Positions 1 to 64,000 of a stretch of DNA of 64,000 nt are shown one piece after another. A program made the translations under genes and the position numbers. The stretch covers positions 1 through 64,000 of the forward strand of contig VBEZ01000166.1 in NCBI GenBank assembly GCA_005882255.1. Direction: 5' to 3'. The notes below the pieces were generated by a model, which was not told the origin of the DNA, did no database searches, and saw nothing but the letters and a program-made list of their open reading frames with translations. Origin of the DNA: Chloroflexota bacterium. Lineage in GTDB: Bacteria; Chloroflexota; Limnocylindria; P2-11E. The stretch's first letter is position 1; the number at the start of each line of letters is the position of its first letter.

Positions 1-145
1 GCTGGAGCGGATCGAGGTGCGCGACCGTGACGTAATAGAGGAACCAGGCGGCGTTGATGAGCGACCAGGCGAATCCGCCCCATGCTCCGAACAGCAGATA
101 GATGGACCGCGCGGACAGGCCGAAACGATCAGCGAACAACGACAT
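1..145 (-). CDS. MFS-type transporter, N-terminal fragment (runs off window)
   Basis: Only the first 48 codons are in the window; the gene continues past base 1. The translation starts MSLFADRFGLSARSIYLLFG and carries a hydrophobic helix (about residues 16-40) typical of the first membrane segment of a major facilitator transporter. ATG at 145 is directly preceded by GGAG; a TTG two codons later (139) would sit 6 bases from that GGAG and may be the true start. The substrate cannot be inferred. The 254 bases from 146 to 399, up to ppcA, hold nothing recognisable except the ppcA promoter. Confidence 0.55.
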   Translation of the reverse strand, partial: MSLFADRFGLSARSIYLLFGAWGGFAWSLINAAWFLYYVTVAHLDPLQ

Positions 146-386
146 CTCCGCAGGCGCAAATTGGGATGCGGCGGAGGAGTGCGCCGCGGGGGTTGCGTCA
201 GCTCAAGCGGATGATCGCGAGGTTCGAGCTAGGAGCGGACGCGGAGCGGCGCACCGTTGTTCGCTGTCATTCGGGTGCGCCTCCTTCGAAGTGGTGCGGC
301 CACAGTACCACCCGTCGACCCGAACTCCCGCGTGCGACGTGCACGACCCCTCTCGGACGAACTTGCCATGTCGTGAACACTGCCCG

Positions 387-392
387 TAGCGT
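387..392 (+). promoter_or_regulatory. -10-like hexamer of ppcA
   Basis: TAGCGT lies 7 bases before the GTG at 400. This spacing would put the transcription start at or next to the start codon, giving a leaderless mRNA. No convincing -35 or ribosome-binding site is visible. Confidence 0.35.
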
Positions 393-399
393 CGGCGCG

Positions 400-1893
400 G
401 TGAACACCGACGGTGGCATCGAGACTCGCGTACCGCGGGCGATGAGCACGCAGCACCCCGACAACGTCGCGACACCGATCTTCAGCCGCGACTCGCTGAT
501 GAGCGCGGAGGATGAGGTCCGCGAAGCCTTCTACGCCTTCGCCCACCTCGGTTGCGACGAGCAGATGTGGGACTTCGAGGGGAAGGAGGTCGACAACTTC
601 GTCGTCCAGAAGCTCCTTGCGTCGAACGAACAGTACTTTCGGGCAAATCCTCTCGGCGACCGGCTTCGCCTGACGCCCCGGGTGCCGAATCCTCGGTTCG
701 AGCGCGTGCAGGCGAAGGGCCTCCTCGAGGTGCTGCACAGCCTTCCGCGCCACGCCGATGCGGCCCGCCTCTTTTTCGGAGCGTCGCGCCCGCCGATCAT
801 CGAGTTGATCTTTCCGATGACGACCTCGGCCCTCGAGCTGGAGCGGATCCGCACCTATTACCTCCGCAACGTGGTCGAGGCCGCAAACGCGCCACTCGTC
901 CCTGGTGATATCTCCGTGTCGACGTGGTGTGGCGCGTTCGAGCCGGCCGACATCGGTGTCATCCCGCTGATCGAGGATCTGCCGTACCTCTTGGAGCCCG
1001 AGGCGATCGTAGCCGACTACGTATCGGGCAAGGATCTGCCGTACCAACGCGTGTTCATCGCCCGGTCCGATCCCGCGCTCAACTACGGCCTGATCGCCGC
1101 GGTCCTGGCGTCGCTGGTGGCGCTGGACAAGCTCGACGGCCTCGAGCAGCGCCTCGGGATCTCGATCCTGCCGATCATCGGATGCGGCAGCGCGCCGTTC
1201 CGCGGCGGACTGCGGCCGGACTCCACCGAGCACGTGCTGGCGACCTACCCGAGCGTTCAGACGTTCACGCTCCAGTCCGCGTTCAAGTACGACTACCCGA
1301 CCGAGCAGGTGCGTCGCGCGATCGAGACGCTCCGCGCGACGCCACGCGGTGCGCCGATGAAGGTCGCCACGGACGCGCGGCTGCTTGCCCTCATTTCGCG
1401 CGTGGCGGATCGGTACCGGGCCGAAGTGCGAGAGATCGCCGGACTCGTCAACCAGGTGGCGCCACATGTCCCGCGACGCCGTCTTCGCAAGCTGCACATC
1501 GGCCTGTTCGGTTATTCCCGGGAAGATCAGGACATGTCGCTTCCGCGCGCGATCACGTTCTGTGCGTCGCTCTACTCGGTCGGGTTACCACCCGAGCTGC
1601 TCGGTTTCGCCGCGCTCGACAGTGGCGAATGGGCATACGTCAAAGGGCTTGTACCGGGTCTCGCCTGCCACGTAGAAGAAGGACTCGCATTGCTCGATCC
1701 CGAGACCGAGCCAACGCTGCCGCCACTGGTCGCCGAAAGCGTGCGCGTTGCGCGCGAGCGGTGCATCGCGGAGCCGAACGGAGAGCACCTCGAGATCGTG
1801 CGTCAGATTCGCGCGCGCTTAGGCGACGGTCAGATGCATCTTTTGCCTGAGCTGATCACGCGCGCGGGAAGCGCGCGGAACTTTCTCGGATAG
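400..1893 (+). CDS. ppcA: Phosphoenolpyruvate carboxylase, archaeal type
   Basis: Carboxylates PEP to oxaloacetate, refilling the TCA cycle in the cytoplasm. The protein (497 aa) is the short archaeal-type enzyme, not the roughly 900-residue bacterial PEPC. Seen directly: the family signature MSTQHPDN near residue 15, CDEQMWDFEGKEVDN in the N-terminal third, SDPALNYG, GSAPFRGGLRPD near residue 263, RKLHIGLFGYSR near residue 363, and the family-typical end ARNFLG. Length matches the archaeal family (about 480-540 aa). GTG 400 was chosen because TAGCGT is 7 bases upstream and the conserved ETRVPRAMSTQHPDN stretch must be included; GTG 373 and ATG 442 are alternatives. It stands alone on the plus strand, followed by a tRNA on the other strand. 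Confidence 0.92.
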   Translation: MNTDGGIETRVPRAMSTQHPDNVATPIFSRDSLMSAEDEVREAFYAFAHLGCDEQMWDFEGKEVDNFVVQKLLASNEQYFRANPLGDRLRLTPRVPNPRFERVQAKGLLEVLHSLPRHADAARLFFGASRPPIIELIFPMTTSALELERIRTYYLRNVVEAANAPLVPGDISVSTWCGAFEPADIGVIPLIEDLPYLLEPEAIVADYVSGKDLPYQRVFIARSDPALNYGLIAAVLASLVALDKLDGLEQRLGISILPIIGCGSAPFRGGLRPDSTEHVLATYPSVQTFTLQSAFKYDYPTEQVRRAIETLRATPRGAPMKVATDARLLALISRVADRYRAEVREIAGLVNQVAPHVPRRRLRKLHIGLFGYSREDQDMSLPRAITFCASLYSVGLPPELLGFAALDSGEWAYVKGLVPGLACHVEEGLALLDPETEPTLPPLVAESVRVARERCIAEPNGEHLEIVRQIRARLGDGQMHLLPELITRAGSARNFLG

Positions 1894-1916
1894 GACCTTG
1901 ACGCGTCGTCGAACTG

Positions 1917-1987
1917 AGCGGGTGAGCAGAATCGGACTGCCACTTCAACCTTGGGAAGGTTGCGCGCTACCACTACGCCACACCCGC
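1917..1987 (-). tRNA. tRNA-Gly (CCC anticodon)
   Basis: On the minus strand a 71-base cloverleaf folds fully. The acceptor stem is GCGGGTG/CACCCGC with discriminator U, and the D arm is GCGT/GCGC around AGTGGTA. The anticodon stem is CAACC/GGTTG with loop TTCCCAA, giving anticodon CCC (codon GGG), and the T stem is GGCAG/CTGCT. The T loop reads TCCGATT, so position 55 is C rather than the usual U. CCA is not encoded. It sits between ppcA and the PIG-L gene and shows that the latter cannot start upstream of about 1990. Confidence 0.9.
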
Positions 1988-2000
1988 CTGAGTGCGCACC

Positions 2001-2006
2001 TATTCT
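2001..2006 (+). promoter_or_regulatory. -10-like hexamer of the PIG-L gene
   Basis: TATTCT ends 7 bases before the GTG at 2014. With no Shine-Dalgarno sequence present, this fits leaderless transcription. Confidence 0.35.
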
Positions 2007-2013
2007 AGTCAAC

Positions 2014-2892
2014 GTGAAGTTCGACAAGGACCTCGTCATCGAGCGCGCGATGGTGATCTACGCCCACCCCGACGACGCCGAGTTCGGCGTGGCCGGCACC
2101 GTCGCGAAATGGGCGAAGGCCGGCGTCGAGGTCACGTATTGCATGGTCACCAACGGCGCGTCGGGGTCGCAGGATCCGGACATGACGCGCGAGAAGCTGC
2201 GCGACACCCGCTACGACGAACAGCGGAAAGCCGCGAAGATCCTCGGCGTCAAGCACGTCGTCTTTCTCGGCTACGAGGACGGTTACCTCTACCCGACGCT
2301 CGAGGTCCGAAAGGACGTCGCGCGTCAGGTGCGCATCCACAAGCCCGACGTGATCATCGCCATGGACCCGCGCTTCCGCGTCGCCGACGAGGGCTACATC
2401 AACCACCCCGACCACATCGCCGCTGGCGAGGTCGCGCTTCGCACGATCAACCCCGACGCCTCGACGCGCCAGATGTTCCCCGAGCTCTGGCGTGACGAGA
2501 AGCTCGAGCCACACAAGCCGAAGGCGCTCTTCCTCGAGACCTTCGGCGAAGGGGGCACGGTCGTCGACATCAGCCAGACGATGGACACGAAGATCAAGGC
2601 GCTGCTCGTGCACAAATCGCAGCTCGGACCGGAAGCGGCGGGGTTCATACGCGATTGGAACAAGCGCACCGGAAAGTCAGCGGGCTACAAGTTCGGTGAG
2701 TCCTACAAGGTCATCCGGCTCGACCGCGAGCCCGCCGCCGAGACGAAGCCTCGACGCCGCGCTCGTCCGGCAGGCGCGGCGTCCAGAGGTGGCGCCCGAG
2801 CGCGACGTTCCGTCCCGCGAACGTCACGCCCTCGCGCTGCAGGCGCCCGCGCTGCGAAACGAAGTGGGGCGCGAGCCCGCCGCTCGCGTTGA
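2014..2892 (+). CDS. PIG-L/LmbE family deacetylase with basic C-terminal tail
   Basis: A zinc-dependent N-deacetylase of the PIG-L (LmbE) superfamily; members remove acetyl groups from GlcNAc-type substrates such as mycothiol or bacillithiol precursors. The exact substrate is unknown. Metal-binding motifs are visible: AHPDDAEFG at about residues 17-25 and NHPDH at about 130-134, with HVVFLGYEDG between them. The recognisable domain ends near residue 235. The last 55 or so residues are a low-complexity Arg/Ala/Pro tail, which is exactly the part lying antisense to the convergent MGMT-like gene. GTG 2014 was chosen because the upstream tRNA blocks earlier starts and TATTCT lies 7 bases upstream; ATG 2050 is possible but leaves almost nothing before AHPDD. 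Confidence 0.82.
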   Translation: MKFDKDLVIERAMVIYAHPDDAEFGVAGTVAKWAKAGVEVTYCMVTNGASGSQDPDMTREKLRDTRYDEQRKAAKILGVKHVVFLGYEDGYLYPTLEVRKDVARQVRIHKPDVIIAMDPRFRVADEGYINHPDHIAAGEVALRTINPDASTRQMFPELWRDEKLEPHKPKALFLETFGEGGTVVDISQTMDTKIKALLVHKSQLGPEAAGFIRDWNKRTGKSAGYKFGESYKVIRLDREPAAETKPRRRARPAGAASRGGARARRSVPRTSRPRAAGARAAKRSGARARRSR

Positions 2893-3064
2893 CGACGCGG
2901 TGGCACGGCACGCTCGGGTCGTCGCAGTGGTGCAGCGCCAGGCCGGCGAACCGCGCGGCGCGCGCGTAGCCGGCGACCATCGCCACCATCCCGTACGTCG
3001 CGACCCGACCGCGCGGGATGCGGCGCACGACGTCGTAGATCCGGTCGTATCGCTCGCCGTCCAC
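2711..3064 (-). CDS. MGMT/ATL family DNA alkyltransferase-like protein with PCHR cysteine
   Basis: Corresponds to the DNA-binding and active-site domain of O6-alkylguanine DNA alkyltransferase, without the N-terminal domain (117 aa). Motifs seen: IPRGRVATYG (residues 16-25, helix-turn-helix region) and PCHRVV at 53-58, with the alkyl-acceptor Cys54 present. Short alkyltransferase-like (ATL) proteins usually have Trp here, so this one could still accept alkyl groups; activity is inference. The conserved domain ends near residue 95 and the last 22 or so residues are basic filler overlapping the PIG-L tail. GTG start: the upstream transporter stop TAG and this GTG share one base (TAGTG), so the two are probably cotranscribed. 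Confidence 0.8.
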   Translation of the reverse strand: MDGERYDRIYDVVRRIPRGRVATYGMVAMVAGYARAARFAGLALHHCDDPSVPCHRVVNASGGLAPHFVSQRGRLQREGVTFAGRNVALGRHLWTPRLPDERGVEASSRRRARGRAG

Positions 3065-5803
3065 TAGCGCGCCGGCGCCGCGGCCCGAGACAGCTCGCGA
3101 ACGCGTCGCGTGAGCACGATCAACATGGCGTGACTCGCTTCAGGGCGCTCGCGGAGGATCGTCTCGAGCTCGCGTCGTCCGATCCGTAGCGCACGCACGG
3201 TGCCCCGCGCGACGAGCGAGGCGCTGCGGGGCTCGCCGTCGAGCACCGCCATCTCACCGACGTACTCACCGCGCCTGCGTCTCGCGATCTCGGCGCCGCC
3301 GGTGACCACGCCGACCTCACCGTCGACGATGACGAGCAGCTCGTTGCCGGCATCGCCCTCGCGCGCGATGAAGGTGCCGTCTTCGTACAGCTGTTCTCCT
3401 GCGACCGCCGCGATCTGCTTGAGGTCGCCGGGCGGGAGCTCGGCGAACAGCGGCACGTGACGCAAGAACAAGATGCGCTCCATCGTCGGTAGCGTCGCAA
3501 GAGTTTCCATCGCGGCACCTCCCATTGGCGTACGTCGAACGGTCGCGAACGCGCAGACGTCGCGTATCCACTCGTCCTCGTCTCCGCGCAGTTCGGTCAG
3601 GTCCGTAGCTCTGTCGGCCGGCGTGAGATCCTCGAAGATAGCGAGCAACGGTCGCACGAGCTCGCGATCACCGACCGCGTCGAGCGCCTCGACCGCATTG
3701 GCGCGCTGGACACGATCGCGGCTCCGCAGTCCGGTGAGCGCGGCCCCGTACGCATCGTCGGGCGCAAGGGCCGCAAGCGCACCGAGCGCGATCGCCCCGT
3801 GGGTCCGTGCGGCGCGCACGAGTGCGTCACGTGCGAAAGCGGCGCGCTCCTCTTCAACGCGCAATCCGCGCGCGACGGCGTGATAGCGCACCGCAAGCGC
3901 CGCGCGTCGACGCGCGACGTCTCGCGCGCGGCCGGCGACAGCCGCCGCGGGCATCCGTCGCAGGGCGTCGAGGGCGTCGTCTACGGCGGTCCCGTCCTCG
4001 ATCGCGCTCATCGTGACCTCGAGCGCCGGCGTACCCAGCTTCACGAGTGCGTCGGCGGCGGCGATACGCACCGCGCGAACCTCGTCGCGGATCGCGGCGG
4101 CCAGGAGCGGCAATGCCGCGGGGCCGGCCGCTGGCAGCGAGCGGACGGCGGCCGCGCGTACGCGCCCGTCGGCGTCAGTTGCGAGGTCCATGATCGCGTC
4201 CGCAGCCGCGCTCCCGCGCGACTGCCCGAGGCCGCGAACGGCGACGAGCCTCAGTTCCGCATCATCCGAGCGCAACAGAGTGTCGAGCGTCGCCCAGGCC
4301 CGAGGCTCGATCTCGAGGAGAGCAGCGGCGCATGTCGCGCGCACCGCGGGATCGTCGTCTTCGAGGTGCGTACGCAATGTGGGCGCGTCGTAACGTGCGA
4401 TCGCGTTCGCTGCGACGCGACGCACGTCATCGTCGGTGTCATCGAGCGCGGCGACGAGCAGATCGCCCTGGTCGGCGAGCTGACCCAGCACCTCGACCGC
4501 GATGCGTCGTGTTCGTGGATCGGCATCCCCCGCGGCGGCGCGGGCCGCCGACACGGCGGCGCCGTCGCGCCGGAAGCCGCCGAAGGGCTCCTCCTCGCCG
4601 GTGAAGACGATCGGCTGCCCGGTCCGAAGCGTTCGCACGAGCGCGCCCGTGTATTGGCGCGACGCGCGCCACCAGACGTAGGCGGTGACCAGCGCCGCGC
4701 CGAGCCCGATGGCGGCGAGCTGGCTCGTGTCGAGCGCGCGGTCGCCGATCAGCAGCACGGCGCCGGCGATCACGATGCCGGCCTGATCGGGCACGCCGTT
4801 CACGAACGCGCGGACCTGATCGCGGCGTTCCCGCGGGATCACGTTGAAGACCGACTCGTAGGCCGGGCTCGCGATGCCTTGGAGGTATAGGAGCTGTGCG
4901 AAACGGAAGCCGACGAGAGCGGCGAACTCCGTGCGCGTGACGAGCAGCGAGGCAAAGCCGGCCGCGTACAGCAACGGGAAGACGAGGATCGCGGCCATGA
5001 TGCCGACGCGCGCGAAGAGCCGGTTCGCGACGAAGAGCGACGCGAGGAACGCCGCGCCGGTCGACGCGCCACCGAAGAGGCCGAAGAACCCCGCGAGCTG
5101 TTCGGCGCTGGGGTAAGCCCGCGTCGCGGCCTTCGCGAACGGGAACGTGAGCGAGAAGTAGAGCACGGCGAAGAGCACGGTCGCCGCCGACACCGCGCGC
5201 CACAGCGGTGAAGAACGTACGTACCGGTAGCCGGCCTGCATGTCCTGGATCAGGCTCGCTCCCGCGCGTGTCGGCGCGACGACGTGCCGACTGAGGAGCG
5301 TGCGCGCAACGAAGAAGGCCAGCACCAGCGAACCGGACCAGAAGGCGAGCAGGTTCTCCGTGCCGAGGAGCTCAGCGAGCGGGCGGGTGAGGAAGCCACC
5401 GACGACGCCGCCGAAGATCCCGCTGGCCGCGAACAATGGGAACAGCCGTTTGGCCTGACGCGTGTCGCACACGATCGCCGCGACGCCCCACGCGAGCATG
5501 CCCTGCAGCAGGGGCCAGCACGAGCGGCAGTGCAAGGTAGACGCGGACGCGGGCAACGCGTCCCAGCACCGCTGTGATCGCGAGCGAGGCGATGAAGTTC
5601 GAGACGCCGAGCGCCATGTAGAGCGCCGGCAACGCGGAGGTGCCCTGCCGCGAGAAGAACAGGGCCTCGATGGCGTTGCCGCCAACCGTCCCGCCGGCGG
5701 CAACAAGGAACGTCATCGCGAGCACCAGCGAGACGGTGCGCTCCTCGCCGGCGCGGACTTTGAAGAGATCCGCGAGCTGTTTCGTCAATCCGGCGAACAG
5801 CAT
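3064..5803 (-). CDS. Npt/MFS-like membrane transporter fused to HEAT repeats and a cNMP-binding domain (single-base frameshift)
   Basis: Starts at ATG 5803 and, after correcting one frameshift, encodes about 912 aa. The N-terminal 400 or so residues form around 12 hydrophobic helices resembling the ATP/ADP translocase-like (Npt1/Npt2, MFS-superfamily) group. Next come alanine-rich HEAT-type repeats (about 430-770) with recurring DDDVRR, DPAVRA and DAELRL motifs. The last 130 residues are a cyclic-nucleotide-binding fold: FIAREGDAGNELLVIVDGEV, then GEYVGEMAVLDGEPRSAS. The reading frame breaks at GGGG (5511-5514 on the plus strand). Removing one G joins ...YLALPLVLA to LLQGMLAWGV, and the length 2740-1 is divisible by 3. 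It follows the Ser/Thr kinase by 12 bp. The transported substrate is unknown; ligand gating by cNMP is inference. Confidence 0.72.
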
Positions 5804-5815
5804 GCGCCAGTGGAC

Positions 5816-7702
5816 CTAGCGGACCGGCAGTCTCCGCGCGGCGACCGATGGGGCAGCCTCTTCCTCGGGCTCCGGTCGCTGGGTCGCGCCGATGATCACG
5901 CCGAATGCCGTCGCGAACGCCACGCCGACCATCGCAGCGACGAGGAGCACGGTGTCGGCTGGCCGTCCGGCCGCGTTGTCCAGAGGACCCCAGGTGATGA
6001 ACAGCAGGTACAGGATGGCCGCGCCGGACATGACGCCGACGAACTGCGCGGCCACGTACAGCGAGAACCAGCGCTTCGGCCTGCGCAGGAGCGTGTCGAA
6101 GAACGTCCGCAGCATCCGTGTGACCGACCAGACCGTGAGGCCGGCGATCGTCCATGCGATGACGGTGGCCAGCGCGGCCACGTCAGCGCCGACCAGCCGC
6201 GAGACGAGCGCGGCCATCTGAGAGATCAGCGTCTCGGGATTCATGACGTCGCCGAACGAGCTCCCACGCCCCTGCAGTACGCCGATGAGCGCGCTTTTCG
6301 TGTCGACCGCGCGCAATGTGCTGAACAGCGTTTCCTGCCGCAGCGTGAAGCCGGTCTGGACGAACGGACCGAGCGACTGCTCGCCGGCAGCGATCGCGAA
6401 GATCACCGTGAGGATCGCGCCCCACGTCGCCGTGATCACGCCCATCAGTCCGTCTATCGCGGCGGCCGTCAGGATGAAGGCCGGCGCGAGGCCGAGCGGC
6501 GCGGTGACCGGCATCGCCATGGCCATGATCGCCTGCTCGCTGCGTACGTCCCGTAGCCACACCCACACACCCATGAGCGCGAACAGGACCGCGAGCCCCG
6601 GCACGAACAGGAAGATGAGGACGGTCTCGATGGCCCAGGCGACCGCGAGGGCGACGCCGAGCTGGCCCGCGAACGCGACGATCGCCACGAGGCCCGCCGC
6701 CGCCAGCGACGTGGTGAGACCGAAGCTCGCGAGGACCATGAGGGCGAAGACTGGAAGCGCGGCCATGAACGCGAAGAAGACGCGACGGATCGGCTGGCCG
6801 TAATTCGACAGAAGCGCGACGACGGGACTCTGGTCGACCGTCGGCACGAAGTCGGCGATGGGTTCCGTCATCACGGGCGCGACGCGCGTCGTCGCAAGCT
6901 CTTTGTCGATGTTCTCGATGGCGGCCAGCGCCTTCGCGAAGTCGCTTGCCTTCTGGTAGCGCAGGTTGGGTTGCTTCGCGAGCGCCTTGAGGACGACCGT
7001 GTCGAGCTCCTTTGGCAGCGACGGTCGCAGGTGGCTCGGTGGCACCGGCATGCGGACGACGTGGTCGCGCATGAGGACACCGGCGCTCGTGCTCGTGAAC
7101 GGCGGCTGACCCACGAGCATCTCGTAGAGGACGAGGCCCAGACCATAGACGTCGCTCTGGACCGAGGCGTGCTTGCCCTCGACGCGCTCCGGCGCGACGT
7201 ACATCGCGGTCGCGTAGAGCTCCGGGGTCGCCGCATCCTCCTTGGGCGTGCGGGCGATGCCGAAGTCGGCGATCTTCGCATGGTCGTTCGCGTCGAACAG
7301 GATGTTCGACGGCTTGAGGTCCGCGTGGATGATGCCCTTCGAGTGGGCGAACGCGAGGCCGTTCGCGATCTCGACGGCGATGCGCACCGCGTCGGCGGCC
7401 TTGAGCGGACCCGTCCGCTCGATGCGGCCCTTGAGCGATCCGCCCGCGAGGTGCTCCATCACGATGTACGGAAGGTTGTCGACCTCGCCCACGTCGAAGA
7501 CCGAGACGATATTCGCGTGGGAGAGTTGGGCAAGCGAGCGCGCTTCCTTCACGAACATGCTGCGCAGGTTGCCGTCGGCGGCGGCCGCGGTGTCGAGGAC
7601 CTTGATGGCGACCTCGCGCTTGAGCGCGGTGTCCTGCGCCAGGTAGACCTGGGAAGACCCACCGGTGCCTAGCGGTTGAGAGATCTGGTAGCGCTTATCC
7701 AG
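5816..7702 (-). CDS. Membrane Ser/Thr protein kinase (non-RD, multi-spanning C-terminus), CTG start
   Basis: Hanks-type kinase domain in residues 1-275 and an integral membrane C-terminus with eight or nine hydrophobic segments (about 300-600). Seen: glycine loop GTGGSSQVYLA (12-22), VAIK with Lys34, catalytic HADLKPSN (Asp128) with Ala in place of the Arg of HRD, DFG (Asp146), and APE followed by DVYGLGLVLYEML. The first ATG (7558) would cut off the glycine loop and Lys34, so the start must be upstream. In frame the only plausible start is CTG at 7702, 6 bases after AGGAG; a stop lies further up. No extracellular sensor such as PASTA repeats is seen; the membrane part may itself sense or anchor. 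Probably cotranscribed with the transporter and MGMT-like genes downstream. Confidence 0.8.
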   Translation of the reverse strand: MDKRYQISQPLGTGGSSQVYLAQDTALKREVAIKVLDTAAAADGNLRSMFVKEARSLAQLSHANIVSVFDVGEVDNLPYIVMEHLAGGSLKGRIERTGPLKAADAVRIAVEIANGLAFAHSKGIIHADLKPSNILFDANDHAKIADFGIARTPKEDAATPELYATAMYVAPERVEGKHASVQSDVYGLGLVLYEMLVGQPPFTSTSAGVLMRDHVVRMPVPPSHLRPSLPKELDTVVLKALAKQPNLRYQKASDFAKALAAIENIDKELATTRVAPVMTEPIADFVPTVDQSPVVALLSNYGQPIRRVFFAFMAALPVFALMVLASFGLTTSLAAAGLVAIVAFAGQLGVALAVAWAIETVLIFLFVPGLAVLFALMGVWVWLRDVRSEQAIMAMAMPVTAPLGLAPAFILTAAAIDGLMGVITATWGAILTVIFAIAAGEQSLGPFVQTGFTLRQETLFSTLRAVDTKSALIGVLQGRGSSFGDVMNPETLISQMAALVSRLVGADVAALATVIAWTIAGLTVWSVTRMLRTFFDTLLRRPKRWFSLYVAAQFVGVMSGAAILYLLFITWGPLDNAAGRPADTVLLVAAMVGVAFATAFGVIIGATQRPEPEEEAAPSVAARRLPVR

Positions 7703-7743
7703 TACACGCTCCTGCGCGAGTTCGCTGAGCCGACCGCGGGCCG

Positions 7744-7749
7744 ACTATA
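7744..7749 (-). promoter_or_regulatory. -10 element upstream of the Ser/Thr kinase gene
   Basis: TATAGT on the minus strand, about 41 bases before the CTG 7702 start, would give a leader of some 35 bases that includes the AGGAG ribosome site. The -35 is weak. The rest of 7703-7873 shows nothing recognisable. Confidence 0.4.
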
Positions 7750-7873
7750 CCGCCCGACCTCCGGCCAGCCTGCGATGAGCAAACGGGCTGACGGCCATCG
7801 CCGTTACCCACCCGCCCGGCGGCCCGACGGTCGGCGTGGCCTCGCCACCGAACGGATACCGGACGGTGCTCGG

Positions 7874-8779
7874 TCAGCGCTTGAAGATCGCGGTGGGGCC
7901 CTTTCGGTCGACGAGCATCGTTACGGCAGCGCCGACCTGACTTTTGAGCGCGGTCGCCTGATCAGCGGTGATCTTTCCATCGGTCTTGGCTTTGTCGATC
8001 TTCGCATTCGCCGCTGTGGTGAGCTGAGCGACGAGACCGTCCTTGCTCTTTCCGGCGGTCGCGTTCGCGATGTCGCCGAGGCTCTTTCCATCGCGCAGCG
8101 CCTTGGTGAGGTCGGCCTGCGCGATACCGAGGTAGTCACGAGCCGCGCCGAAGACATCACCGACGAACTCGGTGACCTTGAGCGCGCGCGTCGTCGTCTT
8201 CGGCGTGCGCTGCTCGTAGACGTGGTCGACGAACTTCGCGATCTGTCCCGGCGCGTCGGCCTTTGCCTTGTCGCTCTGATCCTTGGTGATCTTGTTCGCG
8301 GCCAGGGCGCTGTCGATCGCGGCGTTCACCGTGTTCTGCAGATCGGCCACGAGGCCCGCTCGGCTCTTGCCCGCGGTCTTGTCCGCGATCGCGCCGAGGC
8401 TCGTGCCCGGGAGCTTGGTCTTGAGGTCGGCCATTGTCAGGCCGAGGTACTTCGCCGATGCCTCGAAGAGTCCGGCGAGGATCCGCCTGACCTCACCGCC
8501 GTTGCCCTTCGTCTCGGCGTCGCGAACCGCGGCGACGATCGCATCCACCTGGGCTGCGGTGATGACACCCTTTGCGGCGAGCGCGTCCAGGATCGCCTTC
8601 AGCCTGTCAGTCCCACTGTTCGCGGGTGCCGCAGTACCGAGCTGTGCTTCGACCTCGCTGACCGGGTCGTAGGTGACGGGGGCGAATGCCGCGAGCGCGG
8701 CGCCACCGAGCAGAGCCGCGGTCAGGGCGCCGGCGCCGGCTGCGACGAGAAGCTTCTTGCTGCGGAGTGAAACGTTCAC
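7874..8779 (-). CDS. Secreted protein with two copies of an about 60-residue helical domain
   Basis: Family not recognised. The protein (301 aa) begins with a clear signal peptide: MNVSLRSKK, then a hydrophobic stretch ending ALAA near residue 30. The mature part is alanine/lysine-rich and helical, and holds a duplicated unit. One copy is YLGLTMADL...SLGAIADKTAGKS with ALAANKITKDQ (about 111-180); the other is YLGIAQADL...SLGDIANATAGKS with TDGKITADQ (about 218-285). A shorter related GVITAAQ segment sits near residue 72. The GTG start has a perfect AAGGAGG 6 bases upstream, the strongest ribosome site in the window, suggesting high expression. It is divergent from glgA. Role unknown; a surface or periplasmic protein is likely. 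Confidence 0.8.
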   Translation of the reverse strand: MNVSLRSKKLLVAAGAGALTAALLGGAALAAFAPVTYDPVSEVEAQLGTAAPANSGTDRLKAILDALAAKGVITAAQVDAIVAAVRDAETKGNGGEVRRILAGLFEASAKYLGLTMADLKTKLPGTSLGAIADKTAGKSRAGLVADLQNTVNAAIDSALAANKITKDQSDKAKADAPGQIAKFVDHVYEQRTPKTTTRALKVTEFVGDVFGAARDYLGIAQADLTKALRDGKSLGDIANATAGKSKDGLVAQLTTAANAKIDKAKTDGKITADQATALKSQVGAAVTMLVDRKGPTAIFKR

Positions 8780-8819
8780 CTGTTCCTCCTTGGATGCGCT
8801 ACCACCACTACCTGGCAGC

Positions 8820-8889
8820 TTAACGAGCCGGTTTCGTGCGCCGTACGGTTTCGGTCTCGAAGCGTCATCTCCTTACATCTCGTTAACAT
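8820..8889. promoter_or_regulatory. Divergent control region with inverted TTAACGAG/CTCGTTAA
   Basis: The 120-base gap between the secreted-protein gene and glgA contains TTAACGAG (8820-8827) and its reverse complement CTCGTTAA (8879-8886), 51 bases apart. TAACAT at 8884-8889 lies 10 bases before the glgA GTG and could be its -10. The pair could bind one regulator at both ends, but an 8-base match could be chance. Confidence 0.3.
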
Positions 8890-8899
8890 CCGGTGGCAG

Positions 8900-10318
8900 G
8901 TGCAGATCGTTTTTGCGGCCGCCGAGGCCGCGCCGTACGCGAAGGTCGGCGGCCTCGCTGACGTCGCGGGCAGTCTCCCCCAGGCGCTAGCGGCCCTCGG
9001 TCACGACGTCACGTTGTACTTGCCATTGCACCGAACCATCGACCGCGCGAAATTCCAGATCACCGACCGCGCGCCCTTCCGATCGGTGCCGTACGGGAAG
9101 TCCAGGGTAAGGGTCGCGTATCCCAGCGTCGTGCGTGACGGCGTCCGCGTGGTGTTCGTTCGCAACGACCAGCGACTCGGCCGCAATCGCGTCTACGGCG
9201 AGCCGGACGACGCGAAGCGCTACGCGTTCTTCTGCCGCGCGGTGTTCGAGGATCTTCGCGACTCGCCACCGGACATCGTTCACGCCCACGACTGGCACGC
9301 CGCACTTCTGGTCCCGCTCGTCGCGCGCGCGCGAGCGCTCGCCGCCACATCGACGGTGTTCACGATCCACAACCTCGCCTATCAGGGACGGACCGCCGCG
9401 AGCGTGCTCGCCCTGATCGGCCTCCCGCGTGCCCGTCTGCCGATCGAGGACCGCACCGAGGCGAATCCGATGGCACGCGCGATCGTCAGCGCCGACATCG
9501 TGAGCACCGTGAGCGAGCGTTACGCGAAGGAGATCCTCACCGACGAGTTCGGCGAAAGGCTGCAGGGCGTGCTGCGCGAGCGGCGCCGCCGCCTCTTCGG
9601 GATCGTCAACGGCATCGACACCGTGGCCTTCGACCCCGCGACCGATCGACGCATCGCGGCGCGCTACGGCGCCGACGATCCCGGCGGCAAGGCGCTCTGC
9701 AAAGAGGCGCTTCAGAAGGAGGGTGGCCTCGCGGTCGATCCGCGCGCGCCGGTCTTCGGCGTCGTGGGACGTCTGGTGGAGCAGAAGGGCATCGACCTTC
9801 TCACGGCGGCCGCGCCGAAGCTCCTGGACTCGGGTGGCCAGCTCGTCGTGCTCGGGACGGGCGATCCCGCCTACGAGGCGATGTGGAAGGCGCTCGCCGC
9901 GCGCTCCGGGGGAAAGCTGTGGCTCACGCTTGGCTTCGACGCGGGGCTTGCCCAGCGGATCTACGCGGGGTCCGACCTGTTCCTCATGCCGTCGCGTTTC
10001 GAGCCGTGCGGTCTCGGCCAGCTCATCTCGTTCCGCTACGGGACCATCCCCGTCGTGCACGAGGTCGGCGGGCTTGCCGAGACCGTGCGGGACGTCGATC
10101 GCGACGGCGCCCGCGGCAACGGCTTCTCGTTCGCCGAATACGCGACCGTGGCGTTCGACGACGCGATCGCGCGCGCCATGCGTGCCTATCGGACATCGAC
10201 GGAAGCGTGGAGCGAGCTCGTGCGGCGGGCCATGCGCGAAGATCACTCGTGGGGAGCGTCAGCGAAGCGGTACGTCGACCTGTACAAGACGGCGTCGAGG
10301 GTGCGCAAGGCCGCGTGA
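8900..10318 (+). CDS. glgA: Glycogen (starch) synthase, GT5
   Basis: Transfers glucose from ADP-glucose (or UDP-glucose) onto alpha-1,4-glucan chains. At 472 aa the length is normal for bacterial GlgA. Motifs: the N-terminal nucleotide-sugar site KVGGLADVAGSLP from residue 15, HAHDWHAAL, GIDTVAFDP, GRLVEQKGIDLL, and the C-terminal catalytic region PSRFEPCGLGQ (about 362-372). GTG 8900 gives the classical MQIVFAAAEAAPYAKVGGLADV start. The next gene begins inside its stop codon (GTGA), so the two are translationally coupled. It implies storage of glucan in this organism and fits with the GH15 enzyme at 47 kb. Confidence 0.95.
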   Translation: MQIVFAAAEAAPYAKVGGLADVAGSLPQALAALGHDVTLYLPLHRTIDRAKFQITDRAPFRSVPYGKSRVRVAYPSVVRDGVRVVFVRNDQRLGRNRVYGEPDDAKRYAFFCRAVFEDLRDSPPDIVHAHDWHAALLVPLVARARALAATSTVFTIHNLAYQGRTAASVLALIGLPRARLPIEDRTEANPMARAIVSADIVSTVSERYAKEILTDEFGERLQGVLRERRRRLFGIVNGIDTVAFDPATDRRIAARYGADDPGGKALCKEALQKEGGLAVDPRAPVFGVVGRLVEQKGIDLLTAAAPKLLDSGGQLVVLGTGDPAYEAMWKALAARSGGKLWLTLGFDAGLAQRIYAGSDLFLMPSRFEPCGLGQLISFRYGTIPVVHEVGGLAETVRDVDRDGARGNGFSFAEYATVAFDDAIARAMRAYRTSTEAWSELVRRAMREDHSWGASAKRYVDLYKTASRVRKAA

Positions 10319-11391
10319 CGGCATCGATCGTCGATCTCGAGGAGGCCGTCGCCTCGCTGCCCGCGACCGCGCGTGCGGTGGCCGGCCGCATCCTCGCGAT
10401 CTCGACGACGATCGGTCGTCTCGAGCCGCCGCCGGAGATGCATGAATGGATCCGGAAATTCTTCGGGTCGGTCGAGGCCGTGCGCGAGCAACGCATCGTT
10501 CGCGTCAGCAACCAGGTCACGTTCGAAGGCGCGCTGTTCAACGAGCTCCGCGCGCTGCGGCCGATGGAGGTCAAGGGCGGCGACGAGGTGCGCGCGACCA
10601 TCGCGTCGTCCGCCAACGACCCGTTCTGTCGTCCGGAGACCGGCACACCCGCGGACGTCTTCGGACGTGTCGAAGGCCGGTGGGGGATCACCGCCTCGAA
10701 CGTCGCGAAGTACGACGGCTTCCACGGCGTGCTCGTGTTCAAGGAGCACGACCCCCTCGCGCCCCTTGACGCCGCCGCGGTACGCGATCACCTGACCACC
10801 GCGCGACGCTGGGCCGAGCGCGCCCTCGAAGTGGATCCTGCGGCGCGCTATTACTTCCTCCTATGGAACTGCCTCTGGCGCGCGGGCGGCTCGATCGTCC
10901 ACGGTCACATGCAGATGACGGCGACGCGTGGCATGCACTACCCGAAGATCGAGCTGCTCCGTCGCCAGGCGCTGGCCTACGACGCCCGGCACGGGAGCGA
11001 TTACTTCGACGATCTGTGGGTCGTCCACGCGGCGCTCGGCCTGGGAACCGAGGTCGACGGTGGCCGCGTCATGGCCTCGCTCGTACCGATCAAGGAGCGC
11101 GAGATCATGGTCCTCGGACGCCCCGGAGCTGACGAATCGTCACTCGGGCCGGCGATCGCGAAGGCGGTCGCCGCGCTCCGTGCCGCGGGCGTCGTCTCCT
11201 ACAACATGGCCCTCTACCTGCCGCCGCTGTCGCCCGACGGCGAGGACTGGCGGCGCTTCCCGCCGCTCGCGCGACTGGTGGACCGCGGCGACCCCGCGAA
11301 CAAGACGAGCGACATCGGGGCGATGGAGCTGTACGCTTCCTCCGTCATCGCCGCCGACCCGTTTCGGCTGGCCGAAGCGCTGCGCGCCTGA
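10315..11391 (+). CDS. GalT/HIT-like nucleotidylyltransferase
   Basis: Resembles galactose-1-phosphate uridylyltransferases and related sugar-1-phosphate nucleotidylyltransferases of the HIT superfamily (358 aa). The supporting motif is IVHGHMQM with His196 and His198; the first corresponds to the nucleotidylated histidine and the following Gln to the HxHxQ pattern. Around it are TGTPADVFGR, ITASNVAKYDGFHGVLVFKEH and SDIGAMELYASS, which look like UDP/ADP-sugar-handling loops. Its GTG overlaps the glgA stop by 4 bases, so a role in supplying or recycling nucleotide sugars for glycogen is likely. The exact donor and acceptor are unknown. No zinc-binding Cys pair of classical GalT is evident. 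Confidence 0.6.
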   Translation: MTASIVDLEEAVASLPATARAVAGRILAISTTIGRLEPPPEMHEWIRKFFGSVEAVREQRIVRVSNQVTFEGALFNELRALRPMEVKGGDEVRATIASSANDPFCRPETGTPADVFGRVEGRWGITASNVAKYDGFHGVLVFKEHDPLAPLDAAAVRDHLTTARRWAERALEVDPAARYYFLLWNCLWRAGGSIVHGHMQMTATRGMHYPKIELLRRQALAYDARHGSDYFDDLWVVHAALGLGTEVDGGRVMASLVPIKEREIMVLGRPGADESSLGPAIAKAVAALRAAGVVSYNMALYLPPLSPDGEDWRRFPPLARLVDRGDPANKTSDIGAMELYASSVIAADPFRLAEALRA

Positions 11392-11470
11392 GTGCTAACA
11401 CCGTTCCGCCACCATCTTCGTCACGTGGGCTATTGACGCGGCGCTCGCTGTCCTGCTTACTTTTGCGCCA

Positions 11471-11923
11471 ATGGCGGATCTGACCTTCGTATCGCGCCGT
11501 GATTCGAGTTTCAAAGAATTCCCGCCCGCCTCGGCGCAGATCGCGATGGTCCTGCCCTTCTACGGCGACCTCACCGTTTGGATGCGCACCCCCGACGCCG
11601 GCGGCTGGCACTTTCCGACGAGCGCCCGCCGGTCGGGGGAGACGATCCTCGAAGTGGCGCGCCGCGAGCTGTGGGACGCGGCGCGGATCGTGGCGAACCG
11701 CCTGGATCTGCTCGGCGCGATCCGCTACGAATTGCCCAAGCCGACCACGGCGTACGTGTACATGTGCGAGCTCGATCGGCTGTCGTGGTGGTACGAGCTG
11801 CCGGACAAGAACAAGTGCGCCGAGCTCGGCGTGTTCGCGCGGCTGCCGCGGCCGATCGCGTCCGAGGCGGTCGAGATCGTGCTCGAGGCCGCGCTCCGAG
11901 CGCGCCGCACCGGCCTGCGCTAG
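11471..11923 (+). CDS. Nudix-fold protein with degenerate Nudix box
   Basis: A 150-residue protein with the layout of a Nudix hydrolase: a central VLPFYGDLTVWMRTPDAGGWHFP strand pair followed by RRSGETILEVARRELWDAARI (about 53-73). In the Nudix box GX5EX7REUXEEXGU, the RE and the first Glu are kept. The EE pair that binds Mg2+ reads DA, and the Gly is lost. It may therefore bind rather than hydrolyse nucleotides, or belong to a divergent subfamily. TACTTT at 11458-11463 sits 7 bases before the ATG; no ribosome site is seen, so this looks like a leaderless gene. Function not assigned. Confidence 0.5.
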   Translation: MADLTFVSRRDSSFKEFPPASAQIAMVLPFYGDLTVWMRTPDAGGWHFPTSARRSGETILEVARRELWDAARIVANRLDLLGAIRYELPKPTTAYVYMCELDRLSWWYELPDKNKCAELGVFARLPRPIASEAVEIVLEAALRARRTGLR

Positions 11924-12039
11924 CCAGCTCGCCCCTCGCTCATCCAGCCGCGTTTTGTATCGGTTTCTTAACGGTCCCGGGTTGGTCCGCGTCCCGGCTG
12001 GTATTCCGGCCATTAACTTGCGGCATCACGAAAGCGCCA

Positions 12040-12252
12040 ATGGGTCACGACGAGGAAGCCGAGAGAGCGGTCGAGCGGTGGGTCCGCCTCGGTGACGAGG
12101 TCGTCACCGGCAAGACCGGCGGCGAGCGCGACGACAGAGAAAAGCGCGCGTGTACCGCGTGCGGCACGACGTTCAACATCCTCGCGAGCGACGACCGTGC
12201 GCTCTGCGCGCGCTGCTTCTTGGACCGGGGGACTAATCGAACGATCGCGTGA
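12040..12252 (+). CDS. Small zinc-ribbon protein
   Basis: A 70-residue protein with an acidic helical N-terminus (about 1-20) and two knuckles, CTAC (Cys38, Cys41) and CARC (Cys56, Cys59), fitting a single zinc ribbon. No known family is recognised; such small ribbons often accompany transcription or translation factors. The last 20 bases run antisense into the end of the M23 peptidase gene. There is no clear Shine-Dalgarno sequence or -10 hexamer close to the ATG, so the start is supported mainly by the zinc motif and codon usage. Confidence 0.5.
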   Translation: MGHDEEAERAVERWVRLGDEVVTGKTGGERDDREKRACTACGTTFNILASDDRALCARCFLDRGTNRTIA

Positions 12253-12955
12253 TGACGCGCACGAGCTCGTCGCCCTCGAGCCAGTCGCCGAGATAGTCGT
12301 CCCCGACACGCACCTCGAAGTGCAGATGCGGTCCGCCTTCTTCGAATCCAGAGCTCCCGACGGTGCCAATTACTTGACCGCGCGCCACGGTCTCACCCAC
12401 GCGTAGGTCCGCGACCGTGTCGAGGTGTGCGTAGCGCGTCACCATCTGGCGTCCGTGATCGATCCACACTTGCCGTCCGCGGATCCGGTCGAGCGTGTCC
12501 TCCGGGGTGTATCCCAGCGCGATCGAGGCCTCGAGCGCGGCGTTCAAAGCCGCCGCATCCCAATCGACGAAGTCTCGATCCACGCGCACGACCGTGCCGC
12601 CAGCCGCCGCACGGACGGGCGTGCCGCGGTCCGCGGCGAAGTCGATCCCCTCGTGCCAGCCGGCGCGGTACTCGCGAGGTGAGTTGGGCAAGAGCTCGGG
12701 CGCGGTCGGGATCTCGGCGTCATCGATCGGGATCAACAGGCCGCGAACGACGGGGGATATCCCCCTCCCCTGACCGGGGGAACTTCCGATCGGGTGAGCG
12801 AGCTCGACGCGCGCGGTGTTCGCTGGATCTGCGGTCGCTCGCGGAGCCACATTTACTGCGTCTTCGCGGGCTTTTGACGCCATTCCACCGGTCGTCGTGA
12901 CGACCGCGATCGCCGCAAACGCGAGCACCGCAAGTACAGCCAGCAGAGGTCGCAT
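12233..12955 (-). CDS. Membrane-anchored M23 family metallopeptidase
   Basis: A peptidoglycan endopeptidase of the M23 (LytM-like) family, anchored by an N-terminal helix (residues 2-20) and acting outside the membrane. Zinc ligands are visible: His101 and Asp105 in WHEGIDF and His212 in HLHFEV, with YAHLD (His177) as the additional active-site His. The domain covers about 95-220 of 240 residues and contains a 30-residue insertion (about 125-160) that is unusual. ATG 12955 was chosen because the hydrophobic helix follows at once and TAGCGT lies 8 bases upstream on this strand; a GTG at 13000 would overlap the divergent neighbour. Confidence 0.85.
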   Translation of the reverse strand: MRPLLAVLAVLAFAAIAVVTTTGGMASKAREDAVNVAPRATADPANTARVELAHPIGSSPGQGRGISPVVRGLLIPIDDAEIPTAPELLPNSPREYRAGWHEGIDFAADRGTPVRAAAGGTVVRVDRDFVDWDAAALNAALEASIALGYTPEDTLDRIRGRQVWIDHGRQMVTRYAHLDTVADLRVGETVARGQVIGTVGSSGFEEGGPHLHFEVRVGDDYLGDWLEGDELVRVITRSFD

Positions 12956-12981
12956 ATACGAAGACGCTACTGCGGCGACCA

Positions 12982-12987
12982 GATAAT
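12982..12987 (+). promoter_or_regulatory. -10-like hexamer GATAAT
   Basis: GATAAT lies 6 bases before the GTG at 12994. The opposing M23 gene has TAGCGT (12964-12969, minus strand) 8 bases before its own ATG, so divergent leaderless promoters sit back to back in 40 bases. Confidence 0.45.
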
Positions 12988-12993
12988 GCACGC

Positions 12994-13827
12994 GTGGCAC
13001 AGGAGCATTCGGTCTTCACCTGGGACCCCGTAGGTGCGCGCTGGATCCACGAGCGTGGACCGGAGATGACGACGCCCCCGGTCCCGCCGGACGTCCACGC
13101 CATCCAGACGTACTTCTTCGACCTCGACAGCAAGGAGTGGATCGCGACCGTCCTCGCGCCGCGCGGCCGCGAGCTCGCGGCGCAGTGGCAGGGCGCGTAC
13201 AAGGTGCCGGACCAAGTCGCGCCCCCGAGCGCGGGCGTCAAGAAGAGCAGTCCCGCGCCTCTGTTCGCCATCGTCCTCGTGCTTCTCATCGTCGGCGGTG
13301 GCGCAGCCGCCGTCGTCGCAGGCACGCAAAGCACGCCGAACGCGAGCGCGGCGCCGACGAACGCCCCAGGCGTGACGACGGACCCGTCCGCTCCCGTCGC
13401 CGTGTCGGCGGACCCCTCCGCGACGCCGGCCGACGCAACGCCGGCTCCGACGCAGCGGCCGGGCGGCACGCCCGTGCCGACACCGGCGCGCACACCCGTC
13501 CCCACGGCTCCGCCGCCGCAGGGAACATCGATCACGTTCGCCGACGGAAGCGTCGTGTCCTTCAGCGGTCCGGCGCGAGTGAACATCGGCTCGCAGTTCA
13601 GCGTCACGTTCACGGTCCGCAACGCCAACAACACGCCCGGCACGGGCACCCTTCTCGTGAGCTTTGGCAATGCGAGCACCGGAGGTTCGAAGACATCGTC
13701 CGGAACGCTCAATGGGAACGGCCAGCTCTCGATGAACATGGCCGGCTACTCGATACCCGGGAATTATCCCTTCGTCGTGAACTACAAGGGCCAGCAGGGG
13801 CAGGTCGCGATCCTCCGGATCGGCTAG
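12994..13827 (+). CDS. Membrane-anchored protein with Pro/Thr linker and Ig-like domain
   Basis: No known family is recognised for the whole protein (277 aa). The cytoplasmic N-terminus (1-87) is rich in Trp and charged residues. A single membrane helix follows (about 88-110: PLFAIVLVLLIVGGGAAAVV), then a 65-residue Pro/Thr/Ala linker (111-175) of cell-wall-spanning type. A C-terminal beta-sandwich (178-277: SITFADGSVVSFSGPARVNIGSQ, FTVRNANNTPGTGT) resembles CARDB or Ig-like domains. It is a likely surface protein in a cell with a thick or monoderm envelope. A pyrimidine operon starts 80 bases downstream. Confidence 0.7.
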   Translation: MAQEHSVFTWDPVGARWIHERGPEMTTPPVPPDVHAIQTYFFDLDSKEWIATVLAPRGRELAAQWQGAYKVPDQVAPPSAGVKKSSPAPLFAIVLVLLIVGGGAAAVVAGTQSTPNASAAPTNAPGVTTDPSAPVAVSADPSATPADATPAPTQRPGGTPVPTPARTPVPTAPPPQGTSITFADGSVVSFSGPARVNIGSQFSVTFTVRNANNTPGTGTLLVSFGNASTGGSKTSSGTLNGNGQLSMNMAGYSIPGNYPFVVNYKGQQGQVAILRIG

Positions 13828-13840
13828 CCTCGCGGCGCGC

Positions 13841-13846
13841 TACCAT
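13841..13846 (+). promoter_or_regulatory. Candidate -10 of the pyr operon
   Basis: TACCAT would start transcription around 13853, just upstream of the PyrR-binding hairpin, leaving a leader of about 55 bases. No good -35 is visible. Confidence 0.35.
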
Positions 13847-13860
13847 TCCTTCAGCGCCAC

Positions 13861-13895
13861 CCTTTAAGGACCGGTCCTGAGAGGCCGGGAAGGAG
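13861..13895 (+). promoter_or_regulatory. PyrR-binding RNA element overlapping the ribosome site
   Basis: The leader reads CCTTTAA, then CCGG, TCCTGAGAGG, CCGG and AAGGAG. CCTT (13861-13864) pairs with AAGG (13890-13893 region), CCGG (13871-13874) pairs with CCGG (13885-13888), and the loop holds the conserved GAGAGG of PyrR anti-antiterminator loops. The 3' arm is the Shine-Dalgarno AAGGAG of pyrR. No terminator hairpin with a U-run follows. PyrR bound with UMP would therefore hide the ribosome site, giving translational repression of the operon as known in mycobacteria; this mechanism is inferred. Confidence 0.8.
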
Positions 13896-13907
13896 TCAGG
13901 CCTGACC

Positions 13908-14444
13908 ATGCTGCTCGGCGCCGACGACGTTCGTCGCGCAATCTCGCGGATCGCGCACGAGATCGTGGAGCGAGATCGCGACCTCTCCTCACTCGCCATC
14001 ATCGGTATCCGGTCGCGCGGCGACGTGCTGGCCGCACGGCTGCGCGATGCGATCCGCGCGAACGAGAACGCGACGGTGCCACTCGGCTCGCTCGACATCA
14101 CGCTGTACCGCGACGATCTCACGCGCATCGGCTACGCCCCGATCGTCCACGAGTCGGCGCTGGACTTCTCGGTCGACGACAAGGTCGTCGTGCTCGTGGA
14201 CGACGTCCTGTTCACCGGACGCACGATCCGCGCCGCGATGGACGCGCTCGTCGACTACGGGCGCCCGCGGGCCATCCGTCTTGCGGTGCTCGTCGACCGG
14301 GGCCACCGTGAGCTTCCGATCCGCGCCGACTTTGTCGGTAAGAACGTGCCCACCAAGCCCTCCGACGACGTCCGCGTGCACCTGACCGAGGTGGACGGCC
14401 GCGACGAGGTCGAGCTGATCGCACGGGAGCGAGTGAGCGCATGA
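13908..14444 (+). CDS. pyrR: Bifunctional pyr operon regulator / uracil phosphoribosyltransferase
   Basis: RNA-binding attenuation protein that senses UMP/UTP and also shows uracil phosphoribosyltransferase activity. At 178 aa it has the normal PyrR length. The PRPP loop is [14 protein letters not shown] (residues 93-106), with GIRSRGD near 33-39 and [10 protein letters not shown] near 62-71, all typical of PyrR. It is the first gene of the pyr operon and lies directly behind a leader that carries a PyrR-binding hairpin, so it controls its own operon. Its stop overlaps pyrB by ATGA. Confidence 0.95.
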
Positions 14445-15388
14445 GGTGGACACGGCGGCACGTCCTCGACACGGACGACTGGTCGACCGAGGAGATCCAG
14501 GCCGTGCTGGACACCACCGGAGCGATGGTCGAAGTCCTTTCGCGGCCGGTCCGACGAGCGCCGCCGCTCCGCGGGCGGACGGTCGTGCTGTTCTTCGCCG
14601 AATCGTCGACTCGCACGCGCGTGTCTTTCGAGCTCGCCGCCCGCACGCTGTCGGCGGACGTGGTGAACATTTCGGCCAGCGGCTCGTCGGTCGAGAAGGG
14701 TGAGTCGTTGTACGACACCGTTCGCACGCTCCAAGCGCTGGGCGGAGACGTCGTCGTGATGCGGCATGGCTCGTCTGGTGCCCCGTACTTCGTCTCCGAG
14801 CGCACCGACGCCGCGGTGATCAACGCCGGCGACGGCTGGCACGCGCATCCGACCCAGGGCCTCCTCGACGCCTACACGCTGCGTGCCGCGCTTGGCGACC
14901 TCGCGAAGAAGCGCATCGTGATCGTCGGCGACATCGTGCACAGCCGCGTCGCGCGATCGGACATCAACGCGCTCGTCCCGCTGGGCGCGACGATCACACT
15001 GTCCGGTCCGCCGACGCTCATGCCGAGCGCGTGGCGGTGCGGACAGACCCCGGCTGGCACGACATACGAGCCCGATCTCGACCGCGCGCTCGACGGCGCG
15101 GACGGAGTGATCGCGCTCAGGCTGCAGAAGGAGCGCCAGGAAGGCGGACTGCTGCCGTCGCTGCGCGAATACACGCGGGTGTGGGGGCTGACCGAGGCGC
15201 GCGTTTCGCTGATGCGACCCGGCGCTCCGGTCATGCATCCCGGTCCGATGAACGAAGGCGTCGAGATCGACGCGGACGTCGCCCACGGCGCGCGCTCGCT
15301 CGTCGAGCGGCAGGTCACCAACGGGGTCGCGGTGCGGATGGCCCTGCTCTATCTGCTGGTCGGCACGCCGACGCTCGAGGCGAGCTAA
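14441..15388 (+). CDS. pyrB: Aspartate carbamoyltransferase catalytic subunit
   Basis: Condenses carbamoyl phosphate and L-aspartate to N-carbamoyl-aspartate, step 2 of UMP synthesis. The 315-aa chain has full family length. Motifs: SSTRTR (about 55-60) for carbamoyl phosphate, the lysine loop [33 protein letters not shown] and the C-terminal HPGPMNEG. There is no regulatory pyrI gene nearby, as expected in PyrR-controlled operons. ATG overlaps the pyrR stop; pyrC begins on the very next base after the stop codon. Confidence 0.95.
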
Positions 15389-16696
15389 ATGGAGCGGCGC
15401 GAGCTCGAGGCGCGGGGATTCCTCGTCACGCCCGGCTTCATCGACCTTCACGCGCACCTGCGCGAGCCGGGCTTCGAGGAGTCGGAGACGATCGCGTCGG
15501 GCTCGCGCGCTGCCCTCCGCGGCGGATTCACGACGATCTGCGCGATGCCGAACACCGAGCCTGCGATCGATTCGCCTGGTCTTGTAGCGGAGGTCGTCGC
15601 GCGCGCGAGAGCGGCGCGCGGGGCGCGCGTGCTGCCGATCGCCACGATCACGCGCGCCCGGGCCGGCCGCGAGCTCGCCGACCTGATCGAGCTCGCAGCG
15701 GCCGGCGCGGTCGCGTTCTCCGACGATGGCTCGCCGGTCGACGACGCGCGACTGTTCCGACATGCGCTCGAGTACGCGCGGACCGGCGACCTTCTGATCA
15801 TCGAGCACGCGCAGGACATGTCGCTGTCGCGTAACGGTGTGATGCACGAAGGCGCCGTGTCCGCGCGGCTCGGACTACCCGGCATCCCGAGCGCGGCCGA
15901 GGAGGTCGCGGTCGCTCGCGACATCGCGATCGCCGAGATGACCGGAGGTCGCCTCCATCTGACACACATCTCCACGAGAGGGGCGATCGCGTCGATCCGT
16001 GATGCCAAGAGGCGCGGCGTTCGTATCACGTGCGACGTCACTCCACATCACCTATCGATGACGGATGACTGGGTCGGCGGCTCACGGGCGTTCGCGTGGG
16101 AGCGCGGGGGCTCTCTCGCTCGGGAAGACGGGCCCGCTCCGGTTCGCTCGATCGACCGTTCGCCCTCGTCGCGGTCTCGACCCTCGCTCGAGAGCCCCCC
16201 CGCTCCCCTCGCAACGCCCTATGACTCCGCGACGAAGGTCAATCCACCTCTACGGTCTTGGAGTGACGTGCGCGCTCTCTGGGATGGTCTGGCAGACGGC
16301 ACGGTCGACGGGATCGCTACCGATCACGCACCGCATGCGTCGGTGAAGAAGGAGGTCGAATTCGATCAGGCGGCGTTCGGGATCAGCGGACTCGAGACCG
16401 CGCTTTCACTCGTGCTCGGCGGCGTGAGCGTGGGCTGGTGCGATCGCGACACGGTGATCCGTGCCCTGACGTCCGGTCCCGCTCGCGTGCTCGGGCTCCC
16501 GATCCGTGACGACGACTGGATCGCGATCGATCCCGATGCGGAGTGGACGGTGACGCCGGAGGCCCTCGTCTCGCTTGGTAAGAACACGCCGCTCCTGGGG
16601 CGACGGCTACGCGGACGGGTCGTGTGCGCGGTGGTCGGCGGCGAAGTTCGCTACGAAGGAGGTCTGCGTGGCGCGTCGCCGGTCGGCTCTCGTTGA
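15389..16696 (+). CDS. pyrC: Dihydroorotase, N-terminally short and carrying an in-frame palindromic insertion
   Basis: Cyclises carbamoyl-aspartate to dihydroorotate (step 3). Metal and catalytic residues are in place: His21/His23 in DLHAHLREPG, DDGSP near 112, His140 in IIEHAQD, His193 in LTHIST, TPHHL near 219 and Asp312 in IATDHAPH. Two oddities stand out. The usual 40-45 residues before the HxH strand (the N-terminal beta-sandwich half) are missing, because pyrB's stop directly precedes the ATG. And about 48 extra residues (about 230-277, rich in Ser/Arg/Pro) separate TPHHLSMTDD from KVNPPLRS, where relatives have about 8; they are encoded by a palindromic repeat at 16083-16222. Because the active site and frame survive, it is probably functional. 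Confidence 0.88.
   Translation: MERRELEARGFLVTPGFIDLHAHLREPGFEESETIASGSRAALRGGFTTICAMPNTEPAIDSPGLVAEVVARARAARGARVLPIATITRARAGRELADLIELAAAGAVAFSDDGSPVDDARLFRHALEYARTGDLLIIEHAQDMSLSRNGVMHEGAVSARLGLPGIPSAAEEVAVARDIAIAEMTGGRLHLTHISTRGAIASIRDAKRRGVRITCDVTPHHLSMTDDWVGGSRAFAWERGGSLAREDGPAPVRSIDRSPSSRSRPSLESPPAPLATPYDSATKVNPPLRSWSDVRALWDGLADGTVDGIATDHAPHASVKKEVEFDQAAFGISGLETALSLVLGGVSVGWCDRDTVIRALTSGPARVLGLPIRDDDWIAIDPDAEWTVTPEALVSLGKNTPLLGRRLRGRVVCAVVGGEVRYEGGLRGASPVGSR
16083..16222. repeat. Palindromic element, copy A (inside pyrC)
   Basis: About 140 bp with inverted arms. The left arm 16098-16124 and right arm 16181-16207 match at 17 of 18 outer positions (GGGAGCGCGGGGGCTCTC against its counterpart). 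Weaker pairing continues out to the GGGCGTT / AACGCCC ends. CTCTCTCGCTCG on the left and CTCGCTCGAGA on the right are shared with the copies at 31.8 and 43.3 kb. Length and frame leave pyrC open. Confidence 0.75.
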
Positions 16697-16718
16697 ACGA
16701 ACGCTCGCCGAGGCGCAG

Positions 16719-16748
16719 TTGCATCTTTATGCATCGGAAACGTATAGT
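16719..16748 (+). promoter_or_regulatory. Promoter of carA (leaderless)
   Basis: An AT-rich island stands out in otherwise GC-rich DNA. TTGCAT (16719-16724), an 18-base spacer and TATAGT (16743-16748) lie 9 bases before the carA ATG at 16758. CATCGG/CCGATG form an inverted repeat around the -10. This would allow carAB to be transcribed separately from pyrRBC. Confidence 0.65.
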
Positions 16749-16757
16749 TATGCACCG

Positions 16758-17888
16758 ATGACCAGGGCGGCGGTCTTGGCGCTCGAGGACGGCACGGCGT
16801 GGTGGGGAGAGGCGTTCGGAGACGCATCCGCCGCGTCGGGCGAGGTCGTCTTCAACACGGCCATGACCGGCTACCAGGAGATCGCGTCGGACGCTTCGTA
16901 CAACGGACAGCTCGTCGTGCTCACCTATCCGCTGATCGGCAACTACGGAACGTTCGAGCGCGCGGCGGAGTCACGCCGGCCGTGGGTCGAGGCGCTCGTC
17001 GTTCGCGAGCTGAACTCGACGTGCCGCGACGACACCGTCGATCTCGACGCCTATCTGCGCCAGTACGGCGTTCCCGGTATCTCGGGTGTCGACACACGCG
17101 CGCTCGTGCGGCGACTACGCGCGAAAGGCACGCTGCGTGGCGCGCTTCTTCAGGTCCCGCCCGATCTCGCGCATGACCCGGGTGTGGGGCAAGAAGCTGT
17201 GGCGAAAGCGCGGGCTTCTGCGCCACTCGGCGCGCGTCCGCTGGTGGTCGAGGCAAGCGGCGTCGGTCGGCAGGTCGGGAGCGGTCCCAAGATCGCATTG
17301 CTCGACACCGGAGTGAAAGAGAACCAGGTCCGTTGTCTGGTGCGGCGCGGCGCGACCGTGCGCGTCTTTCCGGCGACCGCAAGCGCTCGCGAAGTGCTGT
17401 CGTGGGCGCCCGAGGGGATCGTCATCAGCAACGGCCCCGGCGATCCCGCGGCGATCCCGCAGATCGCTCACAACGTAAAGCTGCTCCTCGACGCGGTGTC
17501 GCAGCGCGGCACGGCGCGTCCCGTGCCGATACTCGGCATCTGTCTCGGTCACCAGCTGATCGGGCGCGCCATCGGAGCGACCACGTCTCGCCTCCCATTC
17601 GGGCACCACGGGGCGAACCATCCGGTCCAGGACGTGCGGAGTGGGAGCGTCGTCATCACCAGCCAGAACCACGAGTTCCGCCTCGACGAGAGCTCGATCC
17701 CGAGCGGCAGCGACTTCTACGTCAGCTCGCGCAACCTGAACGACGGTTCGGTGGAGGGCCTCGCGCACCGCACCTTGCCGATCAAGACGTACCAGTACCA
17801 CCCCGAAGGCGCGCCTGGACCTCGTGACAACGAGCCGGCGTTCGATGAGTTCATGAGCGACGTGCGTGAAGCCGTGTCCCGGAAATGA
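16758..17888 (+). CDS. carA: Carbamoyl-phosphate synthase, small (glutaminase) subunit
   Basis: Hydrolyses glutamine and passes ammonia to CarB for carbamoyl phosphate synthesis, serving pyrimidine and arginine synthesis. At 376 aa it has normal length. The N-terminal CarA domain shows [14 protein letters not shown] and [15 protein letters not shown]. The class I glutaminase triad is present: Cys262 in GICLGHQ, and His348 and Glu350 in YHPEG. ATG 16758 begins the canonical [15 protein letters not shown]-terminus and lies 9 bases from TATAGT. carB follows 25 bases after the stop. Confidence 0.95.
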
Positions 17889-17913
17889 GCTTCGCGCAAC
17901 GCTCGTCCCGCAG

Positions 17914-20900
17914 ATGAAGGTCCTCATCATCGGCTCGGGGCCGATCACGATCGGACAGGCCGCCGAGTTCGATTACGCCGGATCGCAGGCGTGTCGCGCT
18001 CTGCGGGAAGAGGGTGTCGAGACGGTCCTCGTGAACTCGAACCCCGCGACGATCATGACCGACCCGGGTGTCGCGGACATCACGTACATCGAACCGCTCA
18101 CCGTCGAGGTCCTCGAGCGGATCATCGCGAAGGAACGACCGGCGGGTCTGCTCCCGACGCTCGGCGGGCAGACCGGCCTCAACCTCGCCGTCGCGCTGGC
18201 CGAAGCCGGCGTGCTCGAGCGGTACGGCGTCCGTCTTCTCGGCACGCCGCTCTCCGCGATCCAGCAGGCCGAGGACCGCGAAGCCTTCAAACAGCTGCTC
18301 ATCGGGATCGGCGAGCCCGTGCCCGAATCGCTCACCGTGCACAACGTCGACGAGGCGGTCGGCTTCGCCGATCGCGTGGGTTATCCGCTCGTCGTGCGTC
18401 CTGCGTACACCCTGGGCGGCACCGGCGGCGGCTTCGCGACGACTCGCGGCGAGCTAATCGACCGAAGCGCGCGCGGCATCGCCGCATCGCCGATCGGGCA
18501 GGTCCTCGTGGAGCGTTCGCTCGTCGGCTGGAAGGAGATCGAGTACGAGGTCATGCGCGATGCCGGCGACACCTGCATCACCGTCTGCAACATGGAGAAC
18601 CTCGATCCGATGGGCGTCCACACCGGCGATTCGATCGTCGTCGCGCCGTCGCAGACGCTGACCGACAAGGAATACCAGATGCTGCGAAGCGCGGCGCTGC
18701 GGATCATCCGCGCGCTGGGGATCGAAGGCGGCTGCAACGTGCAGTTCGCGCTGCATCCCGAGCGTTCGCCGTCCGCGGACCCCGACGCGCAGGTCCCGTA
18801 TTACGTCATCGAGGTGAACCCGCGCGTCTCGCGATCGTCGGCGCTCGCGTCGAAGGCGACGGGTTATCCGATCGCGCGCGTCGCGGCCAAGATCGCGATC
18901 GGCAAACGACTGCACGAGATCCCGAACGCCGTCACGCAGCGGACCACCGCCGCGTTCGAGCCCGCGCTCGACTACGTCGTGGTGAAGATCCCACGCTGGC
19001 CCTTCGACAAGTTCCCCGGCGCTGACCGATCGCTCGGGACCCAGATGAAGGCCACCGGCGAGGTGATGGCCATCGACCGCTCCTTCGAGGCCGCGATGCA
19101 GAAGGCGCTGCGCTCGCTCGAGGTGAAGGGTCAGGGCCTGCTCTGGGAGGCTCCGTCCTGGATATCGAGCGAGGCCGCGGAGCCGACGCTATTCCTCGAC
19201 CGATTCCTCTCCAGCGGTCCCACCGATGATCGACTCTGGCGTCTCTTCGCGGCGCTCCGTCGTGGGGCGACGGTCGAAGACGTGCACCAGCGCACGCACA
19301 TCGATCGCTGGTTCCTCCGCAAGCTCGCGTCGATCGTGCGCTTCGCTGAGGACGAGCTGCAGGGAAAGACCCCGACCCCGACGCTGCTGCGGCGCGCGAA
19401 GCGGCTCGGCTTCGCCGACGCCGACGTCGCGACCCTCGCGGGCATGCTGCCCGCCGACGTGCGCCGCTTGCGCGCGCAGTGGGGGATCCGGCCCGTCTAC
19501 AAGATGGTCGACACCTGCGCCGCGGAATTCGAAGCCGTTACGCCGTACTTCTATTCGACGTACGAACAGGAGAACGAGGCGCTGCCGATCGAAGGACGCA
19601 AGGCCCTCATCCTGGGATCGGGGCCGATCCGGATCGGACAGGGCATCGAGTTCGACTGCTGTTGCGTACAAGCCTCCACCGCGCTGCGCGAGCTCGGGGT
19701 GGCGTCGATCATGATCAACAGCAATCCCGAAACGGTGTCGACCGACTTCGACGAGTCCGCCCGGCTGTATTTCGAACCGCTCGACGAAGAGTCGATCGCC
19801 GCTGTGATCGAGAACGAAGGATTGGGCGACGCAGCGCGCGGCGTTGAGAAGGGGGAGGACGCGCTGCCCGTGCCCGTGTTCACACAGTTCGGTGGACAGA
19901 CGGCGCTCAATCTCGCCGAGCGGATCGAAGGTATCGGCGGCGTCATCGCCGGGACCTCTGCCGACGCCATCGGGCTCGCCGAGGATCGGCGCCGCTTCCA
20001 CGAGTTCGCTGATGCCCTCGGGATCCCGCAACCGCCCGGCGGGACCGCGGAGTCCTTCGTCGAAGCCCGGGTCATCGCCGAGCGCATCGGCTACCCGGTC
20101 CTCGTACGTCCGTCGTACGTGCTCGGCGGTCGTGGCATGGAGATCGCGTACAGCGCTGACGACCTCGAGCGCTACTTCCGATCGGCGCTCGAGGCGGGCA
20201 CCGGTCGCGTGCTCGTCGACAAGTATCTGCGTGGCAAAGAGGTCGAGGTCGACGCGGTGAGCGATGGGCGCGACACGCTCGTCGCAGGGATCATGGAGCA
20301 CATCGAGCGTGCGGGCGTCCATTCCGGCGACAGCTACGCCGTCTATCCCGCGCAGAATCTGCTGCCGAACGAGCGCGACCGCATCGTCGAGCTCACGCGG
20401 CAGATCGCGGCCGCGCTACCGGTCCGGGGCCTCCTCAACATCCAGTTCATCGTCGAGGAGGGGCGTGTGTGGGTGCTCGAGGTGAACCCGCGATCCAGTC
20501 GCACCGTGCCGTTCCTCACGAAGGTCACGGGCGTTCCGCTCGTGCGACTCGCCGTCGCGATCTCGCTCGGATCGACGCTCGCGGCCGAAGGCTATGCGCG
20601 AGAGGATGGCCTCTGGCCGAGCGGCGACCTCGTCGCGCTGAAGGCGCCGGTCTTCTCGATGGCGAAGCTACTCGATGTCGACACGTACCTCGGCCCGGAG
20701 ATGAAGAGCACTGGCGAGGTGATGGGCGTCGACCGCACGTTCGCGCCCGCGCTGTGGAAGTCGCTTGTGGCGGCGGGGCTCGCGCCGGTGCCGAGCGGGA
20801 GCGTGCTGATCACCGTCGCCGACAAGGACAAGCCGGAGATCGTCCCGATCATCGAGGGCTTCCACTGGCTCGGGTACGAGCTCGTCGCGACGAGTGGAAC

Positions 20901-21213
20901 GGCCGCGCTCATCCGCGCCCTCGGGATCGACGTGCGCGAGGTCGGCAAGCTGTCGGAGGGCGACGACGAGATCCTGCGCGTCGTGCGCTCGGGGCGCTGC
21001 GCCGCCGTGGTGAACACGCCGACGCTCGGCAAGACCGTGGACCGCGACGGATTCCTCATCCGGCGCGCCGCGGTCGAGGCGCGCGTGCCCTGCCTCACCT
21101 CGCTCGACACCGCGCTCGCGGTCGTGACCGCGCTGCGCGCCAGCGCCGTCAGCTACTCGGTCGCGCCGCTCGCCGAATATCGCGCTCCCGCCGCGGTGGC
21201 GGCCGCCGACTGA
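17914..21213 (+). CDS. carB: Carbamoyl-phosphate synthase, large subunit
   Basis: Makes carbamoyl phosphate from bicarbonate, ammonia (from CarA) and two ATP. The 1099-aa chain has the full four-part layout: ATP-grasp half 1 ([14 protein letters not shown] at the N-terminus, NPATIMTDP), an oligomerisation region (about 400-550), ATP-grasp half 2 ([43 protein letters not shown]), and the C-terminal MGS-like allosteric domain (about 965-1099). Within the last, [14 protein letters not shown] and NTPTLG would bind effectors such as UMP. ATG 17914 gives the standard start; ATG 17866 is possible but overlaps carA and adds 16 unconserved residues. Confidence 0.95.
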
Positions 21214-21218
21214 CCCCA

Positions 21219-22412
21219 TTGTCCGCAGCGCCGGTCCAGCGCGAGGCGCCGGCGCTCTCCACCGCACTGGTGGTCTCGGCATCGCTGCTCGGCGACACGC
21301 TCCTCTACACCGTGCTGCCGGTGAGCGCGGCGTCGCTGGGGATCTCGCGGCCGATGGTCGGCGTGATCCTGTCGCTCAACCGCTGGGTGCGTCTCGCGAC
21401 GAATCCGCTCGCCGCCCGCCTCTATGAACGCTTCCCCGCGGGCGCGCTGATAGTCGTCGCGATCGTCCTGAGCGGGCTGTCGACGGCGATGTATGCCCTC
21501 CCCGCGGCGCTGGCGGTGTTCCTCCTCGGCCGGCTGCTGTGGGGGTTCTGTTATTCGCTGCTCCGTCTCGGCTCGTTCCTCGCCGCACTCGAAGACGCCG
21601 CGTCGCACGCGGGCCGCCGCATCGGCAACACGCGCGCCGTTTGGGGTATCGGTTACTTCGCCGGCGCGGTGTTCGCACCGTTCGCGATGGAGAGCTTCGG
21701 CTGGTCGGGCATGTGCGTGATCGCCGCCGCGCTGACGCTCGTCGCGGGCATCGGACCCGCGTATCTGGCCGCCGGCTGGCGCAGGCACATCCGCGTTCCC
21801 GAGGCGGGGCACGTTCCGGCGTCGGTATGGGAGCCGCGTCTGCTCGCGCTGTTCGTAACGGCGACGGTGCAGCTCGGTCTGTACGCGGGCATCCTCGTGG
21901 CGGCGGGCGGGTTCCGCGTGGACGAGCTGTTCCACGACGGCGCGCCCATCTTCGCGTTCGTCGTGCCCGCGACGTTCGTCGCGGCCGCGTTCGCGCTGAC
22001 GCAGCGGGTCGCGCAGGTCCTGTGGACGCCGATCGCGGGCCGCTGGAGCGATCGCTCGGCCCACGCCGCGTTCGTGATCTCGACCGTCGTCGCGCTCGTG
22101 TCCGTTGCTCTCCTCGCCTTGCTACGCCTCGACCCGATCCTCTTCGTCGTAGTCGGGGGCTGCGCGTTCGTCAACGGGCTGACCACGACGATCGCTGTCG
22201 AGCTCGTCGTGTCGCGTCGCTCTCGCGATCACGATCGACCGCGGATCCTCGCCGCGCTGCACACCTGGCAGGACGCGGGTGCGGCGGGCGGCGCGCTGCT
22301 CGGCGGGGTGCTCGCCGCGATCGGCGCAGGGCCGGCGCTGCTTGCCGGAGCCGTGCTGCTCGCGTGCACGCTCCCACTCTGGTGGTCGGCGAATCGTGCC
22401 CTGGAGCCTTGA
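21219..22412 (+). CDS. MFS transporter
   Basis: A 12-helix major facilitator protein of 397 residues. Family-like signs are the helix 2-3 loop region GVILSLNRWVRLATNPLAARLYERF and the repeat half starting PRLLALFVTATVQLG. There is a paired charged loop GRWSDRSAHAAF between helices 8 and 9. The substrate is unknown; the position in the pyr cluster, 5 bases behind carB, might suggest a nucleobase, nucleoside or amino-acid substrate, but that is only inference. TTG 21219 was taken as the start because it is the first start codon after the carB stop and includes all of helix 1. Confidence 0.8.
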   Translation: MSAAPVQREAPALSTALVVSASLLGDTLLYTVLPVSAASLGISRPMVGVILSLNRWVRLATNPLAARLYERFPAGALIVVAIVLSGLSTAMYALPAALAVFLLGRLLWGFCYSLLRLGSFLAALEDAASHAGRRIGNTRAVWGIGYFAGAVFAPFAMESFGWSGMCVIAAALTLVAGIGPAYLAAGWRRHIRVPEAGHVPASVWEPRLLALFVTATVQLGLYAGILVAAGGFRVDELFHDGAPIFAFVVPATFVAAAFALTQRVAQVLWTPIAGRWSDRSAHAAFVISTVVALVSVALLALLRLDPILFVVVGGCAFVNGLTTTIAVELVVSRRSRDHDRPRILAALHTWQDAGAAGGALLGGVLAAIGAGPALLAGAVLLACTLPLWWSANRALEP

Positions 22413-22426
22413 CTGTCCGCTGGATC

Positions 22427-22450
22427 GTCTGGCACTATGTCTGGCATGAT
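22427..22450 (+). promoter_or_regulatory. Tandem 12-base repeat at the antitoxin start (candidate operator)
   Basis: GTCTGGCACTAT (22427-22438) is followed directly by GTCTGGCATGAT (22439-22450), differing at two positions. CACTAT could act as a -10, 7 bases before ATG 22446. Ribbon-helix-helix antitoxins usually bind such short tandem sites to repress their own promoter. Confidence 0.45.
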
Positions 22451-22715
22451 GTCTACCAACCGCCGGCGCGTGAAAGTGGGTGCCACGCTGGATCCGGACC
22501 TGGTCTCCGCGATCGACATGTTCGTTACGGCGAACCCCGGCACAGACCGGAGCGCCGTGATCGACGACGCGCTGCGACTCTGGCACGAGCGCCAACAAGA
22601 ACGCGCGATGGAGCGGCAACTCCGGGAAGACCTGTCCCGTTACGACGCGGAACGCGCTGACTGGCGGCGCGTGCGCGACGTGGCGGCACGACGTCGCTTT
22701 GCCGGTCGGAAGTGA
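22446..22715 (+). CDS. Ribbon-helix-helix antitoxin (MazE/CopG type)
   Basis: An 89-residue antitoxin paired with the MazF/PemK toxin that follows. The N-terminus RRRVKVGATLDPDLVSAIDMF forms the beta-strand and helix of a ribbon-helix-helix DNA-binding fold. The next helix includes DRSAVIDDALRLW, and the charged C-terminal half (about 50-89) is the expected toxin-binding tail. Three ATGs are available (22437, 22446, 22449). 22446 was preferred because it clears most of the tandem operator-like repeat and lies 7 bases from CACTAT. The stop overlaps the toxin start by 4 bases. Confidence 0.75.
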   Translation: MMSTNRRRVKVGATLDPDLVSAIDMFVTANPGTDRSAVIDDALRLWHERQQERAMERQLREDLSRYDAERADWRRVRDVAARRRFAGRK

Positions 22716-23074
22716 GCGATCCACCACGTCGAGGCGAGATCTGGTCAGTGCGTCTGCTCGGGCAGCCTGACGATCCCCATCGACCTCGGGCCGCCTTGGT
22801 CGTCTCGGCGGACATCCGCAATCGGATCGCGGACGACGTCATGGTCGTCCCCATCTTCTCGCACGGCGCCATCGGTCCAACGCACGTGCGATTAGCTCGG
22901 GGATCAGGCGGCATCAAGAAGAACAGCGTGCTGTTCTGCGAGGAGCTCACGACGCTGGACCGCGACTTTCTGACACACGGACCGCTGGGTGCTCCTGTCG
23001 CCTCCGAGATTCTCGGCGCCGTGCTCAGGGCCGTGCGTCGCGCTCTCGGGGAGACGGTCCCCGAGCCTGCGTGA
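22712..23074 (+). CDS. MazF/PemK family mRNA endoribonuclease toxin
   Basis: A sequence-specific RNase toxin held in check by the upstream antitoxin. At 120 aa it has normal family length. PemK/MazF hallmarks: RRGEIWSVRL at the N-terminus (loop with the catalytic Arg), HRPRAALVVSADIRN, DVMVVPIFS, THVRL, and NSVLFCEELTTLDRDFL, which contains the conserved Glu/Leu-Thr-Leu region. The GTG start lies within the antitoxin stop and its own stop overlaps the VOC gene start, so it is translationally coupled to metabolic genes downstream. Confidence 0.88.
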   Translation: MSDPPRRGEIWSVRLLGQPDDPHRPRAALVVSADIRNRIADDVMVVPIFSHGAIGPTHVRLARGSGGIKKNSVLFCEELTTLDRDFLTHGPLGAPVASEILGAVLRAVRRALGETVPEPA

Positions 23075-23523
23075 GCGCGTTCGAGGACCGTCCGCCACTG
23101 AAGGCGGACGAGTACGGGCGCACGCTCGCCGGGCTATCTCTCAACCTCATCGTCCGTGATATCGCGCGGAGCGTTCCTTTCTATACCGACGTCCTCGGCT
23201 TTCGCGCCCTGCACCAGACTGCCGACTACGCCGCGCTGGAGCGCGACGGTGCGACGATCCAGCTGCATGCCGATCGCACTTACGCACGACAGCCCTGGGG
23301 GTCGCGTCTTCGCGAAGGCGGGAAGCGCGGCTTCGGGGTGGAGATCCGACTGCTCGGGATCGATCCCGACGAGGCGGAGCGCCGCGCGCGCGCCGGCGGT
23401 CACACGGTGCTCGCGCCGGCGAAGGACTGGCCACCGCACGGCTGGCGCGACTGCCTGATCGAAGACCCTGACGGCTACACGTTCTCCGTGGGTATGCCGC
23501 TCCTGCGAGACTTGGCCCCGTGA
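23071..23523 (+). CDS. VOC (glyoxalase/bleomycin-resistance fold) family protein
   Basis: A 150-residue VOC-superfamily protein. The betaalphabetabetabeta module is seen in LSLNLIVRDIARSVPFYTDVLGFR near residues 22-45 and again in the second half, with HTVLAPAKDWPPHGWRDCLIEDPDGYTFS ending in the typical DPDG turn. Candidate metal ligands (His, Glu) are present but cannot be assigned with certainty, so the reaction is unknown. It overlaps the toxin stop by 4 bases and pyrK by 4 bases, placing it inside the pyrimidine operon. Confidence 0.75.
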   Translation: MSAFEDRPPLKADEYGRTLAGLSLNLIVRDIARSVPFYTDVLGFRALHQTADYAALERDGATIQLHADRTYARQPWGSRLREGGKRGFGVEIRLLGIDPDEAERRARAGGHTVLAPAKDWPPHGWRDCLIEDPDGYTFSVGMPLLRDLAP

Positions 23524-24347
23524 TGCTCGAGGAAGGCCGCGTCGTGGCCAACACGCGGATCGGCGATCTCGGGATGCTCCTGGCGGTCCGCTCACCGGAG
23601 ATCGCCGCGCAGGCGCAGGCCGGGCAGTTCGTGCATGTACGCCCGGGCGTCGGTTGGGACCCGCTCCTGCGCCGCCCGTACTCGTTCTGCGGCATCGAAC
23701 GCCGCGCGGGCGAGATCGAGCTCATCGTGAAGCCGCTCGGCAGCGGTGGAGAGTGGATCGCGGAACGCCACCTTGGGGATCCGCTCGACCTCCTCGGCCC
23801 GCTCGGCACGTCGTTCGTGGTGCGGCGTGACACGCGCAATCTGCTCCTCGTGGCCGGCGGCACGGGCATCGCACCGATGCGCGTCATCGCCGACCATGAG
23901 GCGCCGCGGCGCAACGTGACGCTCGTGATGGGCGGTCGCTCGGTCGCATACCTGTGGCCCTCGGACCGTCTACCCGCGGGCGTCGAGTACGTGACGACGA
24001 CGGACGATGGCAGCTTCGGGACGCGCGGCCGCGTGACCGACGTGCTGCCGGCGCTGCTCGGGTGGGCCGATCAGCTCCTGGCGTGCGGACCGTGGCCGAT
24101 GCTCGCGGCGCTCGGGCGTCTTCGCGACGCGGCCGAGCGCGCTGCCGCGACGTTCCCGGGCCGGCACACGCTGCTCGATGCGCAGATCGCGGTCGAGCAG
24201 CACATGGGCTGCGCGATGGGAGTCTGTCGCGCCTGCGTCGTCGTCACGTCGGAGGGCAACGCGCGCGTCTGCCGCGAGGGTCCGGTGTTCGCGCTCGGTG
24301 ACATCGCGTTCGAGGCGGGCGAGCCCGCGACCGTGGGTGTCCACTAG
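23520..24347 (+). CDS. pyrK: Dihydroorotate dehydrogenase electron-transfer subunit
   Basis: The FAD and [2Fe-2S] subunit that passes electrons from PyrD to NAD+. At 275 aa it has a normal length. The ferredoxin-reductase fold shows RPYSFCGIE (FAD binding, about 57-65), LLLVAGGTGIAPMRVI (NAD site) and the C-terminal cluster motif MGCAMGVCRACVV with a fourth Cys in RVCREGP. That makes four cysteine ligands. Its stop shares a base with the pyrD GTG, consistent with a PyrDK heterotetramer (class 1B DHODH). Confidence 0.93.
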   Translation: MMLEEGRVVANTRIGDLGMLLAVRSPEIAAQAQAGQFVHVRPGVGWDPLLRRPYSFCGIERRAGEIELIVKPLGSGGEWIAERHLGDPLDLLGPLGTSFVVRRDTRNLLLVAGGTGIAPMRVIADHEAPRRNVTLVMGGRSVAYLWPSDRLPAGVEYVTTTDDGSFGTRGRVTDVLPALLGWADQLLACGPWPMLAALGRLRDAAERAAATFPGRHTLLDAQIAVEQHMGCAMGVCRACVVVTSEGNARVCREGPVFALGDIAFEAGEPATVGVH

Positions 24348-25549
24348 TGCCGTGGCGTCGGCCGAAGAAACAGATCGAGCGGCCGATCGACGTGCGTCGT
24401 TCGTTGGAGGAATCGCTTGAAGACGCGGCCGAGGGCGAGGAGGAAGAGGACCTGGTGGAGCTCGTCGATCTCGATGGGGCGTCGATCGCGGAGGCCGCCG
24501 CCGGCGAGCCTGACGCCGAACGGCTGCCGACGGAGATCGCCGACAAGCTGCGCGAAAGCCTGGCCGGTGCGGTGATCACCGAAGTGCGGGCGGTCCCGCA
24601 CGCGCCGGCCGAGACGCTGCCGGAGCACGGGGTCGATCTCTCGGTCGAGGCCGCCCGCGGTCTCTGGCTCAAGAACCCGGTGCTCACCGCATCCGGAACG
24701 TTCGGCCAGGGCGTCGAGTACGCCGAGCTCATCGATGTCGGTCGACTGGGCGCGATCGTGAACAAGGGCACGACACCACGTGCGCGCCCCGGCAACCCGC
24801 AGTACCGGATCGCCGAGACCCCGGCGGGGATCCTCAATTCGATCGGTCTCGAGAATCCCGGCGCCGAGGAGGTCGCGCGTAAGTACGGGAAGGTCTGGGC
24901 GAAGCTCGGCGTGCCCGTCATCGTCAACGTCGCCGGCTACAGCGTCGACGACTACGTCTTCGTGGTCGAGGCCCTCGATGGGACCCCCGGCGTCGTCGCC
25001 TTCGAGCTCAACGTGTCGTGCCCGAACGTCGAGGGTGGCATGCTGTTCGGGACCGACCCGCAGCTCGCGGCGCAGGTGACCAGAGGAGTGAAGGACGCGA
25101 CCGACAAACCCGTCATCGTGAAGCTCACGCCGAACGCTCCCAACGTCGTCGAGGTCGCGCAGGCGTGCGAAGCGGCCGGCGCGGATGGCCTGACGGCGAT
25201 CAACACCGTCCTCGGCATGCGCATCGATGTCGCGAAGCGGCGTCCGATGCTCGGCACCGGCAGCGGCGGACTCTCCGGGCCAGCGCTACGTCCCATCGCG
25301 GTGCACCTGACCTACCAGGTGGCGCAGGCGGTGTCGATCCCGATCATCGGTGCGGGTGGTGTGACGAACGCGAACGACGCGCTCGAATTCCTCATGGCGG
25401 GCGCGTCTGCGGTGCAGGTCGGGACCGCGACGTTCGCCGATCCGACCGCGCCGCTCACGGTGATCGAAGGCCTCGCCGCATACGTTCGCGCACAGGGGCT
25501 CGCGTCGATCCGCGACATCATCGGCGCGGCGCTCCCGCGGGCCGAATGA
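24347..25549 (+). CDS. pyrD: Dihydroorotate dehydrogenase, class 1B, with acidic N-terminal extension
   Basis: Oxidises dihydroorotate to orotate with FMN and passes electrons to PyrK. The catalytic barrel starts near residue 95 (VDLSVEAARGLWLKNPVLTASGTFG) and is complete: NVSCPNVEGG with the class 1 catalytic Cys225, KLTPN, and the FMN-phosphate loops GAGGV and QVGTA. The first 95 or so residues are an acidic extension (a run EGEEEEDLVELVDLDG near 30-45) not normally found in PyrD, which is about 305 aa. The GTG at 24347 overlaps the pyrK stop, and the extension reads open without interruption, so it is probably translated. Confidence 0.92.
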   Translation: MPWRRPKKQIERPIDVRRSLEESLEDAAEGEEEEDLVELVDLDGASIAEAAAGEPDAERLPTEIADKLRESLAGAVITEVRAVPHAPAETLPEHGVDLSVEAARGLWLKNPVLTASGTFGQGVEYAELIDVGRLGAIVNKGTTPRARPGNPQYRIAETPAGILNSIGLENPGAEEVARKYGKVWAKLGVPVIVNVAGYSVDDYVFVVEALDGTPGVVAFELNVSCPNVEGGMLFGTDPQLAAQVTRGVKDATDKPVIVKLTPNAPNVVEVAQACEAAGADGLTAINTVLGMRIDVAKRRPMLGTGSGGLSGPALRPIAVHLTYQVAQAVSIPIIGAGGVTNANDALEFLMAGASAVQVGTATFADPTAPLTVIEGLAAYVRAQGLASIRDIIGAALPRAE

Positions 25550-26535
25550 GCAAGCTCCCGGACCCGTTCGCGTTCGGACCGCTCGCCCTGCTCGAGAAAT
25601 CGTCGCGCGAGCGTCTCAAGAAGCTCGCGACGAAGCGCCAGCTCGACGTCGGCGAGATGCTCATCGACGAGCGCCATCCGCTCGACGAGGCCTACGTGAT
25701 CGTCGACGGCACGATGCGCGTCGTGGGGACCGTCGAGCTGCGGACCCTCGCCATCGTGAGCGCCCCATCGCTCGTCGGCGAGCTCGTGTTCTTCGACGAG
25801 CAGGAGATGGCGGCCTCGGTGGTGGCGGATACGCCGTGCACGGCATACGTGCTGCCCGGCACAGAGCTGCGCCGGGTCATGGACGAGCAGCAGATCTTCG
25901 CGGCCGCGATGCGCGAGCGGACCGACATGTGGCTCGCGGATGTCTTCCTCAAGCGGCAGAGTCCGCTCCGCGATCTGCCCTCCGACATCGTCGCGTCGCT
26001 CGCGTCGCAGCTGCGCCCGCGGATGCTCGCGAAGGATCAGCTCGTCGAGGGCAGCGATGACGACTGGTATCTCGTGCGGCGCGGCGCCCTCGAGCCCGTG
26101 GACGGCGGCGAACGGACGGAGCCGGGCGACTTCATCCAGCGGCAGCGCGGCGTTGGGTACGCGGCGGTGGGAGAGACCTGGCTGTACGAGCTGCGCCTGA
26201 CGGACGTGGCGCGCGAGATCGTCCGCTACCAGGCGCGACTGCGCGAGATCAACGACACGCTCGGCGATCGGTCTCGCGTGAAGCTCAGTCCGAATCTGAC
26301 GATCGTCCACGACTCGCGCCTGGGCGGCGCGCTGGTGCGCGACCGGCACAACCGCGCGGTGGTGTCCGAGCGGGTCGCCGCGCTGATCCCCGCCATCGAC
26401 GGTCACACCGACGTGACGCGGCTCACCGAGCTCACCGGCCTCGCACGCGGACCGGTCATCGAGGCGCTCGCGGTGCTCATCGCTTCCGGACTCGCGAACG
26501 ACGAGTCGCGCTGGCCCGACTTCCGCCCCGATTAG
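25546..26535 (+). CDS. Protein with two cyclic-nucleotide-binding-like domains
   Basis: A 329-residue cytosolic protein. The first domain (about 10-135) has the CAP effector-domain pattern: LKKLATKRQLDVGEMLIDERHPLDEAYVIVDG, then PSLVGELVFFDEQEMAASVVADTPC. A second, shorter domain (about 140-220) repeats DLPSDIVASLASQLRPRMLAKDQLVEG. The C-terminal 100 residues (PNLTIVHDSRLGGALVRDRHNR, ending with a small helical HTH-like fold, LTELTGLARGPVIEALAVLI) might be winged-helix-like. It is coupled to pyrD by ATGA. The ligand is unproven, since the key Arg of the phosphate-binding cassette is not obvious. Confidence 0.65.
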   Translation: MSKLPDPFAFGPLALLEKSSRERLKKLATKRQLDVGEMLIDERHPLDEAYVIVDGTMRVVGTVELRTLAIVSAPSLVGELVFFDEQEMAASVVADTPCTAYVLPGTELRRVMDEQQIFAAAMRERTDMWLADVFLKRQSPLRDLPSDIVASLASQLRPRMLAKDQLVEGSDDDWYLVRRGALEPVDGGERTEPGDFIQRQRGVGYAAVGETWLYELRLTDVAREIVRYQARLREINDTLGDRSRVKLSPNLTIVHDSRLGGALVRDRHNRAVVSERVAALIPAIDGHTDVTRLTELTGLARGPVIEALAVLIASGLANDESRWPDFRPD

Positions 26536-26545
26536 ACTCGACCGC

Positions 26546-27045
26546 ATGCAGACGAGCGTCGCGCGTCGCGTCGCCCCCTCGGAGGAATGGCGCGCGTCGA
26601 TCGCGCAGCGGCTCGCCGCCGTGCAGTGGTCGGCGAGGATCGCAACGCCGCGCGACATCTCGCGGCCGAGGTGCTGCTCTGGGACTCGGAGGGCTGGCCA
26701 AAGCGCGTCGGCCTCGTCGGCGACGTGCCGGTGCGCGGCACGCCGATGGCCGACGCCGAGCGGATCCGACTTGGCGACGTCGGAGCGTGGCGCGCGTACC
26801 ATACCGCGGTGTTCGCGCGCACCGAGCGCGCGCTTGCGGCGCTTCCGCTCGACCGGTTCGCACAGAAAGCGATGGACCGGCCCCCGGCCGACAAGCTGAA
26901 GGGCTCGTTCCTCGCGCTCATCGTGCCGGAGGGCGAGATCCGCGTGAGCGACATCTGCGAGGCGTACCTGTTCCAACACGCGGTGCGGCACCTCGGCGAG
27001 CTCGAGCATGCGCGCGCGCTCGTCGGCCTCGGCGGTCTGTCCTAG
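26546..27045 (+). pseudogene. DinB-like four-helix protein, single-base frameshift
   Basis: Codon usage (high GC3) follows one frame from ATG 26546 to about 26660 (MQTSVARRVAPSEEWRASIA...RIATPRDIS) and then switches frame to AAEVLLWDSEGWPKR...YLFQHAVRHLGELEHARAL up to the stop. One missing base near 26660-26662 explains this: 500+1 is divisible by 3. The second part resembles DinB/DUF664-type helical bundles that end in HLGELEHAR. TAGACT lies 7 bases before the ATG, so expression was once leaderless. It is either a recent pseudogene or a sequencing indel. It converges on the uricase gene with a 4-base overlap. Confidence 0.55.
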
Positions 27046-27923
27046 CGGCGCAGCACCAGCCCGATCTTTCCGAACGTCTGACGCGGTTCGGCGAATACCC
27101 GCACGTCGCCCTTTCCCTCGGCGACCGCGTCCGGAGTGTGGTTCTCCGCGGCGAACTCGACCTCGCTGAGGACCGGGAAACCCTTCAGCAGACGCGTCCC
27201 CATAACGTGCACGAGATGCTGGATCGAACGGCTGTCGAACTCGTGGAAGGTCTGCTCGAGCGCACGGCGAATGAGCCCGCTCGAGATTCGGCTCCCCAGC
27301 TGCGGATCGCCGTAGCGCCAGTACGCATCCAAGCGGATCGTCAGCGGCCGGTCGACAAGGTCTGGCAGGCTCGTGTACTGATCCCGCGCGAACTGCGCGA
27401 ACGAGCTGCCGGTGGTCTTCAGCAGGCGCATGCCCTCGATCCCGCTTCGCCCTGCGGTCGCGACGATGGCGTCGGCGCGACGCTCGAAGTCCGCCTCCGA
27501 CATCGCGACGTCGCCGCGCGTCAGTCGGAAGACCACGTCGCTCTCGTCGCGCGGCCCCGGCGGCGGAGGCGAGTAGCCCGTCCGGCCCATCGGGGTGATG
27601 TGGTGCGCCGGGTCGAGCGGCACCTCGTGCGCGGTGACGCGGATGCGCTCCATCTGCGGATAGGTCCGCAACAGGCGCTGGCCGAGGAACAGCACGTATT
27701 CGTCCGGCGAGCCTCCTTCGAAGTCGGCGGCCGTCGCGTAGACGAAGTTCTTCATGGTGTCCGTGGCCACGACCTCGCGGTTGTCGCCTTCGGTGTACGC
27801 CGCGCCGAAGCGCTCGCCGAACACGTCGATCGTCACGCTGGCGGCGAACGGCGGCGCGGATCGCTTGGCGAGACGGAAGAAGATCACGCGCGTCTTCCCG
27901 TACTGGATCTCCATCGGCGTCAT
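27042..27923 (-). CDS. Urate oxidase (uricase)
   Basis: Cofactor-free oxidation of urate to 5-hydroxyisourate. The 293-aa tunnel-fold enzyme shows both halves: GKTRV near the N-terminus with the catalytic Lys, VVATDTMKNFVYA (Thr-Asp of the active site), then TTGSSFAQFARDQYTSLPDLVDR and DAYWRYGD in the second half. The usual Asn-His region reads ENHTPDAVAEG. Last gene of a three-gene operon: uraH, uraD, uricase; its ATG overlaps the uraD stop. All three steps from urate to S-allantoin are therefore encoded together. Confidence 0.93.
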   Translation of the reverse strand: MTPMEIQYGKTRVIFFRLAKRSAPPFAASVTIDVFGERFGAAYTEGDNREVVATDTMKNFVYATAADFEGGSPDEYVLFLGQRLLRTYPQMERIRVTAHEVPLDPAHHITPMGRTGYSPPPPGPRDESDVVFRLTRGDVAMSEADFERRADAIVATAGRSGIEGMRLLKTTGSSFAQFARDQYTSLPDLVDRPLTIRLDAYWRYGDPQLGSRISSGLIRRALEQTFHEFDSRSIQHLVHVMGTRLLKGFPVLSEVEFAAENHTPDAVAEGKGDVRVFAEPRQTFGKIGLVLRR

Positions 27924-28372
27924 CGTGGGCGCTCCAGACGGTCGAGCGCGATGGCGAAGAACTCCTCGAGCCCGGTCCTCAGCTCCGTCTCGCGCGTGTT
28001 CGCGAGGCGCGCGCGCAGGACGGGCACGATCTCCCGCTTCGGGCGCCCTGCGACGAACACGACGAACCGGAAGCCGAACTTCCTCTCGTATGCGTCGTTG
28101 AGCTCGGCGAGCTCACGCTGTGTCGCCGCATCGGTCGCCGCGCCCTGTTCGCGCCGCGAACTGAGCGACAGCGAAGCGGGGTCGGCGCCGATGCGCGGAT
28201 GGGCGTCGAGGACCGCGATCTGCTCGACCTCGGTCATGCCCGCGAGCGTTCGGCGAGCCTTCGCGATGATCGAACGCGGCGTGTCACCGCTCGCGTGATC
28301 CAGGGCCGCGACGAGCCCCGGCGCGCGCTCGAACACCGCGGCAAGGCTTCCGGGGGGTGTATCGGATGCCAT
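27920..28372 (-). CDS. uraD: 2-oxo-4-hydroxy-4-carboxy-5-ureidoimidazoline decarboxylase
   Basis: Third step of urate breakdown: decarboxylates OHCU to S-allantoin. The 150-aa length fits the family. The signature AHPRIG (residues 57-62 region) with the catalytic His is present, followed by REQGAA and the ELAELNDAYERKFGFRFVVF helix/strand pair and KREIVPVLRARLAN, all typical of OHCU decarboxylases. ATG directly follows the uraH stop codon without a gap, so the two are tightly coupled. Confidence 0.93.
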   Translation of the reverse strand: MASDTPPGSLAAVFERAPGLVAALDHASGDTPRSIIAKARRTLAGMTEVEQIAVLDAHPRIGADPASLSLSSRREQGAATDAATQRELAELNDAYERKFGFRFVVFVAGRPKREIVPVLRARLANTRETELRTGLEEFFAIALDRLERPR

Positions 28373-28693
28373 CTAGCTGCCGAGGTACGACACGACGCCG
28401 TAGCGCGACACCAGGAGCGGGATGTGTTGATGGCCGTCGCGGAGGCGCACCTCGAGCGTCACGCTGCCGAAGAACGTGTCGAGCTGGCGAGAACGGAAGT
28501 AGGCGCCGACGTCGAAGACCAGACGGTACGTTCCGGGCTCGTGCTCCTCGCCCAGCTTGGCCAGGCGGCCGTCGGTGCCCGTCGTGCCCTTCGCCGCGAG
28601 CGTACCGTCGCGATAGAGCGCGACCTCGACGCCGGCGGCCGGCACGCCGTTGGTCGTATCGAGCACGTGCGTGGAGAGCGTCGCGCGCGCCAT
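28373..28693 (-). CDS. uraH: 5-hydroxyisourate hydrolase (transthyretin-like) with altered C-terminal motif
   Basis: Hydrolyses 5-hydroxyisourate to OHCU. A 106-residue transthyretin-fold protein: LSTHVLDTTNG with the first catalytic His (His9), YRLVFDVGAYF with the conserved Arg, and HQHIPLLVSRYG with the third catalytic His. The family C-terminal tetrapeptide YRGS reads YLGS here (codon CTC), so a residue normally lining the active site is changed. First gene of the uricase operon; on its own strand TACGAT lies 9 bases before the ATG. Confidence 0.9.
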   Translation of the reverse strand: MARATLSTHVLDTTNGVPAAGVEVALYRDGTLAAKGTTGTDGRLAKLGEEHEPGTYRLVFDVGAYFRSRQLDTFFGSVTLEVRLRDGHQHIPLLVSRYGVVSYLGS

Positions 28694-28701
28694 CGGGCGG
28701 G

Positions 28702-28708
28702 TATCGTA
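28702..28708. promoter_or_regulatory. Overlapping divergent -10 elements
   Basis: TATCGT (28702-28707, plus, 9 bases before the DUF3830 ATG) and TACGAT (28708-28703, minus, 9 bases before the uraH ATG) share five bases in a 23-base gap. Polymerase could serve only one direction at a time. Confidence 0.45.
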
Positions 28709-28716
28709 CGCCCGCG

Positions 28717-29130
28717 ATGAAGATGCTCCGCATCACTGCCGGCCCGTACACGTTCAAGGCGCGTTGGGAAGAGAAGGCGGCGCCGAAGACCGTCGCGGCG
28801 ATCCGACGGATGCTGCCTCTCCGGAGCAAGCTCGTGCACGTGCGCTGGAGCGGGGAGTCCACGTGGGTCCCGATGGGCGAGAAGCGCCTGGGCGTCGACT
28901 TCGAGAATCACACGAGTCATCCCGCGCCGGGGGAGATCCTCGTGTACCCCGGTGGCATCTCCGAAATGGAGATCCTCTTTCCATACGGCGCGTGCCTCTT
29001 CGCGAGCAAGGTCGGGCAGCTCGCGGGCAATCACTTCGCGACGGTGATCGAAGGCAACGAGAATCTCGCGGAGATCGGCCGCCTCACGCTCTGGGAGGGC
29101 GCGCAGGACTTCCTCATCGAAGAGGTCTAG
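28717..29130 (+). CDS. DUF3830 family protein
   Basis: A 137-residue protein of DUF3830, a cyclophilin-like small beta-barrel family often found beside hydantoinase, allantoinase or carbamoylase genes. Seen: MLRITAGPYTFKARWEEKAAPKTV (cyclophilin-like entry), LVHVRWSGESTWVPMG, NHTSHPAPGEILVYPGG and the C-terminal IGRLTLWEGAQDF. The function of the family is not established. Here it lies between the uricase operon and allantoinase, which fits a role in ureide chemistry, possibly as an isomerase or a binding partner (inference). Confidence 0.8.
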   Translation: MKMLRITAGPYTFKARWEEKAAPKTVAAIRRMLPLRSKLVHVRWSGESTWVPMGEKRLGVDFENHTSHPAPGEILVYPGGISEMEILFPYGACLFASKVGQLAGNHFATVIEGNENLAEIGRLTLWEGAQDFLIEEV

Positions 29131-29200
29131 GACGGCCACCGCAGATCTCGCGATCCGCGGTGGGCGCGTCGTCACCGAAGAAGGCGTTCGCGAGGCCGAT

Positions 29201-30508
29201 GTGCTCATCGCGGGCGGCCTCTTCGACGCCGTCGTCGACCCGGGCCACGGCAAAGCGTTCGACGAGATCGAGGCGCGCGGCCTGCATGTGTTCCCCGGCG
29301 TCGTCGACGCGCACGTCCACGTCAACGAGCCGGGCCGCGAGGAGTGGGAGGGCTGGCGCGCCGCCACGCGCGGGGCCGCGGCTGGGGGCGTGACGACGCT
29401 GGCCGACATGCCGCTCAACTCGCTACCGCCGACCGTCGACGAGGACGCGCTTCGCGCGAAGGAGTCGAGCGCCGCGCGGTCCGCGATCATCGACTACGCG
29501 CTGTGGGGCGGCCTCACCGGCCCGGATCAGATGTCGCTGCCGAGCCTCATGGTGCACGGCGTCGTTGGCCTGAAAGCATTCCTGTGTCCGAGCGGCGTCC
29601 CGGAGTTCCCGCATCTCGACGCGTCCACGCTCGGGCCCGCGCTCGCTGCGGCCGCAGCGGCCGGGCACCTGGTCGCGGTCCACGCCGAGGACGAGGCGCT
29701 CGTGCTCAAGGGGACCGAGCAGCTGCAGGCCATGAATCGCCGCGACCGGGCCGCCTGGCTCGAGTCCCGGCCGCCGGCGGCGGAGCGTCGCGCGATCGAG
29801 CGGCTCAGCGACGCCGCGCGCGAAACACGCGCACGCGTGCACGTCGTGCACGCGTCGAGCTCCGCGGCGGTGACCGCGGTGCATCGAGCGCGCGAGCGTG
29901 GCGCCGACATCACCGTAGAGACGTGCCCGCACTACCTCTTGTTCAGCGCCGAGGATGTCGACCGCATCGGACCGGCACTCAAGTGCGCACCGCCGATCCG
30001 TGACGCCACGTCCCGCGAGCGCCTGTGGCAGCACGTGCTATCCGGGGAGATCGATCTCGTCGCGTCCGATCACTCGCCCTGCACGGCCGACCTCAAGACA
30101 CGCGGCGACGACGACATCTGGGAGGCCTGGGGCGGTGTGACCGGGATCCAGTCGCTGCTTCCCGTCATGCTCAGCGATGGCGTGCACCGGCGTGGCCTGC
30201 GGCTCGCGGCGCTCGTGCGGCTCGTCTCGGGCGCGCCGGCGCGACTCCTCGGGCTGTGGCCGAAGAAGGGCGCGATCCGCGCCGGAGCGGACGCGGACGT
30301 CGCGCTCGTCGCGCTCGAGCGCGAATGGACGCTCGAAGCGGAGCAGCTCCAGGCGCGCAGCGGCGTCAGTCCGTACGTCGGGCGATCGTTCCGCGGAGCG
30401 GTCGTGCGCACGCTGGTGCGCGGCATCACGGTGTTCGACGACGGCGAATTCCCGGAAGACGCCGGGCGCAGCCGTGTCGGTCGCCTTGTGACGAGAATGG
30501 GAACGTGA
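29201..30508 (+). CDS. allB: Allantoinase (start uncertain)
   Basis: Hydrolyses allantoin to allantoate; a binuclear metal amidohydrolase. Motifs: DAHVHVNEPGR (HxH), KAFLCPSG with the lysine for carbamylation, VAVHAEDE, VHVVHASS, TVETCPHYL, and SDHSPC with the catalytic Asp. The first in-frame ATG/GTG/TTG is GTG 29201. However, homology clearly begins about 20 codons earlier in the same frame (DLAIRGGRVVTEEGVREADV from about 29144), where no standard start exists before the DUF3830 stop. Either a rare start codon or a base error is involved. It overlaps allC by GTGA. Confidence 0.88.
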   Translation: MLIAGGLFDAVVDPGHGKAFDEIEARGLHVFPGVVDAHVHVNEPGREEWEGWRAATRGAAAGGVTTLADMPLNSLPPTVDEDALRAKESSAARSAIIDYALWGGLTGPDQMSLPSLMVHGVVGLKAFLCPSGVPEFPHLDASTLGPALAAAAAAGHLVAVHAEDEALVLKGTEQLQAMNRRDRAAWLESRPPAAERRAIERLSDAARETRARVHVVHASSSAAVTAVHRARERGADITVETCPHYLLFSAEDVDRIGPALKCAPPIRDATSRERLWQHVLSGEIDLVASDHSPCTADLKTRGDDDIWEAWGGVTGIQSLLPVMLSDGVHRRGLRLAALVRLVSGAPARLLGLWPKKGAIRAGADADVALVALEREWTLEAEQLQARSGVSPYVGRSFRGAVVRTLVRGITVFDDGEFPEDAGRSRVGRLVTRMGT

Positions 30509-31749
30509 GGACCGCGGAGTTGGTCGCGATCGATGAACGGCGATTGCTGCGCCGTCTCGACGAGCTCGCGCAACGCGGAGCGCTACCCGGCGGCGGACTC
30601 TACCGCGCGCTGTACACGCCCGCGTGGGTCTCCGCGACCGAGCTCGTCTCGGGCTGGATGAAAGAGGCGGGCCTGCTCGTGCGCCGCGACGCCGTCGGCA
30701 ATGTCTGGGGACGCGTCGAAGGCTCGCGCGGCGGTCGCGCGATCGTGACCGGCTCGCACATCGACACGGTGCGCGGCGGCGGCGCCCTCGACGGAGCGCT
30801 CGGCGTCGTCGCCGCGGTCGAGGCGGTCGCCAGCCTGGTCTCGCAGCTCGGTCGGCCGCTACGCATCCTCGAGGCGGTCGCCATCTGTGAGGAGGAGGGC
30901 AGCCGCTTCAACACGAACTTCTGGGGCGCGCGCGCGATCGCCGACCGCATCGAGCCCGACGAAGCCTCGCGCGCACGCGACGCCGACGGCGTCACGCTGG
31001 CCGACGCGATGCGTGGCGTGGGTCTCGATCCCGCGAACGTCGCTCAGGCGATCCGCCGCGACATCGACACGTTCGTCGAGCTGCACGTCGAGCAGGGCCC
31101 GATCCTCGAGGAGGAGGGCCCGCGTCTCGGCGTCGTACGGACGATCGTGGGCACCGCGCATCTCGAGGTGGTCGTCCGCGGGCAGCCGGATCACGCCGGC
31201 GCTACCGCCATGGATCGCCGGCGCGATGCGCTTCTCGGCGCGTCAGCCATGATGCTCGCGATCGCCGACGTGGCGCGCGAGATGGGCCCGCCCGCGGTCG
31301 CGACCGTCGGAACGATCGCCGTCGAGCCCGCGCAGGTGAACGTCGTGCCGGGTCTGGCGCGCTTCACCGTTGACGCGCGCCATAGCGACAACGCGCAGCG
31401 GACGCTGCTCGTCGCGGACATCACGAGGGTGTGCAAGGTCGCTGGTCGGGAGCGCGACCTCTCGGTCGACGTGCGCACGCTCCGCGACCGACCGGCGGTC
31501 CAGCTGAACGAGCGCGCCGCCGACGTCGCCCGGCGGGCGTGCCTCGCGTGCGGCGTCGCGCCGCGTGACATGACGAGCGGCGCCGGTCATGACGCGCAGG
31601 TGCTCAGCGCCGCCGCGCACGCCGCGATGATCTTCGTCCCGAGCATCGGTGGTCGTTCGCACTGCCCGGAGGAGGCGACTGCGGCCGAGGACGTCATCCT
31701 CGGAACGCGAGCGCTCGCGGCCGCGCTGCGCGATCTGGCGTACTCGTAA
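30505..31749 (+). CDS. allC: Allantoate amidohydrolase (M20 hydantoinase/carbamoylase family)
   Basis: Hydrolyses allantoate to ureidoglycine, CO2 and ammonia. The 414-aa enzyme shows the M20 dinuclear metal site: GSHIDTVRGGGALDGALGV, EEEGSRF, ELHVEQGPILE, the dimerisation-domain HAGATAMDRRRDAL, and the C-terminal GAGHDAQVLS plus GRSHCPEE. The same family includes N-carbamoyl-amino-acid hydrolases; the position directly after allantoinase favours allantoate as substrate. GTG start inside the allB stop. The downstream intergenic space is filled by a palindromic element. Confidence 0.9.
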   Translation: MRTAELVAIDERRLLRRLDELAQRGALPGGGLYRALYTPAWVSATELVSGWMKEAGLLVRRDAVGNVWGRVEGSRGGRAIVTGSHIDTVRGGGALDGALGVVAAVEAVASLVSQLGRPLRILEAVAICEEEGSRFNTNFWGARAIADRIEPDEASRARDADGVTLADAMRGVGLDPANVAQAIRRDIDTFVELHVEQGPILEEEGPRLGVVRTIVGTAHLEVVVRGQPDHAGATAMDRRRDALLGASAMMLAIADVAREMGPPAVATVGTIAVEPAQVNVVPGLARFTVDARHSDNAQRTLLVADITRVCKVAGRERDLSVDVRTLRDRPAVQLNERAADVARRACLACGVAPRDMTSGAGHDAQVLSAAAHAAMIFVPSIGGRSHCPEEATAAEDVILGTRALAAALRDLAYS

Positions 31750-31750
31750 T

Positions 31751-31911
31751 GTCGCGGCCCCGGGCGGCCAACTCTCTCGCTCGCTGCTGGCTACTGCGCC
31801 GTCGCGAAGCGAAACGGCAAGCAGCCGGCGAAGGCGAACGCCGAGCCGTAGGCCGGCCCGCCGGCTGGGCGCAGACGCTCGCTCGAGAAGTTGCCGCCCC
31901 CGGGACGCGAC
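31751..31911. repeat. Palindromic element, copy B
   Basis: Fills the whole gap between allC and the next amidohydrolase. The outer arms GTCGCG..CCCCGGGCGGCCAACTC (from 31751) and GAAGTTGCCGCCCCCGGGACGCGAC (to 31911) are imperfect inverted copies. Inside, 20 bases near 31775-31794 and 27 bases at 31860-31886 are identical to copy C at 43.3 kb. Confidence 0.8.
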
Positions 31912-31915
31912 ACTA

Positions 31916-33238
31916 ATGGCGATCCTGCTGCGCGGCGGAACGCTCCTCCCGATGGCCGACGGCGGTCGCGCGATCGCCGGGGACGTGCTCGTGAGCGGCG
32001 CGCGTATCGCGCAGATCGGCACGGTCGAGCAGACGCCACCGGACACGGAGATCGTCGACTGCTCGGGCTGCTATCTCCTGCCCGGGCTGGTGCAGACGCA
32101 CGTGCACCTGGTGCAGACGATCTTCCGCGGCCTCGCGGAAGACCTCGGACTCCTCGATTGGCTGCGCCGCTTCATCTGGCCGCTCGAGGCCGCGCACGAC
32201 GAGGCGTCGGTGCGCGCGTGCGTGCGTCTCGGCCTCGGCGAGCTCATCACCACCGGGACGACGACGATCCTCGACATGGGCACAACGCGCTGGGGCGACG
32301 TCGTCGCGGAGGAGCTGGTGCGGTCGGGCATCCGCGCGCGGTTCGGTCAGGCGATGATGGACACTGGAGAAAACGTTCCGGCCGACCTGGTCGAGAGCAC
32401 GCGCGACTCGCTCGACGCGAGCGCGGGTCTGGTGAAGCGCTGGAGCAAAGCCGGCGCCGGCCGCATCGCCTACGCGTACGCGCCACGCTTCGCGCTCTCG
32501 TGCACGCGCGAGCTACTCGAGGCGGTCGGCATGCTCGCCAAGCTGAGCGAGACGCTCGTGCACACGCACTCGAACGAGAGCGCAGAGGAGCGCTCCGCGG
32601 TGCAGGGCGTGACGGGGATGTCGCCGATCGGCTACCTCGCGCAGGTCGGCATCGCGACGCCGCGGACCGTGATCGCGCACGGCGTTCACGTCGATGACGC
32701 GGAGCTGCAGATCCTCCGCGAGAGCGGAAGCGCGGTGACCCATTGCCCGTCATCGAACCTCAAGCTCGGCTCGGGCGTCGCTGACGTCGTCCGCCTGCGG
32801 CAGGCACGCGTGATCGTCGGCATCGGCGCCGATGGCGCGGCCTGCAACAACGAGCTCGATGGGTTCGAGGAAGTTCGCCTCGCCACCCTCCTCGCCCGCA
32901 CGCTGCGCGGGCAGGGCGCGCTCACCGCCGCCGACGCGCTCGGTATGGCGACGCGCGAGGGAGCGCGGGCGCTGCACCTCGAGGCGGAGACCGGCACGCT
33001 GGAGGTCGGCCGGCGCGCCGACATCGTCGTGATCGACAGCGAGCGGCTCGCGGGGCCCGGCGGTGATCCCGTTGCGCGGATCGTGTTCGGCGGCGGTTCG
33101 CGCGGAGTACGCGACGTCCTCGTCGACGGCACGCTGCTCGTCCGCGGTGGTGTGCCACTCCTCTTCGATCCGGGTGAGGTCCGCGCGAAGGCCGCCGAGG
33201 TCTTGCCCGCCCTGCTCGGGCGCGCGCAGGTCGCCTAG
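31916..33238 (+). CDS. Guanine-deaminase-like amidohydrolase (TRZ/ATZ family)
   Basis: A 440-residue metal-dependent deaminase. Metal and catalytic motifs: QTHVHLVQTIFRG (HxH), YAPRFALSCT, HTHSNES, IAHGVHVD, the HCPSSNLKLGSG loop and GIGADGAACNNELD with the catalytic Asp. The family includes guanine deaminase, 8-oxoguanine deaminase and 5'-deoxyadenosine/S-adenosylhomocysteine deaminases. Placed between allantoate hydrolase and xanthine dehydrogenase, guanine (to xanthine) is the likely substrate, but this is inference. ATG 31916 begins right after the palindromic element and gives the normal MAILLRGGTLLPM N-terminus. Confidence 0.8.
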   Translation: MAILLRGGTLLPMADGGRAIAGDVLVSGARIAQIGTVEQTPPDTEIVDCSGCYLLPGLVQTHVHLVQTIFRGLAEDLGLLDWLRRFIWPLEAAHDEASVRACVRLGLGELITTGTTTILDMGTTRWGDVVAEELVRSGIRARFGQAMMDTGENVPADLVESTRDSLDASAGLVKRWSKAGAGRIAYAYAPRFALSCTRELLEAVGMLAKLSETLVHTHSNESAEERSAVQGVTGMSPIGYLAQVGIATPRTVIAHGVHVDDAELQILRESGSAVTHCPSSNLKLGSGVADVVRLRQARVIVGIGADGAACNNELDGFEEVRLATLLARTLRGQGALTAADALGMATREGARALHLEAETGTLEVGRRADIVVIDSERLAGPGGDPVARIVFGGGSRGVRDVLVDGTLLVRGGVPLLFDPGEVRAKAAEVLPALLGRAQVA

Positions 33239-33633
33239 ACCGCGGCGACTCCATGCGTGGCGGCGGCGACGCGGTGGAGGAGCTGCGTGAACTCGAACGG
33301 CTTCGGGAGCGTCGCGTGCACGCCCGGAAGCTCGGTCCGCCTCGGCGCGACCGCGGACACCACGATCACCGGCGGATGGTCGCCGGGAAGATCGCGGAGC
33401 CGCGCGTAGAACTCGTAGCCGTCCATCACTGGCATCATGAGATCCAGCAGGATGACGTCGGGATCCCAGGACAACCAGCGCAGCGCGTCGCTGCCGTCGG
33501 TGGCGCAGGCGCACTCGTAGCCTTCTTCACGCAGGAGGATGGCGTAGAAGTCGCGAAGGTCCGCGACATCCTCGACGATCAGCACCCGAACGGGCCCCGC
33601 TCGGCTCCGCATCGCCGCATGATGGTCCTTCAC
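33235..33633 (-). CDS. Single-domain response regulator
   Basis: A stand-alone CheY-like receiver (132 aa): VLIVEDVADLRDFY with the acidic pair, phosphorylation site in VILLDLMMP, VIVVSA and the final Lys in LPKPF. There is no output domain. It converges on the amidohydrolase with a 4-base overlap. GTG start; TATCTAT lies about 7 bases upstream, suggesting its own leaderless promoter separate from the signalling operon behind it. Confidence 0.88.
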   Translation of the reverse strand: MKDHHAAMRSRAGPVRVLIVEDVADLRDFYAILLREEGYECACATDGSDALRWLSWDPDVILLDLMMPVMDGYEFYARLRDLPGDHPPVIVVSAVAPRRTELPGVHATLPKPFEFTQLLHRVAAATHGVAAV

Positions 33634-33684
33634 GCCGCCAATAGATAGCGACGAGTTAGAGGCGACTCGCGCATGACCGCTGGC

Positions 33685-34812
33685 TCACTCAACCGTAGGA
33701 CGGGCAAACGCACGCAGCGCGAGAACGCTGTACGCCACGATCGGCCGCGAATAGCCCTTGAGGACAAGCTCTCCGACACTCTCTGACTCGACGGCACTCT
33801 CGATCGCGGCGAAGACGCGCTGGCTCACGAGGATCTGGCCCGGCTTCGCTTCGGCGGAGAGGCGCTGCGCGAGGTTCGTTACATTCCCGACCGCGCCGTA
33901 GTCGTAGCGGCCCTCGAAACCGATCCGGCCCAGCGTCGCGTGACCCATCGCGATCCCTGCGCCGAATCCGAGCTGGTGCCCGCGCTTCTGCCACTTCTCC
34001 AGCTGCTCGGCCATCCGCTCGCGTACGCCGATCGCCGTGCGCACCGCGCGCACCGCATGGTCGTCCTGCGAGACCGGATCGTTGAACCAGACCATCACGC
34101 CGTCACCCGCGAAGTGTTCGAGCGTGCCCTCGTGACGGAACACCGCGGCGCCTACGGCGGCGTGATAATCGCGAAGCACCGCGAGCGATTCCTCCGGCTC
34201 CGCCGTCTCCGAGAACGCGGTGAAACCGCGCAGATCGCAGAAGAGCACGCTGATCTCGCGTCGGTGCGGCTGAAGCAGCGACTCCTCCGACAGGACAAGT
34301 TCGGCGATCTGCGGCGAGAGGAATCGTCGCAGGCGGTTGACGCGCTCGATCTCCTCGACCTGATCCCGCACGCGACCCTCGAGGGTCTGGTTCCACTCCG
34401 CGAGCTCCAGCGATTGCTGCTTGATGGTGTCGTGGTAATCCTTGAGACGCAGCAGCGAGCGCACGCGCGCGAGCAGCTCGAGCTGATTGAACGGTTTGGC
34501 GATGAAGTCGTCCGCGCCCGCCTCCAGCGCCTGCACGCGCTCGTGATCACCGCTCGCGGTGATCATCACGATCGGCAGGAAGCGCGTCGCCGGATCGTCG
34601 CGGAGACGCCGGCACACGTCATAGCCATTCAGATCGGGCATCACGATGTCGAGCAGCACGAGGTCAGGGTGCTCCCGCTGGACCGCGTCGAGCCCAGCCG
34701 TGCCGGACTGGGCGGTGACGAGCTGGTACCCACGGGGGGTCAGGATCGCCTCGAGCAGCCGAAGGTTCTCGGGGGTGTCGTCGACGGCAAGGATCTTCTG
34801 AAGTCTCTTCAT
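33685..34812 (-). CDS. Receiver domain fused to class III adenylate/guanylate cyclase
   Basis: 375 residues. N-terminal receiver (1-125) with VDDTPENLRLLE, LLDIVMPDLNGYDVC (phospho-acceptor Asp) and FIAKPFNQLELLARV. A short coiled coil follows (about 130-180). The class III cyclase domain (about 185-360) has VLFCDLRGFTAFSE and FAGDGVMVWF carrying the two metal Asp residues, then YDYGAVGNVTNLAQRL. It would make cAMP (or cGMP) when the receiver is phosphorylated. It is the third gene of an operon headed by the multi-GAF kinase; ATG overlaps the upstream receiver stop. Confidence 0.9.
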   Translation of the reverse strand: MKRLQKILAVDDTPENLRLLEAILTPRGYQLVTAQSGTAGLDAVQREHPDLVLLDIVMPDLNGYDVCRRLRDDPATRFLPIVMITASGDHERVQALEAGADDFIAKPFNQLELLARVRSLLRLKDYHDTIKQQSLELAEWNQTLEGRVRDQVEEIERVNRLRRFLSPQIAELVLSEESLLQPHRREISVLFCDLRGFTAFSETAEPEESLAVLRDYHAAVGAAVFRHEGTLEHFAGDGVMVWFNDPVSQDDHAVRAVRTAIGVRERMAEQLEKWQKRGHQLGFGAGIAMGHATLGRIGFEGRYDYGAVGNVTNLAQRLSAEAKPGQILVSQRVFAAIESAVESESVGELVLKGYSRPIVAYSVLALRAFARPTVE

Positions 34813-35186
34813 TTGCGGCCCACTCTGATGTGACCGCGGATCAGCTCCGGAAACGTCTTCACATCGATGGGCTTGGTGATGAAGCCGTCGAACCCCGCCC
34901 CCTCGAAGCGCTCGCGGTCCTCTCTCATCACCGACGCCGTCATCGCGACGACCGGTATCGCCGCGGTCACCGGGTCGGCGCGCAGCCGCCGTAGCGCGCT
35001 GACGCCGTCCATCCCGGGCAGCTGGATGTCCATCAGGATCAGGTGCGGCTGGTGCGCGATCGCCAGCGGTATCCCGTCCTCGGCGCTCGTCGCCTCGATG
35101 GTGTCGAAGCCGTGATAACGGAGGAGGTCTCGGGCGAGCTTCAGGTTCTTGTCGTTGTCCTCGACGATGAGCACCAGGTCTTTCAT
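34809..35186 (-). CDS. Single-domain response regulator (DivK-like)
   Basis: 125-residue receiver. [37 protein letters not shown] (phospho-acceptor Asp), VVAMTA and [11 protein letters not shown] are canonical, and the sequence is of the polar-differentiation DivK/PleD receiver type. It lies between the multi-GAF kinase and the receiver-cyclase, with 4-base overlaps on both sides. It is probably phosphorylated by that kinase and relays to, or competes with, the cyclase receiver. Confidence 0.9.
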
Positions 35187-38100
35187 GCGTGCACCGCGGC
35201 CGCGCGCCGGACGGGCAGGGTGAATCCAAAGGTGCTGCCTCCGCCTGGGGTGCTCTGGAGCCAGATGCGGCCGCCGTGAAGCTCGACGAAGCGCTTCGTC
35301 AGTGTCAACCCGAGGCCGGTGCCCTCGCGGGATCGCTCGCGCCCGACCTGGCGGAACTCTTCGAAGATGCGCTCCTGGTCCTCGCCGGCGATGCCGATGC
35401 CGGTATCGCTCACCTCGACGCGAACGTCGCCGTTTTCGGTGCGCACGCTAACGCCGACGCGACCGCCGTCCGGCGTGAACTTCACCGCGTTGCTCAGCAG
35501 GTTGTAGAGGATCTGCTTCACCTTGCGCTCATCCGCCTCGATCGTGCCGACGTCGGACGCCACGGTCGTGCTGAGCTGGATCCCGTGCCGGGCCGCCCGG
35601 TCCCGGACGATCGTGAGCCCGCTCTCGAGCGCGTCGCGAAGCGCGAACGTCGAGACCTCGAGGTCCATGCGCCCGGCCTCGATCTTCGAGAGGTCGAGGA
35701 TGTCATTGATCAGAGACAACAGGTGCTGGCCCGAGCCGAGGACGTCGGCGAGGTACTCGCGCTGCTTCTCGTTGACCTCGCCGAAGATGCCCTGCAGCAG
35801 CACCTCGGAGAAGCCGATGATCGCATTCAGCGGCGTCCGCAGCTCGTGCGACATGTTGGCGAGGAACTCGCTCTTGTGGCGGTTCGCCACCTCGAGCTGC
35901 CGGCTCTTGTCTTGGATCTCGTTGAACAGCCGGACGTTCTGGATCGCGATCGCGGCCTGGTCGGCGAACGTCTCCACGACTTTCACCTCGCGGTCCGAGA
36001 AGCGGCGAACGGTGCGGCGCGCGACGAGGATCACGCCGATCGCCTCGCCCTCCACGAGCAGCGGCACAGCCAGCACGGTTCGTGACCCGGTGGCCTTCGG
36101 TACCCGCGACTCCTCGAACAGCTCTTTGTCGAGCGTGATGTCCTCGAGGTGGATCGTGCGGCGATCGGCGTACGCGCGTCCAGCGATGCTCGTGCCCATG
36201 ACCGTGAACCGGTCGACACTACGGATCCCAGCGAGGCTCGCGAACACGCTCCGATCGCCGTCGCTCGCGTAACGGGCTCCACCCACGATCTGGTCGCCGT
36301 CGCGCCTGATCATCCAGGCCAGGTCCGCGTCGGCCAGCCGCGCGGCGTTTTCGACCACCGTATCGAGGATCGGGTCCAGCTCGAATGCGGAGCGGCTGAT
36401 CGTCTTGAGCACCTCGCCGACCGCGGTCTGCTGCCCTAAGGCCTCCTTCGTCTCGTTGAACAGGCGCACGTTCTCGATCGCGATCGCGGCCTGGTCGGCG
36501 AAGGTTTGGATCAGCTCGATCTCGCGGTCGCTGTAAGGTCGGACCGCGTAGCGGGCGAGGACCATGCCGCCAATGCTGTGACCTTCGCGAAGCATCGGAA
36601 CTCCGACGACCGTCCGCGACTGGGTGAGCCGAGCCACGAGCGATCCCTTGAGCCGCGGGTCCTCCTTCACGTCCGGGACGTGCATGGTCCGGCCCTCGCC
36701 GAGCGTGACGCCCATCACGCCGCCGCCGATCCCTACCGGGACCCACCCACCACCCAGATGACCCCCGCGTCTCTGCTTGGCGAGCTCCTCGCGAACGTGC
36801 TGAGGGAATGCCGTGCTGTACGCGACCGTCATGAACTGGTCGCCCTCGGCGCGCGACAACCAGCCGATGTCCGCGCCAACGAGTCGCACGGCGTTGTTGA
36901 GCACGATGTCGAGGACCGGTTGGAGGTCGAACACCGAGCGGCTGATCGTCTTCAGCACTTCGGCCACCGCGGTCTGCCGCTCGAGCGCTTCCCTCGTCTC
37001 ATTGAAGAGACGCACGTTCTCGATCGCGATGGCGGCCTGATCCGCGAACGTGCGCAGGAGCTCTATCTGCCCGTCGGTGAACGGCTTCACCGTCGTGCGC
37101 CGGAGTGCGATCGCTCCGAGCGCGACGCCTTCTCGGAACATCGGTGCCGCCAGGACCGTCCGCTGTCCCACCTCACGCGCGCGACGAACCCCGGTCGGGT
37201 ACTCCTCTTCGGTCTCGGCCAGCATGTCCTCGACATGCACCATGCGGCGCTCGACGATCGCTCGCCCGCGTACGGAACCTCGATCCACCGGCCAGGGCGA
37301 CAATGCGCCGCTCATCGGTCCGTAGTGGGCGACCTGCTCGAGGAGGCCATCCGCGCGCACCAACGCGACGCCGCAGTCCTCAGCGGCGCAGAAGCGCGCC
37401 GCGTTCCGAGCGATCGCGTCGAGCACTGGCTGACGATCGGCCGGGGAGCTTGCCATCGTGCGCAGCACGTCACCGAGCGCGGTCTGCCTCTCGAGCGCCT
37501 CCTTCGTCTCGTTGAATAGCCTGGTGTTGTCGATCGCGATGACCGCCTGATCGGCGAAGGTGCTCATGAGGTCGATCTGCTTCTTTGTGAACGCGATGGG
37601 TGCGCTCCGCCACAGGCCGATCAGCCCGATCAGCTCGCCCTTGCTGAACATCGGAACGTTCAGCATCGCGCGGTATCCGACCAGCCGCTGCCCCGCGCTA
37701 TAGGTGTACTCGTGGTCCGCGAGCACGTCGGGGATCTGGACCGCGCGACGCTCGGCGACGACCCGACCACTGAGCGAGCCGCGGTGAGGCGCCACCGGGA
37801 CCGGGTCGGAATTCGTGTACTCCACGAACGCCGCGGGGACTTTGTATCCCGCCCGGAGCTTGAAGAAACCCCCCTCGACGACATAGATGAACGCCATGTC
37901 CGCCTCACAGAGCCGCGCACCACTCTCCACGATGGCGTCCAAAGTCGGCTGCTGGTCCGCGGGGGAGCGGCTGATCACGTTCAAGATGGCACTCGTTGCG
38001 GTCTGTCGCTCCAGCGCCTCCTTGGTCTCGTTGAAGAGGCGCACGTTCTCCATCGCGATCGCGGCTTGGTCGGCAAACGTCTCGATCATCTGGAGCTCGC

Positions 38101-39604
38101 GTTCGTTGAATGGCTGCGGCAGGTTGTGCATCACGCCGAGGACACCGATCGCCTTGCCGTCACGCATGAGAGGCGTCGCCAGACGCGTGCGTGGGCCATC
38201 CTGCGGGAGGTCGGGATGGTCTCGAGCATCAGCGATGTACTGCCGCTTTCCGGTCAACAGCGCGCGACCGATGACCGTCTCGTCCGTTACCGGGATCCGG
38301 GTGCCTCGCACCATAGAAGCCGGGAGCACGGGCCCGAACTGGGCCAGCACGACGGCCTCATCGCCTTCACGCACGGAAATCGACGCTGAATCAGCACCGC
38401 CGAGCGCGGCGGCGCGCTCGACGATGGTCTGAAGGACGGCGTCCAGGTCGAAGGCGGAGCGGCTGATGGTCCGGAGCACGTCGCTGAGAGCGGTCTGCTG
38501 GTCGAGCGATTCTTTCGTCTCGTTGAAGAGGCGGGCATTCTCCATCGCGATCGTCGCCTGGTCCGCGAACGTCTGGACCAGCCGGATGTCCGCGTCCGAG
38601 AAGGGCCGTCGCTCATTTCGCGCAACGCCGATCGCTCCGATCACCTCGTCGTCGCGAACGATCGGTACCCCGAGCACGGTGTGGACCCCGTGCTCGCGGT
38701 TCGATGGCCAGTCGTAGTTCGGATCCTCGAACAGATCGGGGATATGCACCACGCTCCGGCGCAGCGCGACCCGGCCGATCAAGGTGCGGTCCGTGATCGT
38801 CGTGGGGTGGGAGCGCTCGTACTCGGTCAGCGCCGGGGTGCCGCCGTGCGAGGCGATCAGCTGGAACACGTCGCCCTCGCGTCGGAACAGATAGCCCCAG
38901 TCGCCGCGACAGAGCTTTGTCGCGTTCTCGACGACGACGTCGAAGACCGCCTGAAGATCGAACGCGGATCGACTGATCGTCTTCAGGACGTCGGCGGTCG
39001 CGGTCTGCTGCTCGAGAGCTTCTTTCGTCTCGTTGAAGAGGCGCACGTTCTCGATCGCGATGGCGGCCTGGCGCGAGAACGTCTCGAGGATCTCGATCTC
39101 ACGCGCGCTGAACAGCGCGACGTTGAACCGGCGCACGATGATGATCCCTTCGACCTCCGCGTCGCGCATGATCGGGACGCCGAGGAGGGTCTGCGGGACG
39201 TTCGTGGGCGCGCTGGCGGGGTCGTAGTCCGGATCGGCGCTCACGTCTTCGATCTGGACCGTCTTGCGCGAAAGCAGCACGCGACCGAAGAGGCTCCCCT
39301 TGCCGGGCTGGAAGGTGCGGCCGGCGTAATAACGCTCGTAGTCGTCGAGACCGATCTCGAACCGACCGGCGCTCCCCAAGATCTCGTAACCGGTGGCCGC
39401 ATCGCGGCGTATCACGGACGCGTTGTCGGCCCGGCAGAGCCGCACCGCGTTCTCCGCGATCGTGCCGAGCACCTTTCGCAGATCGAAGCCGGAGGCGCTC
39501 ATCGCCTCGAGCACCTCGCGGGTCGCGACCTGCTGCTCGCGCGCGCTCGCCAGCGCCGCCGCGGTGTCGGTGTCGTTCGCGCCGCGTGCCTTGGCCGCCT
39601 TCAA
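35183..39604 (-). CDS. Cytosolic histidine kinase with seven tandem GAF domains
   Basis: A 1473-residue sensor without membrane helices. Seven GAF domains of about 170 residues follow one another, each introduced by a near-identical linker of the form NETKEAL(E/G)(Q/R)QTA...VLKTISRS (DNA repeat about every 515 bases). Then come HisKA ([19 protein letters not shown], phospho-His) and HATPase_c ([34 protein letters not shown]). GAF domains may bind small ligands or tetrapyrroles; no conserved Cys for a bilin is obvious. TTG start with GGAGG 5 bases upstream and TAGCAT at 39634-39629 as -10. It heads an operon with two receiver genes and is divergent from xdh. Confidence 0.93.
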
Positions 39605-39628
39605 GCCTTCCTCCCCACGAGCACGGTC

Positions 39629-39665
39629 ATGCTAGGCGTCCGGGTGCAAGGCCGAAAGCCATAAT
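39629..39665. promoter_or_regulatory. Divergent promoters between the GAF kinase and xanthine dehydrogenase genes
   Basis: Minus strand: TAGCAT (39634-39629) would start a short leader holding the GGAGG site of the kinase gene. Plus strand: CATAAT (39660-39665) lies 6 bases before the xdh GTG 39672, so that mRNA is probably leaderless. The 67-base gap ties the kinase and the dehydrogenase to one control region. Confidence 0.5.
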
Positions 39666-39671
39666 CCGCGC

Positions 39672-40520
39672 GTGAGCGTCCATGTCGCGCGAGATCTCGA
39701 CGACGTACTCGATCACCTTTCCAGCGCCACCGAGGTGACACTTCTCGCCGGCGGGACCGACCTCATGGTCGACCTCAACTTCGGCCGCAAGCGCCCCGAG
39801 CGCGTTGTCGCGATCGATCGCGTGCCCGAGCTCTCTCACCTCGAAGGTAACGGCCACGTCCGGATGGGCGCCGGCGTCACGTATACGCGGATGCTGGCCG
39901 AGGATGTGGGCTCGGCCGCGCTCCGCGAGGCAGCGAGGACCGTCGGGTCGCCGCAGATCCGCAACGCCGGGACGCTCGGCGGGAACATCGCGACGTCCTC
40001 GCCCGCGGGCGACACGCTGCCGGTGCTCGCGGCGCTCGACGCGGTGGTCGTCCTCCGCTCGAAGCAGGGCGAGCGGCGCGTCCCCTTCGCCCAGTTCATG
40101 ACCGGCCCGAAGAAGAACGTCCGCCGCGCGGACGAGCTCGTCGTTGGCGCCGAATGGGACGACGCTGGTCCGGCGCAGACGTTCATGAAGGTGGGCACCC
40201 GCAATGCGATGGTCATCGCCATCGCGGGCCTCGCGCTCGTCGTCGACCGTCCCCGTCGGCGCGTCGGCGTCGGCCTCGGCTCGTGCGGTCCGACGATCCT
40301 TCGCGCGCCGCAGGCCGAGGCGTTCGCCGCGGCGATCTTCGAGGCGCACGGCTGGGACCGCCACCTCACACCGAGCGACGCGGAGCTGAAGGAGTTCGGC
40401 CGCCTCGTGGCCACGGCAGCGCGCCCGATCGACGACGTGCGCGGCACGGCCGCGTACCGGCGACACGTGCTTGCCGTCATGGGCGAGCGCGCACTCGCCC
40501 GCGTTTGGTCGATCACGTGA
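39672..40520 (+). CDS. Xanthine dehydrogenase-type FAD-binding subunit
   Basis: Medium subunit (282 aa) of a molybdenum hydroxylase (CoxM/XdhB family). It carries the FAD motifs LLAGGTDLMVDLNFG near residues 24-38 and IRNAGTLGGNIATSSPAGDTLP near 97-116, plus the C-terminal CO-dehydrogenase flavoprotein domain (VGVGLGSCGPTILRAPQAE). It passes electrons from the Fe-S subunit to NAD+. The first of three genes in the order FAD, Fe-S, Mo, joined by GTGA overlaps. Purine context points to hypoxanthine and xanthine as substrates. Confidence 0.92.
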   Translation: MSVHVARDLDDVLDHLSSATEVTLLAGGTDLMVDLNFGRKRPERVVAIDRVPELSHLEGNGHVRMGAGVTYTRMLAEDVGSAALREAARTVGSPQIRNAGTLGGNIATSSPAGDTLPVLAALDAVVVLRSKQGERRVPFAQFMTGPKKNVRRADELVVGAEWDDAGPAQTFMKVGTRNAMVIAIAGLALVVDRPRRRVGVGLGSCGPTILRAPQAEAFAAAIFEAHGWDRHLTPSDAELKEFGRLVATAARPIDDVRGTAAYRRHVLAVMGERALARVWSIT

Positions 40521-40984
40521 GACTGCGGCTGCAGGTCAACGGCACCGAGCGCGAGGCCGAAGCGCGCGAGCACGAGAGCCTCCTCACCGTGCTCCGCGAG
40601 CGCCTCGGACTTTGGGGGAGCAAGAACGCGTGCGAGCAGGGTGAGTGCGGATCGTGCTCGGTGTTGATGGACGGCGACCTGGTCTGCGCGTGTCTGGTGC
40701 TCGCCGGAGCTGCCGAGGGTCGCGATGTCCGCACCGTCGAGGATCTCGCGGCCGGCGAGCACCTGCATCCGGTGCAGCGCGCGTTCGTCGATGCCGGTGC
40801 CGTGCAGTGCGGCTTCTGCACGCCGGGCTTCATCGTGGCGACCGCGGCGCTGCTGCGCGACAACCCCGAGCCGTCCGACGCGGAGATCCGCGAGGCGCTG
40901 TCGGGCAACATCTGCCGCTGCACCGGGTACGGAAAGATCCTCGAGGCGGTGCACCGCTCCGCGGCGCAGGGCTACACGTCGTGA
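40517..40984 (+). CDS. Xanthine dehydrogenase-type [2Fe-2S] subunit
   Basis: Small subunit (155 aa) with two [2Fe-2S] clusters. The plant-ferredoxin-type cluster is NACEQGECGSCSVLMDGDLVCAC, four Cys; the second is CGFCTPGF with GNICRCTGYGKI, again four Cys. It shuttles electrons between the molybdopterin and FAD subunits. GTG start overlaps the FAD-subunit stop and its stop overlaps the Mo-subunit GTG, so all three subunits are translationally coupled. Confidence 0.95.
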   Translation: MRLRLQVNGTEREAEAREHESLLTVLRERLGLWGSKNACEQGECGSCSVLMDGDLVCACLVLAGAAEGRDVRTVEDLAAGEHLHPVQRAFVDAGAVQCGFCTPGFIVATAALLRDNPEPSDAEIREALSGNICRCTGYGKILEAVHRSAAQGYTS

Positions 40985-43272
40985 CGATCGCCCCGCCGAA
41001 GACACGCCTGCGCGGTGTCGTCGGTGAATCGGCGCCGCGCGCGGACGCGCCGCCGAAGGTGAAGGGCGAGTTCCTCTACGGGAGCGATCTGTCGCGCGAG
41101 GGCATGCTCCATGGAGCGACGCTGCGCAGCCCGCACGCGCACGCGCGGATCGCGCGTATCGATGTCGCGGCGGCGCGCGCGATGCCGGGCGTGCGCGCGG
41201 TGCTCACGTCGGACGACCTGCCCACCCGCGAGAAGTTCGGCCTGATGCGCGCCGACCAACCGGTGCTCGCGACGCGCGTCGTGCGCTACGTCGGCGAACC
41301 GGTCGCGATCGTCGCGGCGGACGATCCGGAGCAGGCGCGTCTCGCCGCGCGGGCGATCAAGGTCGAGTACGAGGCGCTTTCCGCCGTCACCGACGCGGTC
41401 GCCGCGCTCCAGGCCGATGCTCCGAAGCTCCACGATCCGAAGGACGGCAACGTCATCGAGGACGTGCGCGTCGTGCACGGCGACCCCGACGCGCGGGCGG
41501 ACGTCGTCGTCGAGGGCGAGTACGAGGTCGCGATGCAGGACCAGGCCGCGCTCGGGCCCGAGGCCGGACTCGCGATACCCGGGCAGGACGGCGGCGTGAC
41601 GCTCCACATCGCGACGCAGTGGCTCCACGAGGATCTGCGTCAGATCGCGCCCTGCCTCGGACTCCCCGAGGAGAAGGTGCGGCTCGTGCTCGCCGGCGTC
41701 GGCGGCGCCTTCGGCGCGCGGGAGGACGTCACGCTGCAGATCCACGTCTGCCTCCTCGCGCTAGCGACGAAGCGCGCGGTGCGAATGACGTACGGCCGCG
41801 AGGAGTCCTTCTACGGACATGTCCATCGACATCCCGCGCGCATGTGGTACCGGCACGGCGCGACGCGTGACGGCAGGCTCGTCTTCGTGCGCGCGACGAT
41901 CGTGCTGGACGGGGGCGCGTACGCCTCGTCGACGTTCGCCGTCGTAGCGAACGCCGCGTGCTTCGGCGCCGGGCCGTACCGCGTTCCGAACGCGCTCATC
42001 CACGCCGTCGGCGCGTACACCAACAACCCGCCCACCGGCGCGATGCGCGGGTTCGGCGCGGTGCAGTCGTGCTTCGGCTACGAGGCGCAGATGGACAAGC
42101 TCGCCGCCGCGCTGGGCATCGATCCGGTCGAGCTGCGCGCGCGGAACGCGCTCGAGAACGGCGACCGCATCATCACCGATCAGCCCATCGAGGGATCCGC
42201 GCCCGTCGCCGAGGTGATACGGCGCTGCGCGGCGCTGCCGCTCCCGCCGCGGCGTTCGTCGAACGATCCGCTCGAGCTTCCCGGCGGCGCGGGCAACCTC
42301 ACGCACGGCGAGGGAGTGAAGCGCGGCGTCGGATTCGCCGTCGGGCTGAAGAACGTCTGCTACTCGCACGCCTTCGACGACTTCTCGACCGCACGCGTTC
42401 GTGTCGAGCGCGACCAGGGCGGCGTCGTCGCGCGCGTGCACACCGCGGCCTCCGAGGTGGGGCAGGGGATCGTCCTGGTCTGCGAGCAGATCGCTCGCAC
42501 CGAGCTCGGTGTGCAGCGCGTCATCGTCGAGACCCCGGATACGACCATCGGCTCCGCCGGCTCGTCGTCCGCGTCGAGGCAGACCTGGATGACCGGCGGC
42601 GCCGTGCTCGCAGCGTGTCGCGAGGTGAAGGCCGAGCTCGCGAAGCGCGCCCGCGGACGGCGCCTCGAAGACGTCGACGTCGCGGAGCTCCTCGGCACGC
42701 CGGTCGAGCGCGTCGTCACGCACCGCCATCGGCCCACGGAGAAGCGCAACGACACGACGCAGAACGACGGTCACGTCGCGTTCCTGTTCGCCGCGCATCG
42801 GGCCGTCGTGGACGTCGACGTGGACACCGGGCTCGTGAAGGTGGTCCAGATCGCGACGGCGCAGGACGTTGGCAAGGCGATCAATCCACTCGCGGTGATC
42901 GGCCAGCTCGAGGGCGGAATCGCGCAGGGCTTGGGCCTCGCGGTGATGGAGGAGGTCCAGCTGAAGGACGGCGCGGTGCGCAACGCATCGTTCACCGACT
43001 ACCTGCTTCCGACGATGCTCGACATGCCGCCGGTCGTGTGCGATCTCATCGAATTCCCGCACCCCGACGCGCCGTACGGCGCGAAAGGCGTGGGCGAGCC
43101 GCCGACGATCTCGAGCACGCCCGCGATCGTCGCCGCGATCCGCGCCGCGACCGGGCGCGCGCTCGAGCGCGTGCCGGTGCGGCCGGACGACATCGTCTTC
43201 GGGACGTCGTCGCGCTCCGGGTGGCGCGTCGTCGCCGGCGACGATCCGCGCGGCGCTGAGCGCGTTCGATAG
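40981..43272 (+). CDS. Xanthine dehydrogenase-type molybdopterin subunit
   Basis: Large catalytic subunit (763 aa) binding the molybdenum cofactor. Seen: the hammerhead domain LRSPHAHARIARIDV, the cofactor loops GVGGAFGAREDVTLQIH and PPTGAMRGFGAVQS, the C-terminal GQGIVLVCEQIAR, and the active-site segment GAKGVGEPPTISSTPAIVAAI with the catalytic Glu. It belongs to the xanthine dehydrogenase/aldehyde oxidase family; the reaction is assigned from its neighbours (uricase, allantoinase, deaminases). The relative order and sizes match typical three-gene xdh operons. No XdhC maturation factor is in the window. Confidence 0.92.
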   Translation: MTIAPPKTRLRGVVGESAPRADAPPKVKGEFLYGSDLSREGMLHGATLRSPHAHARIARIDVAAARAMPGVRAVLTSDDLPTREKFGLMRADQPVLATRVVRYVGEPVAIVAADDPEQARLAARAIKVEYEALSAVTDAVAALQADAPKLHDPKDGNVIEDVRVVHGDPDARADVVVEGEYEVAMQDQAALGPEAGLAIPGQDGGVTLHIATQWLHEDLRQIAPCLGLPEEKVRLVLAGVGGAFGAREDVTLQIHVCLLALATKRAVRMTYGREESFYGHVHRHPARMWYRHGATRDGRLVFVRATIVLDGGAYASSTFAVVANAACFGAGPYRVPNALIHAVGAYTNNPPTGAMRGFGAVQSCFGYEAQMDKLAAALGIDPVELRARNALENGDRIITDQPIEGSAPVAEVIRRCAALPLPPRRSSNDPLELPGGAGNLTHGEGVKRGVGFAVGLKNVCYSHAFDDFSTARVRVERDQGGVVARVHTAASEVGQGIVLVCEQIARTELGVQRVIVETPDTTIGSAGSSSASRQTWMTGGAVLAACREVKAELAKRARGRRLEDVDVAELLGTPVERVVTHRHRPTEKRNDTTQNDGHVAFLFAAHRAVVDVDVDTGLVKVVQIATAQDVGKAINPLAVIGQLEGGIAQGLGLAVMEEVQLKDGAVRNASFTDYLLPTMLDMPPVVCDLIEFPHPDAPYGAKGVGEPPTISSTPAIVAAIRAATGRALERVPVRPDDIVFGTSSRSGWRVVAGDDPRGAERVR

Positions 43273-43298
43273 GACCGAGCCCGCGGGCAAACCTCTCT

Positions 43299-43442
43299 TC
43301 GCGCGCGAGCTCGACGTCGCCCCACACCTCTCGCTCGCTGCTGGCTACGCCGGCCCGCCGTTCAGCCGGCGCGCGGCGCTCGGGCCGGCTGGGCGCAGAC
43401 GCTCGCTCGAGGTGTGCCGCGCCGTTCTCGCTCGCGCGCGAC
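43299..43442. repeat. Palindromic element, copy C
   Basis: About 144 bp between xdh and add. The core stem CACACCTC (43324-43331 region) pairs perfectly with GAGGTGTG (43410-43417 region). Flanking TCGCGCGCGAGC and its complement extend the arms. Two internal blocks of 20 and 27 bases are identical to copy B, while the outer stem sequence differs. Confidence 0.8.
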
Positions 43443-43494
43443 GCGCGACGCGCCCGCTGGCTCACAGATGCACTCGCGCGCATCATTCACGGCG

Positions 43495-44598
43495 ATGCTC
43501 TCGCTCGAGACGCTCCGCGCCGTTCCGAAGGTGTTGCTACACGATCATCTCGATGGCGGCCTGCGGCCGAGCACGATCGTCGAGCTCGCGCGCGACCAGA
43601 AGTACACGGGTCTTCCGACCATCGATCCGCGTGAGCTCGCGCGGTGGTTCCACGCGAGTGCCGCGAGCGGATCGCTCTCGCTCTATCTCCGCGGCTTCAC
43701 GCACACCATCGCGGTCATGCAGACTCCCGACGCGGTCGAGCGCGTCGCGTACGAGTGCGGCGAGGACCTGGCGCGCGACGGGGTCGTCTACGCGGAGGTC
43801 CGCTACGCGCCGGTCTTCAGCACCCAGGGCGGCATGAATCTCGAGCAGGTCCTCACGGCGGTCGTTCGCGGCTTCGAGCGGGCCGAATCCCACTATCCCA
43901 TCACGCTCCGCCAGGTCATCTGCGCGATGCGCGACCGCACCGACTCGCTCGAGATGGCCGAGCTCGCGGTCGCTCACCGCGAGCAGGGCGTCGTCGGCTT
44001 CGACATCGCCGGTGAAGAAGCCGGCCATCCGCCGAAAGCCCACCTCGAGGCGTTCCAGCTCTGCCGGCGCGAGAACTTCTCGATCACGATCCACGCCGGC
44101 GAGGCGTTCGGTCCGCCCTCGATCTGGCAGGCGCTCCAGTACTGCGGCGCGCACCGCATCGGGCACGGGGTCCGCCTCATCGAGGACATGGCGATCGTCG
44201 ATGAGACCGTCGTGAAGCTGGGACCGCTCGCCGCGTATGTCCGCGACAAGCGCATCCCGCTCGAGCTCTGCCCTTCGAGCAACGTCGACACCGGCGCGGT
44301 CCCGTCGCTCGACGAGCATCCGATCCGCCAGTTCATGGAGCAGCGGTTCCGTGTGACCGTGAACACCGACAACCGGCTCATGTCGGACGTGACGTTGTCG
44401 GAGGAGTTCCGGCGTCTCTCTCGCGTCTTCAGCCTCACGCTCGACGACGTCGAGAAGCTCACGCTGAACGCGATGAAGAGCGCGTTCATCGGCTACGACG
44501 AGCGCCTCGCGCACATCTACGGGAAGATCAAGCCGGGCTTCGCGAAGCTGCGCGGCGAGCCCGCGCTCGCGGGATATCGCTTGCCGCCCAGCGCCTAG
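43495..44598 (+). CDS. add: Adenosine deaminase
   Basis: Deaminates adenosine (or deoxyadenosine) to inosine, feeding the purine-breakdown route. 367 aa; motifs LHDHLDGGLRPSTI (metal HxH), GFDIAGEEAGHPP, IHAGEAFGPPS (catalytic Glu), RIGHGVRL, CPSSNVDTGAVPSLDEHP and VNTDNRLMSDVTLS with the Asp pair. ATG 43495 gives the family start MLSLETLRAVPK; earlier ATG 43468 or the GTG-like codons lie in sequence derived from the palindromic element. The gap upstream (43273-43494) holds only that element. Confidence 0.92.
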   Translation: MLSLETLRAVPKVLLHDHLDGGLRPSTIVELARDQKYTGLPTIDPRELARWFHASAASGSLSLYLRGFTHTIAVMQTPDAVERVAYECGEDLARDGVVYAEVRYAPVFSTQGGMNLEQVLTAVVRGFERAESHYPITLRQVICAMRDRTDSLEMAELAVAHREQGVVGFDIAGEEAGHPPKAHLEAFQLCRRENFSITIHAGEAFGPPSIWQALQYCGAHRIGHGVRLIEDMAIVDETVVKLGPLAAYVRDKRIPLELCPSSNVDTGAVPSLDEHPIRQFMEQRFRVTVNTDNRLMSDVTLSEEFRRLSRVFSLTLDDVEKLTLNAMKSAFIGYDERLAHIYGKIKPGFAKLRGEPALAGYRLPPSA

Positions 44599-44650
44599 CG
44601 AATCGTCGTCATTCCCAACAGGTATTGGACGAGCACCCATAAGAGCCGAT

Positions 44651-44656
44651 TAGCAT
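44651..44656 (+). promoter_or_regulatory. -10-like hexamer of the Rieske gene
   Basis: TAGCAT lies 6 bases before the GTG at 44663, in the same arrangement as several other genes here. Confidence 0.35.
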
Positions 44657-44662
44657 CGTCGC

Positions 44663-45193
44663 GTGATACGCATTTCCGCGGTCGGGCATGGGCGCGTTCG
44701 CCGACGGCAGCTGCTCCGCATCGCCTTCGCGAGCGCCGTCGCTCTCAGCGTGACCGAGCTTGCGGCGGCGGTCGCGCCGTACCTGCGCGTGACGCGCATC
44801 GTTGGTCTCGGCGCGCCGGTCGCGGTCGGCACGGCGAGCGAGATCCTGAAGGAGTTCGCGGCGACGAACGATCGTCCGATCCTCTTTCGTGAGGGCCGCT
44901 TCTTCCTGTTGCACGCGCCGGGTGGCATCATCGCCGCGTACCGCAAGTGCACTCATCTCGGGTGCACGGTCCCGTTCGACACGACGAAAGACCTGTTCGA
45001 ATGTCCGTGCCACGGCTCGCGCTACGACAAGCGCACCGCCGTAGTCCTGAGGTCGCCCGCTCCGAAGCCACTGCAGCTGTTCCACATCACGCAGTCGCCG
45101 AAGGGCGCGCTGGTCGTCGACACCAACCCGCTGAACGTCATCGACCGGGGGCAGGAATGGGACGACCGGTATCTGGAGATCCGCGAGAGCTAG
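44663..45193 (+). CDS. Rieske [2Fe-2S] protein with N-terminal membrane or Tat-type signal
   Basis: 176 residues. The N-terminus [29 protein letters not shown] looks like a Tat signal or uncleaved anchor. The Rieske fold follows with CTHLGC and CPCHGSRYD carrying the two Cys and two His ligands; an extra Cys pair in the same loops fits the disulphide of cytochrome bc1/b6f-type Rieske proteins. No cytochrome b gene is adjacent, so it could be an orphan subunit of a quinol-oxidising complex encoded elsewhere. Its 3' end overlaps the convergent EamA gene by 56 bases. Confidence 0.88.
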
Positions 45194-46055
45194 CGCCACT
45201 GAGCGCTCCGACGTAGACGCCCGCACCCACCAGAACGCCGCCAACGAGGAAGATCGGCGTGATCGTTTCGCCGCGAAGCGCGGCGCCGAGCGCGACGGCA
45301 ACGAGCGGCATGACGACGAGGGCATAGGACGATGCGGAGGCGGTCCAGCGACGCAGCATCACGAGGAAAAGCCCGAACAGCCCGATCGAGCCGACGACGC
45401 ACAGGTAGGCCACGACGATCCACGCCGTGCTCGTGTGCGGTAGCTCGTGGCTCTCACCGACGGCGAACGACAGCGCGAGCACGATCAGCGCGCCGACGAA
45501 CATGCCGACCGCGTTCGTCGCGACGGGGTGCATCCGCGGCAGCCCCTTCGCGATGACCGCTGATTCGGCGGCCACCAGAGCGTTCGCGAGGATCGCCACC
45601 AGCGACAGGAGGGGAACGCTCGCGGAGAGCTGCTCGCGGAACACGAGCGCGATGCCGGCCAGCGCGACGAGGCCCCCCACGAGCCCGCGCGCGCGGAACG
45701 GCTCGAGACCGTGAAGCGCGACGAGGACAAGCGTGAAGAGCGGCACGGTGGCGAGGACGACCGCGCCGGTCCCGGCCGGAGCGTCCTGAAGTCCGTAGTA
45801 CGTGAGGGCGTATCCGAGTCCGAAGTTGAGCGCGCCGTAGATCGCCGCACCCCGTAGGGAGGCGCCGCGCGGGAACGGGATGCGCCAGATCGCCATCGCC
45901 GCGAGCAGCAGCATGCTGGCGGGGAGAAATCTCAGGGCCGCCCCCCAATAGGGCGGTAGCTCGGCGTTGCTGAATCGGACCGCGACGAAGTTGCTGCCGC
46001 CGATGAGCACGACACCGACGAACAGCGCGAGGGTGAGCCGGTCCGGCCTCGCTAT
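45138..46055 (-). CDS. EamA/DMT family transporter (no standard start codon)
   Basis: A ten-helix drug/metabolite transporter with two EamA repeats (helices 1-5 and 6-10). Motifs: [27 protein letters not shown] in the first repeat and [41 protein letters not shown] in the second. Substrate unknown. The natural N-terminus ([19 protein letters not shown]) has no ATG, GTG or TTG in frame. ATA at 46055, overlapping the upstream stop as ATAG, or CTG at 46025, are the possible starts. The last 25 or so residues ([17 protein letters not shown]) are a low-complexity tail overlapping the Rieske gene. Confidence 0.8.
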
Positions 46056-47161
46056 TTGAGCCAGAGCAGGTCGCCGAAGAAGAAATCCTGTCCCTGCGCG
46101 ACAGTACGGGCGACACCGGTCTTCATGTCGAGCACGAAGAATCCGCCCTGGCCGACGTACGCGATCTTCGTCCCGTCCGGCGACCAGGCGGGCACGACGT
46201 CGTCGCCGGTCTGCCCGACGGACTTGAGACCGGTGCCGGTGCACGGGACGACGAAGAGATCGGACGGAATGCTGAGGTGCGCGAGCTGGCCCCCGGTGCT
46301 CGCTCGCACGATCGTGTGCCCCGCGGCTGAGAACACGACGACGCAGTCGGTCGGCGAGAATCTCGGAGCCTGCAGGTACCAGAAGCTGTCCTTGGTCTGC
46401 AGGAGTGGCCGCGCGTTCGCTCCATCGATGTCCGCGCGCCACAGCGCATCGACCTGCCCGTCCTTGAGATGGACGTACACCAGGGTCTTCCCATCGGGAC
46501 TGATCGTCGGATCGGCGCCGTCCTTGACGATGCGCTTGCGCTCGCCGGTGCGGAGGTCGAGCCGCTCGATCGCGTCATCGTTGCCCGTGAACGATCCACT
46601 CTGGATGATCGCGGCGCGCCGGTGGAAATAGAGCACGTTGCCCGACGCGTCGAAGCGCGGGCTCGCGTAGAAGACGTTGTCGGATTCGTGCTGCACCACG
46701 GCTCGCAGGCCGGTGCCGTCGATGTTCACCACGTACAGGTCGGAGCCGAATCCGCGTTTGGGATCGGACTGCGGCGTGAGCGCGAACACGATCGACTTTC
46801 CGCTCGGATGGATCGACGGCGTGGACGGCGCACTCTGTGGCGGCAGGTCGACGATGCGCCCCAACGTACGAGCCGTGTTGTCCAGGGCGAGAAGGCCACC
46901 TGGATTGGCGAGGATGAACGACGCTTGCGTGCCGACGCCAGGAGCAACGGGAGCGCTCGAAGCTGGCGGATTCGGATTCGGCTGACATGAAACGAAAAGC
47001 AGAGACACGAGCGTGACGAGCGCGACGAGGCGACCGGTCGCCACCGAGGGCCCCCGCGCGCGAGGGGTCCCCGTCCCGAAGGGACGGGGTTTCGCGCGTT
47101 GAGAGGGTTTCGGTGGCGACTGGTCGCCGATGCCGACGCGTACGCGCACAGGCGTGCTCAT
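46052..47161 (-). CDS. Lipoprotein with TolB/PD40-type beta-propeller
   Basis: 369 residues from ATG 47161, or 330 from the GTG at 47044. The shorter form begins just before a lipoprotein signal (GRLVALVTLVSLLFVSC with lipobox VSC). The mature part has repeated propeller blades with the PD40 pattern: STPSIHPSGKSIVFA, ASPRFDASGNVLYF, DPTISPDGKTLVYV, QAPRFSPTDCVVVF and VPAWSPDGTKIAYV. It probably recognises partners at the outer face of the membrane. ATG 47161 overlaps the GH15 stop (ATGA), but the 39 residues it adds are largely encoded by a palindromic element, so which start is used is unclear. Confidence 0.78.
   Translation of the reverse strand: MSTPVRVRVGIGDQSPPKPSQRAKPRPFGTGTPRARGPSVATGRLVALVTLVSLLFVSCQPNPNPPASSAPVAPGVGTQASFILANPGGLLALDNTARTLGRIVDLPPQSAPSTPSIHPSGKSIVFALTPQSDPKRGFGSDLYVVNIDGTGLRAVVQHESDNVFYASPRFDASGNVLYFHRRAAIIQSGSFTGNDDAIERLDLRTGERKRIVKDGADPTISPDGKTLVYVHLKDGQVDALWRADIDGANARPLLQTKDSFWYLQAPRFSPTDCVVVFSAAGHTIVRASTGGQLAHLSIPSDLFVVPCTGTGLKSVGQTGDDVVPAWSPDGTKIAYVGQGGFFVLDMKTGVARTVAQGQDFFFGDLLWLK
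47029..47128. repeat. Palindromic element of a second type
   Basis: Arms 47029-47047 (GGCGACCGGTCGCCACCGA) and 47110-47128 are inverted copies with 18 of 19 matches. Between them lies a second hairpin, CCCCGTCCC-gaa-GGGACGGGG (about 47070-47090). It covers the start region of the beta-propeller gene and is not related in sequence to copies A-C. Confidence 0.7.
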
Positions 47162-49044
47162 GCGATCACTTCTCCGGAGCGGACGACTCGCTCGCGGATG
47201 CGGCCCTGGATCCGAGCGGACACGCGTGCGTAGTGCTGCACCGCGCTCACGAAGGCGGCGTGCGACCAGGTCAGCGGCGAGACCGATAGTGGCTCACCGC
47301 TGTACGGATGGACCTGCTCCGCGAGGACGCCCGACGGCAACGCCTTGCTCGCGCACCATCGCAGCAGCGCGAGCGGACGCTCGACGATGCCGCCGACGGG
47401 CGTGCGCACGGTGAGCCGCTGCTCGATCGCTTTCATCGTCGCGACCACGCGTGGATCCGCCGCGGGAAGCATGCCGAAGAGGAAGATTCCGGCGAGGGAG
47501 ATGTCGATCGTCGCATCTTTGACGATCATGCCGTCAGGCAGGACCGCGACGGTCCGCACGAACCGGCCGCGATCCTCGTCCCAGAGATGCGTGAGCGCGG
47601 CCTCGCGGATCTCCTGGGCAGCGACCGCGTATCGCTTCGCGAGCTCGTGCTGTCCGAAGGCCACCGCGAAGTTGCGCCCGGCGGTGAGGCCGGCCCACAC
47701 CGCCGCCGTGGTGAAGGCGTGGATGCCCCGACGTTCCTCCCACAGATCGAAGGAGGGCGCGGGGAGCTTCGTGTGTGTCTCGCGGAACGTCGCCATGAAG
47801 TCGGCGCCGGTGCGCACCAGCTTGCGATAGAGCGGCCGGATGAATTCGATGTCCCGGTCGCGCTCGTAGTGCTGCCACAGGGCCCAGATCGGCAGACCCG
47901 TCTCGTCCTCCTGGATCGGGAGCTCGAGGCGCCCTTCCGGCGTGGACCACGCGTGCCACGACGAGCCGAGCGAGCCGTCGGGGTTGTACTTGTGGAGCAG
48001 GTAGCCCTCGCGCGTCATGAGGTCGCCACAGAGGAAGAAGAAACGGCGCGTCACCTCGCCGTAGCCGGCAAGGTCGAGCGCATCGGCAACGAGCGCGCCA
48101 TCGCGCGGCCAGAGGTACGAATACGTGTCGCGGTTGAAGCGCAGGACGTCCGAGTCGTTGCCGGCGATGATCGCGCCGCGGTTGTCGACCTGCGTGCGGA
48201 TGATGAGCGTCGATCGCTTGTAGAGGCGGGCGATCTCCACGGGCAGGTGATCCGCGATCGACTCATCCTTGTTGGCCCACAGGCGCCAGTAATCCTTGGT
48301 GCGCGCGAGGAACGACGCCGGCGTCCGCTCCCGCACGAGCTTGTCGAGCTCGCGCACCTCCTCGTACGATTCGCCAGCCGCGATCCAGAACACGACCGTC
48401 GAGCTGCCGCTCGCGGGGACGCGGAAAGTGAGCATTCCGACGCTGTCGATCGAGCCCTGCGCGACCGGATTGCGTGACAGCACGCCGTCCTCGGCGTCGC
48501 GCCAGGTGCCCTCCTTGCCTGGCGAATCCTTCTGACCGATGGCGAACGACGTCAGTCCGAAGGAGTGTCCGCCCGCGGTGCCCGAGATGAGAAAGGCCCG
48601 CCTGCCCTTGTAGTGCACGATCGCCTGCGATCGGGGGTCGTAGAAGGCCGAGTCGCCGACCTCGTTGCCGAACAGGTGCGCGTCGAAGTGCTGGAACGCG
48701 CGGATCTCGCGTTCGCGTCCGACTTCGTCCTCGACCGTGACCTCTTTGAAGTAGATGTTGCGGTCGAAGTCCACCGCATCGCGGCAACGAAGGCGCAGCC
48801 CGAGCGTCTCGTTGTGCGCCGTCGTATCGCCGACGAGTGTCTCGTGCTCGTACTCGATGTGGCATTCCCAGTCGTCGCCGCCGATCCAGCTGAATTTGCC
48901 GTCGACCCAGACGCCGAACCGGCACGGCGCGCCGACGGTGTGGTTCTCCTGTCCGACGTGCGGGTAATAGATGTCGCGGAGCTGGTAGCGCGCGTCGAAC
49001 GTGACGAGGAAATCGCCGTTGCCGAGCGGGAGGTCGCGGGGCAA
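47158..49044 (-). CDS. Glycoside hydrolase family 15 (glucoamylase-like)
   Basis: Releases glucose from alpha-glucans or related oligosaccharides. 628 aa with the N-terminal beta-sandwich (RDIYYPHVGQENHTVG, GVWVDGKFSW) and the (alpha/alpha)6 barrel from about 270. The GH15 region shows FNRDTYSYLWPRDGALVADAL, LHKYNPDGSLGSSWH, QEDETGLPIWALW (catalytic acid Glu region), FDLWEERRGIHAFTTAAVW, and the C-terminal YSGEPLSVSPLTWSHAAFV with the second catalytic region. No signal peptide is seen, so it is probably cytosolic and acts on stored glycogen. TTG start; it follows the aldolase gene with no real gap. Confidence 0.9.
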   Translation of the reverse strand: MPRDLPLGNGDFLVTFDARYQLRDIYYPHVGQENHTVGAPCRFGVWVDGKFSWIGGDDWECHIEYEHETLVGDTTAHNETLGLRLRCRDAVDFDRNIYFKEVTVEDEVGREREIRAFQHFDAHLFGNEVGDSAFYDPRSQAIVHYKGRRAFLISGTAGGHSFGLTSFAIGQKDSPGKEGTWRDAEDGVLSRNPVAQGSIDSVGMLTFRVPASGSSTVVFWIAAGESYEEVRELDKLVRERTPASFLARTKDYWRLWANKDESIADHLPVEIARLYKRSTLIIRTQVDNRGAIIAGNDSDVLRFNRDTYSYLWPRDGALVADALDLAGYGEVTRRFFFLCGDLMTREGYLLHKYNPDGSLGSSWHAWSTPEGRLELPIQEDETGLPIWALWQHYERDRDIEFIRPLYRKLVRTGADFMATFRETHTKLPAPSFDLWEERRGIHAFTTAAVWAGLTAGRNFAVAFGQHELAKRYAVAAQEIREAALTHLWDEDRGRFVRTVAVLPDGMIVKDATIDISLAGIFLFGMLPAADPRVVATMKAIEQRLTVRTPVGGIVERPLALLRWCASKALPSGVLAEQVHPYSGEPLSVSPLTWSHAAFVSAVQHYARVSARIQGRIRERVVRSGEVIA

Positions 49045-49045
49045 A

Positions 49046-49720
49046 TCAGGCCCTGCGGGTCGCCGCGAGGAAACGCTTGGCGTTCGCCACGAGGCCGGCG
49101 TGGTCGCCGCGTTCGAGGAGCTCGCCGCGGATGAGCGGGCCGCCGATGCCGAAGCCGACGACGCCGGCCCTCAGGTACGCGGGGATCTCGTCGTATTCGA
49201 TGTTCCCCGTCGCGACGAGCGGGAGGTGCGTGAGCGCGCGGCGGACGTTCGTCACGAAGTCCGGTCCGCCGATCGTCGCGATGGGAAAGATCTTGATGAA
49301 GTCGGCGCCGAGCTCCGCGGCCCTCACCATCTCACTCGGGGTCATCGTTCCGGGCATGGTCATGACGTCGCGCGCGCGACCGACCTCCAGCATCTCGGGC
49401 ACGAGCGCCGGGCTGACGAGGAAACGAGCGCCGGCGAGCACGGCGTCCTCGGCCTGCGCGCCGGAGAGCACGGTGCCCGCGCCGACGATCGCGCCGCGCT
49501 TCGCAAAGGCGTCGTCCGTCGCGAGCTTCGCGATGAGCTCGTACGCGTCGGGTACGGTGAGCGTGATCTCCACCAGACGCACACCGGCCTCCGCCACAGC
49601 GCGCGCGGCGCGCTCGGCGATCTCGGGCGTGGCGGTGCGGATGACCGCGACCAGCCGGTCTTCTCCGAAGATCCTGACCAGGTCGCGGCGCAGCGCGAGC
49701 GGCTGCTGCAGGGTCGCCAT
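49046..49720 (-). CDS. KDPG/KDG-type aldolase
   Basis: 2-keto-3-deoxy-(6-phospho)gluconate aldolase of the EDA class I family (224 aa). Seen: LVAVIRTATPE, RLVEITLTVP with the catalytic Glu, GAGTVLSGAQAEDAVLAGARFLVSP, and the Schiff-base lysine in FIKIFPIATIGGPDF. It splits KDPG (or KDG) to pyruvate and glyceraldehyde-3-phosphate (or glyceraldehyde). With glucose dehydrogenase in the same gene run, it suggests a variant Entner-Doudoroff route. ATG 49720 lies one base after the stop of the GAF protein. Confidence 0.9.
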   Translation of the reverse strand: MATLQQPLALRRDLVRIFGEDRLVAVIRTATPEIAERAARAVAEAGVRLVEITLTVPDAYELIAKLATDDAFAKRGAIVGAGTVLSGAQAEDAVLAGARFLVSPALVPEMLEVGRARDVMTMPGTMTPSEMVRAAELGADFIKIFPIATIGGPDFVTNVRRALTHLPLVATGNIEYDEIPAYLRAGVVGFGIGGPLIRGELLERGDHAGLVANAKRFLAATRRA

Positions 49721-49721
49721 C

Positions 49722-51488
49722 TCAGCCAATCGTATCGCTCGGCGAGCGCGCGATGGCCGCCGCGACCCGGCCGGCGAGCTCTTCGGCCGTGGCAACGTCC
49801 TCGGGGGCGAAGCGCCGCTGAGACTCCGCGTTGGTGAAAGACATCGAGCCCTTGACCTGACCCTGCACCAGGAGCGGAACCCCCATCCACGCGCAGATGC
49901 CACGCTCGAGCAATTGGCGCAGATGCTCGTTGTTCCGCGCGAGGCGCTGCAGCCGATCGGGATCGACCTCTGCCCAGATGACCGGCCGCGCATCGCGCAA
50001 TACGTCCCACACCGGGTGCGTGCCGAGGGGATCGCGCCGATAGCGGCTCGCGACCGCCCAATTCGCGCGCTCGATATCGACATCGAGCGCCGCGAGCGCG
50101 ACGCGCCGCAGCGATCCGTCCGCTTCGAGCAGGTCGATCGCACAGAAATCAGCGAGCTTCGGGACCGCGAGCCGCACGATCTGCTCGAGCCGACCTTCGA
50201 CGGCACTCTCCTCGCCCAGCGTTTCGCCTGCCTGGAGCAGCAGTCGCATCCGGCCCTCCGCGGCTTCCGCCGCGGCCCGCGCGCGGCGCTCCGAGTCGAG
50301 CAGCGCCGCCCGGTCGATCGCGCTCGCCACGCGCTCGGCGATCAGACGCAGGAGGCCGACCTCGTCTGGCGTGAACGTGTGCCCACGCTCGCACGCGAGG
50401 TAGAGGAGACCGACGAGCTCGCCTTCGGCGTGAAGCGGCGCGACCACCGACGCCTGGACCGGTCCGCCGACGAGCGCGTCGAGCTCGGCGGCCGAAAGGT
50501 CCAGGATCGCCATCGGGCGGCGCGCCTGGATCGCGCGCTCGGCGTCACCACCGCGGACACGCACCGAAGCGCGCGGCAGCTGATCGAGCCCGACCGCGGC
50601 GCGCACGGCGAAGCTGCCAGCGGGGTGAGCCGGAACGAGCGCGAGCGCCGCGCGCGCCTCGAACACGGGCATGATCCGCCGCAGCATCTCCGGCAGCTGA
50701 TCGTCGAGGGCGCTGCGCGCGAGCGCGGCGTCGGTGATGCGTTGCAGTGCCTCGAGCCGCGCCGTCGCGACCTCCGCGTCTGCTCGCGCGGCGCGCTCGC
50801 GATCGAGCAGCTGGCGACGTTCGCGGTCGGCGCGCCGCAGGTCACCGGCGTCGCTCGCATCGCGGATGAGGGCGGTGCGCTCGCGGCGCATCACACCGAC
50901 CTCGCGGAGCATCGCCGACACGATGAGTGCGGTGAGGCAATAGAGCACGAGGATGAACGCGAGGTAGGGGATCTGGATCGGAAGGTCGAGCGCTCGCTCG
51001 CGCCAGAGCGCGAGGCCGACGAACTCGAGCGACACGACGAGCGTCGCGGCGCCCGCGCCGACGTCACCGAGCCGGAATGCGGCGGTGATGATGAAGAGCA
51101 CCGCGAAGAGCGGGAAGAGCATCCAGTTCGGCTCGGGCGTGATCGTGAGCATCCCGAGGAAGATGACCACGCAGTCGCCGACGAAGGCCACGAGGGAGAT
51201 CCGCTCCTGATCGTCGGCGGTGGTCGCGCGCCCGGACAGGACGTGCAGCACCGCCGCCCACGCGAGGAGGAAGCCGGAAAGCGCGAGAACGTAGCCGAAT
51301 CCCAGATTCGGCAGGAGGGGCGCGATGAGCAGCGCGGCGATCGCGCCCGCGACGCGCGCGCTGGTGATCGCGCGCTCGAAGCGTCGCGGCGCCTGGGCGA
51401 TGTCGCTGATGTCCGCGCCGCGGACGTCAGCGCTCGATGAGGAAGACTCGCGCGGGAGCACCGTCACCGCCTTCGAACTTGATCGCAC
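49722..51488 (-). CDS. Membrane protein with two GAF domains, no kinase or cyclase output
   Basis: 588 residues. Five or six hydrophobic helices occupy about 45-195 (LLIAPLLPNLGFGYVLALSGFLL, FVGDCVVIFLGMLTI, LFPLFAVLFIITAA and following). A coiled coil (about 200-250, RRADRERRQLLDRERAARADAEV) leads to GAF 1 (about 255-400) and GAF 2 (about 425-580). No HisKA, HATPase, GGDEF or PP2C domain follows, so the output must be another protein. The GTG at 51488 overlaps the cyclase-family gene by 62 bases; GTGs at 51467 or 51461 are possible alternatives. Confidence 0.75.
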   Translation of the reverse strand: MRSSSKAVTVLPRESSSSSADVRGADISDIAQAPRRFERAITSARVAGAIAALLIAPLLPNLGFGYVLALSGFLLAWAAVLHVLSGRATTADDQERISLVAFVGDCVVIFLGMLTITPEPNWMLFPLFAVLFIITAAFRLGDVGAGAATLVVSLEFVGLALWRERALDLPIQIPYLAFILVLYCLTALIVSAMLREVGVMRRERTALIRDASDAGDLRRADRERRQLLDRERAARADAEVATARLEALQRITDAALARSALDDQLPEMLRRIMPVFEARAALALVPAHPAGSFAVRAAVGLDQLPRASVRVRGGDAERAIQARRPMAILDLSAAELDALVGGPVQASVVAPLHAEGELVGLLYLACERGHTFTPDEVGLLRLIAERVASAIDRAALLDSERRARAAAEAAEGRMRLLLQAGETLGEESAVEGRLEQIVRLAVPKLADFCAIDLLEADGSLRRVALAALDVDIERANWAVASRYRRDPLGTHPVWDVLRDARPVIWAEVDPDRLQRLARNNEHLRQLLERGICAWMGVPLLVQGQVKGSMSFTNAESQRRFAPEDVATAEELAGRVAAAIARSPSDTIG

Positions 51489-52068
51489 CGCACGCGAGCT
51501 CGTAGTCTCCGGCCCGCACCTCGCTCAGGTCGAGACCCTCGATGATCACGATCTTCGCGCCGAGGAGCGTCTTGTGCGTGGGATAACCTTCCTTCTCCGG
51601 TCCCTGCGGCTCGATCGAGAGGTAGTCGATACCGACGAGCTTCAGGCCCCGGTCGACGCACCAGCGCGCCGCGGTGCGGTCGAGCGCGACGAAATCCCGA
51701 TCGAACGGCTTGACCGGCTCGCGCCAGCGCTCGCTGTTGCGCGTCTTGAACAGGATCCGCTGGACGCTCGGGGACACGCCGGCGCGCTCGAGCCAGGCGG
51801 CGCTGATATGGCCCGGGCCGTCGAAGGCGACGACGCGACAGGGTCCCACGAGCGCGTCGACCGGAAGGTGATCGACCGTGCCCGCGCCCTCGATGAAATG
51901 CACCGGCGGATCGACGTGCGTCCCGGTGTGGTCGCTGAAGGTCACCACGGACACGTTCGCGGCATCGCCCTTCGCGATGCGCCGCAGCGGCGTGATCTTC
52001 GGGCCGTCCTCGCCCGGCCAGGTCGGCATGCCCGGCCGCATCACGAGCGAAACGTCGTGCACTTTCAT
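51427..52068 (-). CDS. Cyclase family protein (kynurenine formamidase-like)
   Basis: 213 residues with the metal-binding signature SDHTGTHVDPPVHF (HxGTHxDxPxHF), LVMRPGMPTWPGEDGP at the N-terminus, LVGIDYLSIEPQG and VIIEGLDLSEV near the end. These are typical of the putative cyclase/kynurenine formamidase superfamily, whose members hydrolyse amides, lactones or formamides. A lactonase-like role beside glucose dehydrogenase is an attractive guess but unproven. ATG 52068 overlaps the glucose dehydrogenase stop by 4 bases. Confidence 0.82.
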   Translation of the reverse strand: MKVHDVSLVMRPGMPTWPGEDGPKITPLRRIAKGDAANVSVVTFSDHTGTHVDPPVHFIEGAGTVDHLPVDALVGPCRVVAFDGPGHISAAWLERAGVSPSVQRILFKTRNSERWREPVKPFDRDFVALDRTAARWCVDRGLKLVGIDYLSIEPQGPEKEGYPTHKTLLGAKIVIIEGLDLSEVRAGDYELACGAIKFEGGDGAPARVFLIER

Positions 52069-53126
52069 GTCATCTCCACTACCGTCTTGATCTGCGAGGG
52101 ATCGTGCGACAGCGCGCGCGCCGCGTCGGCAAGCGAGACGCGACGCGTGATGAGGGCGCCGAGGAAGCCCGGCCAGCGGCCCTCCGCCTCGGCGAGATCG
52201 GCGATGCCCTGCCGGAAGTCGTCTGACTTCGCGTTCACCGTGCCCAGCACGAGCACGTTGTCCAGCACGAGGTTCTGATTGATGAGGTCCGCGGGCAGTA
52301 GTGTCGAGCGTTTCGCGCCGGTGACACTCGTGAGGATCACCGCGCCGTTGGCACCGACGAGCCGCAGACACTCGAACGCGACGGCAGAGGTGCCGGTCGC
52401 CTCGATCACGACGTCGATCCGCTCGGAGCGCGCGGCGACCGCCTCGAGCGGCGTGACGCTCGTCGCGGCGTAGCCGGCGCCGATGCGCGCGAGCAGCGCT
52501 TCCTTTACCGGTTTGTGCGTGCGCTCGACGACCGTGACGTCGAGGCCCTGGAGCCGAAGCTTCAAGGCAGCGAGGATCCCCACGGGTCCGCCGCCGGCGA
52601 CGATCGCCGTGCGGGGCTCCCACACCGTCATGCGCCGCTGCGCCACGCCGACATGACGCCATCCCTTCTCGGTGATCGACAGCGGTTCGAGGAGCACCGC
52701 AACGTCGGCGATGGTCTCAGGTACGGCGAACAGGAATTCGGGTCGCTCGGCGAAACGCTCGGCACAAAAGCCGTCGATCCCCTTGATGCCGCGCTCCCGG
52801 TATCCACCCCAGAGGCACATGTCCTGCTCTCCGCTCCGGCAATTCGGACAGCCGTCGGGTCGGCGAATGCTCGCGACGACCGGCGTGCCTGTCGTGAGTC
52901 CACCCGCGTCGCGAGCGACGCGTCCGAAGCTCTCGTGACCGATGACGAGCACGTCGGCGCCGTCCGGCGCCAGTCCGTACTCGCCGCGCTCGATCTCGGC
53001 ATCGGTACCGCACAGGCCGACGCGCACGACGTCGACCAGCACGTCGCCGTCGCCCACGACCGGCTCGGGTACGACGCGCACCGCGCCGGAGCCCGCGCGT
53101 CCCGGCACGACCGTGAGCGCTCGCAC
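52065..53126 (-). CDS. Glucose 1-dehydrogenase (zinc MDR family)
   Basis: NAD(P)+-dependent oxidation of glucose (and often galactose) to the lactone. 353 aa, of the archaeal-type GDH group within medium-chain dehydrogenases. Seen: LCGTDAEI and GHESFGRV (catalytic zinc), CPNCRSGEQDMC (structural zinc), LLEPLSITEKGW, the Rossmann loop AGGGPVGILAALKLR, and the GDH-specific NQNLVLDNVLVLGTVNA near the C-terminus. GTG 53126 gives the family start RALTVVPG; TATGCT lies 6 bases upstream on this strand. It is the first gene of the run to GH15. Confidence 0.88.
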   Translation of the reverse strand: MRALTVVPGRAGSGAVRVVPEPVVGDGDVLVDVVRVGLCGTDAEIERGEYGLAPDGADVLVIGHESFGRVARDAGGLTTGTPVVASIRRPDGCPNCRSGEQDMCLWGGYRERGIKGIDGFCAERFAERPEFLFAVPETIADVAVLLEPLSITEKGWRHVGVAQRRMTVWEPRTAIVAGGGPVGILAALKLRLQGLDVTVVERTHKPVKEALLARIGAGYAATSVTPLEAVAARSERIDVVIEATGTSAVAFECLRLVGANGAVILTSVTGAKRSTLLPADLINQNLVLDNVLVLGTVNAKSDDFRQGIADLAEAEGRWPGFLGALITRRVSLADAARALSHDPSQIKTVVEMT

Positions 53127-53132
53127 CGCCGG

Positions 53133-53160
53133 AGCATATGGGCAGCGTGGCCGCGATACT
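53133..53160. promoter_or_regulatory. Divergent leaderless promoters of the glucose dehydrogenase and pyrE genes
   Basis: Minus strand: TATGCT (53138-53133) is 6 bases before GTG 53126. Plus strand: GATACT (53155-53160) is 8 bases before ATG 53169. The whole gap is only 42 bases. Confidence 0.45.
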
Positions 53161-53168
53161 GTCGCGCG

Positions 53169-53774
53169 ATGGTCACGCCGCGCGAGGTCGAACGCATCTT
53201 CCGCGAAGCCGGTGCTTTCCGTGAGGGGCACTTCGTCCTTGCGTCGGGTAAACACTCATCTTGGTATCTCGAGAAGTTCCAGGTGCTGCAGTGGCCGGTG
53301 AAGACGGCCATGCTGTGCGCGGATATCGCGGAGTGGGCATCGAGATCGGGTCGCTCGCTCGCGCCGAGCACGGTCGCGGGGCCCACGACCGGCGGGATCA
53401 TCCTCGCGCATGAGGTCGCGCGTCAGCTGGAGCTCCGCGCGGTCTACGCCGAGCGGACCCTGGGCGGTCGGGGCAGGGAGTTCCGTCGCGGATTCGAGCT
53501 CGGGTCCGGAGAGCGTGTGCTCGTCGTCGACGACATCATGACCACCGGCGGATCGGTGCAGGAGACACTCGACGCTGTCCGCGCCACCGGCGCGCAGGTC
53601 GTGGGCGCCGCGGTCCTCGTCGACCGCTCGGGTGGCGCCGCGACCCTCGACGTCCCGCTGCATGCGCTCTGGACGTTGGACTTGCCGACGTACGCGCCGG
53701 CCGATTGTCCGCAATGCGCCGCGGGTGTGCCGCTCACCAAGCCTGGCACGACCCCTGCTCCGGTGGCGCGTTGA
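53169..53774 (+). CDS. pyrE: Orotate phosphoribosyltransferase
   Basis: Adds PRPP-derived ribose phosphate to orotate to give OMP, step 5 of UMP synthesis. 201 aa; PRPP motif VLVVDDIMTTGGSVQETL (about 118-135), GHFVLASGKHSSWYLEKF at the N-terminus, GPTTGGIILAHEVAR, and the C-terminal CPQCAAGVPLTKPG, a cysteine-containing tail also seen in Thermus/Deinococcus-type PyrE. It is separated from the main pyr cluster by 27 kb and has no PyrR hairpin of its own. It overlaps the downstream small gene. Confidence 0.93.
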   Translation: MVTPREVERIFREAGAFREGHFVLASGKHSSWYLEKFQVLQWPVKTAMLCADIAEWASRSGRSLAPSTVAGPTTGGIILAHEVARQLELRAVYAERTLGGRGREFRRGFELGSGERVLVVDDIMTTGGSVQETLDAVRATGAQVVGAAVLVDRSGGAATLDVPLHALWTLDLPTYAPADCPQCAAGVPLTKPGTTPAPVAR

Positions 53775-54106
53775 TAGCCGATCTGCTGAAGCTGATCCGC
53801 ACCCTCGCCTGGTTGGCGTTCGCCGCCGCGATCTACCAAGAGCTGCGCAAACCCCCGGAGGTGCGCACCTGGACCGGAAAGGTCGGGGGCGTCGTGCCCT
53901 ACGACTTCCGCGTGCCGACGCTGGATCGACTGCGCCACGCGTATTGGGAGCCGGAGAGCGACGAGATCTTTTCCGAGAGAGTCTTCGGTGTCGGCTGGGC
54001 CGTGAATGTCCCGGTCGCCGCGCGAAAGCTCAGCGAGATCCTGTCGCAGTACGCCGAGTCGAGCGCCGCACTCCGCCGCCGCGCTTCCCGGCGCGACGAG
54101 CCCTGA
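53771..54106 (+). CDS. DUF5808-like small protein
   Basis: 111 residues. A hydrophobic N-terminal helix (LLKLIRTLAWLAFAAAIYQEL, about 4-24) is followed by VVPYDFRVPTLDRLRHAYWEP and EIFSERVFGVGWAVNVP. The latter resembles the DUF5808 core (x-FVPKRFGxGWTxN). Function unknown; probably membrane-associated. The TTG start overlaps the pyrE stop (TTGATAG), so translation is coupled. The 3' end runs 77 bases into the convergent methyltransferase gene. Confidence 0.55.
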   Translation: MIADLLKLIRTLAWLAFAAAIYQELRKPPEVRTWTGKVGGVVPYDFRVPTLDRLRHAYWEPESDEIFSERVFGVGWAVNVPVAARKLSEILSQYAESSAALRRRASRRDEP

Positions 54107-54890
54107 TCTCGAGGTACGCGGGAAGCCAGCGCTCGAGCTCGTCGGCCGACCCCGGCTCGCCGCCCTCGTAGCTCGGCGAGTATTCCCACAGTCCGTCGAC
54201 GACCAGTCCGTTCTTCGCACACGCGTTGACGAGGTCGCTCGTGCGGTGGCCGTACTCCACCGTGCGCGCCTCGACCTTCACCGAGCCGAACTCCCAGAGC
54301 GCGTCCTCGAACGGGATCGGCCCATCGTCGAAGTAGCGCTGCTTGAATCCCCAGCCGGTGCCGGTCCATGTCTCCTGCATCCGCAGCGCGACCGGATGCA
54401 TCGTCGAGAACACGTAGACGCCATCCGCCGCGAGGATGCGGGCGACCTCGCCGATGACCCGCTTCGCGTCCGGCACGAAGACCAGCGAGTGGTGGTGCTT
54501 GACGATGTCGAACTCTCCGTCCTCGAACGCGGAAAGGTCGCGCATGTCGCCGTGGACGAAACGCAGCTTCGTCCCGCGGTCGCGAGCCAGCGCGCGAACG
54601 GTCGCGAGCTGACGCCGGGAGATGTCGAACAGCGTCGTGGTCGCGCCGAGCTCGGCGAAGAGGACCGCGTCCCATCCGCCGCCGCCGGCGAGCGACAGCA
54701 CGCGCTTGCCGTCGAGGTCGATCCCGCGAAGCCGGCCACGCGTCAGCTCGTCGAGGAAACGCCGTTTACCCCGGGCGTCGCGCGGCGGCCTTCCGAGCGG
54801 GCGTGTGTATGGGATGCCGGCCTCCGCCAGTCGCTCCCACATCCGCCGGTTGTGCTCGCCGACGTCGTCGATCGCGATGCGGCGCGTCAA
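54030..54890 (-). CDS. Class I SAM-dependent methyltransferase
   Basis: 286 residues with the Rossmann SAM site VLSLAGGGGWDAVLFAELGATTTLFDIS (motif I, about 74-100; the first glycine-rich loop reads AGGGG), then FVHGDMRDLSAFEDGEFDIVKHHHSLVFVPD and EVARILAADGVYVFSTMHP (motifs II/III). The substrate is unknown. The last 25 or so residues are a basic tail (RRAGKRGGGVRRSTRRTATGSR) lying over the end of the DUF5808-like gene. TTG start, overlapping the DUF3105 stop (TTGA). Confidence 0.82.
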   Translation of the reverse strand: MTRRIAIDDVGEHNRRMWERLAEAGIPYTRPLGRPPRDARGKRRFLDELTRGRLRGIDLDGKRVLSLAGGGGWDAVLFAELGATTTLFDISRRQLATVRALARDRGTKLRFVHGDMRDLSAFEDGEFDIVKHHHSLVFVPDAKRVIGEVARILAADGVYVFSTMHPVALRMQETWTGTGWGFKQRYFDDGPIPFEDALWEFGSVKVEARTVEYGHRTSDLVNACAKNGLVVDGLWEYSPSYEGGEPGSADELERWLPAYLEIRARRAGKRGGGVRRSTRRTATGSR

Positions 54891-55486
54891 GGCACGCTTT
54901 CGCAGCACTGGTTCAGGTGCGCGTCGAGGAAATGCCGCACGCGCGCGTCGTCGTATGCCGGCAGCTCGTCGATCCAGTTCCAGGCCGTCAGCACGATCGT
55001 GCCGGGCGCGACCTTGTCGTACGGGCGGATCAGCAGCTTCACCTCGCCGTACTTGTCCTTTTGATACGCCGTGAGCAGCGCCTGGAGCGCCGCCAGCGCG
55101 TCGGCCGGGATGTTGTTGTACGACGCCACGACGCCGCCGTGCTCGAGGTTGTGCACCGCGCGCTCGTCCGGCACGACCTCGCTGTGGAATCCCCACGTCG
55201 TCGGCGCGGGCCAGTGCGGACCGGACGTCGGCGGGTACGACGGATAGGTGATCGGCGTGCCTTCGGTGATGTGGTCGCCGACGCCGCTGCCGGGTCCGGT
55301 GTAGCGACCGGCGCTCTCGCCGACCCCGAACGAGCGCGCCACGAGCACGCCGATCACGAGCACCACGGCCGCGCCGGCGATCGCGATCCAGGGCACGCGC
55401 CGGTGCCATGGGTAGTTGCTCGCGGCTCTCGCGGAGGCGGTCGTCGCCCGCGCGCCACGGACGGCGCGCTTCTTCTTGCGCGGCAT
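54887..55486 (-). CDS. DUF3105 family membrane-anchored protein
   Basis: 199 residues: a lysine/arginine-rich N-terminus, one membrane helix (about 32-50, VPWIAIAGAAVVLVIGVLVA), then the extracellular DUF3105 domain with YPSYPPTSGPHWP, VVPDERAVHNLEHGGVVASYN and TAWNWIDEL. The conserved His/Cys residues (GPH, HNLEHGG, final CC) suggest metal or redox chemistry, but the role of the family is not established. It lies 6 bases behind the transketolase stop and overlaps the methyltransferase gene. Confidence 0.85.
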   Translation of the reverse strand: MPRKKKRAVRGARATTASARAASNYPWHRRVPWIAIAGAAVVLVIGVLVARSFGVGESAGRYTGPGSGVGDHITEGTPITYPSYPPTSGPHWPAPTTWGFHSEVVPDERAVHNLEHGGVVASYNNIPADALAALQALLTAYQKDKYGEVKLLIRPYDKVAPGTIVLTAWNWIDELPAYDDARVRHFLDAHLNQCCESVP

Positions 55487-55492
55487 GCGGCC

Positions 55493-57768
55493 CTAGTCGC
55501 TCAGGGCCGCGTCGACCGCGTCGCGCACCCGCCCCAGGCGCTGCGGTCGCTCCTTCGCGAACCGCTCGATCCCCGCGAGCAGGTGCTGCGGCGACAGGTG
55601 CGCCTCCGCGATGACCTCGTCCACCGTCCCACCGGTGCGCCAGCGGTCGTCCCAGTCGGACGTGAGCGAGTATTCGGCGACGACAGGATGGTCGATCCAG
55701 TCGCGCATGACGCGGCGGGCGCGGTTGCTGATGACCATCGCATCAACGCGGTCCGCGGCCGATGCGATCTCGTCGCGGTAGCGCTGATCCTGCAGGGCGA
55801 AGAGCTGCGGGCTGATCGCGGCGACGATCTTCACGTTGAGCCCGCGTTCGTCGAGCTGCGGCAGGATCTTCACGAGGTTGGCGGTCGTCGACGTGCCCTG
55901 CACGAAGATGGTCCCCATCCGCGGCCGGCCGGCGCGATAACGGCGGATGAAGTACGCGCCGCGCGCGGCCGCGAAGTGCGAGTCCATCCCGAGCGCCGCG
56001 CGGTCCGGGATGTCGACATTCGGCCGCGTGAGGTGTAGCGCGACGATCGGCGCCTTCTGGCGCAGCGCGGCCCCGAGCACGACCGGGACCTCGTTGTACT
56101 CCCAGGGATGCACGTCGATGACGGCGCCATCGGGGAAGAGCTGCGTCACGCCCGTCTCGAAGATGCCGAAATGCGTTCGCGAGTCCTCGGCCGTCTCCGG
56201 GCCCGAGTGTCCGGCGACCCACAGCACCTTTCCGACGCGCAGCTCGCAGTCCTGCGCGAGCTGGCTGAAGAGCCGCATCTCGCCGTACTTGAGGTAGGAG
56301 AACGCGCCGTAGGTCGAGCATGCGCCCCAGAAGCCGTTGAATTCCGTGAACGGATCCGCCGCGAGGTTCACCGAGGCGATGCCGCACGCGACGCCGGAGT
56401 TGGTGAACTCGGTGATCTGCTGCGGCAGGAGCGCGCCGTGGACGTTCGTGTCGCGCTGGTACCAGCCCCAGCCCGGATCTTCGCAAAGGTGTTGACCCAC
56501 GAGCCCCAGGTCGCGAGCGCCGCGCGGTTCGGTCTCTTCTCGCCGGGCTTCGCCCACATCGCCTCCGGGTAGCGCTCGTAGTCGCAGATGCGCTCGTCCT
56601 TGAAGATGTCCTTCGCGCGGCCGCCGAGGAAGAACGTCGGGACCTCATCCGGGACCGTGCCGGCGATCTCCACCAGGCGATCGGCGAGGTAGTCGCTCAC
56701 GTCGCGCCGCATGTGGAGCACGGAGGCGGCGATCTCGAGGTTCCGGCGCGCCTGCGCGCGCATGGCTACGCCGTCCTTCGGTGCCTCCTGGTCCACGCCT
56801 TCGTATTCGACGCCGTATTTCTTTTGAAAATCTTTGCGCAGCTGCCAGAAGAGCTCGCTGTTCATCGCGTGCGCGGTCCCATGCGACGCGTAGTCGTACT
56901 TGAGGTAGCCGCGGCCCTTGCGCGTGCGGAACCAGCCGACGCTCGGAACGCGCTCCGGATTGTCGCCACGCGCGGCTTCGAGCACGACCTTCGTGACGTC
57001 GTCCCACTCGCTGCCCTGTTCGGTGCCGACGACGCGCCAGCCGTACGGCTCGAACCAGTCGCGCGGTCCGCCGTGCACGACGCTCGACACCGCATTCACG
57101 TCGATGCCGAAGTCGTTCCAGTCGAGAAGGAACACCAGGTTCGAAAGACCCAGGCCCCAGGCCGAGTTGCGGGTCTCGTGGCTCGCGCCCGGCGTGAGCC
57201 CGCCTTCGCCCTCGACCGCGAACACTTTGACCTCCTCGGCGCCCGCGATCTTCAGCGCGACGGCCTCGCCGACCGTCGGCGGCATACCGTGGCCGGACGG
57301 TCCGGTGTTCCACTTGAGGAACAGCGTCTTGCCGGCCATCTCCGCATGACCAGGAAGGCCGCCGTGGCGGCGCAACCCCAGGAGGTCCTCCCAGGTCAGC
57401 GCGAACTTCCCGTCGAACGGGAACGCGTAGCGCTCGTCAGGTGTGCGCTCGTGCCGTACGCGCAGCGCTTCGTTGAGCGTCGCGAGGGTCGCGTAGATGA
57501 GCGGCACCGTGTGACCCGCCGAAAGGATGAAACGATCGCCGAACGGGCGCCACGGCCGCCGCAGATCCCAGCGCATCGCGCCGGACAACATGAGCGCCAG
57601 TAGCAGATGGACCTTCGAGCGCGAGCCGCCGGGATGACCGCTCTGCCGGTAGTTCAGCGACAGGTCGATGAATTCGTCGACGACGTCCTTCGTGACCTCC
57701 CACAGCGGGAACGCCGATGCGGAGTCGGTGAAGAGGCGCTCGACCTCGGAAGCGACGGTGCGAGCCAC
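55493..57768 (-). CDS. Transketolase-family enzyme (single-base frameshift)
   Basis: Full-length thiamine-diphosphate enzyme of about 758 aa after correcting one frameshift. Seen: LSLNYRQSGHPGGSRSK, LSAGHTVPLIYATLA, GPSGHGMPPTVGEAVALK, and the ThDP/Mg site VEGEGGLTPGASHETRNSAWGLGLSNLVFLLDWNDFG. After the break come the Pyr domain (DTNVHGALLPQQITEFTNSGVACG, ACSTYGAFSYLKY) and the C-terminal domain (VKIVAAISPQLFALQ). The frame shifts at CCC 56472-56474 (plus strand), where one base appears missing (2276+1 is divisible by 3). GTG 57768 was chosen as start since no ATG lies near the conserved N-terminus. The exact substrate (sugar phosphates or another 2-keto donor) is open. Confidence 0.78.
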
Positions 57769-57795
57769 AGGGCTTTTTGTAGCACCATTTGCGCC

Positions 57796-58470
57796 GTGAG
57801 CGACGGCGCGCGCGCGATACCCGAGACCGTCCGGATCTCCAGCGAGGGCGAGACGCTCCAGGCCGATCTGTACGGCGCGCTCCCGTCGCGGCGCGCTGCG
57901 ATCCTCGTGCACGGCCAGCAGTGGGATGCCAGCGGTTGGGGTGAGGTCGCGTCACGCTGCGTCGCGCTTGGTGTCCCGGCGCTGGCGCTCAACCTGCGCG
58001 GCTACGACGGCTCGACGGGCAAGACGAACCGTTGGTCATCAGGCAGCTCGCGAGATGAGTTCCTGGCGGGCGAGCCGTGGTCGCCGGTTGCGGATCTGCG
58101 CGCGGCGAAGGCCTTGCTGCGCGACCGCGGCGCGCGCGAGATCGCGCTGGTCGGCGCATCGATGGGCGGCCACGCGATCCTCGCCTCGAGCTTCGAGGCC
58201 GACGTGGAATCCATCGTCTCGGTGTCGGCCCCCGTCACCGCCGTCCCGGACGCGCTGTCGCGCCGCATCAGCGGGCGCAAGCTGTTCGTGTGCGCCGACC
58301 GCGACTCGCTCGGAGCGGCGCCGCACGTCCTCCATTGCTTCGATGTCGTTTCGGCGCCGAAGACGCTGCTCATGTTCGGCGGGAGCGAGCATTCGCGTGG
58401 GATGTTCGCGGCGCCCTACGGACCGGAAGCGGTGGACGCGATCGTCGACTTCGTGGTGCGAGGGATCTGA
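57796..58470 (+). CDS. Alpha/beta hydrolase
   Basis: 224-residue alpha/beta hydrolase of the dienelactone-hydrolase or short lipase type. Oxyanion region ILVHGQQWDASGWGE (about 34-48), nucleophile elbow VGASMGGHA with Ser near residue 121, FVCADRDSLGAAPH (acid), and the catalytic His probably in SEHSRGMF. There is no signal peptide. It is divergent from the transketolase with only 27 bases between the two start codons, and overlaps the HTH gene behind it by one base. Confidence 0.82.
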   Translation: MSDGARAIPETVRISSEGETLQADLYGALPSRRAAILVHGQQWDASGWGEVASRCVALGVPALALNLRGYDGSTGKTNRWSSGSSRDEFLAGEPWSPVADLRAAKALLRDRGAREIALVGASMGGHAILASSFEADVESIVSVSAPVTAVPDALSRRISGRKLFVCADRDSLGAAPHVLHCFDVVSAPKTLLMFGGSEHSRGMFAAPYGPEAVDAIVDFVVRGI

Positions 58471-58727
58471 TGCCGGCGCGGGTCAACCCCGATGTGCCCG
58501 GCGAGCCGCTCCTGCTCCGACGCACCGGCAAGCGGCTTCGGGCGCTGCGCCGAAAGCGTGGGCTCACCATGGCGCAGCTCGGCGCCGACAAGCGCGGCCG
58601 CGTCTACTTCGAGCGGCAGTACGTGTGGAAGATGGAGACGGGCCGCGTCGCGCCATCGCTCGCCGCACTCGCGCATTTCGCGCGCCGGCTTGACGTCACG
58701 TTGTCCGAGCTCCTGCGGGGGATCTGA
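58470..58727 (+). CDS. XRE-family helix-turn-helix regulator
   Basis: An 85-residue DNA-binding protein made almost entirely of the Cro/CI-type HTH (about 22-82): GKRLRALRRKRGLTMAQLG, then FERQYVWKMETGRVAPSLAALAHFARRLDVTLSELL. The DNA-recognition helix is preceded by a short insertion ADKRGRVYFERQ. The ATG shares the last base of the hydrolase stop (TGATG). It probably regulates the hydrolase or its divergent neighbour. The 3' end overlaps the convergent YdeI-like gene by 32 bases. Confidence 0.75.
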   Translation: MPARVNPDVPGEPLLLRRTGKRLRALRRKRGLTMAQLGADKRGRVYFERQYVWKMETGRVAPSLAALAHFARRLDVTLSELLRGI

Positions 58728-59280
58728 CCACGCGGATGACGTCGGCGATCCGCTTCGCGCGCGTTTCCGGTCTCTTCGCCGTGACGAGCATTCGTAGGTG
58801 TTCCTTCTTGCGGCCGGGCGTCAGCGCGTCGAACTTCCGCATTCCCGCGGCGCCCAACGCGTGTCGCAGATCCTCCGGAACCTCTATCGCCTCGACGCTG
58901 TCGAGAAGCGTCCACGAACCATCTCGCTTCGCGGCCGCGATCTTCGCCAGTCCCGCAGGCTGCATCCGCCCCTCTTTCAGGAGGCGAGCGATCCGGACCT
59001 TGTTCGTGCGCGACCACCCGCTTCCGCGCCTCCGAGGCGTGAAGAGCAGTCCGGTGCGCTCGTCGTCGAGCGGCTTGTTCAGGCTGTCGATCCAGCCGTA
59101 GCACAGGGCATCCGGGACGGACTCCTCGTAGGTGAGTCGCGCTTTGCCGGTCGCGGCCTTGTACGCGACGAGCCACACGCCAGGCCCCTTGTCATGGTGG
59201 TCGCGCAGCCACCGGCGCCACTCGGCGACCGTCTTCGCGTGGAAGCGTGGAAAGTCGGCTGCGGCGGTGGGACGGGTCAG
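58696..59280 (-). CDS. YdeI/OmpD-associated family protein, CTG start
   Basis: 194 residues of the YdeI/OmpD-associated (bacteriocin-protection) family. Seen: KTVAEWRRWLRDHH then GPGVWLVAYK, LTYEESVPDALCYGWIDS, RRRGSGWSRTNKVRIARLLKEGRM and DLRHALGAAG...LTPGRKKEHLRML. Standard start codons would drop the conserved FHAKTVAEWRRWL region, which is in frame back to CTG 59280. That CTG overlaps the upstream kinase stop as CTGA, the same arrangement as the ATGA/GTGA overlaps elsewhere, so CTG is the probable start. Function in this organism unknown. Confidence 0.75.
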   Translation of the reverse strand: MTRPTAAADFPRFHAKTVAEWRRWLRDHHDKGPGVWLVAYKAATGKARLTYEESVPDALCYGWIDSLNKPLDDERTGLLFTPRRRGSGWSRTNKVRIARLLKEGRMQPAGLAKIAAAKRDGSWTLLDSVEAIEVPEDLRHALGAAGMRKFDALTPGRKKEHLRMLVTAKRPETRAKRIADVIRVVRSPAGARTT

Positions 59281-60425
59281 GCCGTCCGAGCTTCCTCGCG
59301 GGATCTCACGTGCGCGAGCGGCAACGTGACACGGAAGGTCGTTCCCGCGCCGGCGTTGCGCTCGGCCCAGAGCCGACCGTGATGCCGTGACACGATCTCG
59401 CGGCTGATGTAGAGGCCGAGGCCGAGACCACCCACGTGATCGGCGCGCGGGTCGGGCGACCGGTAGAAAAGACCGAAGATCTTCTCCACTTCACCAGGCG
59501 CCACGCCGATGCCCTCATCGCGTACCGAGACGACCGCATTCGCGCCGTTCACCTGGAGCGACATCTCGATGTGGCCGGTCTCCGGCGAGTACTTGATCGC
59601 GTTGCTGACGAGGTTCTCGAGGACCTGCTCGATGCGATCCCGGTCGGCGACGATGGGGGCCGTTCCGTCGATCTGCGTGGCGATCTCGTGGGCGTTACTG
59701 AGAAGGCGCATCCGCTCGGCGACCTCGCGGACGACCTCGGCGAGATCGATCTCGGCGAGGCGCATCTCGACCCGACCCTGCTCCAGCCGGGACACGTCGA
59801 GGAGCTCGTCGATCAGCCGGGCGAGCTTCTTCGACTGCCGGCTCGCCATCTCGAGCGTCTCGTCCGCCTTCTGCGCCTCCTGGCGCCAGGCGGCGGGCAC
59901 CTCCGTCGCACCGCTGAGGCGTGACATGCGGCGCCTCGCGATCTGCATGAAGCCACTCACGGCGGTAAGTGGTGTCCGCAGCTCGTGCGACGCCATGGAC
60001 AGGAACTGCGTCTTCAGCCGGTCGAGCTGCTCCAGCTCGACGAGGCGCTGTCGCAGCTGACGTCGCTCGAGCGCGCGCCCGATCGTCGCGCGCAGCTCGT
60101 CCACGTCGGAAGGCTTGATGAGATAGTCGTACGCGCCGCCGCGGAGCGCGGCGACCGCCGACTCGAGCGACGCGTATCCGGTCAACATGATCGACACCGT
60201 GTCGGGCCAGAGCTTCTGCGTCTCGCGGAGGATCTCGATCCCATCAAGGTCGTCGAGCCGCAGGTCGGTGAGCACGATGTCGAACTCGTGCTGCCGGAGC
60301 TCTTCCAAGGCTGCCATGCCGCTCGTGACGGCCGTGACCTCGTTCCCGTCGAGCTCGAGGATGGCCTTGATCGTCGTCGCGACGCTCTGCTCGTCGTCGA
60401 CGACGAGGACCTTATTGTTCGGCAT
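59277..60425 (-). CDS. Receiver-histidine kinase hybrid (REC-HisKA-HATPase)
   Basis: 382 residues. The receiver comes first (VLVVDDEQSVATTIKAIL, FDIVLTDLRLDDLDG with the acceptor Asp, YLIKPSDVDEL), then a coiled linker, HisKA ([23 protein letters not shown]) and HATPase_c (NLVSNAIKYSPETGHIEM, DEGIGV, GLGLGLYISREIVSRHHG). It is a cytosolic kinase whose own receiver may be phosphorylated by the PAS/GAF kinase encoded upstream, with which it overlaps by 14 bases. It lies at the 3' end of the gas-vesicle gene run. Confidence 0.9.
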   Translation of the reverse strand: MPNNKVLVVDDEQSVATTIKAILELDGNEVTAVTSGMAALEELRQHEFDIVLTDLRLDDLDGIEILRETQKLWPDTVSIMLTGYASLESAVAALRGGAYDYLIKPSDVDELRATIGRALERRQLRQRLVELEQLDRLKTQFLSMASHELRTPLTAVSGFMQIARRRMSRLSGATEVPAAWRQEAQKADETLEMASRQSKKLARLIDELLDVSRLEQGRVEMRLAEIDLAEVVREVAERMRLLSNAHEIATQIDGTAPIVADRDRIEQVLENLVSNAIKYSPETGHIEMSLQVNGANAVVSVRDEGIGVAPGEVEKIFGLFYRSPDPRADHVGGLGLGLYISREIVSRHHGRLWAERNAGAGTTFRVTLPLAHVRSREEARTA

Positions 60426-62454
60426 CGACCGGCGGTCCCGCGACCGGAAGCGTGATCGTGAACGTCGTGCCCTGACCGGGACGACTGCGCACCTTCAGCG
60501 TGCCGCCGTGCGCCTGCACGACGCCGTGCGAGACCCACAGGCCCAGGCCCGTGCCCTTTTCCATCTTCGTCGAGAAGAACGGCTCGAAGATGCGCGCGAT
60601 CGTTTCTTCGCTCATACCCGCGCCCGTGTCGCGGACGTCGATGCGCACGAGATCGGGCGAAGACGCGTCCATTTCGCCGCCGCCCGTCTGCGTCGCGACG
60701 ATGAGCCGTCCGCCCGTCGGCATCGCCTCCGCGGCGTTGAGGAACAGGTTCAGAAGGACCTGCTTCAGCTGATCGGCCGAGGCGTGGATGAGCGGTAGCG
60801 TGGGCAACAGCTCCTTCTCGATGCGGACGGCGTGTTCGCGTAGACGTTTCGCCACGAGGGTCTCGGCCTCCAGGACCAGCGCGTTCACGTCGGTCGGCCC
60901 CATCGACGTCGTCGGACGGTAGAAGCCCAGCATCTGCCTGAGGATGCGCGACATGCGCTGCGTCTCGCGCGTCGCGATGTCGAGGAAGGACCGCTGGGGC
61001 GACCCCTCGGGCACCGCGCGGCTCAGGAGATAGAGCGAGTTTTGCACGGCCTCGAGCGGATTGTTGATCTCGTGTGCGATCGAGGCCGCGAGACGGCCGG
61101 TGGCCGCGAGCTTCTCCGTGTCGAACAGCACCTGCTCGAGCCGGCGCCGCTCCAGCTCGCGCAAGCGGCCGACGTCCTGCATGGCTGAGACGGTCGCCAC
61201 GATGGAACCGTGCGGCCCGGGCACGTCCGCGGCGGTGACCTCCATCTCGAGGTGCTCTTCGGTCTCCGGATCGGTGAGCATGACCTCGCCGCGCTTCGTC
61301 GTCGACGGCTCGAGGCGAAGCTGCGAGAGGAACGATGTGAAGCGCGCATCGTTGGCGAACGCGATCTGGTCGTGGCGACCGCTGTCGCGCGTCGGCGAGA
61401 AGAGATGCTGGGCCGCGGCGTTCAGGGTGATGATCTGATTGTCGTTGTCGACCACGATGATCGGGTTCGGGACGCTGCGGAGCACGAGGTCGAGCCGGTC
61501 GCGCTCGGCGCGGATCTGCAGGTCCGCGGTCTGGATGCGCTCGGCGCTCCTCGCGAGCTCCTCGGTCATGTGGCGGATGTCGGTGACGTCCTTCAGGACC
61601 GAGACGACGCCGCGCTCACCGATCCGGTGGTTCAGCGCCGGCATCGTGATCACCTCGTAGATGAGCTCGGTGCCTTCGACCGGGTCGACGAGCGTGACCT
61701 CGCGGTTCGTCGCGCGGCTCGCGGTGTCGAGGTTCCAGGCCGACAGCGCCGCGGTGAAGAGGAAGTTGTTCATCCACACCGCGCGACGTTTACCCGCCGA
61801 CTCCTCGTCGCTCGAGCGGAAGAGATGCTCCGCGCGACGGTTGAGGTGGAGGATGTCGTTCTGGGCGTCCGTCACGAGCACGGGGTCCGCGACGGAGTTC
61901 ACCATCCACCACAGCCACTCCTTCTCGACGGCGTGGGATTCGCTCGCGCGACGGAGCACCTGCACGTCCTGCTCGCGCGTGAGCGCGGCGCTCGCCTGCC
62001 GCGCGAACGGGACGAGCCGCTCCAGGTCGACGTCGCCAACACCGCCCTTCCGCGAGAGCAGCACGACCGCTCGCGGTCCGTCGCTGCGTCCGCTGGCCGA
62101 GCGGAGCGGCGCGGCGACGAAGCCGCCGATGCCCATGTCGGCCAGCGTGGCGCCGGTGTTCGCGTCGAGCGTCACCCCGTCGCCCGGCTCGACGCGCTGC
62201 GGTGCGCCGGTGCGCAGCGCGACCACGAGCGGGTTGTCGGAGCCCGCGACGCCGACCGCGAGCCGGCGCGCCTGATCGTCCGTGACGTTCCAGCCGAACA
62301 GCCCGCGCAGCGACGCGGACGGCTCGTCGTACACGAGGACGACCGCTTTGTCGTAGCCCAGACCGCGCACGAGATCGTCGAGCATCGGCTCGAGCGTCTC
62401 GCGCGGGTCACGACCGCCGGCGTTTTCCCGCTGCGGCTCGACGAGGTCTCGCAT
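60412..62454 (-). CDS. GAF-PAS-PAS histidine kinase (NtrB-like transmitter)
   Basis: 680-residue cytosolic sensor. An N-terminal GAF-like domain (about 20-165) is followed by PAS 1 (about 180-290, VADPVLVTDAQNDILHLNRR), PAS 2 (about 310-425, PNPIIVVDNDNQIITLNAAA), HisKA of the NtrB type (SIAHEINNPLEAVQNSLYLL with phospho-His) and HATPase_c (FEPFFSTKMEKGTGLGLWVSHG). It starts 15 bases after the gvpA stop, so it is probably cotranscribed with the gas-vesicle genes. The signal is unknown; oxygen or redox would be plausible. Confidence 0.9.
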   Translation of the reverse strand: MRDLVEPQRENAGGRDPRETLEPMLDDLVRGLGYDKAVVLVYDEPSASLRGLFGWNVTDDQARRLAVGVAGSDNPLVVALRTGAPQRVEPGDGVTLDANTGATLADMGIGGFVAAPLRSASGRSDGPRAVVLLSRKGGVGDVDLERLVPFARQASAALTREQDVQVLRRASESHAVEKEWLWWMVNSVADPVLVTDAQNDILHLNRRAEHLFRSSDEESAGKRRAVWMNNFLFTAALSAWNLDTASRATNREVTLVDPVEGTELIYEVITMPALNHRIGERGVVSVLKDVTDIRHMTEELARSAERIQTADLQIRAERDRLDLVLRSVPNPIIVVDNDNQIITLNAAAQHLFSPTRDSGRHDQIAFANDARFTSFLSQLRLEPSTTKRGEVMLTDPETEEHLEMEVTAADVPGPHGSIVATVSAMQDVGRLRELERRRLEQVLFDTEKLAATGRLAASIAHEINNPLEAVQNSLYLLSRAVPEGSPQRSFLDIATRETQRMSRILRQMLGFYRPTTSMGPTDVNALVLEAETLVAKRLREHAVRIEKELLPTLPLIHASADQLKQVLLNLFLNAAEAMPTGGRLIVATQTGGGEMDASSPDLVRIDVRDTGAGMSEETIARIFEPFFSTKMEKGTGLGLWVSHGVVQAHGGTLKVRSRPGQGTTFTITLPVAGPPVDAEQ

Positions 62455-62468
62455 CGTCGGTCTGCGGC

Positions 62469-62750
62469 TTACCGCTCCTGCGTCGTACGTGCTCGGCTCG
62501 TCGCGGCGTCCACGGAGCCCGCGCCGGCACCCAGCGTTCCGGTCGCCTGGCGCGGCGAAAGCCCAAGCGCATCGGCGTACCGCAGGTACGTGTCGATCGA
62601 AGCCACGACGACGCGCGCTTCGACGGTGATGAGGTCGATGCCGACGAGCGACACGCGGACCCAGGCATCGATGATGATGCCCTTATCCAGGATGCGGTCG
62701 AGGACATCGATGAGGCTCGAGCCGCCTGGACTGCGTTCAACGACCGCCAT
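62469..62750 (-). CDS. gvpA: Gas vesicle structural protein GvpA
   Basis: The main shell protein of gas vesicles. 93 residues. The very conserved core is seen: [20 protein letters not shown] then [20 protein letters not shown] and [13 protein letters not shown] (about 11-65). The C-terminal 25 residues are Gly/Ala/Thr-rich. It follows the gvpJ-like gene by 3 bases. The GvpA core is among the most conserved protein sequences in bacteria, so the call is secure; only one copy is in the window. Confidence 0.92.
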
Positions 62751-62753
62751 CTG

Positions 62754-63071
62754 CTAACCCCCTTTTGTCTTGAGCTGTCGCTCGAGCTGCGCGATGCGCG
62801 CCTCGAGGCGCGCGACATCCCCTGCGCCGACCCCGTCAGTCTGGCGCTTGCCACCGAGCGTCGGGTCGTTCCGCCACCAGTTGAGTCCGATCTGCTCGGC
62901 CTTGTCGATCGAGCACACCAGGAGTCGGATGCGGATCGTGAGCAGCTCGACGTTCGCGAGCGACACGCTCACGTCACCCGCGACCACGAGGCCCTTGTCC
63001 AGGACGCGGTCGAGGAGATCGACGAGCGTGGCGGATTGCTGCGCCCCGGGCGACATCCGGCTCATGCTCAT
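62754..63071 (-). CDS. GvpJ/GvpM/GvpS-type minor gas vesicle protein
   Basis: 105 residues related to GvpA but with the minor-protein pattern: LVDLLDRVLDKGLVVAGDVSVSLANVELLTIRIRLLVCSIDKAEQIG (about 17-62). The N-terminus is Ser/Met-rich and the C-terminal half is hydrophilic, ending in a short coiled coil (VARLEARIAQLERQLK). Such proteins help nucleate the vesicle tips. It overlaps gvpK by 4 bases (ATGA). Confidence 0.88.
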   Translation of the reverse strand: MSMSRMSPGAQQSATLVDLLDRVLDKGLVVAGDVSVSLANVELLTIRIRLLVCSIDKAEQIGLNWWRNDPTLGGKRQTDGVGAGDVARLEARIAQLERQLKTKGG

Positions 63072-63394
63072 GACGCGGCCGCGATCCGGAGCTGGATGTC
63101 ATCGTGGTCGAGCCCGAACTGCTCGGCGATCTCACCGATCTTCTGCTCGAGCCTCATGAGCGCGACGCCGACGCGCTCCACCTCTTCGTCCGTGAGCGTA
63201 TCGCCCTCCATCCGGCGGATCGCCTGCCGTTCGAGCACCTGACGAAGGAATTCCACCAGCGTCAACACCAGACCGGCGAGCCCGCGCTCGATGTCCTCGG
63301 GGGCGAGGTCGATGCGTTCGGGCAGGAGCGAGCGCAGCCGCGCGATCTCCTCCCGCAGCTCGAGCTCGATCTTCGTCGCGTCGGATGTGGTCAT
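63068..63394 (-). CDS. gvpK: Gas vesicle protein GvpK
   Basis: 108 residues; the core LAPEDIERGLAGLVLTLVEFLRQVLERQAIRRMEG (about 30-65) is the GvpK signature, followed by LTDEEVERVGVALMRLEQKI. ATG 63394 overlaps the gvpF/L stop as ATGA; an upstream GTG-type start at 63424 is less likely. Needed for vesicle assembly in most bacteria, though its precise action is not known. Confidence 0.92.
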   Translation of the reverse strand: MTTSDATKIELELREEIARLRSLLPERIDLAPEDIERGLAGLVLTLVEFLRQVLERQAIRRMEGDTLTDEEVERVGVALMRLEQKIGEIAEQFGLDHDDIQLRIAAAS

Positions 63395-64000
63395 TCGCTC
63401 ACCGCGAACGTATACGGAGCCCAAGGTCCCTGCATGACGGTCGTTACGTCGCCGAGCTGCGCGCCGAGACGTTCCAGGCGCGAACGGAGTCCGTCGATCT
63501 CGTCACGCCTGACCAAGGCGGACATTGAAACGGCCACAGCCGGTCGAGGGCAAATCCGGTGTCGGATGCTGTCTGGCTCGATCGCCAGCTCGCTGAGCAG
63601 GCGGGCAACGATCGCCTCCGCGCGCCGTTCTCGCGCCCGTTCGCCGCGCATCTGCGTGAGGCCCCGCTCGAGGTACGCGCGGCCGCTCGGTGTGGGTACG
63701 CTCGTCGCGCGCGCGAGCACGTCCGGCTCGCGCCAGGCGCAGGTGATCGCGAGCTCGCAGCGATGGCCGAGCCGTATGAGCTGAGCGGCGAGGTCGGCCT
63801 CGCGTAGCGCGAGCCGCGCGTGCAGTGCCTCTTCGTCGGCGAAGACGCTGCCGAAGCGCGCGGGGAGGCAGGGCACCCGCTCGAAGACCGCTTGGACCAC
63901 GCGGTGGTGATCGAGCAGCTCGGCTTCGCCCGCGGCTCGCCCGGCGTCCCACGCCGCCGCGAGGGCCGCGGTGCGCGTTCCCGACACGCTACGCAGACCG
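63391..64000 (-). CDS. Gas vesicle protein GvpF/GvpL (5' end outside window)
   Basis: At least 203 residues, open to the right edge. The C-terminal alpha/beta domain of GvpF/GvpL is seen: FERVPCLPARFGSVFADEEALHARLA (family LP.RFGT.f motif), LGHRCELAITCAW, then GRAYLERGLTQMRGER. The last 40 residues end LGDVTTVMQGPWAPYTFAVSE, matching the family's final (G)PWPPYSF motif. The gene is the first visible one in the run gvpF/L, gvpK, gvpJ-like, gvpA, kinases. Confidence 0.9.
   Translation of the reverse strand, partial: GLRSVSGTRTAALAAAWDAGRAAGEAELLDHHRVVQAVFERVPCLPARFGSVFADEEALHARLALREADLAAQLIRLGHRCELAITCAWREPDVLARATSVPTPSGRAYLERGLTQMRGERARERRAEAIVARLLSELAIEPDSIRHRICPRPAVAVSMSALVRRDEIDGLRSRLERLGAQLGDVTTVMQGPWAPYTFAVSE

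Follow-up and report, generated by a model that had tools for sequence, protein, structure and literature searches.

How can a short repeat keep its inner motifs, and keep its outer stems paired, when the sequence of those stems changes from copy to copy? This question is raised by a stretch of 64,000 nt from an uncultured Chloroflexota genome (contig VBEZ01000166.1; hereafter, the window). An original prediction, made from the letters, described copies B and C with identical internal blocks, together with a copy A, each with its own self-complementary outer stem. For transposons of such size, recognition normally depends on the end sequences. In the present repeats, by contrast, the ends differ in almost every copy, and only the pairing and the folded core are kept.

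Copy B occupies the gap from the stop codon of an allantoate amidohydrolase-like gene to the start codon of the amidohydrolase gene that follows, and copy C lies between xanthine dehydrogenase-like and adenosine deaminase-like genes. The features in the window are as follows.

31750-31912, minus strand: copy B, whole hairpin element, long form of type I; its arms TGTCGCGGCCCCGGGCGGCCAACTCTC and GAGAAGTTGCCGCCCCCGGGACGCGACA pair
31750-31776, minus strand: copy B outer stem, 3' arm on the folding (minus) strand
31777-31794, minus strand: copy B conserved block, GTAGCCAGCAGCGAGCGA on the minus strand, with tandem G-A modules; identical in most copies
31795-31851, minus strand: copy B extra domain of the long form, with CTACGGCTCGGCGTTCGCC on the minus strand (alignment A4)
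31860-31887, minus strand: copy B second conserved block, identical to 43384-43411
31885-31912, minus strand: copy B outer stem, 5' arm on the minus strand
31747-31751, plus strand: TAATG at the left edge of copy B, containing the stop TAA of the upstream gene
31914-31918, plus strand: TAATG at the right edge of copy B, containing the start ATG of the downstream gene
43277-43463, minus strand: copy C, short form of type I, with arms of 54/55 nt
43331-43408, minus strand: copy C core of 78 nt, with two conserved blocks flanking an inner stem that covaries and a variable loop
16086-16219, minus strand: copy A, sister element with a type III core, in frame in a dihydroorotase gene (ORF 15389-16696, plus strand)

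The blocks identical between B and C are CTCTCGCTCGCTGCTGGCTAC (21 bases) and GCCGGCTGGGCGCAGACGCTCGCTCGAG (28 bases), where 20 and 27 bases had originally been noticed. The predicted arms do pair, but they are longer than was stated: each measures about 27 nt in B, which spans 31750-31912, and about 54 nt in C, which spans 43277-43463. Our covariance model R1 matched both copies on the minus strand, B at 31770-31891 (E = 3.5e-9) and C at 43309-43430 (E = 1.7e-25). The window also holds a very long sensor kinase gene (35183-39604) with seven tandem GAF-like repeats (units of about 500 bases, 65-79% identical).

We searched for further copies. Copy B used as a query gave many partial matches in its own genome, and a two-block pattern search found 11 places in the 2.67 Mb, where reversed-pattern controls gave 0-1 for the longer block. 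R1 found 11 matches in this genome (G000) and 9, 12 and 13 in its congeners G002, G003 and G004; the remaining congener, G001 (97% complete), had zero copies against 9-13 in the four others of the genus. The sister genus had eight matches in all (five in G013, two in G020, one in G026), and R1 gave none in the rest of the 301-genome phylum sample, about 290 other genomes. The genomes are incomplete MAGs (80-97% complete), and the hosts are uncultured soil Chloroflexi. An exact-match scan of GTDB hit mainly the Chloroflexi MAGs CF_4, CF_64 and CF_147; the single matches in Burkholderiales, Streptomyces, Phytohabitans, Anaeromyxobacter and an Actinomycetota MAG probably arose by chance, as 22-mers in genomes rich in GC. 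Viral contigs held no exact match to the element and copy A had no phage match, and a phage origin was dropped. The repeats thus form a dispersed family and are not confined to the copies first seen.

Pairing of the outer arms was scored in 26 copies. Own arms scored 13-27, far above the shuffle means of 1.1-3.5. The mean was 17.3 for own arms and 7.1 for arms taken from different copies; since left arms resemble each other at 7.4 over 30 nt, cross-copy pairing is no better than the resemblance of unrelated left arms. The stems therefore differ between copies while each pairs with its own partner, as had been proposed. Alignment A3 comprises 30 copies on the minus strand. Of its 24 pairs, 12 show changes on both sides (60 cells, where shuffles gave 16.2), and 92.7% of cells pair; five measures were computed, and none was reached by any of 500 shuffles. 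The inner stem covaries too (GCCGGCCC/GGGCCGGC, GCGGGCCC/GGGCCCGC, GCGCGCCC/GGGCGCGC, GCCGACCC/GGGTCGGC). Between orthologous copies, both arms were changed at the same pair 49 times against 19 expected, and the double changes were still paired 24 times against about 5 expected, numbers that the alignment may inflate in the most diverged pairs.

Some non-orthologous copies have a common arm sequence (17 nt in L116/L060 and 12 nt in L120/L074); thus, the arms are part of the element and diverge together. The outermost 14-15 bases at site B are common to copies with different cores, so cores and arms have been reshuffled. Half-copies or tandem arm repeats were also seen beside full copies (the left flank of L041; 375-523 upstream of L121; about 4040-4131 at L037), with GGCGTCGGCAGGGCGCCGGCACTC present three times beside L041. 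They look as if they came from slippage or nested insertion on one side.

The mismatches in the arms are polar with respect to the strand. Across 38 copies, all but one at different sites, the minus strand carried 49 G-U against 12 A-C mismatches and 142 purine-purine against 22 pyrimidine-pyrimidine mismatches, although the two arms are similar in base composition. Within 12 pairs of the core, the counts were 13 G-U and 0 A-C. Since it is on the minus strand that the mismatches take the form of G·U and purine-purine, this is the strand that folds, and the letters first read are its complement. On this strand, the core places CUC-GA-GC-GA-GC-GU-CUG opposite CAG-CA-GC-GA-GC-GA-GAG, which makes two tandem G-A modules. 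Their spacer is 2 bp in type I and 1 bp in type II, changed on both strands at once, and the internal loop is invariant across genera. The long-form domain, kept in eight copies of four genomes (alignment A4), has a UUCG-type hairpin and covaries as GGCGU...ACGCC or GCCGU...ACGGC. The element has a GC content of 0.70-0.78 and a length of about 130-190 nt with a variable outer arm.

One frame of the core can be read as LAAGY...AGWAQT. A protein-coding core was rejected: cores measure 77, 78 and 79 nt, L017 has a stop in frame, and indels of 1 nt in the long domain are incompatible with a conserved frame. Conserved hairpins with compensating stems on one strand are well supported; covarying stems surround a conserved core and one strand is preferred, as in structured RNAs in general. 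The covariation, the orthologous copies and the strand polarity support the earlier suggestion of covarying arms under selection for structure. That the minus strand folds, that the inner stem covaries and that the core of copy A differs go beyond it.

Copy A shares with B and C only the tandem-GA module next to the stem. Its membership in the family, as first proposed, holds for this module and not for the core, and we treat it as a sister type. When the dihydroorotase ORF was aligned to the dihydroorotase 3gri, the alignment broke at residue 234 and resumed at 282; copy A adds about 47 residues in frame relative to solved dihydroorotases. Rickettsia palindromic elements lie in frame in metabolic genes (PMC10969869). 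Copy A, palindromic and in frame in a metabolic gene, resembles them when compared by placement, not by sequence, whereas nearly all other copies of the present family are intergenic. The type III core occurs also in L109, and in an altered form in L102 and L108. These relatives (L109, G000:C231; L108, G002:C56; L102, G002:C5) are at sites that hold type I in other genomes, and L109 carries its 5' half as a tandem repeat.

Copies other than A often fill the whole gap between genes, in either orientation relative to them, and their neighbours are co-directional or convergent, by a simple gene calling that left a few overlapping frames ambiguous. Filled and empty alleles could be compared at several sites. 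The filled allele of L042 reads GCAG-CTAG-[element]-CTAG-CGCAG, and in G002 and G003 CACCTAGCGG or CAGCTAACGC stands there once. The empty alleles thus have the motif a single time, as AGCTAGC, ACCTAGC or AGCTAAC; two convergent genes end within this CTAG. At the cytochrome b (cyt b) junction, the empty G001 reads CTATGACC, with stop and start overlapping as ATGA, and the filled alleles (G002, G003, G013, G020 and G026) have RTGA on both sides. As this junction holds the element in both genera, G001 may have lost it precisely, and its empty state need not be ancestral. Site C is empty in G003, where the site is about 150 bases shorter and has about 44 nt in the element's place. The two TAATG flanking copy B are a possible target duplication pair, and TAGTG stands at the left-edge position in G002 and G003.

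Judged from these alleles, the element seems to insert at overlapping gene ends with apparent 4-bp duplications (CTAG, ATGA), the kind of target-site duplication that the original prediction had proposed to look for. The duplications are short and clear at two sites, L042 and the cyt b junction, the other sites being too diverged. The elements are, or were, likely mobile.

We then looked for a mobilising enzyme in eight genomes. The Y1 transposase (PF01797) was found in 0 of 8, with 5 of 14 controls positive, and the reverse transcriptase (PF00078), expected of a group II intron or retron, also in 0 of 8. DDE_Tnp_1 gave one weak match, and IS110 one match each in G001, G003 and G004, a distribution that does not follow element copy number. 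No autonomous partner among the Y1, DDE_Tnp_1 and IS110 families in these genomes tracks the element. The MAGs are incomplete and one gene may be missing in any single genome, but a gene that none of the eight contains is a telling result. As mobilisers, RAYT, reverse transcriptase, DDE_Tnp_1 and IS110 were rejected, being absent, weak or not following the element.

We consider it about an even bet that the family is a non-autonomous, MITE-like mobile element that has a folded single strand as its unit, and that its arms drift yet stay paired. This strand, the minus strand at B and C, is made up of a long outer stem (P1), a conserved internal loop that contains the two tandem G-A modules, an inner stem that covaries and a tip that varies; some copies have one more hairpin domain. 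The folded core, as RNA or single-stranded DNA, would be recognised by a trans-acting protein. Insertion would take place mostly where it does little harm, namely where gene ends overlap, and would duplicate about 4 bp. The sequence of P1 would be free, and pairing alone would count. The arms may then drift in concert via compensatory changes, helped by replication template switching between arms, which probably corrects them; such switching would homogenise the arms and could invert the spacer, so that the core would come to lie in opposite orientations, as it does at one orthologous gap.

However, a function in the cell could equally be read from stems that covary at fixed sites. The repeats may be a structured non-coding RNA family transcribed from the minus strand, serving as a processing, stability or termination signal or as a trans-acting RNA and copied widely, with mobility incidental and old; we regard this as rather unlikely, though worth serious thought. 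It would fit the strand-polar covariation that persists at orthologous, fixed copies, the UUCG-type hairpin, the placement mostly between co-directional or convergent genes and the cyt b gap, which holds the element in both genera. Yet in that same gap the core direction in G003 and G013 is opposite to that of the other carriers. Orientation to the neighbours is not fixed either (seven co-directional sites are antisense and four sense), no gene context is common, and the congener G001 does without the element. Rfam 15 covariance models gave no match at the gathering threshold, and none at E ≤ 1 on the long forms.

It is also conceivable, although improbable, that the stems are complementary mainly by mutation bias, through template-switch correction of quasipalindromes and without selection on the folded strand, the core being conserved only through the youth of the copies. 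Published work shows that template switching makes arms homogeneous and inverts spacers (PMC8604942), and that it preserves RNA stems (PMC8794818). Orthologous arms diverge fast yet remain paired, and the opposite core orientations at one orthologous gap could arise in this way because template switching can invert a spacer. Mutation bias alone does not predict the core-linked polarity (13 G-U against 0 A-C within 12 pairs), the coordinated spacing change in the tandem-GA modules or the internal-loop invariance across genera. Template switching thus explains the concerted drift and the flips but not the strand polarity, and from this remainder we infer selection on the folded strand.

The outer stems could be pre-existing target palindromes, with a core that enters the loop of one intergenic hairpin or another. 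The target at L042 forms a palindrome of its own, and the outermost bases at site B, common to different cores, would suit this reading. However, the empty L042 alleles lack the element's 24-27-nt arms, and some non-orthologous copies have arms in common, so that the reading is largely contradicted and very unlikely. The same two observations speak against the earlier suggestion that the arms are inverted copies of the target.

REP/REPIN sequences, which are palindromic, extragenic and mostly downstream of uni- or convergently transcribed genes (PMC3733652), resemble the present element in being palindromic, intergenic and downstream of genes, but a REP/REPIN family moved by a TnpA-REP (RAYT) enzyme is scarcely credible, since PF01797 is absent in eight genomes while five of the 14 control genomes are positive, and the unit is 130-190 nt without a conserved outer stem, instead of 20-40 nt with a GTAG or CGTC tag. 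The original prediction of an undescribed MITE/REP-like family therefore stands as to an undescribed mobile palindromic family, and not as to a TnpA-REP/RAYT mechanism.

Other known systems show partial likeness. MIRUs of mycobacteria insert at overlapping stop/start (ATGA) junctions and leave both genes intact, as the present element does; but, unlike the hairpins with covarying stems described here, they are open-frame repeats in tandem. A folded single strand recognised by structure, as in IS200/IS605-type hairpins, would explain the free stem sequence. However, no TnpA was found here and the apparent duplications are 4 bp, whereas IS200/IS605 elements are not known to make target duplications. 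The MITE-type small repeats BOX, RUP, SPRITE, ERIC and Correia are likewise short, intergenic, strongly folded and non-autonomous, and some have long and short forms (PMC3049150). They are AT-rich, unlike the GC-rich present element, and their inverted repeats are a common sequence, whereas here these differ per copy and pairing alone is kept (17.3 own, 7.1 cross and 7.4 left-left). Because the tests for shared terminal repeats and for RAYT failed, we did not file the element as a MITE or REP member; it lives like a MITE or REP yet fails both sets of defining tests.

More speculatively, and on balance we doubt it, the family may represent a new class of mobile element, in which folded RNA or single-stranded DNA is the unit of selection, the tandem-GA core is recognised, the stem is free in sequence, the enzyme is neither IS200/RAYT nor a reverse transcriptase, and cores are exchangeable between resident stems.

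The family offers a natural collection of more than 40 copies for asking how a mobile hairpin is recognised. The contrast between G001, without copies, and its four carrier congeners is a natural comparison for finding the mobiliser. Moreover, the orthologous and empty sites make a long-standing question directly testable, namely whether such stems are kept by selection on the fold or by template switching.
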